Below, in pieces: positions 1 to 64,000 of a DNA stretch of 64,000 nucleotides. A program made the position numbers and the translations under genes. The notes below the pieces were generated by a model. That model ran no database searches, was not told the origin of the DNA, and saw only the letters and a program-made list of their open reading frames with translations. The DNA is taken from NCBI RefSeq assembly GCF_002215035.1, contig NZ_NKFP01000006.1, positions 3,439,080 through 3,503,079 of the forward strand. Direction: 5' to 3'. Numbering within the stretch: position 1 is the first letter of the stretch; each line of letters starts with the position of its first letter. This DNA comes from Leptolyngbya ohadii IS1 (GTDB taxonomy: Bacteria; Cyanobacteriota; Cyanobacteriia; Elainellales; Elainellaceae).

Positions 1-64
1 AAATATAAAGGCTTTCCCCTAACTCATTAGCGGTATTCTGCGACATACCAATCTCTTTCATTCC

Positions 65-2086
65 CTACGTTGGCAGCTGCCAGATCCTGACCGTCTTATC
101 CGAACTGCCGCTCACCAGCAATTTGCCATCGACGCTAACCGCCAGCGAATTTACCGCATCCGCATGATCCGCCCAGGTTAAAAGCACTCGACCACTTGCC
201 AGATCCCAGATCCGGATCGTCGTATCGCTACTGCCGCTTATCAACAGCCGATCGTTGGGCGTCAGGGCAATAGCATTCACATCCCGCGTATGTTCCGAAA
301 GGGTTCGCAGCAGTTCCCCGGTCTGGTAATTCCAGATCCGAATCGATTTATCCTTGCTGCCCGTCACCAGAGTTTTGCCATCCCCACAGAAGGCAATCGC
401 GTTAATCGAGTTGAGATGCCCCGACAGCACTTGTAGCGGACTGCCTGTTGCCAGATTCCACAGCCGCACCTTGTTGTCTAACCCGCCACCTGCCAGCAGC
501 TTACCGTCCGGACTAATCGCCAAAGTCCGAATCATACTGGCAGCATCGCTGAGGCTCCGCATCATGGCACCCGTCGTCAGGCTCCAGATCCGGATCGTCC
601 GATCTTCGCCACCGCTGACAAACAGCTTGCTATCGGGACTGACCGCCACCGCATTCACATCGCGACTATGCCCTGTCAGTGTCCCCAGTAATGCTCCCGA
701 ATTGACGTTCCAGATCTTCAGCGTGTAATCATCGCTGCCGCTAATCAGGGTTTTGCCATCTGGACTGATGGCGATCGTATTTACGCCTCGGCTATGTCCC
801 TTCAAAATAGAAACCGCTTCTCCCGTTGTGGCATTCCATAGGCGTACCGTATCATCCAGGCTGCTGCTGGCGATCGTCTGGGCATTCGGGCTAATTGCAA
901 CGCATGTTACCCAGGAAGCGTGTCCGGTGAGAATATGCAGCGCACGGGACGATCGATTAGCTGCCCGTCCAGAAACGATGCCCGGCGAACTGGGAACAGG
1001 GGGCGCACTGGGGCGAGGCGGTTGGGAAACAGGCGGTCTGGAAGCCGGAGGACGAGAAACGGGCGTTTTAGGAGGCTGGGAGGCAGGCGGTTTGGAGGGC
1101 GGAGCCACCGCAGGCGGAATGCTGGCTCTCCGGGGAGGGGAAGACTGCCCTGCGCCAGGAGACTGAATCGCACGCGGCACACTGGGCAGGAAGGAATCAG
1201 CATTCAGGTCGCGCATCACCTCATCGGCAGACTGATAGCGTTCGCTAACCAGATCCTTCAGCAGATAGTTGAGAATGTGCGCTAGCTGATCGCTGACCAG
1301 TTTCTTTTTCTCGTCGCGCAAATATTCTCGCCAGATCCAGCAGCCGTTTAGCGGGTCGTACAGATTATCCGGTCGGGTGCCCGTGAGTAGATGCAGGCAG
1401 GTCGCCCCCAGGCTGTAGAGATCGCTAGCGGGATATGCCTTGCCACCGCGAAACTGCTCCATCGGTGCGTATCCTTCTGTACCAATCCGGGTGCCTGGCT
1501 CTGCGGCAGACTCTTCGTTCACCTGCTTGGCAACGCCAAAATCAATCAGCACGAGGCGATCGTCCGACTGGCGGCGCAGAATATTGGCAGGCGTAATGTC
1601 CCGGTGAATCACCTGCTGACGATGGATAAAGCGCAGCACGGGCAGCACATCAGACAACACATCGCGAATTTGCCGCTCGGAAAAGGTGCCGTTTTGCTTC
1701 ATTTCCTGGAGCAGGCTTTGACCCTCCACAAACTGCTGCACCAGATACAAATAGCGCTCCTGCTCAAAATACGCCAGCAGCCTGGGAATCTGCGAATGTT
1801 CGCCTAGTTCATCCAGCCGCACTGCTTCCTGATAGAAAAGCTGAACTGCCTTCTCCAGGGACTTGGTGCCCTGCACCTGGGGAGAAAACTGCTTAATCAC
1901 ACATTTGCTGTTCAGCCGATCTTCGTCCACTGCCAGGTAGGTCTTTCCAAAGCCACCCTGTCCCAGCGGCTCCACTGCCCGATACCGATCGCGCAAGCGA
2001 ATTAGGGAACTGCCGCAGCTTTGACACACCGTTTCACTATCAGCGTTAATGGGCTTCTTGCAGTGAGGATTAAGACAGCAGATCAT
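65..2086 (-). CDS. Serine/threonine protein kinase with C-terminal WD40 propeller
   Basis: The protein has 673 residues and probably acts in the cytoplasm, since no membrane segment is visible. Residues 1-27 hold two cysteine pairs resembling a zinc ribbon (ICCLNPHC and CQSC). A eukaryotic-like kinase domain follows at about 35-290. It has a glycine loop (LGQGGFGKTY), the lysine in CVIKQF, the catalytic loop HRDITPANIL, the metal-binding LIDFGVAK and GYAPMEQF in the activation segment. Residues about 305-380 are a Pro/Ser-rich linker. Seven WD40 repeats (about 383-673), most with GH and IW signatures, should form one closed propeller for partner binding. All catalytic residues look intact, so it is probably an active kinase. 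The substrate cannot be read from the sequence. Such kinase-WD40 fusions are common in filamentous cyanobacteria. It is transcribed alone; the 620 bases upstream carry no gene. Confidence 0.93.
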   Translation of the reverse strand: MICCLNPHCKKPINADSETVCQSCGSSLIRLRDRYRAVEPLGQGGFGKTYLAVDEDRLNSKCVIKQFSPQVQGTKSLEKAVQLFYQEAVRLDELGEHSQIPRLLAYFEQERYLYLVQQFVEGQSLLQEMKQNGTFSERQIRDVLSDVLPVLRFIHRQQVIHRDITPANILRRQSDDRLVLIDFGVAKQVNEESAAEPGTRIGTEGYAPMEQFRGGKAYPASDLYSLGATCLHLLTGTRPDNLYDPLNGCWIWREYLRDEKKKLVSDQLAHILNYLLKDLVSERYQSADEVMRDLNADSFLPSVPRAIQSPGAGQSSPPRRASIPPAVAPPSKPPASQPPKTPVSRPPASRPPVSQPPRPSAPPVPSSPGIVSGRAANRSSRALHILTGHASWVTCVAISPNAQTIASSSLDDTVRLWNATTGEAVSILKGHSRGVNTIAISPDGKTLISGSDDYTLKIWNVNSGALLGTLTGHSRDVNAVAVSPDSKLFVSGGEDRTIRIWSLTTGAMMRSLSDAASMIRTLAISPDGKLLAGGGLDNKVRLWNLATGSPLQVLSGHLNSINAIAFCGDGKTLVTGSKDKSIRIWNYQTGELLRTLSEHTRDVNAIALTPNDRLLISGSSDTTIRIWDLASGRVLLTWADHADAVNSLAVSVDGKLLVSGSSDKTVRIWQLPT

Positions 2087-2707
2087 AGCGGTAGTTGCAC
2101 TCAGGCAAAAGGTTATTTCCTAGTTTTTCCTCCTAGCCTCAGAATGCCCAACCTGAGCAAAGCAACGGGCAGAAGGTTTTGTCAGCAGGTAGTTTAGAAG
2201 CTCACACCAGAAATTCGCATCGAAATTTCACACCAAAGCCCATACCATAAGCTCACAACATAAACTCGTACAGGCAATTTGCTTGTACAGGCGACAGAAT
2301 ACGCATTGTGAAAGGCATACATTGCGCTTCGCCCCAGTACCTATGCCAATGGGAACCCTAAAGCATCAGTGGTTGAGTACTTAACCTTTTAGCACTTAAC
2401 CTTAATAGTGTTCTACTTCATAATGTTCTGCTTCGGTAGCCACCACCCCGGCAATCACCGCTCTGGGACTGACCATGATGGCACTGACCCAAGCAAAATC
2501 TTTTTTACAGAGAAATTACTCTAGCCTAAATCTTAAGTTTAATCATAGCTGCATCAAGCAAACTGAACGATCGCAGCCTGCAAAAATTGCCAACCTATTC
2601 CCCACTTTCCATTGCCCATCTTCCTACTCTATAGAAGTTGGGTCGTCCACCTGGGGCGCAGTAGGGGCAGAGGCGAGAGCCATTTTGCCAGCGATCGTCC
2701 GAGCAAT
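2087..2707. other. Intergenic region without recognised gene
   Basis: About 620 bases between the kinase start and the stop of the DUF3593 gene. Short imperfect duplications are visible, such as the CTTAACCTT copies at about 2380-2402 and the repeated TTCTRCTTC motif near 2411-2435. Small open frames on the plus strand have no start signal or recognisable domain. The upstream end must hold the kinase promoter. Confidence 0.5.
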
Positions 2708-3022
2708 TTACTGTTTTTTTGCCGCCACAATTGCCTGACGAAACCCCAGCACCACCAGCACATTTGCCAGCGTGAGGAAGGCTTCTGCGCTGCCGTGCAG
2801 CCAGTCCACGTTCGCTAATGCCTCGCCGTAGTGTACTTTGGCGTAAATTCCTGCGGGAATTGTTACCCCTACAAACACCAGCGTCATATAAAAACCGATG
2901 AGCGCCAGTCGAGGCATCTGGGCGGGCTGATCAGCAGTCCCACGACGGGCAAGCCGGGTCAAAAACCAGAGGAATCCTAGATAGGGAAACAGCGATAGAC
3001 CAAACAGCGTTTCAGGCGTCAT
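2708..3022 (-). CDS. DUF3593 family membrane protein
   Basis: A 104-residue protein with three predicted membrane segments: residues about 3-22, 38-60 and 78-98. It resembles the DUF3593 family, found in cyanobacteria and plastid-bearing eukaryotes and usually next to DUF2499, as here. Its start overlaps the stop of the DUF2499 gene by four bases (ATGA), so the two are probably translationally coupled and may form a complex. The biochemical role is unknown. It is probably in the thylakoid or plasma membrane. Confidence 0.8.
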   Translation of the reverse strand: MTPETLFGLSLFPYLGFLWFLTRLARRGTADQPAQMPRLALIGFYMTLVFVGVTIPAGIYAKVHYGEALANVDWLHGSAEAFLTLANVLVVLGFRQAIVAAKKQ

Positions 3023-3327
3023 GCGATCGGGGTATCCTTACGGCTTTGCCAAATCCACCAGCCCGCCGCGCAAAGGGTAACATTGCCGATGAGCGTCGTC
3101 GCAGCTTGCAGCGTTACCAGCCATTCCAGGGCAGGACTGTTATCAAAAAAGTGCCAGGTGCAGGCACACATTGCACTAACCAGCGCAGGCAGCATTCCAA
3201 AGGAAAGGGCACGCCATGCCGGATTACGGCTGACCTCACTGTAGATCCAGATCAGCCAGATTGCGGCGATCCATTCAATGACGCTGGAGACATGAATCAT
3301 CCAGGTTGGAATCGAAAGGGCGTGCAT
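3019..3327 (-). CDS. DUF2499 (Ycf49-like) membrane protein
   Basis: A 102-residue protein starting MHALSIPTWMIHVSSVIEW, a start typical of the DUF2499/Ycf49-like family. The open frame runs further upstream to 3474, but the extra 49 residues look non-coding, so the ATG at 3327 was chosen. Three hydrophobic segments are visible. The conserved tryptophan and histidine residues (HVSSVIEW, CTWHFFDN) lie in or near membrane segments. It overlaps the DUF3593 start by four bases and forms a two-gene operon with it. The function is not established; its presence in plastid-containing lineages suggests a membrane or photosynthesis-related role. Confidence 0.82.
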   Translation of the reverse strand: MHALSIPTWMIHVSSVIEWIAAIWLIWIYSEVSRNPAWRALSFGMLPALVSAMCACTWHFFDNSPALEWLVTLQAATTLIGNVTLCAAGWWIWQSRKDTPIA

Positions 3328-3782
3328 GGGGGCGTTTATTCCAAACAGTTCAAAGGATTCAGCCTGTATTGTAGCTTGCAGTTGCAGCCAGACCCTATCC
3401 TGGCGATCGCCCTCGCCTGTCCAAGAGTTGTCCCTCACCTGTCCGAAAGCTATCCGGAGTACTCTCCGCAGCACTCTAAAACAGAATCCACCAGCCTGCC
3501 GATTGCTGAATGCGTCAATTCCTGACTCTGTATTAATTTCAGGGAAAACACGGGCTAAAAATTACAGAGGCTTCATGATTTCGGGGAGTTAGATAAAAAA
3601 CTGCTTCCGATGCAGACAAGGGAATTCCGATCGGCGAAAGTAGTGATGTAATCTTTATCACGAAAGTAATGATGAATTCACGGAGATTAGCGACAAGCTA
3701 TCCTCCCTGGTTCCCATTTTTTGCTGACGTTTTATCTTTTGCTGCTCAAGCAACTTCTTACACAACCTTTTACCCTTACGCA

Positions 3783-4265
3783 ATGGTCTCCATCCAATCC
3801 TCAGCCCCAAAGTCTATGACTGCCATGTCCCCCAAAGTTCGCCTGGAACCCTATCTAACGCTGGAAGAATTGAAGCAGCGCTACAAGCAAACCAAAGACC
3901 GGATTGAGGCACGCCGCTGGCATTTGCTCCTGCTGGTGGCTCAGAAGTGGACGATTAAGCAAGCCTCGGAATTGGTTGGACTGAACTACGACTATGCGAA
4001 GACGATCGTTCGTCGCTACAACAGCGAAGGTCCAGAATCCGTCCGCAACCGCATTAAGGAACGTCAGCCCCCCACCCCCCGATCGCTCCTTACCCCTGAA
4101 CAGCAGCAGGAACTCAGGCAGGTTCTTCAGGGCACTGCTCCCGACGGTGGAAGCTGGTCTGGTCCCAAAGTTGCCCAATGGATCGCCGAAAAAACCGGAC
4201 GCGATCGGGTCTGGGCACAGCGGGGGTGGGAGTATTTGCAGCGGTTTGGTGGGACGCGATCGTAG
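3783..4265 (+). CDS. IS630-type transposase N-terminal HTH protein (remnant or domesticated)
   Basis: About 160 residues. The core from MSPKVRLEPYLTLEEL onward is a tandem helix-turn-helix as in IS630/Tc1-type transposases: ARRWHLLLLVAQ, WTIKQASELVGLNYDYAKTI and a second winged-helix part ending RVWAQRGWEYLQRFG. The DDE catalytic half is absent, and the downstream DNA shows no continuation in any frame. It is therefore either a transposase remnant or a free-standing DNA-binding protein of the type common in cyanobacteria. The frame is open up to an ATG at 3669; the ATG at 3783 or 3825 fits the domain start better. No terminal inverted repeats were recognised. A G-rich simple repeat starts immediately after the stop. 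Confidence 0.6.
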   Translation: MVSIQSSAPKSMTAMSPKVRLEPYLTLEELKQRYKQTKDRIEARRWHLLLLVAQKWTIKQASELVGLNYDYAKTIVRRYNSEGPESVRNRIKERQPPTPRSLLTPEQQQELRQVLQGTAPDGGSWSGPKVAQWIAEKTGRDRVWAQRGWEYLQRFGGTRS

Positions 4266-4619
4266 TTGGGAAGTAGGAAGTAGAAAGTAGGGAATAGGGA
4301 GTGGGGAGTAGGGACTAGGGAATAGGGAGTAGGGACTAGGGAATAGGGAAGTGAGATAGGGATGAAACTATTCACGGAAATTCGTGGAATAGGAAAATTT
4401 GGAAACGAAGGAAGTATCAGAGCATCTATATAGCATCAGAGCATCTATCTGGTTGTCACGCCCCTCAGACAATCGTTGTAATTTGTAAAGCGATGCAGTG
4501 AACGCATCCCCCACCCTTTAACCTCTCCACTCATCCACCCATCCACTCCCCACCCCCCACCCTCCCCATCTCCAGTATTGTTTTAGAAAGAAACGGAGAC
4601 CAACCAGGGGAGAGACCAA
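4266..4619. repeat. Low-complexity and tandem repeat spacer before csaB
   Basis: The 354-base gap contains three elements. The first is a purine-rich microsatellite at about 4270-4352, built from GGGAGTAGGGACTAGGGAATA-like units. The second is a 19-bp tandem duplication (ATCAGAGCATCTATATAGC at 4416-4434 and its near copy at 4435-4452). The third is a pyrimidine-rich block at about 4506-4570 with many CCCACC/CCATC units. No gene is visible. Confidence 0.8.
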
Positions 4620-5672
4620 ATGCGGGCAGTGCTGTGCGGATACTACGGGATGGGAAATGGCGGCGATGAGGCGCTGCTGGCGAGCTTACTGCAAATGCTG
4701 CCTGCCCACGTAGAACCGATCGTCCTCTCTGGTAGTCCAGCGGAAACAAAGCAACAGTATGGCGTTGAGGCGGTGCCGCGTAAGTCTTTCCCTGCGGTGA
4801 TCCAGGCATTGCAGCGATCGGATGCGTTTATTTGGGGAGGGGGTAGCCTGATGCAGGACAGTACCAGCCTCCTGAATCCTTTTTATTACGGCGGTTTAAT
4901 GCTGCTGGCACAGCGAATGGGACTCCGCACGATCGCCTGGGGACAGGGTGTGGGTCCCCTTAAACGATCGATCTCGCGCTGGCTGGCACAGCAGACCTTT
5001 CGGCACTGTACGGCAGTTAGCGTTCGGGATAGTGCTTCGGCGTCGCTGGTGGACTCCTGGCGAGTTCCCCTGACCCTGGCACCCGATCCGGTCTGGGCAC
5101 TGGAGGGGCGATCGGTTCCGGGACTGTGGGATTTGCCTGCACCGAGGGTTGCCGTTGCCCTACGTTCCCATCCTGAGCTAACGCCCGATCGCCTGAATTT
5201 GATAGCTCGTGCCCTGGCGGATTTCCAGAAAGCCACCCAGACCTGTATTCTGCTGATTCCGTTTCAGCCTGTTCAGGATCTTGCCATTGCAGAGGCAATT
5301 CAACCCCAGCTTCCCGGCGTTAGCCGTATTCTCGCGCTGAGCGATCCCCAGCAGTTGAAGGCACTATTTCACGGCGTAGAAATGACGATCGCCATGCGGC
5401 TCCATGCCCTGATTATGGCGGCGGCGGCGGAATGTCGCTGTTATGCCATCAGCTATGACCCCAAGGTAAGCCAGCTCATGCGGGACTTTGAGATGCCCGG
5501 TGCTACCCTCAATGCGCTGCCCACAAGTGCCGCAACCCTGACCCATATTTGGCTGGAACTGTTTGCCAATGGGGATGCCCTCAACCCAGGACAGATTCAG
5601 GCAACGGTCGATCGCGCCCTGGTACATCAGGAGGTCTTGCACTCGGCTTTAGCGCCCATTGAGCGGCTTTAG
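4620..5672 (+). CDS. csaB: Polysaccharide pyruvyl transferase CsaB
   Basis: The protein has 350 residues. The start MRAVLCGYYGMGNGGDEALL and the motifs FIWGGGSLMQD, AWGQGVGPL, RLHALIMAA and ISYDPKV are diagnostic of CsaB-type pyruvyl transferases, which transfer pyruvate from phosphoenolpyruvate to a cell-surface polysaccharide. In bacteria this modification can anchor S-layer proteins with SLH domains; the acceptor here is unknown. A GGGGAGAG sequence lies just upstream of the ATG. The C-terminus is odd: a 20-bp tandem duplication (5644-5663 and 5664-5684) shifts frame, so the TAG at 5670 arises inside the second copy and the last residues (IERL) come from the duplication. Confidence 0.93.
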   Translation: MRAVLCGYYGMGNGGDEALLASLLQMLPAHVEPIVLSGSPAETKQQYGVEAVPRKSFPAVIQALQRSDAFIWGGGSLMQDSTSLLNPFYYGGLMLLAQRMGLRTIAWGQGVGPLKRSISRWLAQQTFRHCTAVSVRDSASASLVDSWRVPLTLAPDPVWALEGRSVPGLWDLPAPRVAVALRSHPELTPDRLNLIARALADFQKATQTCILLIPFQPVQDLAIAEAIQPQLPGVSRILALSDPQQLKALFHGVEMTIAMRLHALIMAAAAECRCYAISYDPKVSQLMRDFEMPGATLNALPTSAATLTHIWLELFANGDALNPGQIQATVDRALVHQEVLHSALAPIERL

Positions 5673-5684
5673 CACCCATTTGAG
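5644..5684. repeat. 20-bp tandem duplication across the csaB stop codon
   Basis: CGGCTTTAGCGCCCATTGAG (5644-5663) is followed directly by a near-identical copy at 5664-5684. The unit length is not a multiple of three, so the copies are read in different frames: GCT TTA GCG in the first and CTT TAG in the second, which supplies the stop of csaB. Confidence 0.9.
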
Positions 5685-6058
5685 ATATCTTGAGACATTT
5701 GTACGCCCTAAGCGGAGCGGGGACTAAGCTCCACCATTAACTAACTTAAAATCTGTCCCTAAATCAATTTTCTATGCTACTAAGTTAAGAGTCTCAGTGA
5801 AGTGTGTCTGACAGGCTTCGCTGGGTGCGGGTGATCGAAGTGATGGCAAACAATCGCACCAGGGGTAACTTAGCTTACCGCCAGGAATGCAGCAATGCGA
5901 TACTGTGTGAGTTTGTCCGATTCTGTGGATTGGGTGTGCTGTTCTAGCAATCAGTTCTAGAAATCAATGGTCTGTGTCGATCGTTTTGGTGTGAGTTGAA
6001 CCGTGCGGCAATCCCGTCCGGTTAGCTTAGGTGATGCGTGCCCTTGTGAGTGGAACCT
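5685..6058. other. Intergenic region without recognised gene
   Basis: About 370 bases between csaB and the coiled-coil protein gene. A short A/T-rich stretch near 5735-5785 (containing TATGCT) could be a promoter, but no convincing -35 and -10 pair was found. No gene or strong hairpin was recognised. Confidence 0.4.
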
Positions 6059-8098
6059 ATGAGTGAACCGAATTTCCCTTTAAAGCCCCAGGCAGAGCCA
6101 GAACTAGAGTCCTCCCTGGAATGGTGGAATCCTTTTCCCGAACTGACCGAGACTGAAGCGAGCAGTGAACAGGCGGCATCCAGCAGTTCCTCTGATGAGG
6201 GGATTGATGCGTCGTCCCTGAGCGCGGCATCTGCGGAAGTACCGGAAATTGTTTTCTCGACTTCTGGTGAGGCTTCTGCGACCGCTCCGCTGCAAGTCAG
6301 TCAGTTGGGCGAACTGCATGAACCTGCCCTGGGGGACGCTGCGGTAGAGGGCATTTCTGCCAGTGAAATCTCTGATCCGCTCACGGCTTCCTCTGAGCCA
6401 CCTAGCCTGATTGATTTGATTAGCCTGATTCAGGAACTCAATCAGTGCAACGGAGTCTTGCTCGATCGCGTCTCCCAGCTTGAGGATGCCCTGGAACGGA
6501 GTCAAAAGGCACTGCAAGAGCAAATTGGACGATCGCCCGAACCTTCGGATATGCCGGAAAATGACGATCCGGCAGCAGCCCACGCCCAAATCGCCAATCT
6601 ATTTAGCCAGCTTGAGTTTGCCCACCAAACAAACCAGCGTCAGCAAATCGTGATTGAAACCCTGACGGCTGGGCTAGAAAACAGTCAGGAGCGGGTTGCC
6701 CAATTAGAGCGAGAGGCTGCCCTGCTTCAGCAGCGATACAGCGAACAAACCCAGCTTCTAATGCAGTCTGAAGGCACCTGTCGAGATTTGCAGGCACGAC
6801 TCCAGCGTCAGCAGCGGTACACGCTTCAGTTCAAAGCTGCCCTGGAAAAATGTCTGGAAATGCCGATGCCCCACCAGGAGACTGGCTCGGACATGATTGC
6901 GGCTCCGATCGACAGTCTGCTTCTGCCCAAGGCACAGCAAATTCAGCCCTGGTCAAAGGCAACTGCACCTCAGGATTCCCTACTGCCCTGGATGAAGCGG
7001 TTCAAAGACGCCAGTAACGCTTTTCTAAATGCAGGACTGGATGCAGATGAGGCGGATGCTCCACTGTCTGATGACCAGCTATCCGACGACCAGCTATCCG
7101 AAACTGCCTTCGCTGCTGCCCTGGACGATCTGGACAGCAATATTTCAGCTGAGGCAATTGCTTCGATTGAGCCACCTACCCCTTCCAGAATGAGCGCAGT
7201 CCAGCTTCCGATGCTGAACGCTCCTAATGCCACCGCTTCCTCAATGACGGATGGAGCGGCCAGCCAGGAGTTTGTTGCTGAACTTGTTGCTGAGCATGCG
7301 GCTGAATCGAATGAAGCGATCGAACCTACCTCACCAGCCCCGGCTTCCTCGATTAGCTATGACCTAAAACCTCAGGCAGGCAATCCGGCAAGCCATCCAG
7401 CAGGTCATGTGAACCCCGCGCTGCTAAATCATCTCGATGCAGTCGTTCAGCCCCTTGCCGATCGTTTGGCAGAGGCATTGCTGTCCCAGGGAGGAACCGC
7501 AGACATCGTCGAGCCAGAACCGATTCAAACGGAAGCCTTTCCTGCCCCGGTGCCCATGCCTGAAGGGATGGTGGAAGCGACGGTTGAGGATAGCGTGATC
7601 GTTTCAGACCCGGATAGCCTGCTGGCGTCTGCCCTGTCCGAAGCAGAGGATGCCCTTTGGCGTGATCTGGCTCAGCTGATGGATGTTTCTTCCGAAGAAG
7701 CGATTAAAGCCAGCCTCACCGGAGATTTGACCGCGTTTGAATCTCTCAATTTTGGATCGGCTGCGGCAACCGGAAAGGAAGAAGCAATCGAGGCGGTTTC
7801 CCCGGCGACGGCTCCAGCCCAACAAAGCTTTGCTCAACCCGGAGCGGTCAATGCAGCCCAAATCCAGGGGAATGCTGCTCAACCCCAATCGATGCCTGAA
7901 AGCGAACTCCCCGCAGCAGCGGCAGAAATGCCAGCGCCACAAGTTCCAGCCCGATCGCCAGAGATTGCAGCAACCCAGTTCAATTCACCTTCGCCCCTGC
8001 TGCATCCGTTCCGCCCTACAAAGCCGAAGCGATCGCTCAGCAGTGTTGAGCTACCGTCCTTTTTGCGGCAAGAAGAAACCAAACCCCTGCCCACATGA
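6059..8098 (+). CDS. Large acidic coiled-coil protein of unknown function
   Basis: About 679 residues, rich in Ala, Glu, Ser and Pro, without membrane segments or a signal peptide. The ATG at 6059 was chosen; a GTG at 6050 in the same frame is an alternative. Residues about 115-290 form heptad-rich coiled coils (for example LNQCNGVLLDRVSQLEDAL and LEREAALLQQRYSEQTQLL). The rest is low-complexity and probably disordered, ending in a short conserved-looking tail with LPSFLR. A 15-bp tandem duplication in the coding DNA (7067-7081 and 7082-7096) produces the repeated SDDQL. No catalytic motif was recognised. It may be a scaffold or cytoskeletal-type protein, but that is inference. A terminator-like hairpin follows. 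Confidence 0.8.
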   Translation: MSEPNFPLKPQAEPELESSLEWWNPFPELTETEASSEQAASSSSSDEGIDASSLSAASAEVPEIVFSTSGEASATAPLQVSQLGELHEPALGDAAVEGISASEISDPLTASSEPPSLIDLISLIQELNQCNGVLLDRVSQLEDALERSQKALQEQIGRSPEPSDMPENDDPAAAHAQIANLFSQLEFAHQTNQRQQIVIETLTAGLENSQERVAQLEREAALLQQRYSEQTQLLMQSEGTCRDLQARLQRQQRYTLQFKAALEKCLEMPMPHQETGSDMIAAPIDSLLLPKAQQIQPWSKATAPQDSLLPWMKRFKDASNAFLNAGLDADEADAPLSDDQLSDDQLSETAFAAALDDLDSNISAEAIASIEPPTPSRMSAVQLPMLNAPNATASSMTDGAASQEFVAELVAEHAAESNEAIEPTSPAPASSISYDLKPQAGNPASHPAGHVNPALLNHLDAVVQPLADRLAEALLSQGGTADIVEPEPIQTEAFPAPVPMPEGMVEATVEDSVIVSDPDSLLASALSEAEDALWRDLAQLMDVSSEEAIKASLTGDLTAFESLNFGSAAATGKEEAIEAVSPATAPAQQSFAQPGAVNAAQIQGNAAQPQSMPESELPAAAAEMPAPQVPARSPEIAATQFNSPSPLLHPFRPTKPKRSLSSVELPSFLRQEETKPLPT

Positions 8099-8143
8099 GG
8101 CAATTCTTGAGGCTGTTTCGATTAACTGATTCAGTAATGAACT

Positions 8144-8195
8144 GGGCTAGGGAACGATGGGCATAACGCTCATTGAAGTCCCCTAGCCCTTTCTC
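8144..8195. terminator. Hairpin between convergent genes, probable terminator
   Basis: GGGCTAGGG at 8144-8152 pairs perfectly with CCCTAGCCC at 8181-8189, with a 28-base loop, followed by TTTCTC. It lies between the convergent coiled-coil protein and CAP-domain genes and could serve either. Confidence 0.6.
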
Positions 8196-8239
8196 TAGCC
8201 ATTTCAAAGTTTTGGGTTCACCGCAAAAGAGACCATCCT

Positions 8240-9022
8240 TTACCCAGGCGTACCAAAGTTTTGCGTCCAGTAGTATCGTGCCTGGACTGTTCCTGGATCT
8301 TGATCCAGAAGGAAGAACCCAACGCCCAGCTCCTTCAGATCCGGATCGAGGATGTTCGCCCGGTGCCCTGGACTATTCATCCATGCCGCCATCACCCCTT
8401 CAGCCGTGGCATATCCGGCAGCAATATTTTCGCCTGCGCTGTCATAGCGGTACCCGCCTACCCGTAATCGATCGAATAACGACGAGCCATCGGAACCCCT
8501 GTGGCTGAAGTAGTCGTTGAATGCCATATCCTGGCTGTGGGCAAGGGCGGTTGCGGTCAAAACCGGATTCCAGCTGAGGGGTGCTAACCTTGCCTGTGCC
8601 CGGTATTGATTGGTGAGATCTAAAACGGACTGGACGATCGGGTCTGGGGCGGCGGGAATTGCCAGCGGAATCACCATTCCTTTCGGCTGAGCGGCTTCCT
8701 GGTTCACACGAAGCTGGTAGCGTGTTTTTCCCTGCTGGCGCGAAACTCGAACATAGTAAGTTCCAGGCTCTCCGCTGTAGCTGAGGGTTTCATTGGTGCG
8801 TCCGGGCTGGTTCGATCGGCTTAATAATTTACCCTGCCGATCCAGCAATTCGAGGTTTGCATTTGCCTGAAGTCCAGACAGGGAGAGGTTCAGCGAACTG
8901 CGCTGCTGTAGCTGAATTTTGTAGAACCGCTCTCGGACATTAGAATTCAGCCGTCCTGTACTGCTTTCCCCATTAGTAAGAAGTCTGGCACGGTCAGCGA
9001 CTCTAAAGTTTCTCGATTGCAT
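8240..9022 (-). CDS. CAP (SCP-like) domain protein with N-terminal PPC-like beta domain
   Basis: About 260 residues from the ATG at 9022 (MQSRNFRVADRARLL). The frame is open to 9163 but the added residues look non-coding. Residues about 15-105 resemble a bacterial pre-peptidase C-terminal (PPC-like) beta domain: FYKIQLQQRSSLNLSLSGL and GTYYVRVSRQQGKTRYQLRV. Residues about 130-258 form a CAP/SCP domain with its typical motifs: LTNQYRAQARLAPLSWNP, ALAHSQDMAFNDYFSHRG, GENIAAGYATAEGVMAAWMN, SPGHRANILDP and YYWTQNFG. The conserved His and Glu residues of the CAP cavity are present. CAP proteins are usually extracytoplasmic, but no clear signal peptide is visible from this start. The role is unknown. 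Confidence 0.85.
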   Translation of the reverse strand: MQSRNFRVADRARLLTNGESSTGRLNSNVRERFYKIQLQQRSSLNLSLSGLQANANLELLDRQGKLLSRSNQPGRTNETLSYSGEPGTYYVRVSRQQGKTRYQLRVNQEAAQPKGMVIPLAIPAAPDPIVQSVLDLTNQYRAQARLAPLSWNPVLTATALAHSQDMAFNDYFSHRGSDGSSLFDRLRVGGYRYDSAGENIAAGYATAEGVMAAWMNSPGHRANILDPDLKELGVGFFLLDQDPGTVQARYYWTQNFGTPG

Positions 9023-9504
9023 TTGCACTATTTTTGCTCCAACTTTGCTCCAAGAATGGGCATTGCTAGTGTTCGTCCTGGAATAAAAAAAACAGTCAGT
9101 GTATTTGTCTAAAATGCAACCTTTTTTCGCTACATTACGTGCTTTTACTGAATAGATTGGCAAGGCAAATTTCCCGATCGGCTGAGCGATCAGGCGACAG
9201 TCTGTTCGGAGTAAACTTCTGAAGCAGACTGATCAGGAACACCGTATTCTTAATAAAGGAAAAGCGCTGCTGCACTTGTGATTTAAGTCACTCAACAAGT
9301 TAGATTGTACGGAGAGAATTTTCTGCTTTCCCGGTTTGCTACCGAATCTAACTGCTGCTTTGCTGCTGTAAGCCCGCGATCGGACGTTGGACTAAACAGG
9401 CTGCCCCTTCTCCAGGTACAATACGATCCGCGAGTTTTTACCGCCGATTGGTTTGGGTGAATTGTTTGCCGATTCCTGCACCTGTTTCTGCTGAAAAGCG
9501 TCCA
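9023..9504. other. Divergent intergenic region with inverted repeat
   Basis: The region separates the CAP gene (-) from leuB (+) and must contain both promoters. CAGTCTG at 9198-9204 and CAGACTG at 9225-9231 form a 7-bp inverted repeat, flanked by two direct copies of GATCAGG. No gene was recognised. Confidence 0.45.
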
Positions 9505-9564
9505 AAGTTGAAGCACCTGAAGCTAAAGCATCTGAAGTTAAAGCACCTAAAGTTAAAGCACCCG
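9505..9564. repeat. Four 15-bp tandem repeats directly upstream of leuB
   Basis: Four consecutive 15-bp units, consensus AAGTTAAAGCACCTG, at 9505-9519, 9520-9534, 9535-9549 and 9550-9564. The last unit ends eight bases before the leuB ATG, so the repeats replace the usual Shine-Dalgarno region. Unit differences are single base changes. Confidence 0.92.
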
Positions 9565-9572
9565 AAAGCACT

Positions 9573-10655
9573 ATGACGAAGCAATATCGAATTACACTCC
9601 TGCCGGGCGATGGCATTGGTCCCGAAATTATGACGGTTGCCGTATCGGTGCTGAAGCGGGTGGGGGAACTGACTAGACTTCAGTTTGCGTTTAAAGAAGC
9701 ACTGGTGGGAGGAGCAGCGATCGATGCAACGGGCAATCCTTTGCCGGAGGAAACCCTGGCAGTTTGTAAGGATAGTGATGCTGTACTGCTGGCGGCGATC
9801 GGCGGCTACAAGTGGGATACGCTCCCCAATGCCCAGCGACCAGAGCGAGGCTTGCTGAATCTGCGGGCAGGTCTGGAACTGTTTGCGAATCTGCGTCCGG
9901 CGACGATTTTGCCCCAGCTCATTGATGCCTCATCCCTCAAGCGGGAAGTTGTGGAAGGGGTAGATATTATGGTGGTGCGTGAGCTGACGGGCGGCATTTA
10001 TTTTGGGCAACCCAGAGGTATCTTTACCTCAGAAACCGGAGAGCGGCGCGGCGTCAATACAATGGTCTACTCCGAGTCGGAAATCGATCGGATTGGGCGA
10101 GTGGCATTTGAGACGGCTCAGAAGCGGCAGGGACGGCTCTGTTCGGTAGATAAATCGAATGTGCTGGAAGTCTCCCAGCTCTGGCGCGAGCGCATGACCC
10201 AGCTTGGAGGGGAATATCCCGACGTGGAGCTGTCCCATCTGTACGTGGATAACGCCGCCATGCAGCTCGTTCGCAGTCCCAAGCAGTTTGACACGATCGT
10301 TACCGGAAACCTGTTTGGCGACATCCTTTCCGATGCGGCAGCAATGCTCACCGGAAGTATTGGAATGCTGCCCTCTGCCAGTCTGGGCGCGTCAGGTCCG
10401 GGCTTGTTTGAACCCGTGCATGGCTCTGCCCCCGACATTGCCGGACAGGATAAGGCAAACCCGATCGCCCAGGTACTCAGTGCGGCGATGATGCTCCGCT
10501 ATGGCTTAAATGAACCGGAAGCCGCCGATCGGATCGAACAGGCTGTGCAGAAGGTGCTGGATGCGGGCTATCGCACGGGAGACATTATGTCGGAGGGAAT
10601 GAAGCCAGTCGGCTGTCAGGCAATGGGTGAGGCATTACTGGCAGCGCTTGGTTAG
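9573..10655 (+). CDS. leuB: 3-isopropylmalate dehydrogenase
   Basis: The protein has 360 residues, the usual family length. It catalyses the NAD-dependent oxidative decarboxylation of 3-isopropylmalate in leucine synthesis, in the cytoplasm. Visible motifs are [11 protein letters not shown] at the N-terminus, the substrate arginines in [31 protein letters not shown], the catalytic lysine in VDKSNVLE, the metal-binding aspartates in [18 protein letters not shown] and the NAD-binding [12 protein letters not shown]. It is apparently monocistronic. No Shine-Dalgarno sequence precedes the ATG; a run of four 15-bp repeats lies there instead. Confidence 0.97.
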
Positions 10656-10856
10656 GTAGTCCAGCACAGGGACATTAAATATCGTGTTAGTGTCGCCGGA
10701 GGGGTCGGGGCGGTTCGCAAACGCCCTTATGCAGAAGGTTCCGCAGCGATCGATCTTTGACCGCAGGAAAAGACTGCGAAAAAACTGAAATTATCTCTTG
10801 CTGGAATTCCATAAATCGATTAGAGTCTAGGTCGAGTTACGCCAGAGGCAATTCTC
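10656..10856. other. Spacer between leuB and a small conserved gene
   Basis: About 200 bases. The weak hairpin GGGCG...CGCCC near 10707-10725 could attenuate or terminate leuB transcription, but it has no T-run. Nothing else was recognised. Confidence 0.35.
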
Positions 10857-11126
10857 ATGGTTTATGCACCCCGACCCGCAATTCAGTCTCCTAATCCGGT
10901 AGAAGATGGCAGTCTTGCCGCTCTCCTTGATCCAGCCCTGCTGCAAGCTGCCCGCGACATTTATCGCACTTTCTACGAAGTCCATCCCGACGAGGTTCAG
11001 CGTCCTCTGGGCGTGGCGATCGATCGGTTTAGCTTTCGTGGCAAGCTGATTTTTAACGGCAAGCCTGTGCTGCTGCCAAAGGAATGCTTTATTCCCATTA
11101 GTCAAATTGAGCCGGGACTGCGCTAA
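10857..11126 (+). CDS. Small conserved protein of unknown function
   Basis: An 89-residue, probably soluble protein (MVYAPRPAIQSPNPVEDG...). The middle part reads like a compact folded domain (LLQAARDIYRTFYEVHPDEV, then FRGKLIFNGKPVLLPKECF). No membrane segment, signal or catalytic motif is visible and the family was not recognised. The clear ATG, good codon use and position between leuB and the dehydratase on the same strand support a real gene. Confidence 0.7.
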   Translation: MVYAPRPAIQSPNPVEDGSLAALLDPALLQAARDIYRTFYEVHPDEVQRPLGVAIDRFSFRGKLIFNGKPVLLPKECFIPISQIEPGLR

Positions 11127-11220
11127 GTTTCGGGCTTAAATCGGGCTTCAAAATGTCGGGCTGAACGAGATTTCAGGCTCAAACTACAAGCCGAAATCCC
11201 CTATTACAACTTCAAATCGC

Positions 11221-11318
11221 AAATTTAATCTGAAAATTAGTCTGCAAATTAATCTGCGAGTTAACCTGTGAATTAATCCGCGAATTTAATCTGCAAGTTT
11301 AATCTGCAAGATTCAATC
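11221..11318. repeat. Eight degenerate 12-13-bp tandem repeats upstream of the dehydratase gene
   Basis: Consecutive units of 12-13 bp with consensus CAAATTTAATCTG run from 11221 to 11318: AAATTTAATCTG, AAAATTAGTCTG, CAAATTAATCTG, CGAGTTAACCTG, TGAATTAATCCG, CGAATTTAATCTG, CAAGTTTAATCTG, CAAGATTCAATC. The array stops six bases before the ATG at 11325, which therefore has no Shine-Dalgarno sequence. Confidence 0.9.
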
Positions 11319-11324
11319 AAATCT

Positions 11325-12323
11325 ATGACGCTTTCGCCCGCCGAGACTGCGACTCCTGAGGCAGAGACTTCCTATGCGGCGATCGAGCAAGCTGCCCTTC
11401 GTCTGAACGGTCACGCGCACCTGACCCCAGTGATGACCTCTCGGACGGTGAACGATCGGACTGGCGCAGAGGTCTTTTTCAAGTGCGAAAACTTTCAGCG
11501 CACCGGATCGTTTAAGTTTCGTGGCGCGTATAGTGCCCTGTCTAAATTAACGCCAGAGCAGCGACAGCAGGGCGTTCTTACCTTCTCATCCGGCAACCAT
11601 GCCCAGGCAATTGCTTTGGCGGGAAAGCTGTTGAACATTCCCACAGCGATCGTGATGCCCCAGGATGCCCCTGCGGTAAAACAGGCAGCGACCAGCGGCT
11701 ACGGAGCAGAAGTTATTTTGTACGATCGTGCTTCGACAAAACGGGAAGAACTCTGTCAGCAGATTGCCGAGGAGCGGGGTGCCGTGATTATTCCCCCCTA
11801 TGATCATCCCGATGTGATTGCCGGACAGGGAACTGCCGCAAAAGAACTGATCGAGCAGGTCGGAAGCCTGGATGTGCTGTTAGTCTGCTGTGGAGGCGGA
11901 GGTTTACTCTCTGGCTGTGCGATCGCCGCCCATGCCCTTTCACCCCACTGTCGGGTGATTGGCGTTGAGCCTGCCGCCGGGGACGATGCCACCCGATCGT
12001 TCTACAGCCGTACCCTGCAAACCGTCCACAACCCCAATACGATCGCCGACGGTGCCAGAACCCCCTTCCTGGGAAAATACACCTTCCCCCTGGTACTGCA
12101 CCATGTTCAGGACATGGTCACTGTAACCGACGAAGCTTTGCTGCGATCGATGGCATTCCTCTGGGAGCGATTAAAAATCGTCGTAGAACCCACTGGCGCA
12201 CTGGCAGCAACCGCCCTCCTGGAAGGCATCATCAAAGCCTCTGGAAACCGGGTAGGAGTCATCATCAGCGGCGGCAACGTAGACCTGACCAAAATGGCAT
12301 CCTTACTAGCAATAGCTCCCTAA
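11325..12323 (+). CDS. PLP-dependent threonine/serine dehydratase
   Basis: A 332-residue fold-type II PLP enzyme. The Schiff-base lysine lies in TGSFKFRGAYSAL, the substrate loop is SSGNHAQA, and the phosphate-binding glycine loop is CCGGGGLLSG. There is no C-terminal ACT regulatory domain, so it resembles the short threonine/serine ammonia-lyase group (biodegradative threonine dehydratase, serine racemase or threo-3-hydroxyaspartate ammonia-lyase) rather than the long, isoleucine-inhibited IlvA. It probably deaminates threonine and/or serine to the 2-oxo acid. Substrate choice cannot be read from the sequence. It ends just before the convergent YvcK-like gene. Confidence 0.9.
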   Translation: MTLSPAETATPEAETSYAAIEQAALRLNGHAHLTPVMTSRTVNDRTGAEVFFKCENFQRTGSFKFRGAYSALSKLTPEQRQQGVLTFSSGNHAQAIALAGKLLNIPTAIVMPQDAPAVKQAATSGYGAEVILYDRASTKREELCQQIAEERGAVIIPPYDHPDVIAGQGTAAKELIEQVGSLDVLLVCCGGGGLLSGCAIAAHALSPHCRVIGVEPAAGDDATRSFYSRTLQTVHNPNTIADGARTPFLGKYTFPLVLHHVQDMVTVTDEALLRSMAFLWERLKIVVEPTGALAATALLEGIIKASGNRVGVIISGGNVDLTKMASLLAIAP

Positions 12324-12343
12324 CTCCCCCGCTCCCCACTCAT

Positions 12344-13711
12344 CTACCCCCTCACCCGGCTGTACCACCGCAGCAGGATTCTCGCCAGTCGATCGGGATC
12401 ATGGCGCACCAGTCCCTTTTGTTCGTCCTCCTGCATAATGTTCGCAACGATCGCCCGTCGTCCCAGTAGCCCTACAGCTTCGCGATCGAAGTACACCGGA
12501 TGGGAGTTTTCCTGGGCGTAGTTAATTAACGAACTGGCGGAAGGAGACTGTTTCTGCACCAGGACGGCATCAAACAGGGGCGCACCCGCTACCCGATCGA
12601 GGACGCGAACATGATCCGATACGGTAAAGCCGTCTGTTTCCCCTGGCTGGGTCATGATGTTGCAAACGTAGATTCGCAGGGCTTTTGAGCAGGCGATCGC
12701 CTCGGCAATTTCGGGCACCAGCAGGTTAGGGGCAATGCTTGTGTAGAGTGAACCAGGACCAATAATGATGTAGTCTGCTTCCTCTATTGCCTGGATTGCT
12801 CGCGGCAGTGCGGGTGGATTTACGGGAGTACAGCCGATGCGAAGAATCTTTCCCCCGGCTTCCGTGATGTTTGATTCGCCCTCGATTCGGCGTCCGTCCG
12901 CCAGTTCTGCCCAGAGCCGCATATCCGTCAATGTTGCCGGAAGTACCTGCCCTCGTACCGCAAGCACCTGGGAAATCGCCTCGATCGCCCGTTCCAGATT
13001 GCCGCCTGTAACTTCGCTCATCGCTGTGAGGAACAGATTGCCGAAGCTATGCCCTACCAGACCGTCGCCCGCCTGAAAGCGATACTGAAACAGTTCGGTC
13101 AACAGTTTTTCCTCGTCTGCCAGCGCTGCCAGACAGTTGCGAATATCCCCCGGTGGCAAAACGCCAATTTCTCGCCGCAGCCTGCCCGAAGACCCACCAT
13201 CGTCCGCCACAGTAACGATCGCTGTAATGTTAGCGCTGTAGGTCTTTAAGCCTCGCAAAAGCGTCGATAAGCCTGTCCCGCCGCCCACCACTACAATTTT
13301 GGGACCGCGATTCAGTCGTCGATGGTTCATCAGGCGATCGACCAGTTCTTCGTTGCCTTCGGGCATCAGCACTTCCGTAATGGCGTTGAAGCTGCGCGAC
13401 TGTCCCCATAGCACCAGCAGCACACCGCCAATAATCACCAGGGGACCGCTGATATAGTTTGGCACCAGGGTAGTGATTAGCCGCAGACCGTCCCGCGTTA
13501 GCTCAATCAGGTAGTAAACCGGAGTCAGGTTCGACCAGATTGCCAGCCCCAGCAGCACAAATGCCAGACCGCTAGCGCTAATCAGCAGCCACCGCTTGAC
13601 AAACAAACCGGGGGCAAGCCACTTAAACCATTGACCCACTCGACTGGGTGTTCGGTAGCGGGACTCCTGCTTCAGAACCAGCAATGCCTGTTTAATAAAA
13701 GCCATTGACAT
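12344..13711 (-). CDS. YvcK/CofD-like factor with two N-terminal membrane helices
   Basis: The protein has 455 residues. Residues about 38-60 and 88-108 are hydrophobic and probably anchor it in the membrane. From about residue 137 it is a CofD/YvcK-type domain with [47 protein letters not shown] and [16 protein letters not shown]. In Bacillus and others YvcK binds UDP-sugars and is needed for growth on gluconeogenic carbon and for cell-wall synthesis; the same role here is inference. An ATG two codons downstream (13705) is an alternative start. The N-terminal anchor is typical of the cyanobacterial form. Confidence 0.88.
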
Positions 13712-14521
13712 AGCGAGCTACTTTTAGGGAAATGATGGAACTGGGCCTGTAGCAGCAGGATAGGGGGAATAGCCTGCAACCGCGAATAAAACAGCCGCAC
13801 TTTGAGCAAAACGCTTCAGGGAGTTGAGTAAAAGAGTGCAGTAGAGGGATTGAGCAAAGGGATCGGGGAAAGGAGCTGAGTCAAGAAGTTAAATCAAGAA
13901 GTTGAGCAGGTTCAGCAACGTTACTTTAGCAGCGCTTTAGCAAATTGGAATCAAGGGTATCTCCTCCTGAGATAATTTTTAAGGCTGCAATAGCGCCAGC
14001 AATAGCCCTTGGTGTGATAGGTCAGGTCGAACCGTCTCCCAGTCAACTTCTGAGCATGAGCTTTCAAACATCGACCTCTAAACTGACCCACAGCGAACTC
14101 AGAAATCGCAGAATTGGGGATGACAAACCCCTAGCACCTAGACTACAGAGGAAGGATAGGTAATTCCGCAAGAATTGCCAGAATCGTGAAAAGGCAGATT
14201 TTCTTCTTTACTCTTTCTAAAATTCCTTCCATTTCCAGAAAGATTTTGCGTTGACAGGCTCCCAACTGAAACGGCTGTCTCGCTCTGAAGGATATCAGCG
14301 AGCTAGAAGCTGCGATCGTCATCCTTAGAACGGATTCCATTTCTCATATCCTGCCTGAAGTAGGAAAACTTCCAACTTAGGACATAGAATGTAGCCCGTA
14401 AATGTAGCCCGCTCGACTTTGCCAGATCCACCGTCAGATTGCCTACCATGAGGGTTCAGGGATGGCACGCCCAAAGCTTTGCTCTAAGCCTCCGCCCATC
14501 AACCATTTGTAATTGCTATAC
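13712..14521. other. Long divergent intergenic region with hairpin and degenerate repeats
   Basis: About 800 bases between the YvcK-like gene (-) and the MlaF-like gene (+). From about 13800 to 13915 there are degenerate GTTGAGTAAA/GAAGTTGAG-type repeats. At 13958-13974 TATCTC-CTCCT-GAGATA forms a perfect 6-bp hairpin followed by ATTTTT, which looks like the 3' end of a plus-strand transcript. Two copies of AATGTAGCCCG lie near 14389-14411. No protein gene was recognised. Confidence 0.5.
13958..13980 (+). terminator. Terminator-like hairpin with CUCCU loop
   Basis: TATCTC at 13958-13963 and GAGATA at 13969-13974 enclose the loop CTCCT and are followed by ATTTTT. No plus-strand protein gene precedes it, so it could end a small RNA. 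The loop is complementary to a Shine-Dalgarno sequence. The stem is short and A/T-rich, so confidence is modest. Confidence 0.4.
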
Positions 14522-15352
14522 ATGAACACAGATATCCGACCATCCTGTCTGCCCGCTGCGCCCTGTACCATGCCCGAACCGCTGATCGAACTAAAAGGAG
14601 TGACAAAAGCATTTGGCGATCAGGTCGTCCTGGATCACATCGACCTCACGGTGAATCGCGGCGAAGCACTGGCAATCATTGGTCCTTCGGGAACTGGAAA
14701 ATCCACTATCCTGCGTGTCATTGCAGGCTTACTGCTGCCGGACGAGGGCGAAATTTATGTGCAGGGTCAGCGGCGGGAAGGTTCGGTGGACGATCATCCT
14801 GATCCGATCAATATCGGCATGGTGTTCCAGAATGCTGCTTTATTCGATTCACTGACGGTGGCAGAAAATGTTGGATTTTCGCTCTACCAGCATTCCCGAC
14901 TCTCCCGGAAACGAATTCTCCAGCTGGTGGAAGAAAAGCTAGACATGGTGGGACTACCGGGAATTGGCGATCGCTATCCGGCAGAACTTTCCGGCGGGAT
15001 GCGAAAGCGGGTTAGCTTTGCCAGAGCTATTATGGACAACCCCGATGATCCGGACTCCAGTCCTGAAGTGATTCTGTACGACGAACCGACTGCCGGACTC
15101 GACCCGATCGCCTCTACGGTCATCGAAGACCTGATTCGGGAACTTCAGCAGGCGCGGGGGGGATGCAGCACCTACATCATCATTACCCACCAGGACAGCA
15201 CCATTCGTCGCACCGCCGATCGAATTGTGTTTTTGTATCAGGGCAAAATCCAGTGGCAGGGAACTCCAGCCGATATTGATACGACGAATCATCCCGTGGC
15301 GCGACAGTTTTTTAGCGGCAGTATTGAGGGACCGATTCAGGTGGTGGGGTGA
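14522..15352 (+). CDS. Mla/MCE-type lipid transport ABC ATPase (MlaF-like)
   Basis: About 276 residues from the ATG at 14522. The ABC domain proper starts at a second ATG (14570, MPEPLIELKG), which may be the real start. It shows Walker A GPSGTGKST, Q-loop VFQNAALF, the signature LSGGMRKR, Walker B VILYDEPTAGLDP and the H-loop TH. It is closest to the MlaF/Ttg2A group, which powers phospholipid transport between envelope membranes. An MCE-domain protein follows 216 bases downstream on the same strand, supporting this. The permease (MlaE-like) is not in the window; cyanobacteria often encode it elsewhere. Confidence 0.88.
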   Translation: MNTDIRPSCLPAAPCTMPEPLIELKGVTKAFGDQVVLDHIDLTVNRGEALAIIGPSGTGKSTILRVIAGLLLPDEGEIYVQGQRREGSVDDHPDPINIGMVFQNAALFDSLTVAENVGFSLYQHSRLSRKRILQLVEEKLDMVGLPGIGDRYPAELSGGMRKRVSFARAIMDNPDDPDSSPEVILYDEPTAGLDPIASTVIEDLIRELQQARGGCSTYIIITHQDSTIRRTADRIVFLYQGKIQWQGTPADIDTTNHPVARQFFSGSIEGPIQVVG

Positions 15353-15568
15353 AGGGAGTAAGGGGTGGATGGGTCGATGGGTCGATGGGTGAGTCAGAAA
15401 GGGGAGAGCGTTTTGCGACCTGTTTTTCCGGTAATTCTGGGGCAACCCTAAAGAACGGTGGACGAAAAACCACTCACTATGGACAATAGACTTTCGGGAA
15501 TAGACTTTCGGGAAGCATACAGCCGAACTCACCTCGCTGTATTCTCCGTCGGCATCTGAGGGCACATC
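15353..15568. repeat. Spacer with two short tandem duplications
   Basis: Directly after the MlaF-like stop the unit GGGTCGAT is repeated (about 15369-15388). At 15485-15498 and 15499-15512 a 14-bp unit AATAGACTTTCGGG is perfectly duplicated, about 60 bases before the MCE gene start. Confidence 0.85.
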
Positions 15569-16828
15569 ATGCGATCGCGTACCGTTCGAGAGGGTTCTGT
15601 AGGTCTGCTTATCCTGCTGGGGCTGGGTCTCCTGGGGGCATTGATACTGTGGATTCGGGGATTTGCGCCCGGTCGTCGCAGCTATGTCATTACAGCGGAG
15701 TTTCCTACGGTATCGGGCATTCAAGAAGGTGCCGCAGTCCAGTATCGCGGGGTGCGAGTGGGGCAGACCAAAGCGATTCGTGCTCTTGCCAATACGGTCG
15801 AGCTGGATCTCGAAATTTCACCCACCTCGGTCATTATTCCTCGAAATTCCCTGATCGCAGTCTACCAAACCAGCTTCACGGGGGAAAGCGTTGTTGAAAT
15901 CACGCCTCAGCAAGAATTACCCGATGTCTATGCCTCTGCCGACCCCCTGGGACAAGACTGCAACAGCCAGGTGATTGTCTGCAATGGCGATAAAATTCAG
16001 GGGGAAGCTGGAGTGAGCTTTAACCAGTTGCTCGACGCAACGACCCGCTTCGCGAATACCTTTTCTGACCCTGCATTCTTTGATGAACTGCGCCAGCTCA
16101 CCCGCAATACTGCCCAGGCTGCGACCGGAGTGGCTACCCTGACCCAGGATGTCTCTAATCTTTCCCGCACGCTTGAACGTCAGGTGGGAGCTGTAACGCG
16201 AGAAGCTGCTCTCTCTGCCCGATCGGTTGGACGAGCTGCCGATCAAACGGCTTTAACTGCGGCTCAGGTGAGCGATCTGCTGAATACCAATCGAGCGTCG
16301 ATCGTCTCAACGCTAAACAGCATCAGTACAACCAGCACCCAGATTCAGTCCGTTCTGGGTCAACTTTCTCCCGCTCTAGGCGGCGGCGATGCCAATCTAG
16401 TTCAAAACCTGCAAACCCTTTCAACAAATGCGGCACAGGCTTCTGCAACGCTGCGAAACTTCACAGATTCGATCGGCACAACGGACAATATTTTGCTGCT
16501 TCAGCAAACCCTCGACTCGGCACGCGCCACTTTCCAGAATGCTCAAAAAATTACCGCCGACCTGGACGAACTGACGGGCGATCCGCGCTTCCGAGAAAAT
16601 ATCCGCAGTCTGGTGAACGGTCTCAGCGGTCTGGTTTCCTCAACCGAGCAGCTTCAGCAGGATGCCGCGATCGCCCAAGCCCTTACCCCAATGGCAGCGC
16701 AGGTTAAACAGCAGGAACCCGTCGATCGAACTCCCGTCGAGACAGGCACCCCCAAGGCATTAGAACCCGATGCCTCCAGACAGAAAGCAGAGAAGTCGGG
16801 CGATCGTCCCAGTCCGATCGATCAGTGA
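15569..16828 (+). CDS. MCE/MlaD-domain protein (Ycf22-like)
   Basis: The protein has 419 residues. An N-terminal membrane helix (residues about 10-30, LLILLGLGLLGALILWI) is followed by an MCE domain at about 35-115, with GIQEGAAVQYRGVRVGQ and TSFTGESVVEI. Residues about 150-380 are largely helical, with long Thr/Ala/Gln-rich segments that probably form the coiled periplasmic barrel or needle part, and the tail is Pro/Lys-rich. It should act in the envelope as the lipid-binding partner of the adjacent MlaF-like ATPase. It resembles the plastid/cyanobacterial Ycf22 group. It ends seven bases from the convergent small gene. Confidence 0.88.
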   Translation: MRSRTVREGSVGLLILLGLGLLGALILWIRGFAPGRRSYVITAEFPTVSGIQEGAAVQYRGVRVGQTKAIRALANTVELDLEISPTSVIIPRNSLIAVYQTSFTGESVVEITPQQELPDVYASADPLGQDCNSQVIVCNGDKIQGEAGVSFNQLLDATTRFANTFSDPAFFDELRQLTRNTAQAATGVATLTQDVSNLSRTLERQVGAVTREAALSARSVGRAADQTALTAAQVSDLLNTNRASIVSTLNSISTTSTQIQSVLGQLSPALGGGDANLVQNLQTLSTNAAQASATLRNFTDSIGTTDNILLLQQTLDSARATFQNAQKITADLDELTGDPRFRENIRSLVNGLSGLVSSTEQLQQDAAIAQALTPMAAQVKQQEPVDRTPVETGTPKALEPDASRQKAEKSGDRPSPIDQ

Positions 16829-16835
16829 ACTTCTC

Positions 16836-17180
16836 CTAGCCGTGCTGCTCTAAATACTGGGCAATATCCTCACTGACCTGCGTTAACTCTGCTTCTGTGC
16901 TAAGGCGAATTCGATCGTCCCTCAGGGTAATGAGCAGTTTGGCAGCAAAGGGGCTAGACCAGATATTCGGGTTGCAAAAGACTTCCAGAAACACCTCTCC
17001 AGTATGGCGATATTCCAGGGGTGGCTGGGGTGCGGGCTTGCTGCCTGCTTTTGCCGCAGTGGTTTTTAAGATTTGCATCAGGGCAGCGATCGCGTTTTGC
17101 AGTTCTCTGGCAGCGGTAGGACTGAAGGCAAAAATCACAGAGCCACCGGGCAAATTGAGCTTAAAGGGGGAAGAGGACAT
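16836..17180 (-). CDS. Small conserved cyanobacterial protein, unknown function
   Basis: A 114-residue soluble protein (MSSSPFKLNLPGGSVIFAF...). It contains an Ala-rich helix (AARELQNAIAALMQIL), a Pro/Lys linker and a beta-rich C-terminal half (EYRHTGEVFLEVFCNP, AAKLLITLRDDRIRLS). No known motif was recognised. It converges with the MCE gene and is separated from the divergent cation transporter by about 230 bases. Confidence 0.72.
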   Translation of the reverse strand: MSSSPFKLNLPGGSVIFAFSPTAARELQNAIAALMQILKTTAAKAGSKPAPQPPLEYRHTGEVFLEVFCNPNIWSSPFAAKLLITLRDDRIRLSTEAELTQVSEDIAQYLEQHG

Positions 17181-17407
17181 ACGTTAGGCGTGCCTTGATT
17201 ACTTGCTTTGGGTCACCGCTTTTAATGGGCAACCTTCTGATCCTAGCGATCGGGCATCCGCAGACTGAGAGAAGACATGAATCTTAGTGTTCCTCTGCCG
17301 TTTGTCGCTTGCGCCAGGTCGATCGCCTCAGTAGATTAGGGGAAAGGCAAAAGGGATACCAGAAGTCATCCCAAACATTAGCCCACTGGAGGGACAGGTA
17401 ATTAGCT

Positions 17408-18385
17408 GTGGCACCCCACCATCACACCCGCGATCACGCTCATAGTCATACCCATAGTCATGCCCATAGTCATACTCACAGTCCAATTGCGGATAATCGA
17501 CCGACCGTTCGGAAAGTTCTGATTATCACGCTGTTGCTCAACCTGTTTGTGATGGGGCTAAAAACGGTCGTGGGCTTCTGGACGGGTTCGCTGAGTTTGC
17601 TTGCCGATGCCATGCATAGCTTTACCGACAGCGCTAATAATATTCTTGGACTCGTGACCAGCCAGCTTTCCTCCCCCATCCCCGATCGCGACCATCCCTA
17701 CGGACATCAAAAATATGAGGCGATCGGCGCATTGGGAATCGCAGCGTTTCTGGGAATTGCCTGCTTCACGATTCTGGAAGGTGCAGTCGAGCGGCTCCTT
17801 CACAATGAATCAACGGTTCGCATCTCAGCTCCCGAACTCTGGCTGCTGCTGCTCGTTTTGGGGGTTAACATTTTTGTGGCATTCTATGAGCGGCGCGTTG
17901 GGCAGCAGGTGGGCAGTCCGATCCTGATTGCCGATGCTCAGCACACCATGAGCGATATCTGGGTCACAATCACTGTTCTGGCAGGACTGCTGGGAATCTG
18001 GATTTTTGGCTTTCAGTGGCTTGATGTGGTGCTGGCGTTTCCCGTCGCAATTCTGGTATTTCGGAGCGCCTGGAAAGTTCTGCGCGACAATCTGCCCTGG
18101 CTGGTAGATGAGATGGCGATCGCTCCCGAAGCGATTCATGATGTGGTGATGCAGGTTCCCGGTGTGCTGAACTGCCACAGCATTGCATCAAGGGGACTGC
18201 TCGGTCGGCAGGTCTTTATCGATATGCACCTGATCGTAAACGCAGCGGATGTGGAAACAGCACACAAAATCACCGAGGCTGTTGAAGCCCGCCTAGAACA
18301 ACACTATCATCCCGTTCGCGTCACCATTCACGTTGAGCCGCCCTCCTATCAGGAAGAGAAAATCAGCTACGAGACGCGGCATTAG
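17408..18385 (+). CDS. Cation diffusion facilitator transporter
   Basis: A 325-residue inner-membrane protein that probably exports Zn2+ or a similar divalent cation by proton antiport. The GTG start follows GGAGGGACAG about 12 bases upstream. The N-terminus is extremely His-rich (HSHTHSHAHSHTHS), encoded by a 12-bp DNA repeat (about 17447-17485), and probably binds metal. Six membrane segments follow. The metal-site motifs HxxxD are in ADAMHSFTDSANN and ADAQHTMSDIW, and the conserved DHPYGHQKYE is present. The C-terminal cytoplasmic domain (about 235-315) has the typical ferredoxin-like pattern ending VTIHVEP. It is apparently transcribed alone. Confidence 0.94.
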   Translation: MAPHHHTRDHAHSHTHSHAHSHTHSPIADNRPTVRKVLIITLLLNLFVMGLKTVVGFWTGSLSLLADAMHSFTDSANNILGLVTSQLSSPIPDRDHPYGHQKYEAIGALGIAAFLGIACFTILEGAVERLLHNESTVRISAPELWLLLLVLGVNIFVAFYERRVGQQVGSPILIADAQHTMSDIWVTITVLAGLLGIWIFGFQWLDVVLAFPVAILVFRSAWKVLRDNLPWLVDEMAIAPEAIHDVVMQVPGVLNCHSIASRGLLGRQVFIDMHLIVNAADVETAHKITEAVEARLEQHYHPVRVTIHVEPPSYQEEKISYETRH

Positions 18386-18414
18386 GAAAAATACCGTCAA
18401 GAAAATACAGTCAA
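18386..18414. repeat. Imperfect 14-15-bp tandem duplication after the CDF stop
   Basis: GAAAAATACCGTCAA (18386-18400) and GAAAATACAGTCAA (18401-18414) follow immediately after the TAG of the cation transporter gene. Confidence 0.75.
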
Positions 18415-19304
18415 TTAGAGGGCTGCGGAATTTCCCATCCTAAACGGGTCGGCTGCTGATAAATGCGTTTTAAGGTATTCAAATCCCGATCGGAAATGGG
18501 CGGCGGTTGACGCACCTGAGAAAAATACATGACGTCCGCCGTATTAGAACTGTGTCCCCAAATGCCCAGCGCATGCCCTAATTCATGTCGAGCAGCAGCC
18601 CGTAGGTAATTCTGAGTCTGATTCATCCCCAGCCAAATCGTCATCCGATGGGACAGTGTTGGCTTCCCTGGCGTTGGATCTCCTGGCGGAAACGCTTCGC
18701 GAGCGACAAACAGCGTAAATTGAGTCTCGGCGGAACGAGCACGAGTTTCAGCCTGACGCGATCCTCCAGAACTGCGATCGGCTTGCCGCTGAGCGTCGTG
18801 CTGTAGCGCAGAGCGATCGACTTTCAGAGGCGGATTTCTGCGCCAGATCGTAATATCAGCAGCATCCGACGAACTGACGATCGTTAACGGTAAATAGGTA
18901 TTCCAGTCCTGAATCGCGTCTTTCACCGCCGTAAACCACTCCTGGCTGCGATCCTGCATCTGAGTCGCTGGCTCGATATAAACTCGCACCGGAAAGCGTG
19001 ACCAGACTAAATATCCGGCGATCGTCGGCTGCACCCGATCAAAATAATCATTTCCCGGCGCGATCGTCTGCCGCTGTGATAGTGATGCAGGCAATGGATG
19101 AATCTGTGGCGCGGGTAAAAATCGGTCGATTTCGGCAGGAGTCGGAGAGGGCAATCGAGTTCCCGGAGGCTCAACTCCCGCTAGACTCGTTGCCCACGAT
19201 AGGCTTAAAGTCAAAAAAACAGCGATAAAAAGCACTGAGCGTCTAGCCCAGCGCCGTGAAGCAAATTCTTGTCTGGTTTGCTGTTTACTTTGCCGTTTCA
19301 GCAT
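18411..19304 (-). CDS. Matrixin-like zinc metalloprotease
   Basis: The protein has 297 residues. A membrane or signal segment lies at about 22-45 (SVLFIAVFLTLSLSWATSL), so the catalytic part is probably extracytoplasmic. The metzincin zinc motif HELGHALGIWGH (about 242-253) matches HExxHxxGxxH, and VMYFSQ downstream provides the Met-turn. Upstream, YIEPATQ, FTAVKDAIQDWNTYLPL and ADITIWRRN fit the matrixin fold. The family cleaves proteins; the substrate is unknown. It converges with the cation transporter gene. All metal ligands appear intact. Confidence 0.88.
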   Translation of the reverse strand: MLKRQSKQQTRQEFASRRWARRSVLFIAVFLTLSLSWATSLAGVEPPGTRLPSPTPAEIDRFLPAPQIHPLPASLSQRQTIAPGNDYFDRVQPTIAGYLVWSRFPVRVYIEPATQMQDRSQEWFTAVKDAIQDWNTYLPLTIVSSSDAADITIWRRNPPLKVDRSALQHDAQRQADRSSGGSRQAETRARSAETQFTLFVAREAFPPGDPTPGKPTLSHRMTIWLGMNQTQNYLRAAARHELGHALGIWGHSSNTADVMYFSQVRQPPPISDRDLNTLKRIYQQPTRLGWEIPQPSN

Positions 19305-19370
19305 CTACCTGAAACAATTAGCTGGAAGACAGTTCGGAAACGCTTCGCTGAATACCTATTCACTAAATCC

Positions 19371-19601
19371 CTAACTGGGCAACCAGCCCGCACTTAGAAC
19401 GATCGTCAGCCCCAGAAACAGCGCTGTCAGCGTCCAGGTCACACGATTGAGGGTCACTTCTGCGCTCTTGGTGCTGGTAAAAAGCTGTGCCTGACCTCCC
19501 AAACCACCCAGTCCATCTCCTTTGGGGCTGTGCAGCAGGACTAACACAATTAAACCGATCGCAGAAATCGTCCACAGGACTTGCACAATTGTCGTAATCA
19601 T
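19371..19601 (-). CDS. secG: Preprotein translocase subunit SecG
   Basis: A 76-residue protein with two membrane helices (about 3-22 and 52-72) and the conserved cytoplasmic loop SPKGDGLGGLGGQ. SecG joins SecYE in the translocation channel. It lies about 100 bases downstream of gpmI on the same strand, a neighbourhood seen in many cyanobacteria. Confidence 0.94.
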   Translation of the reverse strand: MITTIVQVLWTISAIGLIVLVLLHSPKGDGLGGLGGQAQLFTSTKSAEVTLNRVTWTLTALFLGLTIVLSAGWLPS

Positions 19602-19705
19602 AGTTCGATCGCTCGTTCAGGTTCGCGAGTTGGCATCAGGTCAAGCAGTTTGAAATTGGGCAGATCTGTAATTTGCCCTTTTCCATTCTAGGAGACGGAG
19701 GGAAA

Positions 19706-21304
19706 TTACAGCGATACTCGCACCGGAGTCCGATTTGCCCGCACATCAAACCCAACAGACTCAATCATCGATCGTCCGGTCATTTCTTCTGGTTGCGACA
19801 GTCCCAAAATTTGCAGAATCGTGGGTGCCACATCCGCCAGCGTTCCGTCCGATCTCAGTTCCACGTCGGTTCCATGTCCGGGGATCTTGCGCCCCTCGCC
19901 TTCCACCAGGATGAAGGGAACTGGATTTGTTGTATGAGCCGTCCAGGGATTGCCCTGCTCGTCGTACATCTGCTCAGCGTTGCCGTGGTCGGCAATAATG
20001 ATCGTCGTACCGCCCATTTTGCCAATGCTTTCTAGCAGGCGTCCCAGGTAGGTATCCACCGTTTCCAGTGCCTTAACCGTTGCCTCCATTTTGCCCGTGT
20101 GACCCACCATATCGGGATTCGCGTAGTTGATCACCACGAGGGAGTAAATCCCCTTCTCGATCGCTTCGATTGCCCCCTGAGTCACCTGAGCCGCAGACAT
20201 CGCGGGTGCCCGATCGTAAGTTGCCACCATTGGACTGGGAATCAGCAGGCGATCCTCACCCTCAAACGGGTCTTCAATGCCGCCGTTGAAGAAATAGGTG
20301 ACGTGGGCATACTTCTCGGTTTCTGCCGTGCGGAACTGCCGCAGCCCATGCTGAGCCACTACCTGACCCAGAATATTGTTAAGGTTTTGCGGCTCAAATG
20401 CGACCTGAACGGGCAGGCTACCGTCATACTGCGTAAAGGTAACAAACGACAGCGGTGTAATCAAGTCTCGATCGAATCCCTTGAAGTTGGGATCGACAAA
20501 CGCCTGGGTCAATTGACGGGCACGATCGGGCCGGAAATTAAAGAAGATAACACCGTCTCCAGGCTCGACTGCTCCGGGCGCAATGCGAGTCGGCAACACA
20601 AACTCATCGGTTAAGCCTGCTTCATAGGATGCCTTTAGCACTTCCAGGGCGGATTTTCCTGACCCCGTACCGTCCTGCGTCATTACTTCATAGGCTTTCT
20701 GCACCCGATCCCAGCGGCGATCGCGATCCATGCTGTAGTAGCGCCCGCTCAGGGTGGCAATGCGCCCAATCTCTGCTTTAGAGATGTAGTCTTCAATGTG
20801 CTGGATTGCCTCCAGTCCGTCCGTTGGCTTGGTATCGCGTCCATCTGTGACCGCGTGAATGCAAACCTCGGTTAAATGCTGTTCTTTTGCCAGATCGATC
20901 AGACCAAACAAATGGCTAAGGTGAGAGTGAACGCCACCCTCAGAGCAAAGCCCAACAAGATGCAGCTTGCCATTTCGCTGCCGGACTTCATGACAGAGCC
21001 GCAGCAGTGCCGCATTGCTGAGCAGGGTGCCATCCTCCACGGCATCCGTGATTCGGACCAATTCCTGAGGGACAGTTCTTCCGGCTCCAATATTAAGGTG
21101 TCCAACTTCCGAGTTGCCCATTTGACCATCGGGCAAACCGACGCTTTTGCCGGAGGTGCGGATTAGCGTATGCGGATAGACTGCCCATAGACTGTCCATT
21201 ACCGGGGTATGAGCAGCTACAACAGCATTCCCGCTGGTTTCCTCTCGATAGCCCCATCCGTCTAATATCACGAGTACTACTGGGGAAATTGGCACCTGCG
21301 CCAT
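19706..21304 (-). CDS. gpmI: 2,3-bisphosphoglycerate-independent phosphoglycerate mutase
   Basis: A 532-residue cytoplasmic enzyme that interconverts 3- and 2-phosphoglycerate in glycolysis and the carbon flow out of the Calvin cycle. It shows the alkaline-phosphatase-type metal sites: VILDGWGYR at the N-terminus, the nucleophile serine in MGNSEVGHLNIGAGR, VTDGRDTKP, RYYSMDRDRRWDR, and ADHGNAEQM with the final AHTTNPVPF. The length and all motifs are complete. secG follows in the same direction, probably co-transcribed. Confidence 0.97.
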   Translation of the reverse strand: MAQVPISPVVLVILDGWGYREETSGNAVVAAHTPVMDSLWAVYPHTLIRTSGKSVGLPDGQMGNSEVGHLNIGAGRTVPQELVRITDAVEDGTLLSNAALLRLCHEVRQRNGKLHLVGLCSEGGVHSHLSHLFGLIDLAKEQHLTEVCIHAVTDGRDTKPTDGLEAIQHIEDYISKAEIGRIATLSGRYYSMDRDRRWDRVQKAYEVMTQDGTGSGKSALEVLKASYEAGLTDEFVLPTRIAPGAVEPGDGVIFFNFRPDRARQLTQAFVDPNFKGFDRDLITPLSFVTFTQYDGSLPVQVAFEPQNLNNILGQVVAQHGLRQFRTAETEKYAHVTYFFNGGIEDPFEGEDRLLIPSPMVATYDRAPAMSAAQVTQGAIEAIEKGIYSLVVINYANPDMVGHTGKMEATVKALETVDTYLGRLLESIGKMGGTTIIIADHGNAEQMYDEQGNPWTAHTTNPVPFILVEGEGRKIPGHGTDVELRSDGTLADVAPTILQILGLSQPEEMTGRSMIESVGFDVRANRTPVRVSL

Positions 21305-21653
21305 GTTGAATTATCCTTCTGTTCAGCAATCTCTCTGGCAATGATATCACTCAGGCTTTCAGATTGTGTCCGTCAAATTCAGGAGATGATGACTTTAATT
21401 AATCAGTGCAATTTAGCCAGCAGCGAATGCCGTAGCGGGGATCATTAATTGCAGCAGCCAACAGTGAAAAAGGATAGCTTTGATAAGCGTTACTTAAACC
21501 TTCAAATCTTCACCTAATGAAATACTGATTGCGGTGATGGGGCGATCGATCAGGCTCACTAAATAAACCTGATTTGATCTTAGGTAGAAAGCACTAGATG
21601 GTAGTTCAGAATTCCCTTATCCGGCTTTTAATTTTCCTTTAACTTTCAAGGGG
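21305..21653. other. Intergenic region without recognised gene
   Basis: About 350 bases between the ABC-F gene stop and the gpmI start. It should hold the gpmI promoter. No convincing hairpin, repeat or small gene was seen. Confidence 0.4.
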
Positions 21654-23384
21654 TTAAAGGCTGGCGTTTGCCTTCTTTTCATCTGTGCGTCGCTTTTGCT
21701 TATCTTTCTGCTTTTCGCGTTTGGCGGCTGCTTTGGCGGCTTTTTCTGCTTCGATCGCCGCTAGTTTGACTTTTTCTTTCTCTTCTTCAATTTTGTCCAG
21801 GTAATAGTGATAGTCCCCGTGATAAAGCCGTAATTCCCCGTCACGAATTTCAACAATCTTTGTTGCGACTTGAGAAATAAAGTATCGATCGTGGGACACA
21901 ACGATTGCGGTTCCGTCGTAGTGCTGTAACGCTTCTTCCAGGGTTTCTTTTGCAGGAATATCCAGGTGATTTGTTGGCTCATCCAGGATGAGTAAATTAG
22001 CAGGACGCAGCAGCATTTTTGCCAGTGCTAGACGCGCTTTTTCACCGCCACTTAGGGCAGCCACTTTCTTGAAAACCGTGTCTTCACTGAACAGAAATCT
22101 TCCTAACAATGTCCGCACTTCTTCGTTCTTCCAATCCGGCACTTCATCATGAATGGTATCCATGACAGTCTTTTCTAAGTCCAGTGCCTCCGCCTGATTC
22201 TGCTCGAAATAGCTGGGGATCACCTGATGGGCACCCAAACTAACCGTTCCCTCCATAGGGGCTTCGCTGCCCGTAATGAGCCGCAGCAGGGTCGATTTAC
22301 CTGCACCGTTTGGTCCCAGAATCGCAATCCGATCGCCCCGCTCGATCAGCAAATTCGCACCCAGAAACAGAATGTTGTCGTTGTAAATATGGGTTATGTC
22401 TTTAATAATGACCACTTCCCGTCCACTTCGAGGAGCAGGCGGAAATCGGAAGTGCAGCGTTCTCACTGATCCCACGGGAGCTTCAATCCGCTCGATCTTG
22501 TCTAGCTGCTTTTCCCGGCTCTTTGCCTGGGTACTGCGGGTGGCACTGGCACGGAAGCGATCGACAAATGCCTGCTGTTTCTCAATCTCCTTTTGCTGCC
22601 GTTCAAAGGCACTGAGCTGAGCGTTTTGAATTTCTTCCTTCTGCTGCAAATAGGCGCTGTAGTTGCCCAGATAGGTGGTCGATACGCCCCGCTCCGTTTC
22701 CACAATTTGATTACAGAGGCGATCGAGGAACTCCCGGTCGTGGGAGACAATTACCATGGGCGTTTCTAAGCCCTTCAGGTATTTCTCTAGCCATTCGATC
22801 GTTTCTAAGTCCAGGTGGTTCGTCGGCTCGTCCAGCAGCAGAATATCGGGATCTTGCAGCAAAATTTTGCCCAAGCTCATCCGCATTTGCCAACCACCGC
22901 TAAAATCTCCAACGAGGCGATCGCCATCCTGAGGCTCAAAGTCCAGTTCCGGCAGAATCTTTTCGATACGCGCTTCCAGAGCGTAGCCGTCCAGTGCCTC
23001 AAATCTGCGCTGAAGCTTGTCGAGCTTATGGATCAGGCGATCGAGTTCTTCGGGGCTGGCGGTCTGCATATCGTGCTGAATTCCTTGCAGAGCCTCGTGA
23101 GTTTCATTTGCCTCCTGGAATGCCCGCCACATTTCATCTTTAACGGTGCGTTCCACCTTTACGTCAAATTCCTGCGTCAGGTAGGCAATCCTGAGGCTCG
23201 ATGGGCGAATAATCTCTCCGGAGGTCGGCTCCATCTCTCCCGCAATAATCTTGAGCTGAGTGGATTTGCCTGCTCCGTTAACTCCTACCAAACCAATGCG
23301 ATCGCCCGGCTTCACTTCCCAGTTCACGTCTTTAAGCACTTCGCCCGTCGGATAAATTTTCGAGATGTGTTCCAGACGCAGCAT
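21654..23384 (-). CDS. ABC-F family ATPase
   Basis: A 576-residue protein with two ABC domains in one chain and no membrane segments. Domain 1 has GVNGAGKST, FSGGWQMRMSLG and LLLDEPTNHLDLETIEWLE. Domain 2 has GPNGAGKSTLL, LSGGEKARLALAK and LILDEPTNHLDIPAKE. The inter-domain linker (about 235-310) is helical and charged, as expected for the P-site tRNA interaction motif. The C-terminus is a Lys/Ala/Glu-rich tail of about 45 residues. ABC-F proteins act on the ribosome, in translation regulation or rescue, or antibiotic protection. Which subfamily this belongs to (Uup, EttA-like or other) cannot be settled here. Confidence 0.93.
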   Translation of the reverse strand: MLRLEHISKIYPTGEVLKDVNWEVKPGDRIGLVGVNGAGKSTQLKIIAGEMEPTSGEIIRPSSLRIAYLTQEFDVKVERTVKDEMWRAFQEANETHEALQGIQHDMQTASPEELDRLIHKLDKLQRRFEALDGYALEARIEKILPELDFEPQDGDRLVGDFSGGWQMRMSLGKILLQDPDILLLDEPTNHLDLETIEWLEKYLKGLETPMVIVSHDREFLDRLCNQIVETERGVSTTYLGNYSAYLQQKEEIQNAQLSAFERQQKEIEKQQAFVDRFRASATRSTQAKSREKQLDKIERIEAPVGSVRTLHFRFPPAPRSGREVVIIKDITHIYNDNILFLGANLLIERGDRIAILGPNGAGKSTLLRLITGSEAPMEGTVSLGAHQVIPSYFEQNQAEALDLEKTVMDTIHDEVPDWKNEEVRTLLGRFLFSEDTVFKKVAALSGGEKARLALAKMLLRPANLLILDEPTNHLDIPAKETLEEALQHYDGTAIVVSHDRYFISQVATKIVEIRDGELRLYHGDYHYYLDKIEEEKEKVKLAAIEAEKAAKAAAKREKQKDKQKRRTDEKKANASL

Positions 23385-23885
23385 TACAGAACTCCAATCA
23401 GACTAAGGAACGAAACCGCCCAATCAAGCGATCAGATCAAATGTAACAAAAATGTTAACCCCCCAGTGAAGTAGATAATATCACCCTACTGTAATAAATT
23501 CGTAGTTCCCCAAATTCCTGACGGGTCGCGAACTTTCAGCAGTCTCAATCCCTATTTAATCTGACTTGGCGATCGTCCATAATGCCGATCATCCACGGTG
23601 TGTACGGAAATTTTGTCTATGAGTGTTCTAGTCCTCGCAACCCGCTAAATCACACATTAATGGGGGACTTTGAAACCTCAAGTTTTAGCGACTCTGAAAA
23701 ATAATCTTCTTTTTATTAAACGACTCGACCACTGCTCGATCGCTTCGCGCAACTGCCAAAGACGGGTCGCTGTGTGTACGAGGATCAGAAGTCCCCCAGA
23801 ATTGGGGGATTTAGGGGGCGCTAGGAGTTCAGCTACTCAACAGAGTATTTGTATGTACCCAGTGTGTGTACTCAGGCGTGAGACA
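23385..23885. repeat. Intergenic region with dispersed repeat halves
   Basis: Five hundred bases without a recognised gene. It holds two parts of a dispersed repeat family: TGGGGGACTTTGAAA at about 23661-23675, and a hairpin CCCCCA-GAAT-TGGGGG followed by ATTTAGGGGGC at about 23793-23820. Similar DNA recurs at 55440-55600. Confidence 0.65.
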
Positions 23886-25145
23886 TTACGAATTCTCCCT
23901 ATTCAATATTGTCTCCACCAGTTCAAACAATTCCCCCTCCGATCGCCCTTCCAGTTGACGATCCTTCAGGTCAATCAATCCTTGTGCTAGTTCCGATGCT
24001 CGCTTGCGGTACTGCGTATAGCCCGACAGCAAATCGGTAAACACCTCCTGCTCAATCTGTAAACGGCTAGCATCCTCAGATAGGGGCGAACCATAGGCAA
24101 CGCTGTCCACCTCATATTTAAGGAGGAAAATCAGCGCATTGCTCATTTGCTGCAACTGTCGCTGCAACTGCCGCACATCAAAATCCAGCCGATCGAATCC
24201 TACTTCGCCTTCAATTCGCAGTTCCACGATCGGCGCATCGTCGGGCACAATTTGCTTTTGCTGAATGGCAGTCTGAATCATCGTCAGGGCAGCCTGCTCC
24301 AGTTCCTCCAGGGTTTCCTGCCCCTTCGTTTTGAGCCTGAGCCGAACGATCGATCGCTGATAAAAATCCGTTTTCAGTTCCGCCTGCACACCGCGATCGC
24401 TAATTTCTACCAGATAAACGCCGCGCTTAAAGTTGGATTCCTCAATATTATTTGCCTCGATCGATCCAGGGTTAAAAATCCAGCCTTCCTGCTCGTAGTT
24501 CTTATGAATGTGACCGAGTGCCAGGTAGTCTACGCCTGCTTGCTTCAGCGGCAATACATCCGAGTAGCGCAACGCCCCCTGATAGCGGGCAATCTGTCCC
24601 TCCATGCCGTGATGCAATAGGAACACCGTCTGTCCAGGACTGGGCGGCAAATCCTGCATCGCCTCCGCAATTTGCTCGATCGCCTGAGGTGCAGATGCCC
24701 CATACCACTGCGAACCGATCACCCGCACGCCGCAGTCCAAATCGATATAGCCGCCAAAGCCATCCTTCCAGGGCGAATAGAGCGGTTCCCCCGAAGCCAC
24801 ATCCCCCGGCTCCAGCAAAATCAGCAGTCCCCAGTCCGCCAGATAGCGCAGCCAGTTTGTCTTCACGCCGTAGGGGCGATTGTCGTGGTTTCCCTCGATC
24901 GCAATTACCGGAATCCCTGCGTCCTTTAGCTCCCTCAGACAATGCTGTGCCTGGTTTAGCGTCCCCGGCTGAATATTGCGATGCTCAAATAGATCCCCCA
25001 CAATCACCACAAAATCGACTTGCTCGGCGATCGCATACTGATTAATAGCATCCTCAAGCGCATAGAAAAAATCGCGGGTTCGTTCCTTGCTGTCGTAGCG
25101 ATCGAATCCCAGATGAATATCAGCCAGATGCAGAAACCGAGCCAT
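23886..25145 (-). CDS. SbcD/Mre11-like DNA repair exonuclease
   Basis: About 419 residues from the ATG at 25145 (MARFLHLADIHLG). The frame extends to 25175 but the family start fits better. The metallophosphoesterase motifs are complete: LADIHLG, VIVGDLFEHRN, AIEGNHDNRPYG, LLHHGMEG and ALGHIHKNYE. The C-terminal third is helical and acidic and probably contacts a partner. SbcD-type nucleases cut DNA ends and hairpins together with an SMC-like SbcC ATPase, which is not next to it here. It may belong to the stand-alone YhaO-like group. Confidence 0.88.
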   Translation of the reverse strand: MARFLHLADIHLGFDRYDSKERTRDFFYALEDAINQYAIAEQVDFVVIVGDLFEHRNIQPGTLNQAQHCLRELKDAGIPVIAIEGNHDNRPYGVKTNWLRYLADWGLLILLEPGDVASGEPLYSPWKDGFGGYIDLDCGVRVIGSQWYGASAPQAIEQIAEAMQDLPPSPGQTVFLLHHGMEGQIARYQGALRYSDVLPLKQAGVDYLALGHIHKNYEQEGWIFNPGSIEANNIEESNFKRGVYLVEISDRGVQAELKTDFYQRSIVRLRLKTKGQETLEELEQAALTMIQTAIQQKQIVPDDAPIVELRIEGEVGFDRLDFDVRQLQRQLQQMSNALIFLLKYEVDSVAYGSPLSEDASRLQIEQEVFTDLLSGYTQYRKRASELAQGLIDLKDRQLEGRSEGELFELVETILNRENS

Positions 25146-25234
25146 AGTATCGATCTGTAGTACAGATGGACGCAACTAGGGCTATTGTAAGGGCTTTCCT
25201 CTCCCTTCGCCCAAAATATTGGTTCAGCTCATAC

Positions 25235-25435
25235 CTACTGCTGATGGGTATCCGACTGCTCAAGGGCTTCCATCAGCTCAGCACCCGCCACATAGCAATC
25301 ATAGGAAGTTGGCAAGTCGTAGGTTTTGAAGGATTCTAATGGCGAAATATCCTCAGCCGCCTCTAAATCCTCAGCCAGAATCCGAATCAGCTTTAGTTTC
25401 TCTGATGCAGAGAGCCGTCGTACCGCCGGAAGCAC
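25235..25435 (-). CDS. Small antitoxin-like protein
   Basis: A 66-residue protein beginning at a GTG. The helix VRRLSASEKLKLIRILAEDL resembles the N-terminal helix of short antitoxin-like proteins that are frequent in cyanobacteria; the C-terminal part is acidic. No partner toxin gene is visible next to it, so it may be an orphan. The start is uncertain because no ATG is available before an in-frame stop about 50 bases upstream. It lies about 90 bases upstream of the SbcD-like gene on the same strand. Confidence 0.5.
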   Translation of the reverse strand: MLPAVRRLSASEKLKLIRILAEDLEAAEDISPLESFKTYDLPTSYDCYVAGAELMEALEQSDTHQQ

Positions 25436-25527
25436 CTCAGCCAGCGTTATATTACCTACCTCTGAGAATTCACATCCTCAGCTTACTTTAGGTGCGATCG
25501 CCCCTCACTTCCCCCTCATCCCCCCTA

Positions 25528-25556
25528 TAGACAGATTTAGAATCTTTCGCTATGAT
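25528..25556 (+). promoter_or_regulatory. Strong sigma70-type promoter
   Basis: TAGACA (25528-25533), a 17-base spacer and TATGAT (25551-25556) match the vegetative promoter consensus with one mismatch per hexamer. Transcription should start near 25563, just before the structured RNA candidate and about 460 bases before rplC. Confidence 0.65.
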
Positions 25557-25562
25557 AAGTAG

Positions 25563-25755
25563 CTGTTGCCAAAATTGGACAGCAAATTTTCTCTGGCTTC
25601 GAGTGTGGGGAAAGCTTCCCGTTTGATGGAGTCTGAGGCGCATTCCGTGAGGACTGCCAGACTCGTTGGAAATCCAGCCTGGCTGAAGACCAAGTTGGAC
25701 GCTGACCTTCAGAGTGAGGTCTAACCTGCCCGCCACCCGCCAAAATTTGCTGAAT
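25563..25755 (+). ncRNA. Candidate structured RNA (6S-like) or ribosomal operon leader
   Basis: About 190 bases after a strong promoter. The ends pair: CAGCAAATTTT at 25580-25590 is perfectly complementary to AAAATTTGCTG at 25742-25752. Inside are GAGTCTG/CAGACTC (about 25627-25662), GGGAA/TTCCC with a 3-base loop (about 25608-25620) and AGACC/GGTCT (about 25689-25725). Size, closing stem and own promoter fit a 6S RNA. The strand and position also fit a leader of the rplC operon. The class was not recognised by sequence; small frames on the minus strand here look like shadows. Confidence 0.42.
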
Positions 25756-25775
25756 CGTCTGGTTTGAGGATACTG

Positions 25776-25793
25776 AATGAACTTGTGTTCATT
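25776..25793 (+). terminator. Hairpin after the structured RNA candidate
   Basis: AATGAAC-TTGT-GTTCATT is a perfect 7-bp stem with a 4-base loop. It is followed by AAAGTCC and not by a T-run, so it may be a processing or weak termination site rather than a full terminator. Confidence 0.35.
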
Positions 25794-25931
25794 AAAGTCC
25801 TAAGCCAATTTGGGCTGACTGCGCCAGGTTGATCAGGATTCGGTTAGCTCGCGCGTTCAATCCTACAAGGAAACAGAATTCACAGCGTAAGTGTATGGTT
25901 CTCCAGAGCTATTCGGCTGAGGAGGACTTAC

Positions 25932-26054
25932 ATGATTCTGTGTTTATTTGGAGCCAGATGGACTGTTGAGACGATCGCAGTTCTGCTCCTTATGCAAACA
26001 GCGAAAAAGGGGGATTCGTCACAGTGTCTGTTGGCATTCTCGGCACAAAAGTAG
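25932..26054 (+). CDS. Possible 40-codon upstream ORF overlapping rplC
   Basis: An ATG at 25932 follows the strong Shine-Dalgarno GAGGAGGA by seven bases and opens a 40-codon frame ([20 protein letters not shown]...) ending with TAG at 26052-26054, inside rplC. By contrast the rplC GTG at 26024 has only a G-run upstream. The arrangement suggests a leader peptide or translational coupling at the head of the ribosomal operon. No homology was recognised, and it could be fortuitous. Confidence 0.4.
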
Positions 26055-26665
26055 GCATGACTCAGATCTTCGACGAGGCGGGCGTTGCGATTCCTGTCAC
26101 CGTCGTTCAGGCGGGTCCATGCACCGTTACACAGGTAAAGACAAAAGAAACCGATGGCTACACCGCGATTCAGGTGGGCTTCGGTGCGATTAAGGAAAAG
26201 GCGATTAATAAGCCTGAGATGGGTCACTTGGCAAAGGCTGGGGCGGGTCCGCTGCGCCATCTGCACGAGTACCGTCTGGCAGATCCCGGTGAATTTCAGC
26301 TTGGGCAGGAAATCACGGTCGATCGCTTCCAGGAAGGTCAAACCGTTGACGTGATCGGCACCAGCATCGGTCGCGGCTTCGCAGGCTATCAGAAGCGGCA
26401 CAACTTCAAGCGGGGTCCGATGGCGCACGGTTCCAAGAACCACCGTCTGCCCGGTTCTACGGGTGCGGGTACAACCCCTGGTCGGGTGTTCCCCGGTAAG
26501 CGGATGGCGGGTCAGTTGGGCAATGCTCGCGTCACCGTCCGGAAGCTGACCGTCGTGAAGATCGATGCCGAGCGCAACCTGATTCTGATCAAAGGTGCGT
26601 TGCCCGGTAAGCCGGGTGCTCTGGTCAACATCGTGCCTGCGAAATTAGTCGGACGAGCTAAGTAA
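26024..26665 (+). CDS. rplC: Ribosomal protein L3
   Basis: The protein has 213 residues, from a GTG start ([20 protein letters not shown]). The family core [20 protein letters not shown] and the KRMAGQ loop are present. L3 binds 23S rRNA near the peptidyl transferase centre. It is the first gene of the S10-spc cluster here; rpsJ is elsewhere, as is usual in cyanobacteria. A 14-bp tandem duplication covers its stop codon. Confidence 0.98.
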
Positions 26666-26681
26666 GCCGAGCTAAGTAAAA
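26654..26681. repeat. 14-bp tandem duplication across the rplC stop codon
   Basis: CGAGCTAAGTAAGC (26654-26667) and CGAGCTAAGTAAAA (26668-26681) are adjacent. The first contains the terminal Ala-Lys-stop codons of rplC. Confidence 0.88.
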
Positions 26682-26756
26682 CGATCGCCTACAGGAAAAC
26701 CTCCTGGCGGCATTGCCCAAAAAGGCGGTATGCCCAAGAAAGAGTAGAGACGACCT

Positions 26757-27392
26757 ATGGTTGACTGTGTAGTAAAAGATTGGCAGGGCGCGGAAGTGGG
26801 TCAAGCTTCCCTGGATCTGCGAGTCGCTAAAGAAACAAGTGCCGCCCATGTGGTGCATCGGGCACTCGTGCGGCAAATGAACAATGCTAGACAGGGAACG
26901 GCTTCCACCAAAACCCGTGCAGAAGTGAGCGGGGGTGGTCGTAAGCCCTGGAGACAAAAGGGAACGGGTCGGGCAAGAGCCGGTTCTAACCGTTCTCCCC
27001 TGTGGCGGGGCGGTGGCGTCACCTTTGGACCCAAGCCGCGTGACTATTCGACCAAGATGAACCGCAAAGAGCGTCGTTTGGCTCTCAGAACGGCTCTGGT
27101 GGGTCGTACCGATGACCTGATTGTGGTGGCGGATTTTGCCGATCAGCTTTCCCGTCCTAAGACGAAGGAACTGGTTCAGGCGCTCAATCGCTGGGGCGTA
27201 GAAGAAGGCTCGAAAGTGCTGATTATCACCGCCGATCGCGACGAGAACATTTACCTCTCCGCACGGAACATCGATCGCCTGCGGCATATCAAGGCAGACG
27301 GCTTGAACGTATTCGACATTTTGAACGCAGACAAGATTGTGATCACCCAGTCTGCGATCGCCAAGATTCAGGAGGTTTACGGTGAAGATTGA
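26757..27392 (+). CDS. rplD: Ribosomal protein L4
   Basis: The protein has 211 residues and contains the extended loop [20 protein letters not shown], which lines the exit tunnel. It lies 91 bases after rplC. That gap holds another imperfect duplication (GGCGGCATTGCCCAA and GGCGGTATGCCCAAG). It overlaps rplW by 11 bases. Confidence 0.98.
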
Positions 27393-27681
27393 TTCTCGCT
27401 CTCTTCCAGATCTGATTCGCCGCCCCCTGATTACGGAGAAGGCGACCATTCTGCTGGAAGAAAACAAATACGTATTTGAAGTGTCGCCCAAGGCTGACAA
27501 ATATCAGATCAAGGCAGCGATCGAAGCCCTGTTCGATGTCAAGGTCGTAAAGGTCAACACGCAAGTCCCCCCCTACAAAGAGCGTCGTGTGGGTCGGTTC
27601 CAGGGCAATCGTCCTCACTACAAGAAGGCGATCGTAACCCTGGCAGAGGGTGACTCGATTACGCTCTTCCCCGAAGTCTAA
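27382..27681 (+). CDS. rplW: Ribosomal protein L23
   Basis: The protein has 99 residues. The GTG start at 27382 is preceded by AGGAGG six bases upstream and lies inside the end of rplD, so the two are probably translationally coupled. It shows [13 protein letters not shown] and the basic C-terminal [19 protein letters not shown]23 sits at the tunnel exit and docks SRP and trigger factor. Confidence 0.97.
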
Positions 27682-27696
27682 CGAGGATTCTAAGTC

Positions 27697-28560
27697 ATGG
27701 GTATTCGTAGCTATCGACCTTATACGCCCGGCACACGCCAGCGAGTCGTCGTTGATTTCGCTGAAATTACAAAGTCTGAGCCGGAAAAATCGCTAACGAC
27801 ATCCGTCCATCGGAAAAAGGGACGTAACAACCGGGGCGTCATCACGACGCGTCACCGGGGCGGCGGACACAAGAAGCTCTACCGCATCATTGATTTCTAC
27901 CGCAACAAGCACAACATTCCTGCGAAAGTAGCGGCGATCGAGTATGACCCTAACCGGAATGCTCGGATTGCGCTCCTCTACTATCAGGACGGCGAGAAGC
28001 GTTACATTCTCCACCCGGCAAACCTTCAGGTCGGCGCAACGGTGCTTTCGGGTCCCGATGCTCCCTTTGAAATCGGAAATGCCCTGCCGCTGGGCAATAT
28101 GCCCCTAGGTACTACGGTTCACAACGTCGAGCTAACCCCCGGTAAGGGTGGTCAAATCGTGCGGGCGGCTGGAACCGGGGCACAGGTAGTTGCTAAGGAA
28201 GGCAACTATGTCACCCTGCGTCTGCCTTCGACGGAAGTTCGACTGGTGCGCCGCGAGTGCTACGCCACGATCGGACAGGTGGGCAACGCGGAAGCGAGAA
28301 ACGTCAGCCTGGGTAAAGCGGGTCGGACGCGCTGGAAAGGACGCAGACCGGAAGTGCGAGGCAGCGTGATGAACCCTGTGGATCACCCGCATGGTGGCGG
28401 TGAGGGTCGGGCACCGATCGGTCGCTCCGGTCCTGTGACTCCGTGGGGTAAGCCTGCGCTGGGTGCCAAGACTCGCAAGAAGAAGAAGCTGAGCAATTCG
28501 CTGATTGTCCGTCGTCGTCGTCGTACCTCGAAGCGGGGTCGGGGCGGACGGGAATCCTAA
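27697..28560 (+). CDS. rplB: Ribosomal protein L2
   Basis: The protein has 287 residues and contains the conserved [13 protein letters not shown] near the C-terminus, essential for peptidyl transferase assembly, followed by a very basic tail. It follows rplW after 15 bases. Confidence 0.98.
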
Positions 28561-28654
28561 TCTGCGGCTGCGTTCGGTCATTTACATACAAATCGCTGAA
28601 CGCAGTCTCGCTCTTTTATTCCGTCTAACTTCATCACAAGGTTAATTACTAGCC

Positions 28655-28933
28655 ATGTCTCGCTCGCTGAAAAAAGGTCCGTTTGTTGCAGACCATCTGC
28701 TCAAAAAAATTGAAAACCTCAACGCAAAGGGCGACAAGCAGGTGATCAAAACCTGGTCCCGCGCTTCGACCATCCTGCCTCAAATGATTGGACACACGAT
28801 CGCCGTTCACAACGGACGACAGCACGTTCCGGTCTATGTGACAGAGCAAATGGTCGGTCATAAGCTCGGTGAATTCGCGCCGACTCGCACCTTCCGGGGT
28901 CACGCTAAAAGCGATAAGAAAGCCCGTCGATAA
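28655..28933 (+). CDS. rpsS: Ribosomal protein S19
   Basis: The protein has 92 residues, begins [16 protein letters not shown] and contains [18 protein letters not shown] and [16 protein letters not shown], all typical of S19. It contacts S13 in the 30S head. It lies 94 bases after rplB. Confidence 0.98.
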
Positions 28934-29014
28934 ATCACATCGATAAGAGAGTTAATAGCCGCTCTAGTCGGTAATTCAACAAAACACTTATCGCTAGAAG
29001 CTAGGGAGAAAACG

Positions 29015-29377
29015 ATGCCAATCATTAGTCCTGAAGAAACGAAAGCCGTTGCCCGCTATATCCGGATGTCGCCTCACAAAGTGCGTCGTGTGCTGGATCA
29101 AATTCGGGGACGCTCCTACCGGGAAGCCCTGATCGTCCTGGAATTTATGCCCTATCGCGCCTGCGATCCCGTGCTGAAGGTGCTGCGCTCTGCGGTTGCT
29201 AACGCGGAACACAATAGCGGATACACCCCCGCTGACCTCGTAATCACTCAGGCATTTGCCGATCAGGGTCCGGTGCTGAAGCGATTCCGTCCTCGCGCTC
29301 AAGGGCGTGCCTATCAAATTCGCAAGCCGACCTGCCATATTACGATCGCTGTCGCTCCTGGCGATGTCGAGGAATAG
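29015..29377 (+). CDS. rplV: Ribosomal protein L22
   Basis: The protein has 120 residues, with [19 protein letters not shown] and the tunnel loop [25 protein letters not shown] lies about ten bases upstream of the ATG. Confidence 0.97.
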
Positions 29378-29424
29378 GGTTCGGAATCTGTCATTAATTA
29401 ATCTGACTATTACGAGGACAAACC

Positions 29425-30180
29425 GTGGGACAGAAAATTCATCCAGTTGGCTTCCGTCTCGGCATTACCCAGGAGCATAAGTCTCGCTGGTTTGCTGATG
29501 CGAGCCGCTATCCGAAACTGCTCCAGGAAGATCACACGATCCGCAACTTCCTGGAAAAGAATCCAATGAAGCTCAAGAGCCTTGAAAGCCCCGGCATCTC
29601 CATGATCCGGATCGAGCGCAAGGCAGACCAGATCGACCTCGAAATCCATACCTCTCGTCCCGGCGTGGTCGTGGGTCGCGGTGGACAGGGCATCGAGGAG
29701 CTGCGAACCAACCTGCAAAAGGCACTGGGCGATCCCAACCGCCAGATTCGCATCAACGTCGTGGAAGTGGCTCGCGTTGACGCCGATGCTGCCCTGATCG
29801 CAGAAAACGTAGCGCAGCAGCTAGAGCGTCGAGTTTCCTTCCGTCGCGTCGTGCGTCAGGCAATCCAGCGGGCGCAGCGTGCCGGAATCGAGGGCATCAA
29901 AATCCAGGTCAGTGGTCGTCTGAACGGCGCTGAAATTGCCCGGACGGAGTACACCCGCGAAGGAAAAGTGCCGCTTCACACCCTGCGGGCGGATATCGAC
30001 TTCGCCTACAAGACGGCTCAAACCATCTACGGCATCCTGGGCATCAAAGTCTGGGTATTCAAAGGTGAGATCATTCCTGGACAAGAGGAAGTCGCTCCCG
30101 CAGCCGCTCCTGCAAACCAGCCCCGTCGTCGTCAGCCGCGTCGTCGCCAGCAGTTCGAGGATCGATCGAACGACGAATAG
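29425..30180 (+). CDS. rpsC: Ribosomal protein S3
   Basis: The protein has 251 residues from a GTG start ([14 protein letters not shown]). The KH domain includes [17 protein letters not shown], and the C-terminal domain has [12 protein letters not shown]. The tail is rich in Ala, Pro and Arg and somewhat longer than in E. coli, as is common in cyanobacteria. S3 guards the mRNA entry channel. Confidence 0.97.
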
Positions 30181-30223
30181 GCATCAGTCTGATTAGCACG
30201 CTTACTGAGCAAAGGTACTCAAG

Positions 30224-30643
30224 ATGTTAAGTCCTAGAAGAACTAAATTCCGGAAGCAGCAGCGCGGACGGATGCGAGGGTTAGCCACTTCGGGCAATGC
30301 AATCAATTTTGGCGATTTCGCTCTGCAAGCTCTCGAACCGACCTGGATCACCTCCCGTCAAATCGAGGCAAGCCGACGCGCCATGACCCGCTACATCCGC
30401 CGGGGTGGAAAAATCTGGATTCGGATTTTCCCCGATAAGCCCGTGACGATGCGCCCCGCAGAAACCCGGATGGGTTCCGGTAAAGGAAACCCCGAATACT
30501 GGGTAGCGGTGGTGAAGCCCGGCCGAATCCTGTTTGAGATTGCAGGCGTTCCCGAAGCCACTGCCCGCGAAGCGATGCGTCTGGCATCCTTCAAGCTGCC
30601 GATTAAAACGAAGTTCATCACGCGCCAAGCGGAGGAGTCGTAA
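30224..30643 (+). CDS. rplP: Ribosomal protein L16
   Basis: The protein has 139 residues and begins [19 protein letters not shown]. It contains the [22 protein letters not shown] loop ([13 protein letters not shown]), which approaches the A-site tRNA. It lies three bases before rpmC. Confidence 0.98.
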
Positions 30644-30646
30644 ATT

Positions 30647-30880
30647 ATGGCTCTGCCTAAAATCGACGAAGTTAGAGAATTGGGCGATCAGGATATTTCT
30701 GATCAGATCGCCTCTGTGAAAAAAGAACTGTTCCAGTTGCGCTTCCAAAAAGCAACCCGTCGTCTGGAAAAGCCGCATCAGTTCAAGCATCTGCGTCATC
30801 GCTTAGCGCAACTGATGACGGTGGAGCACGAACGGAAACTTGCAGCAGCGCAGTCTACCCCTGCAAGCGAGGAGAAATAG
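30647..30880 (+). CDS. rpmC: Ribosomal protein L29
   Basis: The protein has 77 residues and is mostly a helical hairpin ([20 protein letters not shown]). L29 lies near the tunnel exit beside L23. It sits between rplP and rpsQ with 3-base spacers on both sides, implying tight coupling. Confidence 0.96.
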
Positions 30881-30883
30881 GTC

Positions 30884-31135
30884 ATGGCGGTGAAAGAGAG
30901 AGTTGGTCTGGTCGTTAGCGACAAAATGGATAAGACCGTCGTGGTCGCGGTGGAAAACCGATCGCCCCACCCGAAGTACAAGAAGATCATGGTTCGCACC
31001 AAGCGATTCAAGGTACACGACGAAGAAAACAAGTGCAAAGTCGGCGATCGCGTCCGCATTCAGGAAACCCGCCCGTTGAGCCGCACCAAACGCTGGACGG
31101 TCGTTGATATCCTCGGTGGCACGACTGGCGCGTAA
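30884..31135 (+). CDS. rpsQ: Ribosomal protein S17
   Basis: The protein has 83 residues of the OB-fold S17 family, with [18 protein letters not shown] and [21 protein letters not shown]. It binds 16S rRNA early in assembly. Confidence 0.97.
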
Positions 31136-31191
31136 TTCACCAGTGAACGATTCGTTAAATCGGATTATTTGAGGATAAAGAGGGACGAACA

Positions 31192-31557
31192 GTGATTCAG
31201 CAAGAAACATACCTGAATGTGGCGGACAACAGCGGCGCACGCAAGCTGATGTGTATCCGGGTTCTGGGCGGCAATCGTCGCTATGCCAATGTGGGTGACG
31301 TGATCATTGCCGTGGTGAAGGATGCCCTGCCGAATATGGCGGTGAAAAAGTCCGACGTAGTACGGGCAGTGGTGGTGAGAACGAAAAAGGGTCTGCGTCG
31401 CGACAGCGGCATGAGCATCCGGTTTGACGACAACGCTGCCGTGATCATCAACGCCGAAGGAAACCCCAGAGGAACCCGCGTCTTCGGTCCAGTTGCCCGC
31501 GAGCTGCGTGATAAGAACTTCACCAAGATTATTTCTCTGGCTCCGGAGGTGCTGTGA
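31192..31557 (+). CDS. rplN: Ribosomal protein L14
   Basis: The protein has 121 residues from a GTG start ([19 protein letters not shown]), ending with [19 protein letters not shown] as expected. Its TGA overlaps the rplX ATG by one base. Confidence 0.98.
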
Positions 31558-31898
31558 TGAAGAAAGGAACGAAGGTACGCTACAAAATGCACGTCAAGAA
31601 GGGCGATACCGTCCAGGTGATCTCCGGTAAAGAGAAAGGCAAAGTAGGCGAAATCCTCAAGGCTTTTCCTGAAACCAGCAAGGTGATTGTCCAGGGCGTC
31701 AACGTCAAGACGAAGCACATCAAACCCCAACAGGAAGGCGAGTCGGGTCAGATTCAAACGATCGAGTTTCCGATTCATAGCTCGAACGTGATGCTCTACT
31801 CGAACAAGCAAAAGGTCGCTAGCCGCATCTGCTACACCGTTAACGCGGACGGCAAGAAAGTACGGATGCTGAAAAAGACTGGGGAAATCATTGACTAA
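31557..31898 (+). CDS. rplX: Ribosomal protein L24
   Basis: About 113 residues. The ATG at 31557 was chosen over the in-frame GTG at 31554 because GGAGG (31545-31549) is then seven bases away. The KOW motif is in [20 protein letters not shown]. It is the last gene before a 151-base gap, so the cluster may have an internal promoter after it. Confidence 0.96.
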
Positions 31899-32049
31899 CA
31901 AAACTGAATCGGGTATCTCGTCAGGCTAGATTTCTGGCTGCACTGGGCGGGCAAGATGCTCACCCCACAAGGCAAAAGACACAAGGTTTAAGTTGTCAGT
32001 CTAATAAAGTATCCCTGACCAAGACCAGGGAGTTTATGAGGATACCGAA
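31899..32049. repeat. Gap inside the ribosomal cluster with dispersed repeat and hairpin
   Basis: This 151-base gap between rplX and rplE carries GGGCGGGCAAGATGCTCACC and onward to 31971, a member of a dispersed repeat also seen at 54070-54096 and 59221-59243. It also carries the hairpin TCCCTG...CAGGGA at about 32009-32028, just before the rplE Shine-Dalgarno region. The hairpin could be a regulatory or termination-antitermination site. Confidence 0.7.
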
Positions 32050-32595
32050 ATGGCAAACAAATTCAAGGTACGTTACCAGGAAGAAGTCGTACCCAAGCTG
32101 ATGGAGCAGTTCAAATACACGAACATCCATCAGGTTCCGAAACTCGTTAAAGTTACCGTCAACCGGGGTTTAGGCGAAGCATCGTCGAACGCAAAAGCTC
32201 TGGAAGCATCGCTGAACGAAATCGCTGTGATCACCGGACAAAAGCCCGTTGTGACCCGCGCTACAAAAGCGATCGCAGGCTTCAAAATTCGGCAAGGAAT
32301 GCCCGTCGGCATGATGGTGACGCTGCGTTCCGACCGGATGTACTCCTTCCTCGATCGTCTGATCAATCTGGCACTGCCCAGAATTCGCGATTTCCGAGGC
32401 ATTAGTCCCAAGAGCTTTGACGGTCGCGGCAACTACACGCTGGGCGTGCGTGAGCAGCTTATCTTTCCAGAAATCGAGTACGACAACATCGACCAGATTC
32501 GAGGAATGGACATTTCCATTACCACGACTGCGATGACCGACGAGGAAGGTCGCGCCTTACTGAAGGAACTGGGAATGCCCTTCCGGGATATCTGA
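32050..32595 (+). CDS. rplE: Ribosomal protein L5
   Basis: The protein has 181 residues, with [37 protein letters not shown] and [20 protein letters not shown]5 binds 5S rRNA and contacts the 30S head. rpsN does not follow it, the normal situation in cyanobacteria. Confidence 0.98.
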
Positions 32596-32618
32596 GGCAA
32601 TTTCATCAAGAGGAAGCT

Positions 32619-33020
32619 ATGGCGGCGAACGATACCATTGCAGATATGCTGACGCGCATTCGGAATGCGACAATGGCGCGGCATCAAACAACAGAAGTTC
32701 CATCGACCAAAATGACGCGAAGCATTGCCGAAGTGCTGCGTTCGGAAGGATTCATCGCTGATTTCACCGAACGGGAAGAAGGCGTGAAGCGGATGCTGGT
32801 GATCTCCCTGAAATACAAGGGCAAGAACCGTCGTCCCATCATTAACACGCTGAAGCGGGTGAGCAAGCCCGGACTGCGCGTTTACTCAAACCGCAAGGAT
32901 CTGCCCCGTGTGTTAGGCGGCATCGGCATTGCGATCATCTCGACCTCCAGCGGTATCATGACCGATCGCGATGCGCGTCGGCAGGGCTTGGGTGGCGAAG
33001 TGCTTTGCTACATCTGGTAA
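32619..33020 (+). CDS. rpsH: Ribosomal protein S8
   Basis: The protein has 133 residues and begins [20 protein letters not shown], with the C-terminal [20 protein letters not shown] typical of S8. AAGAGGAAG precedes the ATG. S8 binds the central domain of 16S rRNA and is the translational repressor of the spc operon in E. coli; autoregulation here is not shown. Confidence 0.98.
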
Positions 33021-33072
33021 GGCAGTTATTCGATTACAAGATTACAAATTCTATTAATCAGGAGAAACTGTC

Positions 33073-33612
33073 ATGTCTCGAATTGGTAAACGCCCAATTA
33101 CCCTCCCGGCAAAGGTCGAAGTCTCGATCGACGGTCAGGAAGTGAAGGTAAAAGGTCCGAAGGGCGAACTGTCCCGCGTTTTGCCTGCGGAAGTTGAAGT
33201 GACCCAGGAAAACGGCGCGATTACAGTGGCGCGTCGGAATGATTCTCGTCCGGCTCGTCAGCGTCACGGACTGTCCCGCACCCTTGTCTCCAACATGGTG
33301 GAGGGCGTATCGCAGGGATTCACCAAGCGTCTCGAAATTCAGGGCGTGGGCTATCGTGCCCAGGTGCAGGGACGCAATCTGGTGTTGAGTGTTGGCTACA
33401 GTCACCCGGTACAGATTGAACCGCCGGAAGGCATTCAGCTTGCCGTGGAAAACAATACCAACGTCATCGTGACCGGAATTAACAAAGAAGACGTGGGCAA
33501 TACCGCCGCCAAAATCCGTGCGGTTCGTCCCCCGGAACCCTACAAGGGCAAGGGTATTCGCTATGCAGGCGAAGCCGTCAGACGTAAGGCAGGAAAGGCA
33601 GGTAAGAAGTAA
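33073..33612 (+). CDS. rplF: Ribosomal protein L6
   Basis: The protein has 179 residues and begins [19 protein letters not shown]. The C-terminal [22 protein letters not shown] is diagnostic. Its TAA overlaps the rplR ATG by one base. An 8-bp tandem duplication (GATTACAA twice, about 33034-33049) lies in the spacer upstream. Confidence 0.97.
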
Positions 33613-33974
33613 TGAAACTCACTCGCAAAGAATCTGTTCGTCGTCGCCATCGTCGTGTCCGCCGCAAAGTGGTTGGCACTACGGAGCGTCCCAGGCTGGC
33701 GGTATTCCGATCGAATCAGCACATTTATGTTCAGCTCATCGACGATAGCCGTCACCATACTGTGGCTGCGGCTTCTACCCTCGAAGCGGATTTGCGCTCT
33801 GAGCTGGAAGTTCGCTCGAACTGTGATGCTGCCGTCCGCGTCGGACAACTGATTGCAGAACGGGCAAAGGCACAGGGCATCGAGCAGGTGGTATTCGATC
33901 GCGGCGGTAACCTCTACCACGGTCGCGTCAAAGCTCTGGCAGATGCGGCACGGGAAGGCGGACTGAACTTCTAG
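33612..33974 (+). CDS. rplR: Ribosomal protein L18
   Basis: The protein has 120 residues, with a very basic N-terminus ([18 protein letters not shown]) followed by [20 protein letters not shown] and the ending [11 protein letters not shown]. It binds 5S rRNA. Its start overlaps the rplF stop (TAATG). Confidence 0.97.
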
Positions 33975-34025
33975 TTCACGCGCTTTAAAACTGTTAAAAG
34001 CAAAGGTTAGAAGGAAAGGCATATC

Positions 34026-34547
34026 ATGGCGAATCGTCGCAAGAATACTCGCACAAAAGAGAAAGAGACTGATTGGCAGGAGCGCGTGGTTCAAATCCGT
34101 CGTGTGACCAAAGTGGTGAAGGGCGGTAAAAAACTCAGCTTCCGGGCGATCGTCGTGGTCGGTAACGAACGCGGTCAGGTTGGTGTGGGCGTGGGCAAAG
34201 CCAGCGATGTAATCGGTGCAGTGAAGAAGGGCGTGGCAGACGGCAAGAAGCACCTCGTTGAAGTGCCGCTGACTAAAGCAAACTCTATTCCTCACCCGGT
34301 CAACGGTAGCGGTGGCGGTGCAAAAGTAATGATGCGTCCGGCAGCTCCCGGTACGGGGGTAATTGCTGGGGGTGCGGTGCGAACCGTGCTGGAACTGGCA
34401 GGCGTAAAGAACATCCTGGCAAAGCAACTTGGCTCTGGCAACCCGCTGAACAACGCAAGAGCAGCAACCAATGCGCTGTCCTCACTTCGCACGTTTGCGG
34501 ATGTGGCAGAGGAGCGTGGCGTTCCGGTTGAGAATCTGTACGGTTAG
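34026..34547 (+). CDS. rpsE: Ribosomal protein S5
   Basis: The protein has 173 residues, with [40 protein letters not shown] and [17 protein letters not shown]5 takes part in decoding accuracy. rpmD (L30) does not follow, as is usual for cyanobacteria. The spacer before rplO is made of CACTAGTTTTT repeats. Confidence 0.97.
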
Positions 34548-34556
34548 GATCTTTCC

Positions 34557-34586
34557 CACTAGTTTTTCACTAGATTTTTCACTATG
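34557..34586. repeat. 11-12-bp repeats running into the rplO start codon
   Basis: CACTAGTTTTT (34557-34567), CACTAGATTTTT (34568-34579) and CACTATG (34580-34586) are consecutive. The rplO start ATG (34584) lies in the third, partial unit, and no Shine-Dalgarno sequence is present. Confidence 0.85.
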
Positions 34587-35030
34587 AGACTACAAGACGC
34601 TGTTCCCCAACCGGGGTCACAAAAACGCCGTCGTCGCGTCGGTCGCGGTATCGCTGCTGGACAAGGCGCGAGCTGCGGCTTCGGGATGCGGGGTCAAAAG
34701 TCCCGTTCTGGTCGTCCGACCCGTCCTGGATTTGAGGGTGGACAAATGCCCCTCTACCGCCGGATTCCCAAGCTGAAGGGCTTCGAGCGGGTTAACGTGA
34801 AGCAGTACACCATTATCAACGTGGGTGCCCTATCTGAACTGGCTGCCAATACGGAAGTCACTCTGTCTTCGCTGATGGATGCAGGCATTATCACCACCGA
34901 TGATGGTCCGCTCAAGGTGCTGGGCGACGGTGAAGTTTCTGCGGCGCTGACCGTTCGTGCGGCTGCGTTTACCGCTTCTGCCCGTCAAAAGATCGAGGCG
35001 GCTGGCGGAACCTGCGAAGTATTGGACTAA
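34584..35030 (+). CDS. rplO: Ribosomal protein L15
   Basis: The protein has 148 residues. The Gly/Arg-rich N-terminal extension ([20 protein letters not shown]) threads into 23S rRNA, and the globular part follows, ending [16 protein letters not shown]. The start codon is unusual in lying at the edge of a short tandem repeat without a ribosome binding site. Confidence 0.97.
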
Positions 35031-35196
35031 GACCGATCCTTGTATTTGGAATGTCTGTCGCTTGACCTGAGTGAGTTTCCTGGTGTTGTTCTGATGCGAT
35101 CGGAACATCTACACTAGGAAATAGCTCTGAAACCGCATTGCTATCGCTTCGATCGGCAGTGCAGCGTACCTGACCCAATTCAGCAGAGGATTCTAA

Positions 35197-36507
35197 ATGG
35201 TCGTTAGTCGAGATAAAACTCCAACCGCTCAAGAAACATTTGCCCAAATGGCACAGGCAGCCGGTCTTAGAGGTCGGTTGCTTCTCACTGTTGGGATGCT
35301 GATTCTGATCCGCTTGGGAATCTATATTCCGATTCCGGGGATTGATCGCGTCGCATTCCAGCAGGGACTCCAGGGAACTGGATTGGGCAACTTAGTGGGC
35401 ATTCTGGACGTCCTGGCGGGCGGCGGTATCTTCACCGTTGGTCTGTTCGCGCTGGGAATCCTGCCCTATATTAATGCCTCCATTATTATTCAGCTTTTGA
35501 CTGCCGCCGTTCCGAGCCTCGAAGATCTCCAGAAGAACGAAGGGGAAGCCGGGCGACGCAAAATTTCTCAGATTACCCGATATGTAGCGCTGGGCTGGGC
35601 AATTTTCCAGAGCATCGGGATTTCGATCCTGCTCAGCCGCTATGCCCTGAATCCGGGACCACTGTTCATTTTCCAAACGGTGCTAGCTCTGGTGGCAGGC
35701 TCGATGTTTGTGATGTGGGTAGGCGAACTAATCACGGAGCGTGGCATTGGCAACGGAGCTTCGCTGCTTATTTTCGTGAGTATCGTTTCCTCCCTGCCTC
35801 GATCTCTCGGACAGACAATCGACCTGGCTCAGAGTGGCGATCGCAGTTTGGTGGGGGGCGTGATTATCCTGCTGCTAGTCTTCCTGGCAATGATCGTCGG
35901 GATTGTCTTTGTGCAGGAGGGGACTCGCCGAATTCCAATTATTTCTGCCCGTCGTCAGGTAGGTCGTCGGATGTACCTGGAAAAGAGCAGCTATCTGCCG
36001 CTTCGCCTTAACCAGGGCGGCGTGATGCCGATCATTTTTGCCTACATGGTGCTGTTCCTGCCTGCCTCGCTGGTGAACTTCTTCCCGAATAACCAGGTGC
36101 TGATTCAGGCGGTTCGCTACCTAAGTCCGGGGCACTGGCTGAACGTTCTGCTTTATCTAGTTCTGATTCTGTTCTTCAGCTACTTCTATGCGTCTCTGAT
36201 CGTGAATCCGGTGGAGATGTCGCAGAACTTGAAGAAGATGGGTGCAAGCATTCCGGGAATTCGTCCGGGTAAGGCAACCAGTGACTACATCGAAAAGGTG
36301 CTGAATCGGCTAACCTTCCTGGGTGCGATCTTCCTGGGTCTGGTGGCGATTATTCCCACCGCCGTCGAAGGCGCAACGCAGGTGAGAACCTTCCAGGGTT
36401 TGGGCGCGACCTCGCTGCTGATTCTGGTGGGTGTAGCGATCGACACCGCGAAGCAGATTCAAACCTATGTCATTTCCCAACGCTATGAAGGAATGGTGAA
36501 ACAGTAG
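35197..36507 (+). CDS. secY: Preprotein translocase subunit SecY
   Basis: The protein has 436 residues and ten membrane segments. It shows [12 protein letters not shown] at helix 1, the plug region [20 protein letters not shown], and the cytoplasmic loops with [15 protein letters not shown] and [12 protein letters not shown]. It forms the protein-conducting channel of the plasma and thylakoid membranes. The 166-base gap upstream may hold an internal promoter. The stop overlaps the adk GTG by one base. Confidence 0.98.
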
Positions 36508-37061
36508 TGGCTCGATTGATCTTTTTAGGACCTCCTGGCGCAGGTAAGGGTACGCAGGCACAGGTATTGGCACAGCACTTCGGCATTCCCCATATTTCCA
36601 CCGGAGATATTTTGCGGAGTGCCGTGGCGCAGCAGACGGAGTTAGGGCGAAAGGCGCAGTCCTATATGGATCAGGGCGAACTGGTTCCCGATCAGCTCAT
36701 TATCGATCTGGTACGGGAACGGCTCCAGGAAGATGATGTCACTCCTGGTTGGATTCTCGATGGGTTTCCCCGCACGGTCGCTCAGGCAGCATTTCTGGAT
36801 GAGCTGCTGAAGGAGATTCATCAGTCCTACGATTACGTGGTGAACTTCGACGTTCCTGACGATATTCTGATTGTTCGTCTGCTCAACCGGGGACGGAAGG
36901 ACGACACCGAAGAGGTGGTGAAGAATCGTCTGGAGGTCTACCGCAAGCAAACTGCACCGCTGATTAATTTCTATCAGGAGCGAAATCAGCTCGTTTCTGT
37001 GGATGGCGATCGATCGGTTGAGGATGTAACAACTCACCTGGGGCAGTTAATCAAAGCATAA
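36507..37061 (+). CDS. adk: Adenylate kinase
   Basis: A 184-residue enzyme of the short type, from a GTG start overlapping the secY stop. It has the P-loop [36 protein letters not shown] and a short lid with [13 protein letters not shown]. It converts AMP and ATP to two ADP. It is the last gene of the ribosomal cluster here; infA, rpsM, rpsK and rpoA, which usually follow in cyanobacteria, are missing. A terminator-like hairpin lies about 40 bases downstream. Confidence 0.97.
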
Positions 37062-37098
37062 TTCACGCCTTTGCTGAAAAGCTGCTGAAAAAATAGTT

Positions 37099-37141
37099 GG
37101 GCTGTGCTGTCTCGAAAGGGAACTGTGCAGCCCTTCTTGCT
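37099..37141 (+). terminator. Probable terminator of the ribosomal protein cluster
   Basis: GGGCTGTGC (37099-37107) pairs with GTGCAGCCC (37125-37133), including two G-T pairs, and is followed by TTCTTGCTTT. It fits the end of the rplC-adk transcription unit. Confidence 0.6.
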
Positions 37142-37207
37142 TTATCGAGTTATGGGCAGTTATGGGCGATTGACCATCGTTCCAGAAGTTGAAGCATCGT
37201 CGAAGTT

Positions 37208-37281
37208 CAACCCTTCCCGCTCTCCCGTTCCCTGCTCCCCTGCTTTCCCGCTCATCCACCCGTCCCCCCCACCCCCTATCA
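37208..37281. repeat. Pyrimidine-rich simple repeat upstream of the Tab2-like gene
   Basis: A run of CTCCCGTTCCCTGCTCCCC-type units ending with a C-tract, 36 bases before the Tab2-like ATG. Similar tracts, in either orientation, lie at 4270-4352, 4506-4570, 12322-12350, 42508-42563 and 45514-45563. Confidence 0.75.
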
Positions 37282-37316
37282 TAGAAATCACTGCTTCACC
37301 CATCATCGAACAAACA

Positions 37317-38180
37317 ATGACCACCGTTTGGGAGCTAGATTTCTACTCACGCCCCGTTCTAGACGAGAACAATAAAAAACTCTGGGAAGTGCTGATCTGC
37401 GAAACGCCGATGGACATCCAGCGCGACACGGAAACCCTGTTTCGCTACGCCGAGTTTTGCCCCAACTCCCAGGTGAACTCCGTCTGGCTGCGGGAGGCGA
37501 TCGATCGGGCGATTGAAAAAGCCCCGGAACGTCCGGATAAAATTCGCTTTTTTCGGCGACAGATGAGCAATATGATCACCAAAGCCTGCGAAGAGGCAGG
37601 AGTTCCGGCTTACTCCAGTCGGCGGACGCTGGTTTTACCCCGCTGGCTTGAGGAGCGGATGCAGGACTACTACCCGACGCTGCCCAACTTCCAGGCGAGC
37701 AATAATCCTTCGGTTGCCATGCCTGCGGCTCAGCCCCAGCCTTTACCGGACGCCCTGGTGGGCGATCGCTGGGCGTTTGTCAGCCTGGAGGCGGGTGCTT
37801 TCCTGGAAATGCCAGAGTGGGAAATTGGCTTTAGCGAATCCTTTCCGCTGAGTTTGTTTGGCGTTGCGCCGGATACAGCGATTCCCGGACTGATTATCTA
37901 CTCCTCTCGTGCATTGCCCCTCGCTGCCTGGATGTCTGGCTTAGAGCTTGCCTTTGTGCGGTATCAGAGCGAATCTCCGGCTCAGCTCTTGCTGGAAACG
38001 GGCGGCTTAGAGTCCTGGATTCTGGCTCCCCTGCCCAAACCGGCTCTACAGGCAGAAGCAAAGGAATTTGAAGCGGCAAAACAGGACGCGAACGGCGTGC
38101 ATTTTATTGCGGTACAGTCGCCTACCCAGACGGATTCCTTTGCCGGATTCTGGCTCCTTCAGGAAGTGAAGCTAGCCTAA
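37317..38180 (+). CDS. Tab2/Atab2-like RNA-binding protein
   Basis: About 287 residues from the ATG at 37317 (MTTVWELDFYSRPVLDENN). The frame is open to 37104 but that part is low-complexity DNA. The N-terminal WELDFYSRP and KLWEVLICE, the middle RFFRRQMSNMITKACEEAG with RRTLVLPRWLEERM, and the C-terminal GLESWILAPL match the Tab2/Atab2 family. In algae and plants Tab2 promotes translation of photosystem I and II mRNAs by binding RNA. A similar role in cyanobacteria is inference. It is transcribed alone after the ribosomal cluster. Confidence 0.9.
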   Translation: MTTVWELDFYSRPVLDENNKKLWEVLICETPMDIQRDTETLFRYAEFCPNSQVNSVWLREAIDRAIEKAPERPDKIRFFRRQMSNMITKACEEAGVPAYSSRRTLVLPRWLEERMQDYYPTLPNFQASNNPSVAMPAAQPQPLPDALVGDRWAFVSLEAGAFLEMPEWEIGFSESFPLSLFGVAPDTAIPGLIIYSSRALPLAAWMSGLELAFVRYQSESPAQLLLETGGLESWILAPLPKPALQAEAKEFEAAKQDANGVHFIAVQSPTQTDSFAGFWLLQEVKLA

Positions 38181-38356
38181 TGTCCCCCAATCCCGGAAGA
38201 TAGGGAAGAAGCAAGTGGTGCTGGGGAAAAGGATTTCAGAAACGAATTTGCGATGCAGAAACGCCCAGAATGTCTTTCAAAACGTTTCTGTGTCTCTCCT
38301 TTGTCTGACCTTCTAACAGTCTGACCTTTTAAAGAAGAAACGATAAGAAAAGAACT

Positions 38357-39658
38357 ATGGGATCTGACTCGGAACTACGGGCAGAGCAACTGCTAGAGCT
38401 AGCCAAGCGATCGGGCGCAGAAGCCGCTGAGGTCTATGAATCGCACTCTATGTCCCGTCCCGTCTTTTTTGAGGCAAATCGGCTGAAGCAGCTTGAAAGC
38501 TCCCAGGCAGAAGGAATTGCCCTGCGGCTCTGGCGGGAAGGTCGTCCAGGATTAGCAGTGGCATACGGTGCAGTTGAACCTCAGGCATTAGTCGATCGCG
38601 CCCTTGCCCTTAGCGAACTCAATGATCCGGAAACGATCGAACTTTCGCCGCCCTCCGGTCAGATTTATCCCGATTTGGGAGAAACCTTTGATGTGGAAAC
38701 GCTGGTGGAATGGGGCAGAGAGTCGATCGCTCTGGTGCGGGAGGCATACCCGGAAAGCCTCTGTACAGCAGAGTGGGAATGCGATGCAGAAACCACCCGT
38801 CTGATCAATACAGAAGGATTGGACTGTGGCTATACCGACACCACGTTAAGCTGCTATCTCTCGGCAGAATGGGTGCGTGGCGAGGACTTCCTCAGCGTTT
38901 CCGATGGACAGACCCAGCGTGGGCAGCTCGATCCGGTGCTTTTAGCGCAGCAGATTATCCAGCGGCTGGACTGGGCAAAGCGCAACACGGCTCCTCCTAA
39001 CGGCAAAGTGCCTGTCCTATTTACAGCAAAGGCTGCCGATATGCTGTGGGGCACAGTTCAGGCGGCAATGAACGGCAAACAGGTGATCGAACAGGCATCT
39101 CCCTGGAGCGCTCGCTTGGGGGAAACCGTCACGTCAACGGCGATTACCCTGAGCCAGGAACCCGACCAGGGTCCGTTTAGCTGTCCGTTTGATGATGAAG
39201 GCACCCCCACCAAGCCCATTACCTTTATCCAGGATGGCGTGTTGCAGTTGTTCTATACCGATCGCCGTGTGGGTCGGCAACTGGGCAGCGGCACGACTGG
39301 AAACGGATTCCGTCCCGGATTGGGCAGCTACCCCACGCCTGGGCTGTTTAACATGATCGTGCAGCCGGGAACTGCCTCCCTCAGTGAGCTAATTAGCAAA
39401 ATGGAGAGCGGCATTATTGTGGATCAAATGCTGGGCGGCGGCGCAGGTATTTCCGGCGACTTTTCGATCAACGTCGATCTGGGCTATCGGGTCGATCGCG
39501 GTAAGATTGTCGGACGGGTCAAGGATACGATGGTGGCGGGTAACGTTTATACCGCACTGAAAAACCTGGTCGAGTTAGGCGGTGATGCTGAATGGAATGG
39601 CTCCTGCTATACCCCATCCTTGATCGTAGAAGGACTTTCAACCACAGGACGCGGCTAG
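38357..39658 (+). CDS. pmbA: TldE/PmbA family protein
   Basis: The protein has 433 residues. It matches TldE/PmbA, the non-zinc partner of TldD, with AEAAEVYESHSMSRPVFFEA at the N-terminus, and RQLGSGTTGNGFRPG and GGAGISGDFSINVDLGYRV in the C-terminal half. No HExxxH zinc motif is present, as expected for TldE. TldD-TldE cleaves unstructured peptides, matures some RiPPs and processes the CcdA antitoxin. tldD is not adjacent. A 23-bp tandem duplication starts at its stop codon. Confidence 0.9.
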   Translation: MGSDSELRAEQLLELAKRSGAEAAEVYESHSMSRPVFFEANRLKQLESSQAEGIALRLWREGRPGLAVAYGAVEPQALVDRALALSELNDPETIELSPPSGQIYPDLGETFDVETLVEWGRESIALVREAYPESLCTAEWECDAETTRLINTEGLDCGYTDTTLSCYLSAEWVRGEDFLSVSDGQTQRGQLDPVLLAQQIIQRLDWAKRNTAPPNGKVPVLFTAKAADMLWGTVQAAMNGKQVIEQASPWSARLGETVTSTAITLSQEPDQGPFSCPFDDEGTPTKPITFIQDGVLQLFYTDRRVGRQLGSGTTGNGFRPGLGSYPTPGLFNMIVQPGTASLSELISKMESGIIVDQMLGGGAGISGDFSINVDLGYRVDRGKIVGRVKDTMVAGNVYTALKNLVELGGDAEWNGSCYTPSLIVEGLSTTGRG

Positions 39659-39700
39659 GGTAAATAGCTCGATGTGGTTAGGGTAAATAGCTCGATATCG
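39655..39700. repeat. 23-bp tandem duplication starting at the pmbA stop
   Basis: CTAGGGTAAATAGCTCGAT plus four bases (39655-39677) and its near copy at 39678-39700. The first copy contains the TAG stop codon of pmbA (39656-39658). Confidence 0.88.
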
Positions 39701-39993
39701 TTGTGGGAATGATCCAGTGAAACCGAACTGGAAAGGTAGGCTTTGCGTCTGCCGGGGCAAAAAGACAGATCGTAAAAACCGTCAATAGGGCTGTGATCCA
39801 TGTACTCATGGATTCAGATAGGTATCGCATAGGGCAGGGTGGGGGGGGAAGGCAGAGGTACAGAAACAGCAGACCTGGGGAAAACAGGGTAGCTGCACCC
39901 GACAAACCGAAAGACCAATCAACAAAAGTCTGGTGATTTTCACTCCTGACAGTCCTGGAGAGAACAGACCGTCACTCACACCCGATTCACGCA
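39701..39993. other. Spacer between pmbA and the rearranged M15 locus
   Basis: About 290 bases. A minus-strand frame (39678-39905) contains MSTWITALLTVFTICLFAPA, which looks like a signal peptide, but it covers the pmbA-end duplication and has no recognisable mature part, so no gene is called. ATTCACGCA is duplicated at about 39984-40000. Confidence 0.4.
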
Positions 39994-40174
39994 ATTCACG
40001 CAATTCCCAAAGTGACGATCGCCATAAACGATCGCGAGCTGAATCTTCCCTGAGAAAGATCGTTACAGAACTTTAGAGCGGACGACAAGTTTTGAGTGGC
40101 TGAAACCCCTGAAAAGTGTGATGCTTAGCACAAACTGCGTTATTGCCATCCTGTCATAGGTCATCCAGAGGCGA
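39994..40174 (+). repeat. Left arm of a 181-bp inverted repeat
   Basis: This segment is the reverse complement of 41047-41227. It also overlaps the first direct copy (from 40009). The inner end coincides with the 13-mer CATCCAGAGGCGA (40162-40174), which is also present in the peptidase gene at 41514-41526. Confidence 0.9.
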
Positions 40175-40430
40175 CCAGAGTTTTGGATAAACTTTATGAA
40201 ACGCCTTAAAAATTAAGAAATTATTGTTTTTTAGTCAGTCTGATCAGGAAACTCGATCGCTCGACTCGATTCCCCCTAATTCGTCCATCGTGCTCGATAC
40301 CCTCGCGCATCCAGATGGCATAGGGCAGGAAAGCTGTTATATCTTCCTAGTCCACCTGTCCACCACGGATCGAGTGCCCGATACACCTGATTGCCCGTCA
40401 GCCCGTCGCAGTAGAAATCGATCGCGTCCC
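40009..40430 (+). repeat. First copy of a 422-bp direct repeat
   Basis: Bases 40009-40430 recur at 40498-40919, an offset of 489 bases, with no difference seen by eye. The repeat covers the end of an M15 peptidase coding region (on the minus strand) plus its 3' flank. The right border is the 12-mer CGATCGCGTCCC. Confidence 0.92.
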
Positions 40431-40497
40431 CAATAATGTGACGGCTGAAGGATGCACCTCCTACTTCCTGATTGACGCGATTCCCGCTTGTGACCCG
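40276..40497 (-). pseudogene. M15 peptidase C-terminal fragment, copy 1
   Basis: The minus strand reads FRVTSGNRVNQEVGGASF, then SRHIIGDAIDFYCDG, then ALDPWWTGGLGRY and HLDARGYRARWTN followed by TAG (40276-40278). SRHxxGDAIDF and the closing HxDAR are the zinc-ligand regions of M15A (D-Ala-D-Ala carboxypeptidase-type) domains, as found at the C-terminus of a cyanobacterial cell-wall hydrolase family. There is no start codon and no upstream module in frame, so it is a broken piece. Confidence 0.75.
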
Positions 40498-40919
40498 AAA
40501 GTGACGATCGCCATAAACGATCGCGAGCTGAATCTTCCCTGAGAAAGATCGTTACAGAACTTTAGAGCGGACGACAAGTTTTGAGTGGCTGAAACCCCTG
40601 AAAAGTGTGATGCTTAGCACAAACTGCGTTATTGCCATCCTGTCATAGGTCATCCAGAGGCGACCAGAGTTTTGGATAAACTTTATGAAACGCCTTAAAA
40701 ATTAAGAAATTATTGTTTTTTAGTCAGTCTGATCAGGAAACTCGATCGCTCGACTCGATTCCCCCTAATTCGTCCATCGTGCTCGATACCCTCGCGCATC
40801 CAGATGGCATAGGGCAGGAAAGCTGTTATATCTTCCTAGTCCACCTGTCCACCACGGATCGAGTGCCCGATACACCTGATTGCCCGTCAGCCCGTCGCAG
40901 TAGAAATCGATCGCGTCCC
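40498..40919 (+). repeat. Second copy of the 422-bp direct repeat
   Basis: Identical by eye to 40009-40430. Its right end (CGATCGCGTCCC, 40908-40919) is joined not to the rest of the M15 domain, as in copy 1, but to an inverted piece of the helical-repeat part of the peptidase gene. Confidence 0.92.
40765..40919 (-). pseudogene. M15 peptidase C-terminal fragment, copy 2
   Basis: The minus strand reads from DAIDFYCDGLTGNQVYRAL to the RYRARWTN-type end with TAG at 40765-40767, as in copy 1 but cut at the 12-mer junction 40908-40919. The missing upstream part (VNREVGGASFSRHIIGDAI) lies on the opposite strand at 41221-41278. The frame continues into the junction DNA as an artificial short ORF (MVSAEGLFCRDAIDF). 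Confidence 0.75.
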
Positions 40920-41059
40920 TGCAAAACAATCCTTCAGCGGAAACCAATATCCAAATCGTTGATCCGGCGTTGATGGCGTTTGTACAGCGGGTTCCCCAGT
41001 TCTATCAGTCGCGGGGCGATCAGCGAAATGCGCTCACAGAAACCTATCGCCTCTGGATG
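40920..41059 (+). pseudogene. Inverted copy of the helical-repeat segment of the peptidase gene
   Basis: The plus strand encodes LQNNPSAETNIQIVDPALM and, further on, FVQRVPQFYQSRGDQRNALT and ETYRLWM. This is the same sequence that the adjacent gene carries on the minus strand (about 41514-41653). It is bounded on the left by CGATCGCGTCCC and on the right by TCGCCTCTGGATG, both shared with the other repeats. Confidence 0.85.
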
Positions 41060-41227
41060 ACCTATGACAGGATGGCAATAACGCAGTTTGTGCTAAGCAT
41101 CACACTTTTCAGGGGTTTCAGCCACTCAAAACTTGTCGTCCGCTCTAAAGTTCTGTAACGATCTTTCTCAGGGAAGATTCAGCTCGCGATCGTTTATGGC
41201 GATCGTCACTTTGGGAATTGCGTGAAT
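41047..41227 (-). repeat. Right arm of the 181-bp inverted repeat
   Basis: Reverse complement of 39994-40174. The two arms flank 872 bases that contain the second direct copy and the inverted helical segment. Position n in one arm pairs with 81221 minus n in the other. Confidence 0.9.
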
Positions 41228-41278
41228 CGGGAAGTAGGAGGTGCATCCTTCAGCCGTCACATTATTGGGGACGCGATC
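41221..41278 (+). pseudogene. M15 peptidase fragment in inverted orientation
   Basis: The plus strand reads VNREVGGASFSRHIIGDAI and then meets GGGACGCGATCG (41268-41279), after which the minus-strand peptidase gene begins. It carries the first zinc-ligand motif of the M15 domain. Copy 1 has Gln where this has Arg (VNQEVGG against VNREVGG), so the two copies had already diverged. Confidence 0.75.
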
Positions 41279-42464
41279 GGAGCGTCCTTTCGCGGGTATC
41301 TAGCTGTCGCCAGAGCTGCACGAGTCGAATCAGGGACTCCCGCTGCGGGTCGGTTTCGCGATACATCACAGGGACACGACGCATAAAGCTTAGTAGGGCA
41401 CGATCGAGTTGAGTCGCCGCATTAATCAGCTGGGTGCGATCGGGATTGCTGGCAGTGAGAATCTGAGCATTCACGCCTAGGGAAGTCAGTGCCTCAGTGC
41501 GGGTGGCAAGCCCCATCCAGAGGCGATAGGTTTCTGTGAGCGCATTTCGCTGATCGCCCCGCGACTGATAGAACTGGGGAACCCGCTGTACAAACGCCAT
41601 CAACGCCGGATCAACGATTTGGATATTGGTTTCCGCTGAAGGATTGTTTTGCAGGGACGCGATCGCCTCTTCGCGAGAATCCAGCTGTCGCCAAAGCTGA
41701 ACCAGACGAACTAATGCCTCCCGCTGATGGGGATACCCGGCAAAGAAAGGCGAAATCTGCTGAATGAACTGGATTAAAGGCTGATCTAACCGGGTCGCAT
41801 CCAGTGCCAGCAAACCCGGATCGTTTTCAGGAATTCGCAGCAGTCCGGCGGTTTGCGCTACGCGCAAGAGCGAAGCTACCGCTGCCTCACGGGTGTTGAG
41901 CTTGCGCCAAATCCGAACCGCCTCCAGCACTGCCTCCTGCTGATAGCCCAATCCCAGATAGTAGCGGGGCAACCGCTCCACAAATCGCAGCAGCGCACTA
42001 TCCAGATAATCCAAGTTCTGCGGGAGTTGACTGCCGCTAAAGTCGATCGCCAAATCCTCTAATAGTGCCTGCTTCAGGTCATCCGCGTTACTGGATTCCA
42101 AGCGGGCAGAGGTTGGCTCACTCACAGGCGGAATATAGCCCAGCGCCACGGTTTGAATGAAGCGATCGCTGTAGCGCCCTTCGGCGGCATTCCAGAGATC
42201 CGTGCCCTTCCAGCCCTGCGCGGTCAGCTTATCGGTGAGGCTACGAATTGTGTTTGCCGCGAACTGTACCTGCTCTGCAAAGGTATTCACCTGATCCGGC
42301 GGAATCCGATTGGCGGGCGAAATGCCTAACCCCGTTTCCCCATCACTGAGGACAGGACGACGCTGCACGGTATAAAGGGCTGCCAGGATGGGTTTATGGA
42401 TTCCAGTACGGGCGGCTTCGAGCAGGTAGTAATAGTTGCGCTGCTCTGGGTTGAGTCCTGCCAT
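41262..42464 (-). pseudogene. Truncated cell-wall peptidase: N-terminal module and helical repeats, M15 domain lost
   Basis: The open frame has 400 residues. The N-terminal part (LNPEQRNYYYLLEAARTGIH, GLGISPANRIPPDQVNTFAE) is the conserved module of a cyanobacterial cell-wall protein family that normally ends in an M15 peptidase. Residues about 125-390 contain repeated helical units with the pattern RVP-FY, QREAL-RLVQLWRQLDSREEAIASL. The frame stops shortly after the 12-mer CGATCGCGTCCC (LDTRERTLRSRPQ), where the locus is rearranged. The peptidase part is scattered at 40276-40497, 40765-40919 and 41221-41278. The truncated protein could still be made, but lacks catalysis. Confidence 0.75.
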
Positions 42465-42824
42465 GGTTTATCGGGGCGATCGGAGGTCTGTTATATTTTG
42501 CCTGATTTGGGGGGGAGTGGGGGGTGGGGAGCAGGGGAGCAGGGAGCAGGGGGGAGAGAAGATGATGCTTTTGGGGACTGTGAAGGATTGGCTAACAGGT
42601 TGTTTAACCCGTTTAGTCATGCTTGAAGTTCTATGCTGATGTTTTTATTAGGTTCAGGCGATCGTTCCTCACATTTCATACAACCGTTGCGATCACCAGA
42701 CATCAGCTATGAATCTAGCAAAAGATAGAATGGCAGCGATCGCAGATGGAATGAACCCACCCAGCACAACCGTGAAACAAATGGTGATCGACTGAAACCA
42801 TAAGCTAGAAATAGGGTTTCTACT
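42465..42824. other. Intergenic region with G-rich tract
   Basis: About 360 bases. A purine-rich microsatellite (GGGGAGCAGGGGAGCAGGGAG-like) spans about 42508-42563 and has several runs of four or more G, so it might form quadruplex structures. No gene was recognised. Confidence 0.55.
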
Positions 42825-43181
42825 CTACAAATATAGGAAAGCAACCAAATATAGGAAAGCAACCAAACTCGCTCCAGCAATTGCCCCTGTGTAAGCAAAG
42901 AATGGTACCAAAACAGGCACGAAGATAAACCCAGTAGCCTGGGATTCCATCCAACTACGGTGAAGCGTTTGTAACCAGATCACGCCCGACGGCACCATCA
43001 AAATTGCTCCAGCGATCGCTCCTACCAGCACCAGCAATAGGGATACAAAGGACTGACTATAGATAAACGCCATCACCCCAGCCCCAATTAGTGGACTGAG
43101 GATGAGAAGCAACACCAACACCCTGATTCCAGCCTCAAACAACCATTTAAGAATGAAAGTCAAAAACAGGTAAGCTGGCAC
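42825..43181 (-). CDS. Small multi-pass membrane protein
   Basis: A 118-residue, very hydrophobic protein with three to four membrane segments (about 5-35, 42-70 and 85-118). The family was not recognised. It starts three bases after the WGR/YwqG gene ends and is thus in its operon. An 18-bp perfect tandem duplication (42828-42863) repeats the last codons, giving the C-terminal [12 protein letters not shown], so the original protein was probably six residues shorter. Confidence 0.7.
42828..42863. repeat. 18-bp tandem duplication in the C-terminal codons of the membrane protein
   Basis: CAAATATAGGAAAGCAAC occurs at 42828-42845 and again at 42846-42863. It is in frame and adds six residues. 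Confidence 0.93.
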
Positions 43182-43184
43182 AGC

Positions 43185-45287
43185 TCAATCACACACGAAG
43201 TAAAACTCGACATCCCTGAAATCGCGATCGCGCAGTTGTTCATCTGGGATAAAAAAGAGGAAGGAATCCTCATAGCTCCCAGGATGAATCAATTCTAGTA
43301 ATAGTCTGCCATTGACTCTTGCGCCAATGGCGTCGAGGTCACCATATCCACCGAGTTTGCTTCTTCTCCGCTCATGAATGTTGTCCAAAATCCATTCGTT
43401 GAATTCTTCACACAGTTCTGCAAATTCTTCAGGACTACCGAGATCTATGCCGTACCGCAATTCCCAGAACAGATCTCGACTCGCTGAGAAGGTAATTGGA
43501 TAGACTTCAGGATACATCTCTCGGAGCGTCTCGTCTCTTTCAATAAAGCTGAAATCTGTAATTAAGTCACTGGGATTGGTTGAGATCTCTGGAAAATAGA
43601 GAACTCGATATTTGCCAGGGGTTTCAGCTGCCTCAGCGGGTTGGGACCCTAGATAAAATTGCAAAATGCCCACTTGAGGAAAATCAAATCCAGCAATGGG
43701 TGGAACTTCAGCACAATTAATTTGCATCAGGAGAGGCAGCGCTTTACCCGTACCCAGATCAATGGGATACTTAGCCGTCTTAGGAAAATAAGGATTGCCG
43801 CCAATCTTGCTCTGCCAAACCGTCAGCGGGTCGCCTGTTCCCCTGTTGAAAAAATCCATGCTACCAACCTGTTCCCCAGCCTGAATTCGGATGTAAGGGA
43901 CTAGGTTTTGTTGGAGGAACGACTGTAGCGGCTCAAACTGAGGCGGCAAATTCTCCAGAAACGATAGTATATCGGTTATCCGCGGTGGTGGCGATGGGTG
44001 TTGGTTCGGTGGGGGAACTGGCGTCACAACTGCTGGACTTTGAGGCACCTGTCTTTCAACCATTGGTGACTCTAATACTCTGACCTGTTGCAGCTTCAAG
44101 CCTGTGGGATGGTAGTTCAGGTACAATGTATCCGGTGGGTCAGAAGGTTCGAGAGGGTAGAAGAACGGTTGATTATTCAAGTAAAAAACAATATTTCCCT
44201 CTGCGGTCATCACCAGCACATACTGAAAGACCTGCCCCGATGCGATCGTACTGGGAAATTCGAGTCGTTCTTCCCTCCACATGCCACCTACAGCAGACCA
44301 TTGCATCATTAGTCTGTGATTGGGTTGAAAGTCAAACCCATAAATGTTAACGGTCTCTCGATCCTGCTTCGCCGTTAATCGGATGGTAAAGATACCCTGC
44401 GCCAGATCGTGAAAGGTGCCAACGATCTCAATACAAGCGATCGATCGCGGTAAAGGGATGCTCAAACTGTAAAACTCGGACTCACGGAAACTAAATCCCA
44501 GGCTGTGCCTGACGTTAGGAAGGAGGTTTCGGGCAACGCGAGGTGGAAAGAGCGGCGAATAATTCAGCAGATCAAGGCTGGGGGCAGGAATGGTGGGATC
44601 AATCACAGGCAGGGGCGGTGCAGCGGCGGGACTGGATGGCTCCTGGCTCAGGTCGGACGGCAATTCAGCCCCATTAATGGAACTCAACCTGATTTCACTG
44701 TCCTCTGAAGATTCGGAAGCAGGGCGATCGCGGCTGGGTTCCTGCCATTGTCCTTTGTGATACTCCTCCCACCTCGCGTCGTTCCCATCGCGATCCCAAC
44801 GGACAAGCATAGCTGTCGCTGTCAGTCGAACCGTTACCCTGCGAGACTGGTCGTATAATTCAACGTACTCTTCGGTTCGGGTCGTCTCCCGAAACTGCCA
44901 TGAGTGACCCTGGTGACGGGTCTCCTCGTTCGCCTCTTCCCAGCCACCCTGCCCATCTGAAATGAACCACGCATTCCCATAAACCCAGTAGTGGCGCGGA
45001 TCAGCAAGCAACTGCTCTGACGAGGTTGGGCGATCGCCACTGGGTGAAACCTGGACATAGCCTTTTCTCAACTTTTCGTTGATTTTCTTAGTTGCCTCAG
45101 CCTGTGCTTTTTCTGGGGTTGCATAGGTACTGTTTGATGATTGTCCTGTAGTACCAATCCGCCCATAGCGAATCGTTACCGCTGTCCCATTCACCCCTAC
45201 CTCATAAAACTTATGGGATTGTCCGTCTGATAATTCTAGATAAACCAGCTCGGAGGCAGGGAGATCACGGCTGTCACCAATACTCAT
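43185..45287 (-). CDS. WGR-domain and YwqG/DUF1963 fusion protein
   Basis: The protein has 700 residues and no signal peptide. Residues about 10-80 form a WGR domain (KFYEVGVNGTAVTIRYGRIG), a nucleic-acid-linked module found in PARPs and MolR-like proteins. Residues about 240-410 are a beta-rich region resembling a lectin or laminin-G-like sandwich (FTIRLTAKQDRETVNIYGFD, GNIVFYLNNQPFF). Residues about 440-700 match the YwqG/DUF1963 family (GGNPYFPKTAKYP, LPLLMQINCAEVPP, LGGYGDLDAIG, HPGSYEDSFLFFIPDEQLRD), whose function is unknown. A Pro/Ser linker separates the domains. The order WGR, beta sandwich, YwqG is unusual. A small membrane protein follows three bases downstream. Confidence 0.8.
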   Translation of the reverse strand: MSIGDSRDLPASELVYLELSDGQSHKFYEVGVNGTAVTIRYGRIGTTGQSSNSTYATPEKAQAEATKKINEKLRKGYVQVSPSGDRPTSSEQLLADPRHYWVYGNAWFISDGQGGWEEANEETRHQGHSWQFRETTRTEEYVELYDQSRRVTVRLTATAMLVRWDRDGNDARWEEYHKGQWQEPSRDRPASESSEDSEIRLSSINGAELPSDLSQEPSSPAAAPPLPVIDPTIPAPSLDLLNYSPLFPPRVARNLLPNVRHSLGFSFRESEFYSLSIPLPRSIACIEIVGTFHDLAQGIFTIRLTAKQDRETVNIYGFDFQPNHRLMMQWSAVGGMWREERLEFPSTIASGQVFQYVLVMTAEGNIVFYLNNQPFFYPLEPSDPPDTLYLNYHPTGLKLQQVRVLESPMVERQVPQSPAVVTPVPPPNQHPSPPPRITDILSFLENLPPQFEPLQSFLQQNLVPYIRIQAGEQVGSMDFFNRGTGDPLTVWQSKIGGNPYFPKTAKYPIDLGTGKALPLLMQINCAEVPPIAGFDFPQVGILQFYLGSQPAEAAETPGKYRVLYFPEISTNPSDLITDFSFIERDETLREMYPEVYPITFSASRDLFWELRYGIDLGSPEEFAELCEEFNEWILDNIHERRRSKLGGYGDLDAIGARVNGRLLLELIHPGSYEDSFLFFIPDEQLRDRDFRDVEFYFVCD

Positions 45288-45513
45288 GTCAATCGATGGC
45301 GATAAATCTCGCTACCAAACTAGCCTACTGTCAAGATGATATGCAAATGCTAGCTGCGTCCCCATTCTTGCAATCGGAGGCTAACACCTCTCCCTCTTCT
45401 GTGAAAGCTTCTGTGAAAGAGACAGATTTAATCTCTATTCAGTCGGAGAAAGAGGCGGTTCGAGCGATCGTTTTACAATTCCCACTACGGCATAATCAAA
45501 AAAGCATTTGCTC

Positions 45514-45563
45514 CCCACTCCCTACTCCCTACTCCCCACTACCCACTCCCCACTCCTCCACCC
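45514..45563. repeat. Pyrimidine-rich repeat abutting the HAD phosphatase start
   Basis: CTCCCTACTCCCTACTCCCC-type units run up to the ATG at 45564, leaving no Shine-Dalgarno sequence. Confidence 0.8.
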
Positions 45564-46316
45564 ATGCTCCCCCTCAACCAAATCCGCCTCATCGCCACCG
45601 ACATGGACGGCACACTCACCCGATCGGGTAAATTCACGCCTTCCCTCCTGCAAGCCTTAACTGATTTGCAGAATGCCGGAATTCCCGTGGTGATCGTGAC
45701 CGGACGATCGGCGGGATGGGTGAATGCGATCGCCACTTATCTCCCTGTGACGGCTGCGATCGCGGAGAATGGAGGGCTGTTTTACCGGGCGGACAAGTTA
45801 GAGTTAGAGTCAATCGTTTCGATTCCAGATATCGGGCAGCATCGGCAGAAATTAGCGCAGATGTTTAGTGATCTGCAAACGATCGTGCCGCATATTTGTG
45901 AGTCGGCAGATAATCGATTTCGGGTGACGGACTGGACGTTTGATATTGAGGGATTGTCGGACGCAGAAATTCAGCAGTTGGGCGATCGCTGTCGTCAGAA
46001 CGGCTGGGGGTTTACCTACAGTACGGTGCAGTGTCACATTTTGCCGCAGGAGCAGAATAAGGCGGCAGGGCTGTTGCAGGTGCTTCGTCAGCAGTTTCCA
46101 GATATATCCGTGGATTCCGTGGTGACGGTGGGGGACAGTCCCAACGATGAAAGTTTATTCGATCGCGGATTCTTTCCCCATTCCGTTGGCGTGGCAAATA
46201 TTAGGCATTACGTTGATCGCCTCAACCATAAGCCCTCCTATATTACTGAGGCAGAGGAAGCAGACGGATTTTGTGAATTGGCGCGATCGATTATCCAGGC
46301 TATTTCTATTGAGTAA
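45564..46316 (+). CDS. HAD-superfamily hydrolase (Cof/sucrose-phosphatase type)
   Basis: A 250-residue cytoplasmic protein. Motif I is in LIATDMDGTLT, motif II in VIVTGRSAG, motif III is the lysine in QNKAAGLL, and motif IV is TVGDSPNDESLF. The cap (about 85-175) is of the IIB type as in Cof and sucrose-phosphatase-like proteins. It dephosphorylates a small phosphometabolite, probably a sugar phosphate; the substrate is not determined. It converges with the alpha/beta hydrolase gene and overlaps its end by 11 bases. Confidence 0.9.
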   Translation: MLPLNQIRLIATDMDGTLTRSGKFTPSLLQALTDLQNAGIPVVIVTGRSAGWVNAIATYLPVTAAIAENGGLFYRADKLELESIVSIPDIGQHRQKLAQMFSDLQTIVPHICESADNRFRVTDWTFDIEGLSDAEIQQLGDRCRQNGWGFTYSTVQCHILPQEQNKAAGLLQVLRQQFPDISVDSVVTVGDSPNDESLFDRGFFPHSVGVANIRHYVDRLNHKPSYITEAEEADGFCELARSIIQAISIE

Positions 46317-47196
46317 ACCAGTCATTGAGTAGGGGATTAATGATTTCAGGGGCTTCGTCCTGGGGACAGTGACCGATGTCTTCTAAGGGAACAAACTGTT
46401 TGACGGCTGGAAATTCGGCTAGCGCTTTACCCTGCTCAAACGGCTCCCACGGATCGTTTTTGCCCCAGGCGAGCAGGACAGGAACTGAGATTTGCGGCAG
46501 CAGATCCTCTGGCAGCGGTCCTGTTGAATTGGTAATAAACGAGAGAAATACATCGGCTGCACCTTCGTCCTGGGCAGGCTTCAGCAGAATGTCTACCAAC
46601 TCATCGGTGACGGCTTCCTGGCGGCTGTATGCTTTCAACAATGCTTTGCGAATCACCTGCGGCTGAGCCAGCTTCGAGAAAAAGAAATGTCCGATCGGCG
46701 GATAGGTGAGCAGCTTTTGCACATAGGGAAACGTAATGCGTCGAAATCCCTTTAGCTTTCGCTCATGCTGGAGGCGCAGCGCACAGTCCAATAGCGCCAG
46801 GGATTTAACCTGCTCCGGCTGATTCACCGCTGCCTGTAATGCCACCAGACAGCCGATCGAATTCCCCACCAGATGCGCCCCTTCTCCAATTACTTCCCCA
46901 CAGAAATCATTAATTTGCGCTCCCCACGTTTCAAACCGATAATCGATCGCTTCTCCCGGTTTCGGTTTCGCCGATGCCCCAAATCCAATCAGATCGATCG
47001 CATAGACGCGATGCTGTTCCGCCAATATGCCAATATTTTTGCGCCAGTGCAGACAGGATGCCCCCAAGCCATGAATGAGCAAAACGGGTGTGCCGGATGT
47101 GCCTGCGGTTTGATAGGCGATCGAATAGCCGCGCCATTGCCAGAACTGAGTGGAAGGTTGTTGCTCCGTCGAGGAAGATGATTCGTTGATAATCAT
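46306..47196 (-). CDS. Alpha/beta hydrolase
   Basis: The protein has 296 residues. HGLGASCLHW is the oxyanion-hole region, VGNSIGCLVALQ the nucleophile elbow (GNSIG), LAWGKNDPW contains the acid and EDIGHCPQDEAPE the catalytic histidine. AIDLIGFGASAKP is typical of the epoxide-hydrolase/haloperoxidase-like branch that is common in cyanobacteria and plastids. The substrate is unknown. It ends 11 bases inside the convergent HAD gene. Confidence 0.9.
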   Translation of the reverse strand: MIINESSSSTEQQPSTQFWQWRGYSIAYQTAGTSGTPVLLIHGLGASCLHWRKNIGILAEQHRVYAIDLIGFGASAKPKPGEAIDYRFETWGAQINDFCGEVIGEGAHLVGNSIGCLVALQAAVNQPEQVKSLALLDCALRLQHERKLKGFRRITFPYVQKLLTYPPIGHFFFSKLAQPQVIRKALLKAYSRQEAVTDELVDILLKPAQDEGAADVFLSFITNSTGPLPEDLLPQISVPVLLAWGKNDPWEPFEQGKALAEFPAVKQFVPLEDIGHCPQDEAPEIINPLLNDWFTQ

Positions 47197-47254
47197 GGGA
47201 ATGGAAACTGTGTGAGAAAGAAGATGGAAATTGCGATCGCCTCACGGGATGTAA

Positions 47255-47599
47255 TTAACTCAGCGCATCCCAAATATTGCCAGGAACATTCCGCCCTTTC
47301 CGAGACACGAGATTTGGCTGATAGTGGCAGGTTTCCTGCTTTATCTGAATAAATCCCTGTGCGATTAGATCGTTGAGCAGCGTTTCCGCGACAGATTCCG
47401 GTTGTTCAAGGTGGGCAGCAACTTCTGACAGGGTTGCCTGCTGCTGACGCAAAAGCCAGTTCATCAGCGATCGTTCGGTTTCCGGCAGAAACAGCAGATC
47501 TGCCATTGTGCGAGTTTTGGGCGAAGCGGAACTGCGGCGCGATCGTCCTACGGGCTGTCCTTCAGATTGATCTAAGCGCCATTCGTTTTGATCCGACAT
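47255..47599 (-). CDS. Winged-helix protein in the MinD-like operon
   Basis: A 114-residue protein. Residues about 33-90 look like a MarR/ArsR-type winged helix (ERSLMNWLLRQQQATLSEVA, LLNDLIAQGFIQIKQE). The N-terminus is polar. It lies 30 bases downstream of the MinD/ParA-like ATPase on the same strand and is probably co-transcribed, so it may regulate the unit or act as a partner. The C-terminal GRNVPGNIWDAL looks conserved. Confidence 0.75.
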   Translation of the reverse strand: MSDQNEWRLDQSEGQPVGRSRRSSASPKTRTMADLLFLPETERSLMNWLLRQQQATLSEVAAHLEQPESVAETLLNDLIAQGFIQIKQETCHYQPNLVSRKGRNVPGNIWDALS

Positions 47600-47629
47600 A
47601 TTAATGATCCGATTAGTACACGGACAGGC

Positions 47630-48403
47630 TTAGAGCATCAGCAGCTTTTGCGCCACGCGATGCACTTCTTCGCTAAACGGATGATCGGGATGGTGCAGCC
47701 AGAATACGCCGCTGCTGGCAAGCTGGAGCATTTCATCGTTCTCGTAGAACAAGCCTCCGACCGGAACACCATAGCGAGCCTGCGCTTGCCCAATCACGGA
47801 TTCCCGCGTAAATGCCTGGGGCGTTTTGTTGACCAGCAGCATAATGTTTGGCACGTCGAGCCGTTGCGCCACTTCTAACGTGACTGCGGTTCCTAAAAAG
47901 TCCTGGCGATCGGGACGGAGGATAATTACCATCGCGTCGGAAATGGCGATTGACAGCAGGGTTTCTTCGTTTAAGCCTGGATGGGTGTCAATAAAGAGAT
48001 AGTCCAGTTCAAGCTGGTCGATGAGTTCCTGAAAACCGTCATTCAGCAGCCCGACATCAAAACCTTCCCGCAGCACTTTCGCAATTTCCCCCGCTTTGAG
48101 GCTGGAGGGAACGAGGTAAACCTTTCCTGCCAGATTTGCCATGCCGTTTGCGGTTTTAAGCTGATCGCTGACATCATAGGCAGTCTTCTCGATCGGGCAA
48201 TTTCCCCACAGGTAATCGTTTAGCGAGTATTCAAACGACTCTTCATCCAGCCCGAAAATTACGTGAATTCCTGGCGACTGAATATCCGTATCCACGATGC
48301 CAACTCGCTTGCCCTGACTGGCAACAGCAACCGCCAGGTTAGACGTGAGGTTTGATTTGCCCGTGCCGCCGCGAAACGAATGAATGGAAATAATTTGAGA
48401 CAT
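47630..48403 (-). CDS. MinD/ParA-like ATPase
   Basis: About 257 residues from the ATG at 48403 (MSQIISIHSFRGGTGKSN), preceded by GGAGG eight bases upstream; the frame is open to 48487. The deviant Walker A is RGGTGKS, with Arg where ParA and MinD usually have the signature Lys. Switch I is VDTDIQSPG and switch II is FIDTHPGLNEET. Such ATPases position proteins or regulate by dimerisation. No obvious C-terminal amphipathic membrane anchor is seen. It is divergent from a membrane-anchored cNMP-binding protein, suggesting a shared function. Confidence 0.88.
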   Translation of the reverse strand: MSQIISIHSFRGGTGKSNLTSNLAVAVASQGKRVGIVDTDIQSPGIHVIFGLDEESFEYSLNDYLWGNCPIEKTAYDVSDQLKTANGMANLAGKVYLVPSSLKAGEIAKVLREGFDVGLLNDGFQELIDQLELDYLFIDTHPGLNEETLLSIAISDAMVIILRPDRQDFLGTAVTLEVAQRLDVPNIMLLVNKTPQAFTRESVIGQAQARYGVPVGGLFYENDEMLQLASSGVFWLHHPDHPFSEEVHRVAQKLLML

Positions 48404-48506
48404 AAAACGCCCCTCCAGGAAACCCTTATTTATCGGTAGGCGATAAACCTGAATACAGTATGGGAATAATGGGCAGGAAACTATCACAATACGGAAAATT
48501 CCTGCT

Positions 48507-49019
48507 ATGGAAAAGCGAACCTATGCGCCCGGAGACGTGGTGTATCAGGAAGGAGATACGAGCGAAAGCGTTTATTTGATTAAAAGTGGACGGATCGAAC
48601 TGGTCGATCACTATCCGGAAACCGGGGATGTGGTATCGAAAACGCTGGGGGCAGGACGGGTATTTGGTGAAATTGAACTGATCGATCGCAAAGCTCGTTC
48701 CTCGACTGCTAAAGTCACGGAATCCTCGAAGCTGCTGGTCTTCAGCCATGAGGAAATTCTGGATATTCTGTTCAAACATCCGGAGCAAAGCCTCGTTTTG
48801 GCGCGGGATGTGTTCGATCGCCTCCGCCAGCTCTACAGTACGGATAGCCTGGATGCAGAAATGACCAAACTGCGGGAGGAAATGCACGAAACGATTAAAA
48901 AGGCAGTTGTCAGCCATGAATCCCGCGTGGTGAAAAGCCATAACGGCATGGCAGCGATCGCAATTCCAATCGTGTTACTGGTGGCGATCGTGGTTGGAAT
49001 TCGCCTGTATTTGCATTAA
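48507..49019 (+). CDS. Cyclic nucleotide-binding domain protein with C-terminal membrane anchor
   Basis: A 170-residue protein. Residues about 5-110 are a Crp/Fnr-type cNMP-binding domain (YAPGDVVYQEGDTSESVYLI, GAGRVFGEIELIDRKARSST). The phosphate-binding cassette is GEIELIDRKARSSTA, where the FGExALL/R pattern is recognisable and the Arg is present. A short helix (about 118-140) and a single C-terminal membrane helix (AIAIPIVLLVAIVVGIRLYL) follow. There is no DNA-binding domain, so it is a tail-anchored sensor rather than a transcription factor. It is divergent from the MinD-like gene, 103 bases away. Confidence 0.85.
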   Translation: MEKRTYAPGDVVYQEGDTSESVYLIKSGRIELVDHYPETGDVVSKTLGAGRVFGEIELIDRKARSSTAKVTESSKLLVFSHEEILDILFKHPEQSLVLARDVFDRLRQLYSTDSLDAEMTKLREEMHETIKKAVVSHESRVVKSHNGMAAIAIPIVLLVAIVVGIRLYLH

Positions 49020-49052
49020 TTTGTTTGCATTAGTTTGTTTGCATTAGTTTAT
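49011..49052. repeat. Three 14-bp tandem repeats starting in the stop codon region
   Basis: TTGCATTAATTTGT (49011-49024), TTGCATTAGTTTGT (49025-49038) and TTGCATTAGTTTAT (49039-49052). The first unit encodes the terminal Leu-His-stop of the cNMP-binding protein. Confidence 0.92.
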
Positions 49053-49080
49053 TCCGTTAGCTTTTCATGCGATTAATGCC

Positions 49081-49866
49081 GTGCGTCAACTCCAGCTTAG
49101 TTCGCAGCAAATAGCAGTTCCGGGTATTTTGGGCGGCATGGGTCCGCTGGCGCATATTGAATTTGAGCAACAGCTGATTCAGAAAAATTTGGAGCGGGGC
49201 AGCAGCACGGATCAGGCTCATCCAGTCTGGATTCTGGTCAACGCCTCGAATATTCCCGATCGCACAAAAAGTTTGACGGGGGACTGTTCCGACTGTGTGC
49301 CCTGGCTGTTGCACTATGGACGTCTTCTGGAGCGCTGTGGCGTTGATTTCATGATTGTCACCTGTAATACCTCCCATGCTTTCTACGATCGTGTTCAGCC
49401 CAGCCTCAACGTCCCGTGGATTCATTTAATGGCGCAAACGGTTGACTTTATTCGCGTAACCTATCCTCAAGTGCGGCGTGTGGGAGTGCTGGCAACGGAT
49501 GGAACCTTAAGAGCAGAGCTGTATAACCGCAGTCTGATTCAGGCAGGACTGATGCCGATCGTTCCTATGCTTGGCTCGGAGGTACAGCAGCAGATTATGC
49601 AGTCTATTTACCATCCCGATTGGGGCATCAAACATACGGGCATTTTGATTTCAGAGCAGGCAATTCGATCGCTGCAAATCTCGATCGGATGGCTTCAACA
49701 ACAGGGTGCAGAGTTAATTATCGCAGGCTGTACAGAACTCTCCGTTGCACTGGCACGAATGCAAGCGATTTCCTTGCCGTGGGTTGATCCGCTGGAAGTG
49801 GCGGCATCGCTAACAATGGATCTGGCATTTGGCAGGCGATCGTTGCAGTCCATTTGGGCAGCCTGA
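49081..49866 (+). CDS. Aspartate/glutamate racemase family protein
   Basis: The protein has 261 residues from a GTG start. It shows GILGGMGPLAHIEFEQQL at the N-terminus and the two catalytic cysteines in IVTCNTSHAF and IAGCTELSVAL, both needed for PLP-independent racemisation. It probably interconverts L- and D-aspartate or glutamate. It lies upstream of a solute-binding protein, an acidic amino acid/dicarboxylate-type symporter and a Cache sensor on the same strand, which agrees with an acidic amino acid theme. ATGs at 49067 and 49076 are out of frame. Confidence 0.87.
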   Translation: MRQLQLSSQQIAVPGILGGMGPLAHIEFEQQLIQKNLERGSSTDQAHPVWILVNASNIPDRTKSLTGDCSDCVPWLLHYGRLLERCGVDFMIVTCNTSHAFYDRVQPSLNVPWIHLMAQTVDFIRVTYPQVRRVGVLATDGTLRAELYNRSLIQAGLMPIVPMLGSEVQQQIMQSIYHPDWGIKHTGILISEQAIRSLQISIGWLQQQGAELIIAGCTELSVALARMQAISLPWVDPLEVAASLTMDLAFGRRSLQSIWAA

Positions 49867-49892
49867 ATACAGTGAAATGATTTCTCCCTTTC

Positions 49893-50056
49893 CTCGTTCC
49901 AATGCTCTGCGTTGGGATGTTAATAGGAGATTCTGCCTTTTCCCTCGCTCCAATGCTCTGCGTTGGAATGCTAATAGGAGGCTCTGCCTCCAGATCTCAA
50001 TTAATTAGCGGCAGAGCCGTATCTGAACCGCATCCAGGCTGAGCCTGGACACCAGA
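49893..50056. repeat. Dispersed palindromic repeat
   Basis: It contains TTCCAATGCTCTGCGTTGG-type palindromes twice, the palindrome GGAGGCTCTGCCTCC, GCGGCAGAGCC complementary to it, and AGGCTGAGCCTGGACACCAG. The same modules recur at 58138-58355, so this is a multi-copy intergenic element. It may form long hairpins in RNA. Confidence 0.85.
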
Positions 50057-50117
50057 TTTACCAGATTTACCGGAGTGACACCAGAGTTAATCCTGTAGCC
50101 CCTATTTCAACCATCCA

Positions 50118-51116
50118 ATGCAGAAATCCCTGATCAAGTTAATACTCAACCTGACTCGATCGATCATTCTAGCTTTGATGCTGTGGTTGATAGTGCCGAT
50201 CGGTATTCCTGAAGCTGCGGCGAATCCGATCGAAGATTCTGCATTGATCGCTCGTGGAATAGATCGTGAAGGGGATCGTGAAGTAGATCGTCAAACAGCC
50301 CGTGAAACTTCCAGGGAAATAGATCAATCTGAGGCGGAGCTTGATCGGTCGCCTATACCGCCAGATGTTGAGCGAATTCTGAAGCGGGGCAAGCTGATTG
50401 TGGCAATGCTGAACCAGGACAATCCGCCTTTTTTTATGATGCGGCAGGGGCAACTAGAAGGCTCAGATGTAGAAGTCGCCCGCTCGATCGCCGAACAGCT
50501 TGGAGTTTCAGTGGAGTTTAATCGATCGGCAAGAACGTTTGACCAAGTGGTGCAGACGGTCTATCAGCGGGATGCGGATCTGGCGGTATCGAAGCTGAGC
50601 CGAACTCTCAAACGGGCGCGATCGGTGCGCTTCAGTCAGCCCTACGTCACAATGCGGCAGGGTTTGCTGGTCAATCGGCTTCAGTTAGTACAGCAGGCAA
50701 ATGGGCGAAGCGTCACAGAGGTGATCCGCAATCTGGAGGGGAAGGTGGGTGTAATTCAGGGATCATCCTATGTTGGCTTTACCCAGAAGCGATTTCCTAG
50801 AGTGCAGGTCGTCGAGTTTCCCTCCTGGTCGGCGGCGATCGATGCGGTAATGCGGGGTGAAGTGTTGGCAACCTATCGGGATGAACTGGAGGTCAAAAAA
50901 GTCGTATTTAGCAAGCCCGACGCTGCCCTTCAGCTTCAGACAATCGCCCTGACGGATACAGAGGATTCGATCGCCATTGCCCTGCCGTGGGACAGCCAAC
51001 ATTTGCTGGCGTTTGTGAATCAGGTACTCGATCAGATGGAGATCGGCGATACAGCAGATAGCTTGCTTCAGGAATACTCCGACAGGCTTCAGGGCAATTC
51101 GCAGGGGAAGCAGTAG
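50118..51116 (+). CDS. Periplasmic solute-binding protein (SBP_bac_3 type)
   Basis: A 332-residue protein. An N-terminal signal or membrane segment (about 10-35, ending PEAAANPIEDSA) is followed by a highly charged, repetitive linker (about 42-80, REGDREVDRQTARETS). The binding domain begins at about 87 (LKRGKLIVAMLNQDNPPFF) and contains LEGSDVEVARSIAEQLGV and DLAVSKLSRTLKRARSVRFS. The family binds amino acids. Here the gene is followed after ten bases by a DAACS symporter and not an ABC permease, which is unusual; it may act as a binding or sensing partner of that transporter. Confidence 0.85.
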   Translation: MQKSLIKLILNLTRSIILALMLWLIVPIGIPEAAANPIEDSALIARGIDREGDREVDRQTARETSREIDQSEAELDRSPIPPDVERILKRGKLIVAMLNQDNPPFFMMRQGQLEGSDVEVARSIAEQLGVSVEFNRSARTFDQVVQTVYQRDADLAVSKLSRTLKRARSVRFSQPYVTMRQGLLVNRLQLVQQANGRSVTEVIRNLEGKVGVIQGSSYVGFTQKRFPRVQVVEFPSWSAAIDAVMRGEVLATYRDELEVKKVVFSKPDAALQLQTIALTDTEDSIAIALPWDSQHLLAFVNQVLDQMEIGDTADSLLQEYSDRLQGNSQGKQ

Positions 51117-51126
51117 GAGCAAAGAT

Positions 51127-52521
51127 ATGGCAAAGAATTTACCAGGAAAGTCATCGAACGTTCTCTCAAAATCTTTCTTGAATTCTTGCTCAACCTCATT
51201 CACATCCTTTTTAATTCGATTCCTGATCTCCTGTCTCAGAAGTCCCTGGACGATCGGCTTCAGCGCGGCGATCGGCGTTTATCTGGGCACGGCTCAGCCC
51301 CAGGTTGCGGCATGGATTGCTCCGATCGGAAAGGTCTATCTGGGCTTACTCAAAATGTGTGTGCTGCCAATTCTGCTTTCGGCGATTACGGTCAGCGTTG
51401 GGCGACTGATGACGGCTCCCAATGCCAGACAATCGATCCGGCGAATTGTGGTTGTCTTTCCGCTCGGACTCTTGCTGGTGAGCAGTCTCTCAGTCACGAT
51501 CGCGGCGATCGCTCAGCCTGGAAAAAATCTATCGGCTGCGGCTCTGGAAAAACTGGGCGTGCTGGTGAACCAGTCGGGGATTGATCTGGAAGTTTCGTTA
51601 AGCGGTACAGAAACGGAAACGCCCGCTTTCCCGCTGGATCAGTTTATTGGCAGTCTGGTTCCCGACAATATTTTTAGTGCCCTGAGCGAGGGACAAACCC
51701 TGCGCGTCCTTGTATTCGCCATCATCTTCGGGATTGCTCTGGGACTGGTGCGCGATCCGGTGACGCGATCGCTGTTTGAATCTCTAGAAAGTATTTATCG
51801 TGCCTGCAATCGGCTCATTCAGGGATTAACGCTGCTATTGCCGATCGGATTGTGCAGCTTACTTGCCGCCCAGCTTTCCCAATTAGGGCTAGACATTCTG
51901 GCTCCCATGATGCGATTTGTTCTGGTGACTATTCTCACCTTCGTCATTATTTACGTTCTCAGCACCATTCTGATCTGGAAACAAACAAAGCAATCGCCCC
52001 TCACCGTTCTCGCTCAGTTAAAAGAACCCACTTTTTTAGCCCTTGCTACCTCTAGCAGCCTCGCCTGCATTCCCTCTGCCATCTCTACGCTGAGTGACAA
52101 TTTAGGATTCGATCGCCAGACAACCCAGCTTGTTACGCCTCTTTCGATTACCCTCTGCCGCTTTGGTTCCGTAATTTACTTCGCGTCCGCAGCCCTATTT
52201 GTTGCCCAGCTTTATAACAAGGATTTAGGCGGCGAACAGTTGGCGATCGTTGCCTTACTGGCAATTCTGGCAGGCATGGCGACCTCTGGCGCAACGGGCG
52301 TTGTAACCCTCACGATGCTGGACATCGTGCTAAATCCGCTGAGACTTCCCCTAGAAGCGGTGCTGGTGCTGTTCATTGCGATCGATCCGATTCTCGATCC
52401 GTTCCGAACCCTGGGAATTGTTCATACGGGAATGGCGGCGACGGCACTAATCGCCCAACCTGAACCGCAAAATTTTTCTGTCCCAGAGGCAGAGTCTGCT
52501 GTTACTGATTCTTCTTTGTAA
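51127..52521 (+). CDS. Dicarboxylate/amino acid:cation symporter (DAACS)
   Basis: The protein has 464 residues with eight membrane helices and two re-entrant loops. It shows KVYLGLLKMCVLPILLSAI, the serine-rich hairpin ATSSSLACIPSAI, the TM7-like region LCRFGSVIYFASAALF, the second hairpin SGATGVVTLTML and the cation/substrate-binding IDPILDPFRTLGIVHTG. The family imports glutamate, aspartate or C4-dicarboxylates with Na+ or H+. The N-terminal about 40 residues are polar and atypical, so the start may be further downstream. It sits between the binding protein and the Cache sensor in one operon. Confidence 0.9.
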   Translation: MAKNLPGKSSNVLSKSFLNSCSTSFTSFLIRFLISCLRSPWTIGFSAAIGVYLGTAQPQVAAWIAPIGKVYLGLLKMCVLPILLSAITVSVGRLMTAPNARQSIRRIVVVFPLGLLLVSSLSVTIAAIAQPGKNLSAAALEKLGVLVNQSGIDLEVSLSGTETETPAFPLDQFIGSLVPDNIFSALSEGQTLRVLVFAIIFGIALGLVRDPVTRSLFESLESIYRACNRLIQGLTLLLPIGLCSLLAAQLSQLGLDILAPMMRFVLVTILTFVIIYVLSTILIWKQTKQSPLTVLAQLKEPTFLALATSSSLACIPSAISTLSDNLGFDRQTTQLVTPLSITLCRFGSVIYFASAALFVAQLYNKDLGGEQLAIVALLAILAGMATSGATGVVTLTMLDIVLNPLRLPLEAVLVLFIAIDPILDPFRTLGIVHTGMAATALIAQPEPQNFSVPEAESAVTDSSL

Positions 52522-52547
52522 TCTGAATTGCGCTAGGAAAATAAACC

Positions 52548-54035
52548 ATGATTCGATCGCTTAAAAACCACCTCAAACATGCCAAATTTCCAAAGCCGGG
52601 TACATCCAGCCTGAAAGTGAGTTTAGTCGGCGCAATGCTGGCAACCGTGGGCGCAACGGCGGCGATCGTATATCTGCCTTGGGCAGTTGCCTCTCGGCGT
52701 AATGTGGATGCCATGATGACGCAGGTAAACCAGGAAGTGGCTAATTCCACTCGCCAGGAAGTGAAGCGTCTGTTTCTCAGTGCCCAATCCGCACAGCAGT
52801 TAGTTGACAGCAGCTTTACGCAAAAGTTTGTGGCGCTCAGTAATCTAGAGGAGCAGGAAGCCTTTTTTCTGAGTACGCTGGCGGCAAATCCAGATTTTAC
52901 CTGGATTCAGTTGGGCTATGCCAACGGTGATTTCGTGGGAGTACAGCGCACAACGACTAATTTACTCAAGTTTCATCTGCGCGACTGGAATCCAACAACG
53001 CGCACAACTCAAAGTACCGTTCGCACCTATCAGGTGAAGAATCAGGATTTTCAGCAGGTCGAGCAGCAGTCCATGCAAATGAACCCTGCCTTCTACGCAC
53101 CCGATCGCCCCTGGTATCAGAACGCCATTCAAACCGCTGGAAAATCCGCCTGGACAGTGTATGTTTATCGATCGACGAATACGCCAGGAATGGATGCGAC
53201 GATTCGGTTGCAGAATGGGCAGAAGACGATCGGGGTGATTGGGGTAGGAATTGAACTGACCCAGCTTTCTCGCTATCTGGAACGCATGAAAGAGAATGCT
53301 GCTGGAGATGGCACGCAGCGAGTGGGAGAAGCCTTTATTCTGAACTCGAAAGCAGAACTCATTGCGTCTACGGACTCCCAGGAAGTAATGCCCCAACCTG
53401 CTGCACCCGGTCAGCTTCAGCTTCGGCAATTTAACCAGACGCGCAACCTGATGCTGCAATTTGCCAGCAAAACGATCGCAAACCAGAATATTGATCTGAG
53501 CCGCATTGAAGCCCAGCAAGAATACGTCTACACTGACCCGCAAACCGGAGAGAACTATCGGATTTCCCTTGCGCCCGTGGGCTACCTGGGTTGGGTTGTG
53601 GGTTCAGTTATTCCGGAGGCGAATTACCTGACGGAAATCAATCGCAACAAGCAAATTCTGCTGGTCGTTATTACCCTATTTGTGGTCACTGCTGCGGGAG
53701 TGGCGATCGTTGCAGTCGATCGAATGGTGGCGCGTCCGATCGTTCGCATTGCCCAAACGGCTGCCGATATTGAAGCCGAGAAATTTGAACTCGATTCCCT
53801 CGCGTCCGTTGCCTGCCGAGCTGACGAACTGGGACAATTGGCGCGAATGTTTCAAAAGATGGCACAGCAGGTCTATCTGCGCGAACAGCGGCTCAAACAG
53901 CAGGTACAGGAATTAAAAATCGAAATTGATGAGGCGAAGCGGCAAAAGCAGGTACAGGAAATTGTCGAAACGGATTTCTTTCAGGATTTAGTAGGCAAGG
54001 CACAGACTTTGCGACAGCGGAAGCAGTCTCGCTGA
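52548..54035 (+). CDS. Cache-HAMP membrane sensor without output domain
   Basis: The protein has 495 residues. A first membrane helix (about 25-48) is followed by a long extracytoplasmic Cache-type domain (about 50-360). It contains FTWIQLGYANGDFVGVQRT, FYAPDRPWYQNAIQTAGKSA, GVIGVGIELTQLSRYLE and the repeat-like second half. A second helix (about 368-390) leads into a HAMP domain (about 390-445) and a short coiled coil, and then the protein ends. No kinase, cyclase or methyl-accepting domain is present. It is the last gene of the racemase-transporter cluster and may report an amino acid or dicarboxylate ligand. Confidence 0.88.
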   Translation: MIRSLKNHLKHAKFPKPGTSSLKVSLVGAMLATVGATAAIVYLPWAVASRRNVDAMMTQVNQEVANSTRQEVKRLFLSAQSAQQLVDSSFTQKFVALSNLEEQEAFFLSTLAANPDFTWIQLGYANGDFVGVQRTTTNLLKFHLRDWNPTTRTTQSTVRTYQVKNQDFQQVEQQSMQMNPAFYAPDRPWYQNAIQTAGKSAWTVYVYRSTNTPGMDATIRLQNGQKTIGVIGVGIELTQLSRYLERMKENAAGDGTQRVGEAFILNSKAELIASTDSQEVMPQPAAPGQLQLRQFNQTRNLMLQFASKTIANQNIDLSRIEAQQEYVYTDPQTGENYRISLAPVGYLGWVVGSVIPEANYLTEINRNKQILLVVITLFVVTAAGVAIVAVDRMVARPIVRIAQTAADIEAEKFELDSLASVACRADELGQLARMFQKMAQQVYLREQRLKQQVQELKIEIDEAKRQKQVQEIVETDFFQDLVGKAQTLRQRKQSR

Positions 54036-54069
54036 TTTAATATTCTGGGTGCGCGGAAGAAGTACTGAA

Positions 54070-54096
54070 GGGCAGGCAAGATGCCCACCCCACAAG
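54070..54096. repeat. Member of the GGCAAGATGCCCACCCCAC dispersed repeat
   Basis: GGGCAGGCAAGATGCCCACC and the bases to 54096 match the element at 31945-31971 and, inverted, 59221-59243. Confidence 0.75.
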
Positions 54097-54132
54097 AATA
54101 TTTGGGGATATTTGAGGTAGAAGTGTTTTGGC

Positions 54133-55353
54133 TTATTGCGGAGACAGACGACGTGGCAGATTCATTAACGTGAAGCCGATCGCCATTGCCATAAAGAATG
54201 CCCCTGTCCAGAAGGGAGCCAGCGCACCGGAATGATCAAACATCCAGCCTGCCCACAGCGGACCCAAAATGGTTGCCACGCTCTGGAGTGCCTGATTGCC
54301 GCCCAGGGTTTTGCCCTGCTCCTGGTCTGAAACCCGGTTGGAGATCAGTCCGCGCAAGCAGGGAATAATCAGTCCTACTCCTAACGCCAGCATCGCCTGA
54401 GTCGTGTACAGGGCAGGCACCAGCATCGCACCGCTCGGCGGAATTAAAGCAATCCCAGCAAAGGCGATCGCCACCAGCAGGAGTCCCATTACAGAGAGTT
54501 TGGCTTCCCCAAAGCGCGGCAAAAGCTGTCGAATTAATCCGCCCTGCACGATCGTTGAAACAATACCAATGAAAAAGAAGACGATTGCTGCTTGAGTCGG
54601 TCCCCAGCCATAGCGATCGTTTAGAAATAGCACAAAGATACTGCTAAACCCGGCAAAGGCAAAGTTGAAGATAAAGAAGGAAATCAGAAGTCCCTGAATT
54701 TTGGGATTTTTGAGCAAATCGGCAAGCTGACCGATCGGATTGAGATCCTTGAGTGTCAGCGGACGGCGCTGATCCTTCTCCAGGGATTCTGGCAGCACAA
54801 ACCACCCCAGGAAGAAATTCAGCAGAGCGATCGTTCCCGCTACAAACACAGGCAGATTCAGATTAATATTTGCCAGCACGCCGCCCAGCGCAGGACCCAG
54901 GGTAAAGCCCAATCCGAATGCGGCTCCCGTTAAGCCAAAATTCTTTGCCCGATTTTCTGGTGAAGAGATATCCGCAATGTACGCTTGAGCCGTCGCCGCC
55001 ACACCGCCCGTAATGCCATCCACAACACGGGAGAAAAACAGCATCCACAAACTTGCCGCTAGCCCAAATAGATAATAGGAAACCGCAGTTCCGAGAATAC
55101 ACACCAGCAAAATGGGACGACGACCATAGCGATCGGAGAGTGCGCCAATAATCGGACTGGCAATGAATTGGGCGATTGCAAACGAGGAAGCAAGCAGACC
55201 TAGCGTAAAAGCATCGGAGCGAAACCGCTCAACTAGAAAGGGCAGAATCGGGAAAATCAGGCTTTCCCCCAGCTTGTCGATCAGAATGGTGATGAAGATG
55301 AACAGCAGCCGGGGCATGGTGAGTGCCTTAGCCGGGATGGGACTTGATGACAT
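54133..55353 (-). CDS. MFS drug/metabolite exporter (TetA-like)
   Basis: A 406-residue protein with twelve membrane segments. Motif A is GALSDRYGRRPILL after TM2, and TM4/5 have SRVVDGITGGVAATAQAY and GAAFGLGFTLGPALGG. These are hallmarks of the TetA/DHA1 group of proton-coupled exporters. The substrate is not known. It is transcribed alone; a 255-base spacer with dispersed repeat pieces follows its start. Confidence 0.9.
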   Translation of the reverse strand: MSSSPIPAKALTMPRLLFIFITILIDKLGESLIFPILPFLVERFRSDAFTLGLLASSFAIAQFIASPIIGALSDRYGRRPILLVCILGTAVSYYLFGLAASLWMLFFSRVVDGITGGVAATAQAYIADISSPENRAKNFGLTGAAFGLGFTLGPALGGVLANINLNLPVFVAGTIALLNFFLGWFVLPESLEKDQRRPLTLKDLNPIGQLADLLKNPKIQGLLISFFIFNFAFAGFSSIFVLFLNDRYGWGPTQAAIVFFFIGIVSTIVQGGLIRQLLPRFGEAKLSVMGLLLVAIAFAGIALIPPSGAMLVPALYTTQAMLALGVGLIIPCLRGLISNRVSDQEQGKTLGGNQALQSVATILGPLWAGWMFDHSGALAPFWTGAFFMAMAIGFTLMNLPRRLSPQ

Positions 55354-55436
55354 GGATTAAGTTATGTAGGGAATAGCAGACTGTTGGATAGTGGATGGTT
55401 CAAAGCAATGGTTGAGTAGTTGAAATCCTGCATCGC

Positions 55437-55600
55437 CCCCTAAATCCCCCATCTGTTCATTGCCGCTCCTCAGGAGCGAGGGGGGACTTTGAAAAGTCTA
55501 ACTTTTGGATGCAAATGATTGTTTGACCTTTTGAGTTACAAATCGACTGCCTTAATGGCTCGGTTCCCCCCAGAATTGGAGGGCTAGGGGGGCGGGTTCG
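55437..55600. repeat. Dispersed repeat pieces between MFS and Rieske genes
   Basis: CCCCCTAAATCCCCC, GGGGGGACTTTGAAA and CCCCCAGAATTGGAGGGC recur here in the same style as at 23661-23820. These are parts of a multi-copy intergenic element. Confidence 0.7.
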
Positions 55601-55608
55601 GATATTCG

Positions 55609-56655
55609 CTAAACCATCACCTGCGGCTTCTCCGATGGCTTCTCAGATTCGATCGGCTGATCTGCATATTTTTTCAGCAACTTACGATAGGCGATCAAAG
55701 TGGCATCAGAAGCGACCAACAGTTCCCGTCCCATTTCGTTGAAGGGTGCGTAGCGAGGGGATTGGGTCTTTACGACGACATCATCTTCCTTCAGGATGTT
55801 ATTGCCAACCTGCGCCGTATTGCGATCGAGCCAGATATTAAGAATTGGCGTGTGGTTGAGGAAGTTGCGAATATTGACGGATTTGACGATCGTGGTGTTG
55901 TCATCAACGGGAATGTGAGCGAGGATGCTTTCTAGCTTAAAGCGACCAAACTGCACAGAAGAGTAGGTGATATTAGGCAAAGCAAACCGATAGCCTTTCC
56001 GCGCATCCGGATCGTCCTGTTGCATCACAAACCGCATGATGCCATTCAGCCGATTCACCTTAATTTCCAGGCTAGCGGACATCTCGTACTCGCCCATTTC
56101 TACGTCATATTCCTCGATTTCGGTATCCTGGGGTGCCTTACTCGTGCCGATCGCCCCTTTGTGGACAAACAGCGCATGGGCAGCATCGATGCCGTTCTCC
56201 ATCGTGCGGGTGAAGTGGGCGTTAAAGGTATAGCGGCTAAAGGCGGGCGGACGTTCGGGAGACTCAAACTGCGGAAATTCCGGAATCGGCGGACGGCGAT
56301 CGGCAGGCAAATCGAGATCACCGACAAACATCCAGACCAGACCGTATCTTTCCTGAATTGGGTAGGACTGCACTCGCGCCCGTTTGGGAATCGGCGTTTC
56401 CGGTGAATCTGCGGGGATGTGGCTGCACCGCCCATCAGCTTCATAGCGCCAGCCGTGATAGGGACAGCGCAGGCAGTCATTCTCCGTCCATCCCATCGCC
56501 AGACTTGCCCCCCGGTGGGCACACTGATTATCCAGCGCAATCACCTGTCCCTGATGCCGATACAGGACGTATTCCTTACCCAAAAGCTTCAATAGCTTCG
56601 GTTCCGAACCCACTTCATGGCTTAACTCAACCGCATACCAAAAATTCTTCAGCAT
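55609..56655 (-). CDS. Rieske non-heme iron oxygenase, alpha-subunit type (1)
   Basis: The protein has 348 residues. The Rieske [2Fe-2S] ligands are in CAHRG and CPYHGW (about 45-68). The mononuclear iron site is in ENGIDAAHALFVHKG (about 155-170), and the conserved bridging Asp lies in it. The family uses O2 and reductant to hydroxylate, demethylate or cleave substrates, as in pheophorbide a oxygenase-like and aromatic-ring oxygenases. The substrate is unknown. It is a diverged paralogue of the next gene upstream, and both begin MLKNFWYAVE. Electron donors are not encoded nearby. Confidence 0.9.
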   Translation of the reverse strand: MLKNFWYAVELSHEVGSEPKLLKLLGKEYVLYRHQGQVIALDNQCAHRGASLAMGWTENDCLRCPYHGWRYEADGRCSHIPADSPETPIPKRARVQSYPIQERYGLVWMFVGDLDLPADRRPPIPEFPQFESPERPPAFSRYTFNAHFTRTMENGIDAAHALFVHKGAIGTSKAPQDTEIEEYDVEMGEYEMSASLEIKVNRLNGIMRFVMQQDDPDARKGYRFALPNITYSSVQFGRFKLESILAHIPVDDNTTIVKSVNIRNFLNHTPILNIWLDRNTAQVGNNILKEDDVVVKTQSPRYAPFNEMGRELLVASDATLIAYRKLLKKYADQPIESEKPSEKPQVMV

Positions 56656-56670
56656 GATCTATTTCCTTTC

Positions 56671-56802
56671 TCTAAATCCGTTCATCGATTTTGTAGGATG
56701 CGTTAGTGAAGTGCAACGCATGATTCTCAAAGCTCTAAATCCGTTCATTAATCACCGTAGCTCTGTAGTATGAGTTGGCGAAGCGTAACGTATGATTCTC
56801 AG
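56671..56802. repeat. Imperfect tandem duplication of about 63 bp between the Rieske genes
   Basis: TCTAAATCCGTTCAT starts both units (56671 and 56734). Each contains a GTAGGATGCGTTAGTGAAG-like and ACGCATGATTCTCA part, a weak inverted repeat (GCGTTxx...AACGC). The second unit has many base changes. Confidence 0.75.
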
Positions 56803-56842
56803 AAGCTTGATTATCCTGCCGATCGTCTTTCACCAAACTCGC

Positions 56843-57898
56843 TCACGATCCTGCCGTTACCATTGCCGCATGCTTGCCGTTTGCCTCCGATGGCACTGCC
56901 GGAATGCCATAATCCCCGATCGCCCAGCCCTGCTCCACGTATTTCCGGATCAGTTTGCGATAGGCAAGTTGCAGGCTATCCGAAGCAATGAGAATCTCGC
57001 CTGTCAGCGGCACGACTCTGGGCACCTGGCTTTCAATTACCGCCTTGTCTTCCCAGTAGGTATCGTTCGTGTTTTTGCGGGAGTTCCAGTCCGCCCAGGG
57101 ATGGGGGAGGAAATTGCGTAAGCCGATCCACTTGGTTAGCGTTGTATTTTCATCCACAGGAATATTGCTGGCGAAGTAAATATACTGGAAGCCGCGATAG
57201 TTGAAGTCCAGGTGAATGCGGTTGATATTCGGCATATGAACCGTTAGCGTTGCGCTGGAGAAAGGACGATCGCGTTTCACAATTAGCTTCAGCAGACCTG
57301 CTCGCTTAGGCGGTTTAGAAATCGTTTTAGCAGTGGCAGTCCAGTCGTCCATCTGCACTTCGTAGGGCGGCACCTGAGCATCGTTACGGTGATGGAAGAA
57401 AACCGAGTGAACAAACGGCGCATGGGAACTGTCCAGACCGCTTTCTACGACACGGGTATAGTGAGCATTCCAGGTATACTCACCGCTTACACTGCGCCAT
57501 GCTGGGTTATCAAATTCTGGAAAATCGGGAATCGGCGGACGCTGCTCGGCAGGTAAATCCCCCACAAATAGCCAGATAAAGCCGTACCGCTCCTCAACCG
57601 GAAAGGACTCTACTTTCGCCCGTTTGGGAATGGGTACACCGGGCTGATCCGCAGGCACTTCCACACATTTACCCTCACTGTCGTAGCGCCAACCGTGATA
57701 GGGACAGCGAATACAGTTTCCTTCCACCCATCCGCTCGATAGGGCAGCCCCCCGGTGAATACAGCGATCGGTCAGCGCAATCACCTGACCCTGACTATCC
57801 CGATACAGCACATAATCCTGACCCATCAGCCGGATCTGCTGGGGTTTGTCGCTCACCGCAGCACTGAATTCAACGGCATACCAGAAGTTCTTGAGCAT
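56843..57898 (-). CDS. Rieske non-heme iron oxygenase, alpha-subunit type (2)
   Basis: The protein has 351 residues. The Rieske motif is CIHRG and CPYHGW, and the iron-site region is ESGLDSSHAPFVHSVFFHH. Length and layout are the same as in the neighbour (about 55609-56655), with clear similarity at the N-terminus and in PIPKRAKVESFPVEERYG. The two are tandem paralogues, 187 bases apart and in the same direction, probably one operon. Substrate specificity must differ because the catalytic-domain middle is poorly conserved. Confidence 0.9.
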   Translation of the reverse strand: MLKNFWYAVEFSAAVSDKPQQIRLMGQDYVLYRDSQGQVIALTDRCIHRGAALSSGWVEGNCIRCPYHGWRYDSEGKCVEVPADQPGVPIPKRAKVESFPVEERYGFIWLFVGDLPAEQRPPIPDFPEFDNPAWRSVSGEYTWNAHYTRVVESGLDSSHAPFVHSVFFHHRNDAQVPPYEVQMDDWTATAKTISKPPKRAGLLKLIVKRDRPFSSATLTVHMPNINRIHLDFNYRGFQYIYFASNIPVDENTTLTKWIGLRNFLPHPWADWNSRKNTNDTYWEDKAVIESQVPRVVPLTGEILIASDSLQLAYRKLIRKYVEQGWAIGDYGIPAVPSEANGKHAAMVTAGS

Positions 57899-58378
57899 TA
57901 GAAAATTCCCTTCGTAGTGAGATGTAGGTGAATGGTGTGGCGATCGAGTTTGTCAGCGTGAAGTTATTTTCAAAGGCGATCGATTGGCCAACGAATCGAT
58001 TGAAAGATTAGTATCGGCAAGCAAACGCAAATGCAGCAAAAAGAATTTTGAGAAATGCTGTTCAGCAGAATTCCCAAAAGGAAAGTTGAAATCACAAATT
58101 CTCAATTTTTATTCGCAATTTTCTCGTTACTGTCCCCTTGTTCCAATTCCCCTCGCTCCAATGCTCTGCGTTGGAATACAGCCTCCTCGTTCCAATTCCC
58201 CTTGTTCCAATGCTCTGCGTTGGAATGCTTATGGGAGGCTCTGCCTCCAGATTTAGTTAGCGGCAGAGCCGCATCCGAGCCGTATCCAGGTAGAACCTGG
58301 ACACCAGATTTGCCGCATCCGAGCCGTATTTAGATTGAGCCTGAACACTAGATTTTAGGTGATATTGTCTAGTGAAAA
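57899..58378. repeat. Intergenic region dominated by a dispersed palindromic repeat
   Basis: From about 58138 to 58355 this region repeats the modules seen at 49893-50056: CTCCAATGCTCTGCGTTGG, GGAGGCTCTGCCTCC, GCGGCAGAGCC and ACCTGGACACCAGATT. Several modules are doubled. No gene was recognised; the 57899-58137 part holds the Rieske promoter side. Confidence 0.85.
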
Positions 58379-59155
58379 TTACGCCGATTCGGCAAAGGCA
58401 GGAGAATGTTCTACAGCAACCCGATCGCCTTCCGGCAATATACCCTCACTCATCTTGTCACCAATCTTTTCACTAAGATTCCGAACAAGTTGCCCATCCT
58501 CCATGTGAATAATGCGATCGGCAATATCCAGAATCCGATTATCGTGAGTGACCAGTAAGATCGTACAGTGCTGTTCTTTGGCAAGTCGCTGTAGAATTTT
58601 CACCACATCCCGTCCCGATTTGCTGTCCAGTGCAGCAGTGGGTTCATCGGCTAAGACCAGTTGGGGTTGGCTCACCAAGGCACGGGCGATCGCAACTCGC
58701 TGTTTCTGCCCTCCCGAAAGACTATCGGGATAGTAGTTAATTCGCTCTCCCAGTCCAACGGCTGCCAGCATTTCCACACAGCGGCGCGTGCGTTCTTCAG
58801 AGGGAATTTCGGAGTGCAGCCGCAGAGACATCCGCACGTTCTCTTGAGCCGTCAGGCAATCCAGTAAGTTATGCGCCTGAAAGATATAGCCGATTTGACT
58901 GCGAACTTTCACAAGCTGTCGTTTTTTTGCGCCCAGAAGCTCCTGTCCCAGGACTTTTAGACTGCCTTCCTGCATCGATCGCAGTCCACCCATTAAGCTC
59001 AGTAGCGTTGTTTTACCGCTGCCAGACGGACCTGTGAGAATTACAATTTCCCCCGCAAATATATCAAGGTTGATATCAACGAGAACAGGCTTGCGAAGAT
59101 TTCCTTTGCCGTAGCTGTGGTTTAAGTTGCGAACCGAAATAGCAGGTAAGGACAT
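58379..59155 (-). CDS. devA: DevA-type ABC exporter ATPase
   Basis: A 258-residue ABC ATPase with Walker A GPSGSGKTT, Q-loop IFQAHNLL, signature LSGGQKQRVAIARAL, Walker B VLADEPTAALD and H-loop THD. It is the third gene of a devB-devC-devA order. In heterocyst-formers DevBCA with TolC exports glycolipids; homologues in non-heterocystous species export other lipids or toxic compounds. The C-terminal about 30 residues are an acidic extension. Confidence 0.92.
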   Translation of the reverse strand: MSLPAISVRNLNHSYGKGNLRKPVLVDINLDIFAGEIVILTGPSGSGKTTLLSLMGGLRSMQEGSLKVLGQELLGAKKRQLVKVRSQIGYIFQAHNLLDCLTAQENVRMSLRLHSEIPSEERTRRCVEMLAAVGLGERINYYPDSLSGGQKQRVAIARALVSQPQLVLADEPTAALDSKSGRDVVKILQRLAKEQHCTILLVTHDNRILDIADRIIHMEDGQLVRNLSEKIGDKMSEGILPEGDRVAVEHSPAFAESA

Positions 59156-59220
59156 AGGAATGATAATAGGGATAACCGGAAGTGAATATTTTTAGTAACA
59201 GAAATCAAGTGATACACCTC

Positions 59221-59243
59221 TTGTGAGGTGGGCATCCCGCCCG
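59221..59243. repeat. Inverted member of the GGCAAGATGCCCACCCCAC dispersed repeat
   Basis: TTGTGAGGTGGGCATCCCGC is the reverse complement of the elements at 31945-31971 and 54070-54096 with a few changes. It lies between devC and devA. Confidence 0.65.
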
Positions 59244-59289
59244 CTAATCGAGGTCTATCCCACTTCTCCAGCCAATGGAATTCACCAAC

Positions 59290-60480
59290 CTAAAATACAT
59301 CTGCCGGATCAGCCGATCGCAGTTTTCGGGACGTAATTCCAGCAGAAATCAAACACATCATGATCGTGAGAATAAACACTTGCAGCGCCACATCAAATCG
59401 CATCACCACGGCAAGCTGCGTTAAATTGCCTAACACGCCATACAGGGCGATCGAGCAGCCAAATCCCGGCAGAAAGCCCAGCACCGCCAGAATAATCGCT
59501 TCCTGGAAGACCACCCCTAAGAGCTGATTATCCGAATAGCCGATCGCCTTTAAGGTCGCATATTCGGGCAAATGTTCGCTCACGTCCGTATAGAGAACCT
59601 GATAGACAATAATGATCCCGACCACAAAACCCATAATCGTCCCAAAGTTGAAGATGATTCCGGGCGGCTGGTTCGACCAGTAGCGATTTTCTAGCGCAAT
59701 CAGTTCCTGATGACTGAGAATCGTCACGTCCTCCGGCAAGATGGTCTTGAGCTGGCTGATAACCTCTGCTGGATTCGTGCCCGGTTCCAGGGTGAGAACC
59801 CCCGCATGAATATTTTCCGCACCCGCCTCGCCAAACATCCGCAGATAGTTCAGATCGCTGGTGACAATGTGACCCCGCTTAAACAGACTGCTGCCCAACG
59901 AGAATAATCCGCCGACCCAAATTTTTCGATCGCCCGCCTCTGTGGAAATCGTTTCGCCTCGATCGAACGCCTGTCCGACTTGACCCAGCGATGAAAGCGA
60001 TTTGCGATCGAACAACACCGTATCCGGCTGTTCAATTTGGGTAAGCTGGTCGTTAATTGCCGGAAGATCCATGACGGGCTGCGCGGGGTTAAAGGCAATC
60101 ACCGTTACGTCGGTTATTTCCTTGTCCCACGGATTTACCCAGGAGGTTTGCGTGTAGTAGAGAGGCTTGGCGGCTTCTATGCCATCGATCGCGCTAACCC
60201 GGTAAAGCTGATTTTTAGCAAAGGTCTGATTGCCCAGAAATTTCGAGTTGCGGCTAATTAAGAACAAATCGCCCTGGATGTTTTCCACCACGCGCGTCAC
60301 ACCATCAAACATGGTGGCGCGAAAGCCAAGCTGCATGAAAATGAGAATATTGGCAAATGAAATTCCCGAAATCGCAACCAACAGCCGTACCTTCTGGTGG
60401 GATAGCTGCGACCATGCCAGCGGAATTTCTTTGAGTAAACCAATCTTCAATCGTTTTGTAGCGGGTCGGGAAATTTGCAT
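59290..60480 (-). CDS. devC: DevC-type ABC exporter permease
   Basis: A 396-residue MacB-like permease with an N-terminal helix, a large periplasmic domain (about 60-270) and three further C-terminal helices. It shows PLAWSQLSHQKVRLLVAISG, VYQVLYTDVSEHLPEYATLK and AIGYSDNQL. It follows devB after 64 bases and precedes devA on the same strand. Confidence 0.92.
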   Translation of the reverse strand: MQISRPATKRLKIGLLKEIPLAWSQLSHQKVRLLVAISGISFANILIFMQLGFRATMFDGVTRVVENIQGDLFLISRNSKFLGNQTFAKNQLYRVSAIDGIEAAKPLYYTQTSWVNPWDKEITDVTVIAFNPAQPVMDLPAINDQLTQIEQPDTVLFDRKSLSSLGQVGQAFDRGETISTEAGDRKIWVGGLFSLGSSLFKRGHIVTSDLNYLRMFGEAGAENIHAGVLTLEPGTNPAEVISQLKTILPEDVTILSHQELIALENRYWSNQPPGIIFNFGTIMGFVVGIIIVYQVLYTDVSEHLPEYATLKAIGYSDNQLLGVVFQEAIILAVLGFLPGFGCSIALYGVLGNLTQLAVVMRFDVALQVFILTIMMCLISAGITSRKLRSADPADVF

Positions 60481-60544
60481 GACGATCGCGGCAATAATAA
60501 TTGGAACGAGGGTGCGAAGGATTAGAATGAAGGTCAGATAAGAC

Positions 60545-61732
60545 TTATTGACGATCGTCCTGATGAATCTTGACTCTCACCTGCATATTGGTCAGTCTTG
60601 CCACCTTTTCACTAGAAGGCTGATCCAAAAGAATCTTTACCTCTACAACACGCGCATTACTGTCGGCAGCGGGATCGGTGCCCAGAATATCTACTTTTTG
60701 AATTTGTAAACCAATCTGCTCGACAGTTCCTTCTAGTTCTTCCGTGAAGCCGCCATTTTCGCTGGTGATGGTTGCCCGCTGCCCGGTTTCGATTTTGGAG
60801 ACATCGGTTTCATACACTTCGGCGATCACCGCCATGCGATCGGTTTGTCCCAGATCTACAATTCCGGCTTCTGCGTCCACCTGTTCCCCGATTTGAGTAT
60901 TGATTCGCAGAATTTGTCCGGCGGCGGGGGCACGAACGTAGTAATCGTCTAATCGGGCTTCTTCGCTGGCAAGCTGACTGAGGGCATAGCGGATTTCTGC
61001 CTGCGGGACGCTTACATCCACCGGACGCACTTCCGATAGATTATTCAGGGTTGCCTTTGCCTGCTTAATTTGAGCGTTCAGCGTTTTAACCGTGTTGGCT
61101 AACATCGCCTGTGCCTCTGCTACTCGCGCCTGGGCAGTGCGATAGTCCTTACGGTAATTGTCCAATGCAGCAGCACTAATCGCCCCCTGCTCAAAAAGCT
61201 GCCGATAGCGATCGTAGGTTTGCTTGGCATTTTGCAGTTCGGCTTCTGCTTCACCAAGGGATGCCTGTTTTGCCGCCCTGTCCGTGCTTAATTCCGCTTG
61301 CAGTTGGGCGATCGCTGCCTCCTGTGCCCGAATCTGGCTGGCATTGCCGCTACCCGCCTGGGTTTGCCTCAGCTTCGCTCGCTCGATCGCCACGTTGTTT
61401 TCTGCCTCAATCACCGCAGCCTGCTGTTTCTCTAAGCCCTGCAAAATTGCGATTACCTGTCCCGCCTGTACCCGATCGCCTTCTTTGACGAGTAATCGAT
61501 CGACTCGGCTATCGCTGGCATTGGCAACCGAGACTTTGATAATCGAGCTTTCTGGCTCAATTCGTCCCAGGGCAGCAACGGCTCGTACAGGCTGGGGAGC
61601 GGCAACCAGAGTTTTCTCCGCAGAAGGGGCAGGAGAAAGGGTACGCTGAACTGCTAAAGCTGCTATTCCAAAACAGCCGATCGCCAAAACAAGCCAGTAT
61701 CCTGGCACTCTCGCAAACTGCTTTTGCATCAT
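60545..61732 (-). CDS. devB: DevB-type membrane fusion protein (HlyD family)
   Basis: About 395 residues from the ATG at 61732; a TTG at 61741 and an ATG at 61729 are alternatives. One N-terminal membrane helix (WLVLAIGCFGIAALAV) is followed by the barrel and lipoyl parts (RVDRLLVKEGDRVQAGQVIA), a long alpha-hairpin of about 130 residues (about 105-235) and the beta-barrel with VYETDVSKIETGQRATI. It bridges the DevCA inner-membrane complex to an outer-membrane TolC protein that is not encoded here. Confidence 0.92.
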   Translation of the reverse strand: MMQKQFARVPGYWLVLAIGCFGIAALAVQRTLSPAPSAEKTLVAAPQPVRAVAALGRIEPESSIIKVSVANASDSRVDRLLVKEGDRVQAGQVIAILQGLEKQQAAVIEAENNVAIERAKLRQTQAGSGNASQIRAQEAAIAQLQAELSTDRAAKQASLGEAEAELQNAKQTYDRYRQLFEQGAISAAALDNYRKDYRTAQARVAEAQAMLANTVKTLNAQIKQAKATLNNLSEVRPVDVSVPQAEIRYALSQLASEEARLDDYYVRAPAAGQILRINTQIGEQVDAEAGIVDLGQTDRMAVIAEVYETDVSKIETGQRATITSENGGFTEELEGTVEQIGLQIQKVDILGTDPAADSNARVVEVKILLDQPSSEKVARLTNMQVRVKIHQDDRQ

Positions 61733-61764
61733 CGCAACCAATAGTGACGTCGAGAAATCAAGCT

Positions 61765-61950
61765 CTAAAACTTCCAGGCAGCAAAAATGACGCCAGCAAA
61801 GATAACCAGCGTCGCAATTCCGATGTAAACCATTTTGAATTCGTGGTGATCGATCGCCTGATCAATCTGCTCATCAAGTTCTTGACGAAATTCCGCAATC
61901 TTTTCCTGTGCCTGCGGATCGGAAATCAATCGACTCACACGCTTACTCAT
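61765..61950 (-). CDS. Small tail-anchored protein
   Basis: A 61-residue protein with a charged helical N-terminal half (QAQEKIAEFRQELDEQIDQA) and a single C-terminal membrane helix (IGIATLVIFAGVIFAAW). AGGTGAAC lies just upstream of the ATG. It is upstream of devB on the same strand and may be its co-transcribed neighbour. The family was not recognised. Confidence 0.68.
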   Translation of the reverse strand: MSKRVSRLISDPQAQEKIAEFRQELDEQIDQAIDHHEFKMVYIGIATLVIFAGVIFAAWKF

Positions 61951-62239
61951 GGGACGTTCACCTGGAAAGGAGCTAGCAAAATATTTCGCTAAACGAATTT
62001 AGGTTTAGAGTACCCAGGTCGGCAACAATGTAACGTTTTAAACCTGCGATCTCAATAGCCTTTTCTGGTCTGGACGTTTTAATTTCTATCTCTGCCTCCA
62101 GAGCGAGGATCGGGCGATCGCTTCTCCAGCACTATAAAATCAGCGCCATAATTGCCAAACCCTCTAATTCCAGGAGCAAACCGCTTCGCCTCGCGATTGA
62201 TCCCCCATCGATTCACGTCATGCTTGACCAGGAGCGACT

Positions 62240-62581
62240 ATGCCTGAAACCACACAGACCTCCGATCTGATCCCTGTACTCGATACAACAATCCACTTCC
62301 TGCAACAGGATCTTGCATCCGCTGATCTTGCCCTGGCAGTCAACTACATCGAACAGTGGGAAAATCTCCTTCAGGAGACAGGGATGTTTCATGAATTAAT
62401 GGAATTAAAGCAGGTCATTCTCGACGGCAACCTGACCGCACTGCAAAAGATGTTGCACAAAGTAGGCGAAGATACGGCTGCAAATGCCAACGGTATCCGG
62501 GAGAACGGATCGGAAGCGATCGCAGCAAAGGTCGCACAAATTGGTCAATTGCTCGTTCAAGCCAGTCAGCAAATTCAATAG
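62240..62581 (+). CDS. Small helical protein of unknown function
   Basis: A 113-residue, probably cytoplasmic and mostly helical protein (LDTTIHFLQQDLASADLALA, MELKQVILDGNLTALQKML). AGGAGCG precedes the ATG. No motif was recognised. The stop codon is the first element of an 11-bp tandem repeat array that fills the gap to the oxidoreductase gene. Confidence 0.72.
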   Translation: MPETTQTSDLIPVLDTTIHFLQQDLASADLALAVNYIEQWENLLQETGMFHELMELKQVILDGNLTALQKMLHKVGEDTAANANGIRENGSEAIAAKVAQIGQLLVQASQQIQ

Positions 62582-62652
62582 AGATTGAATAGAGATTGAA
62601 TAGAGATTGAATAGAAATTGAATAGAAGATCAATAAAAACTAAATAGAGATT
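62577..62652. repeat. 11-bp tandem repeat array starting in a stop codon
   Basis: AATAGAGATTG at 62577-62587, 62588-62598 and 62599-62609, then AATAGAAATTG (62610-62620), AATAGAAGATC (62621-62631) and decayed units to about 62652. The TAG in the first unit is the stop of the preceding gene. Confidence 0.93.
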
Positions 62653-62684
62653 AACTCGCTGATTCTTATGTTGGAGAAACCTTA

Positions 62685-63839
62685 ATGACTTCATCGACTT
62701 CATCCCAAATGTCTTCTCAAACGTCCTCTGCAAGCAATCAACGCAAAATTCGCTATGCCGTTGTCGGACTCGGCTGGTTTGCCCAGCAAGCGGCAATGCC
62801 TTCCTTTGCCCAATCCGAGAATTCCGAACTGGTGGCGCTGGTTTCCGATGACCCGACCAAACTGCAAGAACTGGGTCAGAAGTACAACGTGCAGCATACC
62901 TATTCCTATGAGCAGTACGAAGAGTGCCTGAATAGCGGCGAAGTCGATGCTGTTTATATTGCGTTACCCAATCATCTACACCGCGAATACACCGTGCGAA
63001 CTGCCGAACAGGGAATTCATGTGCTGTGCGAAAAGCCGATGGCAGTCACCGCAGACGAATGTGAGGAAATGATCCGCGCCTGCGAAAGCAATGACGTTAA
63101 GCTGATGATCGCCTATCGCTTACACCTGGAACCTGCTAACCTGGCAGCGATCGAAGTGGTGCAATCTGGACAAATTGGAGAGCCGCGCATTTTTAACTCT
63201 GTGTTTACCCAGCAGGTAACAGACGAAAGCAATATTCGTTTGAAGGATGAAACCGGAGGCGGCACGATCGACGACATCGGTATCTACTGTATTAATGCAG
63301 CCCGCTATCTATTCCAGGATGAGCCGATCGAAGTCTTTGCTTTTGCTGGCACCAATGGAGAACCACGGTTCAGCGAAGTCGAAGAAATGGCAACGGCAGT
63401 TTTGCGTTTTTCCAATGACCGTCTGGCAACATTTACCGTGAGCTTCGGTGCAGCGTCAGTTTCAACCTATCAGGTAGTAGGTACAAAGGGCGATTTGCGG
63501 CTCGATCCTGCCTATAGCTGGAACGGAGAACTAAAGCATTACCTGACCGTCAACGGCGAAACCCAGGAACGCAGCTTTCCAGACCACAGCCAGCTTGCCG
63601 CCGAATTTACCTACTTCTCGAACTGCATTCTCAACGATACCCAGCCAGAACCATCGGGGCAGGAAGGCTTAAACGATGTCCGCATTATTCGCTCCCTCTA
63701 CCAATCCATCAAACTGGAGCGCCCCGTCAGGATTGCCCGACTGGATGATCATCAGCATCCCACGATCGATCAGGCAATTTCCCAGCCTCCCAACGCAGAA
63801 CAGCCCGATCTGGTGAATGCCTCAACCCCCAACGGTTGA
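62685..63839 (+). CDS. Gfo/Idh/MocA family oxidoreductase
   Basis: The protein has 384 residues. The NAD(P)-binding N-terminal domain has YAVVGLGWFAQQAAMPSF and ALPNHLHREYTVRTAEQGI with the hallmark CEKPMAV (catalytic lysine). The C-terminal domain includes GGGTIDDIGIYCINAARYLF, with the catalytic Asp and Tyr-like motif. It resembles glucose-fructose oxidoreductase/xylose dehydrogenase-like members and oxidises or reduces a sugar or polyol; the substrate is unknown. About 20 residues at the N-terminus are Ser/Thr-rich without a clear export signal. Confidence 0.9.
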   Translation: MTSSTSSQMSSQTSSASNQRKIRYAVVGLGWFAQQAAMPSFAQSENSELVALVSDDPTKLQELGQKYNVQHTYSYEQYEECLNSGEVDAVYIALPNHLHREYTVRTAEQGIHVLCEKPMAVTADECEEMIRACESNDVKLMIAYRLHLEPANLAAIEVVQSGQIGEPRIFNSVFTQQVTDESNIRLKDETGGGTIDDIGIYCINAARYLFQDEPIEVFAFAGTNGEPRFSEVEEMATAVLRFSNDRLATFTVSFGAASVSTYQVVGTKGDLRLDPAYSWNGELKHYLTVNGETQERSFPDHSQLAAEFTYFSNCILNDTQPEPSGQEGLNDVRIIRSLYQSIKLERPVRIARLDDHQHPTIDQAISQPPNAEQPDLVNASTPNG

Positions 63840-63910
63840 TCGGTACAGAAGGTGGAAAGTCTATCTTTAGAGCGCTTCTCCTTTCGTTCAGTTTGGCGGC
63901 GCTAGGGCAG

Positions 63911-64000
63911 TTATAGCGATCGCGGACATAGCCAGCGGTTAAGTTCCTGTCTGAGAAGCTCCCTGGCTGTCTCTACAATCGTTTCATATCGTTGCCGCTG
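63911..64000 (-). CDS. Possible C-terminal end of a gene continuing beyond the window
   Basis: The minus strand is open from the window edge to TAA at 63911-63913 and reads QRQRYETIVETARELLRQEL followed by NRWLCPRSL. The charged helical character is protein-like, but only 29 residues are visible. Confidence 0.35.
   Translation of the reverse strand, partial: QRQRYETIVETARELLRQELNRWLCPRSL

What the first reader, a model, noticed from the sequence alone, without database searches (positions are those of the whole stretch)
39994..42464. Peptidoglycan M15 peptidase locus broken up by direct duplication and inversion, reconstructable as an inversion at a 12-mer
Seen: a 422-bp direct repeat (40009-40430, 40498-40919), a 181-bp inverted repeat (39994-40174, 41047-41227) and pieces of one gene family on both strands. 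The 12-mer CGATCGCGTCCC occurs at 40419 and 40908 on the plus strand and inverted at 41268 and 41654. Flipping 40908-41279 would rejoin VNREVGGASFSRHIIGDAI (41221-41278) with DFYCDG... (40765-40919) and rebuild an M15 domain on the minus strand. It would also put the inverted helical segment (40920-41059) back in the gene's direction. The gene body (41262-42464) presently lacks its peptidase part. Inference: either decay of a surface hydrolase or an invertible cassette that switches the peptidase domain.
Basis: partly seen in the sequence, partly recalled or inferred. Interest (0 to 1): 0.75.

Follow-up and report, generated by a model that had tools for sequence, protein, structure and literature searches.

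The report
Gene broken by local DNA reshuffling
In this cyanobacterium a conserved gene for a predicted cell-wall-cutting enzyme has been broken, apparently recently, by a local scramble of copied and flipped DNA that deleted part of it, so it looks like ordinary gene decay and not a switch that flips the enzyme on and off.

Summary
The repeats are real and at the stated coordinates; two more inverted pairs were missed (152 bp, 40908-41059/41514-41665; 67 bp, 40419-40485/41213-41279). The gene is a truncated member of a cyanobacterial family of about 555 aa with a C-terminal Peptidase_M15_3 domain, intact in same-genus strain FACHB-502 and most relatives. In the window the body ends after 400 aa. 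The M15 C-terminal half is already contiguous at 40279-40507(-), so no flip is needed to assemble it. About 85 residues joining body to peptidase are absent from the whole genome, and no combination of up to three inversions or deletions at the repeats joins body and M15 in one frame. The 12-mer is a common HIP1-like word (34 genomic copies). No relative shares the arrangement. dN/dS near 0.07 in both parts plus 100% identical copies make the break recent. Flipping 40908-41279 does put every piece in one direction, so an inversion at the 12-mer may have been one historical step. Best reading: recent pseudogenisation by microhomology-mediated template switching plus a deletion. An invertible peptidase switch is not supported. 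Assembly error cannot be excluded without reads.

The parts
41262..42464 (-). Truncated gene body, 400 aa; residues up to about 397 align to the N-terminal part of the ~555-aa family, then 3 junk codons (RPQ) and a stop made by the junction
   Evidence: 47 of 60 relatives match, most with open frames of 550-600 aa
40279..40507 (-). M15_3 peptidase C-terminal half (GDRHFRVTSGNRVNQEVGG...SRH..GDAID...LCHLD...RWTN stop), contiguous but without start or linker; the SWYRPPAIN motif is altered to SGNRVN
   Evidence: PF08291 E 9e-8; 88% to the last 79 residues of FACHB-502
39994..40276 (.). Non-coding sequence between tldD and the M15 piece; parts match the tldD downstream region of FACHB-502
   Evidence: 39676-39913 and 40129-40220 match G001:C23:107956-108522
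40498..40919 (+). Direct second copy of 40009-40430 (intergenic plus 3' half of M15)
   Evidence: 422/422 identical
40908..41059 (-). Inverted copy of body segment 41514-41665; junction on the left at the 12-mer CGATCGCGTCCC
   Evidence: 152/152
41047..41227 (-). Inverted copy of 39994-40174; shares 13 bp with the preceding segment at the junction (41047-41059)
   Evidence: 181/181
41213..41279 (+). Inverted copy of M15 segment 40419-40485 (VNREVGGASFSRHIIGDAI reads on the plus strand), ending in the inverted 12-mer where the body begins
   Evidence: 67 nt, 96%; exact from 41230
38357..39658 (+). tldD/pmbA-type metallopeptidase gene, intact neighbour
45564..46316 (+). HAD phosphatase gene; lies directly and divergently upstream of this gene in 13 relatives, suggesting the gene is at its old address

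Best explanation
A conserved cyanobacterial gene for a predicted M15 (Zn) peptidoglycan peptidase was recently pseudogenised in place. A local replication accident (fork stalling and template switching / MMBIR-like, or an equivalent tandem duplication followed by an inversion at a 12-bp inverted microhomology) copied pieces of the gene's 3' end, of the adjoining intergenic region and of the body, in both orientations, into the gene. The same accident or an accompanying deletion removed about 280 bp coding for the linker and the start of the peptidase region. Shown: the repeats, their identity, the microhomologies, the missing stretch, intact relatives, uniqueness to this genome. Inferred: the replication mechanism, the order of events, loss of peptidase function.
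For: Intact ~555-aa homologues in relatives, including same-genus FACHB-502. The missing stretch, residues 27-111 of the 190-aa C-terminal query, has no credible match in the 7.9-Mb genome, and no paralogue exists. Junctions share 12 and 13 bp. The flip of 40908-41279 gives a uniformly oriented array (39994-40497, 40009-40485, 39994-40174, 41514-41665, then body). 100% identity of the 422, 181 and 152 bp copies, while body and M15 fragment both show dN about 0.06 and dS about 0.95 against FACHB-502, implies a recent event after long purifying selection. The block is absent from the other 35 family genomes. E. coli amplification isolates show inverted duplications with 3-30 bp microhomology junctions, interpreted as repeated template switching (PMC3161906).
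Against: No reads are available, so the arrangement rests on one assembly. One junction (41228-41232) has only about 2 bp of exact microhomology and the ancestral bases at the body junction (41280) are unknown, so the pathway cannot be fixed. Perfect identity is also what a chimeric assembly would show.
Confidence: 0.8

Rival explanations
1. Assembly or library artefact: fold-back or chimeric molecules built into the consensus, with an intact gene in the real genome.
For: Perfect identity of all copies; several strand flips within 1.3 kb; the missing linker is unique sequence that one would expect to be kept; confined to one genome.
Against: The place lies in a 4.26-Mb contig of an 8-contig, 100% complete assembly, which suggests long reads. 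The M15 copy differs from FACHB-502 by a 9-bp loss and changed residues at the SWYRPPAIN motif beside the junction, and the copies differ by a 9-bp tandem repeat unit at one end, which a simple chimera would not make.
Confidence: 0.15
2. Invertible cassette: recombination at the 12-mers or the 181-bp arms reversibly switches the peptidase domain on and off.
For: Inverted repeats are present and a flip at the 12-mers joins two M15 halves. RecA could in principle recombine 181-bp arms (general knowledge).
Against: Neither orientation can make a full gene: the linker is absent from the genome and none of the rearranged forms reached in up to three steps has body and M15 in one frame. The 12-mer is scattered genome-wide, no recombinase was found among the neighbouring genes scanned, and the arrangement is not conserved in relatives.
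Confidence: 0.03
3. The shortened 400-aa protein is a selected form: the family can dispense with the peptidase and this lineage has shed it. (This concerns the consequence and can be true together with the best explanation.)
For: Seven of 27 relatives with a full C-terminus have lost zinc ligands (D to E or T, H to Y) yet keep the gene; the body frame here is intact with low dN/dS.
Against: The break looks too recent to show selection on the truncated form; the 20 other relatives, FACHB-502 included, keep all ligands.
Confidence: 0.2

Closest known systems
Microhomology-mediated template switching (long-distance template switch / MMBIR) in E. coli lac amplification (PMC3161906)
   Same: Local direct and inverted duplications, several junctions, short microhomologies (reported 3-30 bp; here 12, 13 and about 2 bp)
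   Different: There 5-43 kb segments under selection for amplification; here 50-420 bp pieces in a gene, with loss of unique sequence and no evident selection
Tandem inversion duplications (Salmonella and E. coli; Kugelberg et al. as cited in PMC3161906)
   Same: Mixed direct and inverted copies of one region, explained by two inverted switches
   Different: Here the pieces are short and patched from three sources, and the structure is not a simple + - + triplication
Peptidase_M15_3 (PF08291) domain proteins
   Same: C-terminal fragment scores above the family cut-off and keeps SxHxxGDAxD and HxD
   Different: N-terminal part of the domain is missing and the fragment has no start; the body domain is not annotated in Pfam or NCBIfam
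Invertons / phase-variable invertible elements
   Same: Inverted repeats flank a segment in or near a gene for a predicted wall enzyme
   Different: No complete product in either orientation, no recombinase among the genes scanned nearby, no conservation, generic 12-mer

Membership tests
Peptidase M15_3 gene (intact member) | Complete domain with zinc ligands H, D, H in one open frame with a start | tested here: not met
   Ligands are present in 40279-40507 but the frame has no start and lacks the N-terminal part
Invertible phase-variation element | One orientation gives a complete product | tested here: not met
Invertible phase-variation element | Dedicated recombinase nearby | tested here: not met
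   Main ORFs scanned between 33 and 50 kb are ribosomal proteins, SecY, Tab2, TldD, WGR/DUF1963, HAD, hydrolase, ParA-like ATPase, racemase; not every small ORF was scanned, and a distant recombinase was not sought
Invertible phase-variation element | Both orientations present in the population | not testable with these tools
   No reads available
Template-switch (MMBIR-like) complex rearrangement | Several junctions joining nearby sequence in direct and inverted orientation | tested here: met
Template-switch (MMBIR-like) complex rearrangement | Microhomology at the junctions | tested here: met
   12 bp at 40908-40919 and 13 bp at 41047-41059; about 2 bp at 41230-41231; the junctions at 40498 and 41280 cannot be measured because the ancestral neighbours are lost
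Pseudogene | Disrupted relative to intact orthologues, with no intact copy elsewhere | tested here: met

The most novel reading that the evidence does not exclude
The locus is a rearrangement hot spot: HIP1-like words, very frequent in this genome, supply inverted microhomologies at which forks switch template, and the M15 end of this gene family is repeatedly remodelled or lost while the body is kept.
Probability: 0.06. Interest if true: 0.45.

Novelty: new member of a known kind. Interest (0 to 1): 0.17.

Why it matters
It is a clear, fresh example of how a conserved bacterial gene can be broken by local copy-and-flip replication errors. It also shows that inverted repeats near a gene for a wall enzyme need not mean phase variation: checking whether any arrangement restores a full gene settles it. 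The wider interest is limited.

Tried and rejected
An invertible switch was rejected. A mobile element as the source of the duplicated unit was rejected: it has no other copy in the genome and its intergenic part matches the tldD downstream region of FACHB-502. An intact paralogue was sought with the C-terminal protein and with PF08291: none. Translocation of the gene to this site was considered because FACHB-502 has it elsewhere, but the HAD neighbour is shared with 13 other relatives, so the window position is probably the older one. A structure model from two sequences was too poor to use (mean pLDDT 39.8); the PDB profile search gave only a weak hit to the muramoyl-pentapeptide carboxypeptidase 1lbu for the M15 part (E 0.009). 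A 13-sequence alignment failed on coordinates. A paper search for M15 peptidases in cyanobacteria found none.

Full report
Observation. The window is G000:C6:3439080-3503079, in a cyanobacterial genome of 7.9 Mb in 8 contigs. Two further inverted pairs were not reported: 40908-41059 with 41514-41665 (152 bp, identical) and 40419-40485 with 41213-41279 (67 bp, 96%). Outside this locus the longest exact repeat in the window is 28 bp.

What the gene is. The 400-aa minus-strand ORF matches 47 of 60 relatives, mostly as the first ~397 residues of open frames of 550-600 aa. The same-genus relative G001, which is Cyanobacteria bacterium FACHB-502, has an intact 555-aa gene with a Peptidase_M15_3 domain at its C-terminus. 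In the window the M15 C-terminal half lies contiguous at 40279-40507 on the minus strand and keeps the SRH..GDAID and CHLD motifs. Its SWYRPPAIN motif has become SGNRVN.

What is missing. A 190-aa query of the FACHB-502 C-terminus finds in the whole genome only its first 26 to 35 residues (in the body's helical repeats) and its residues 112-190 or parts of them (the M15 pieces). The only other match is a 30% stretch with three stops at E 0.23. PF08291 finds no other gene. About 280 bp that join body and peptidase are therefore gone, and no rearrangement of existing sequence can bring them back.

Anatomy of the scramble. Reading rightwards: 39994-40497 (intergenic and M15 3' half); 40498-40919, a direct copy of 40009-40430; 40920-41059, an inverted copy of body 41514-41653, joined at the 12-mer; 41047-41227, an inverted copy of 39994-40174, sharing 13 bp with the preceding piece; to 41279, an inverted copy of M15 40419-40485; then the body from 41280. 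A chain of template switches in one event is another. After that inversion the body ends out of frame at 417 codons and the M15 stretch of 87 codons is still separate. All arrangements reachable by up to three inversions or deletions at repeats of 12, 20 or 50 bp gave no joined frame.

The 12-mer. CGATCGCGTCCC occurs 34 times in the genome, against once for the reversed control. It is a HIP1-like word (HIP1, GCGATCGC, from general knowledge), not a special site. Of the four copies here only two are independent (40419 and 41654); the others came with the duplications.

Age and uniqueness. The body and the M15 fragment both have dN about 0.065 and dS about 0.95 against FACHB-502, so the peptidase part was under purifying selection for most of the time since that split. 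With copies 100% identical the break is recent. None of the other 35 genomes of the family shows the rearranged block. The HAD gene upstream at 45564 is the direct divergent neighbour of this gene in 13 relatives, so the break probably occurred at the old address.

Mechanism. Multi-junction local rearrangement with direct and inverted copies and short microhomologies is the pattern explained in E. coli by repeated template switching (PMC3161906). Order and enzymes are inferred. Assembly error is the main remaining rival and needs reads.

Verdict. Ordinary gene decay by a known kind of rearrangement.

Noticed in passing
L017, L022, L023, L025, L029, L033, L034 (C-terminal M15 domain): Seven of 27 distinct relatives with a complete C-terminus have lost M15 zinc ligands (D to E or T, second H to Y) while keeping the gene: pseudopeptidase forms. 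Whether they form one clade was not tested.
   Followed up: partly
42825-45287: A small ORF and a WGR/DUF1963 gene lie between this gene and the HAD phosphatase gene that is its direct neighbour in 13 relatives, so about 3 kb was probably inserted or moved there.
   Followed up: partly
41850-41890: In-frame insert in the body relative to FACHB-502 (extra residues near RVAQTAGLL), containing a near-palindromic CGCTACGCGCAAGAGCGAAGCTAC sequence that resembles cyanobacterial dispersed repeats.
   Followed up: no
39979-40008: A 9-bp tandem repeat (ACGCAATTC twice) that is single in the inverted copy at 41213-41231, and that resembles the altered M15 motif region at 40473-40491; possible templated patching.
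   Followed up: no
49942 and 58150: A 28-bp exact direct repeat, CCCTCGCTCCAATGCTCTGCGTTGGAAT, the longest elsewhere in the window (positions converted from the masked copy); looks like a dispersed repeat.
   Followed up: no
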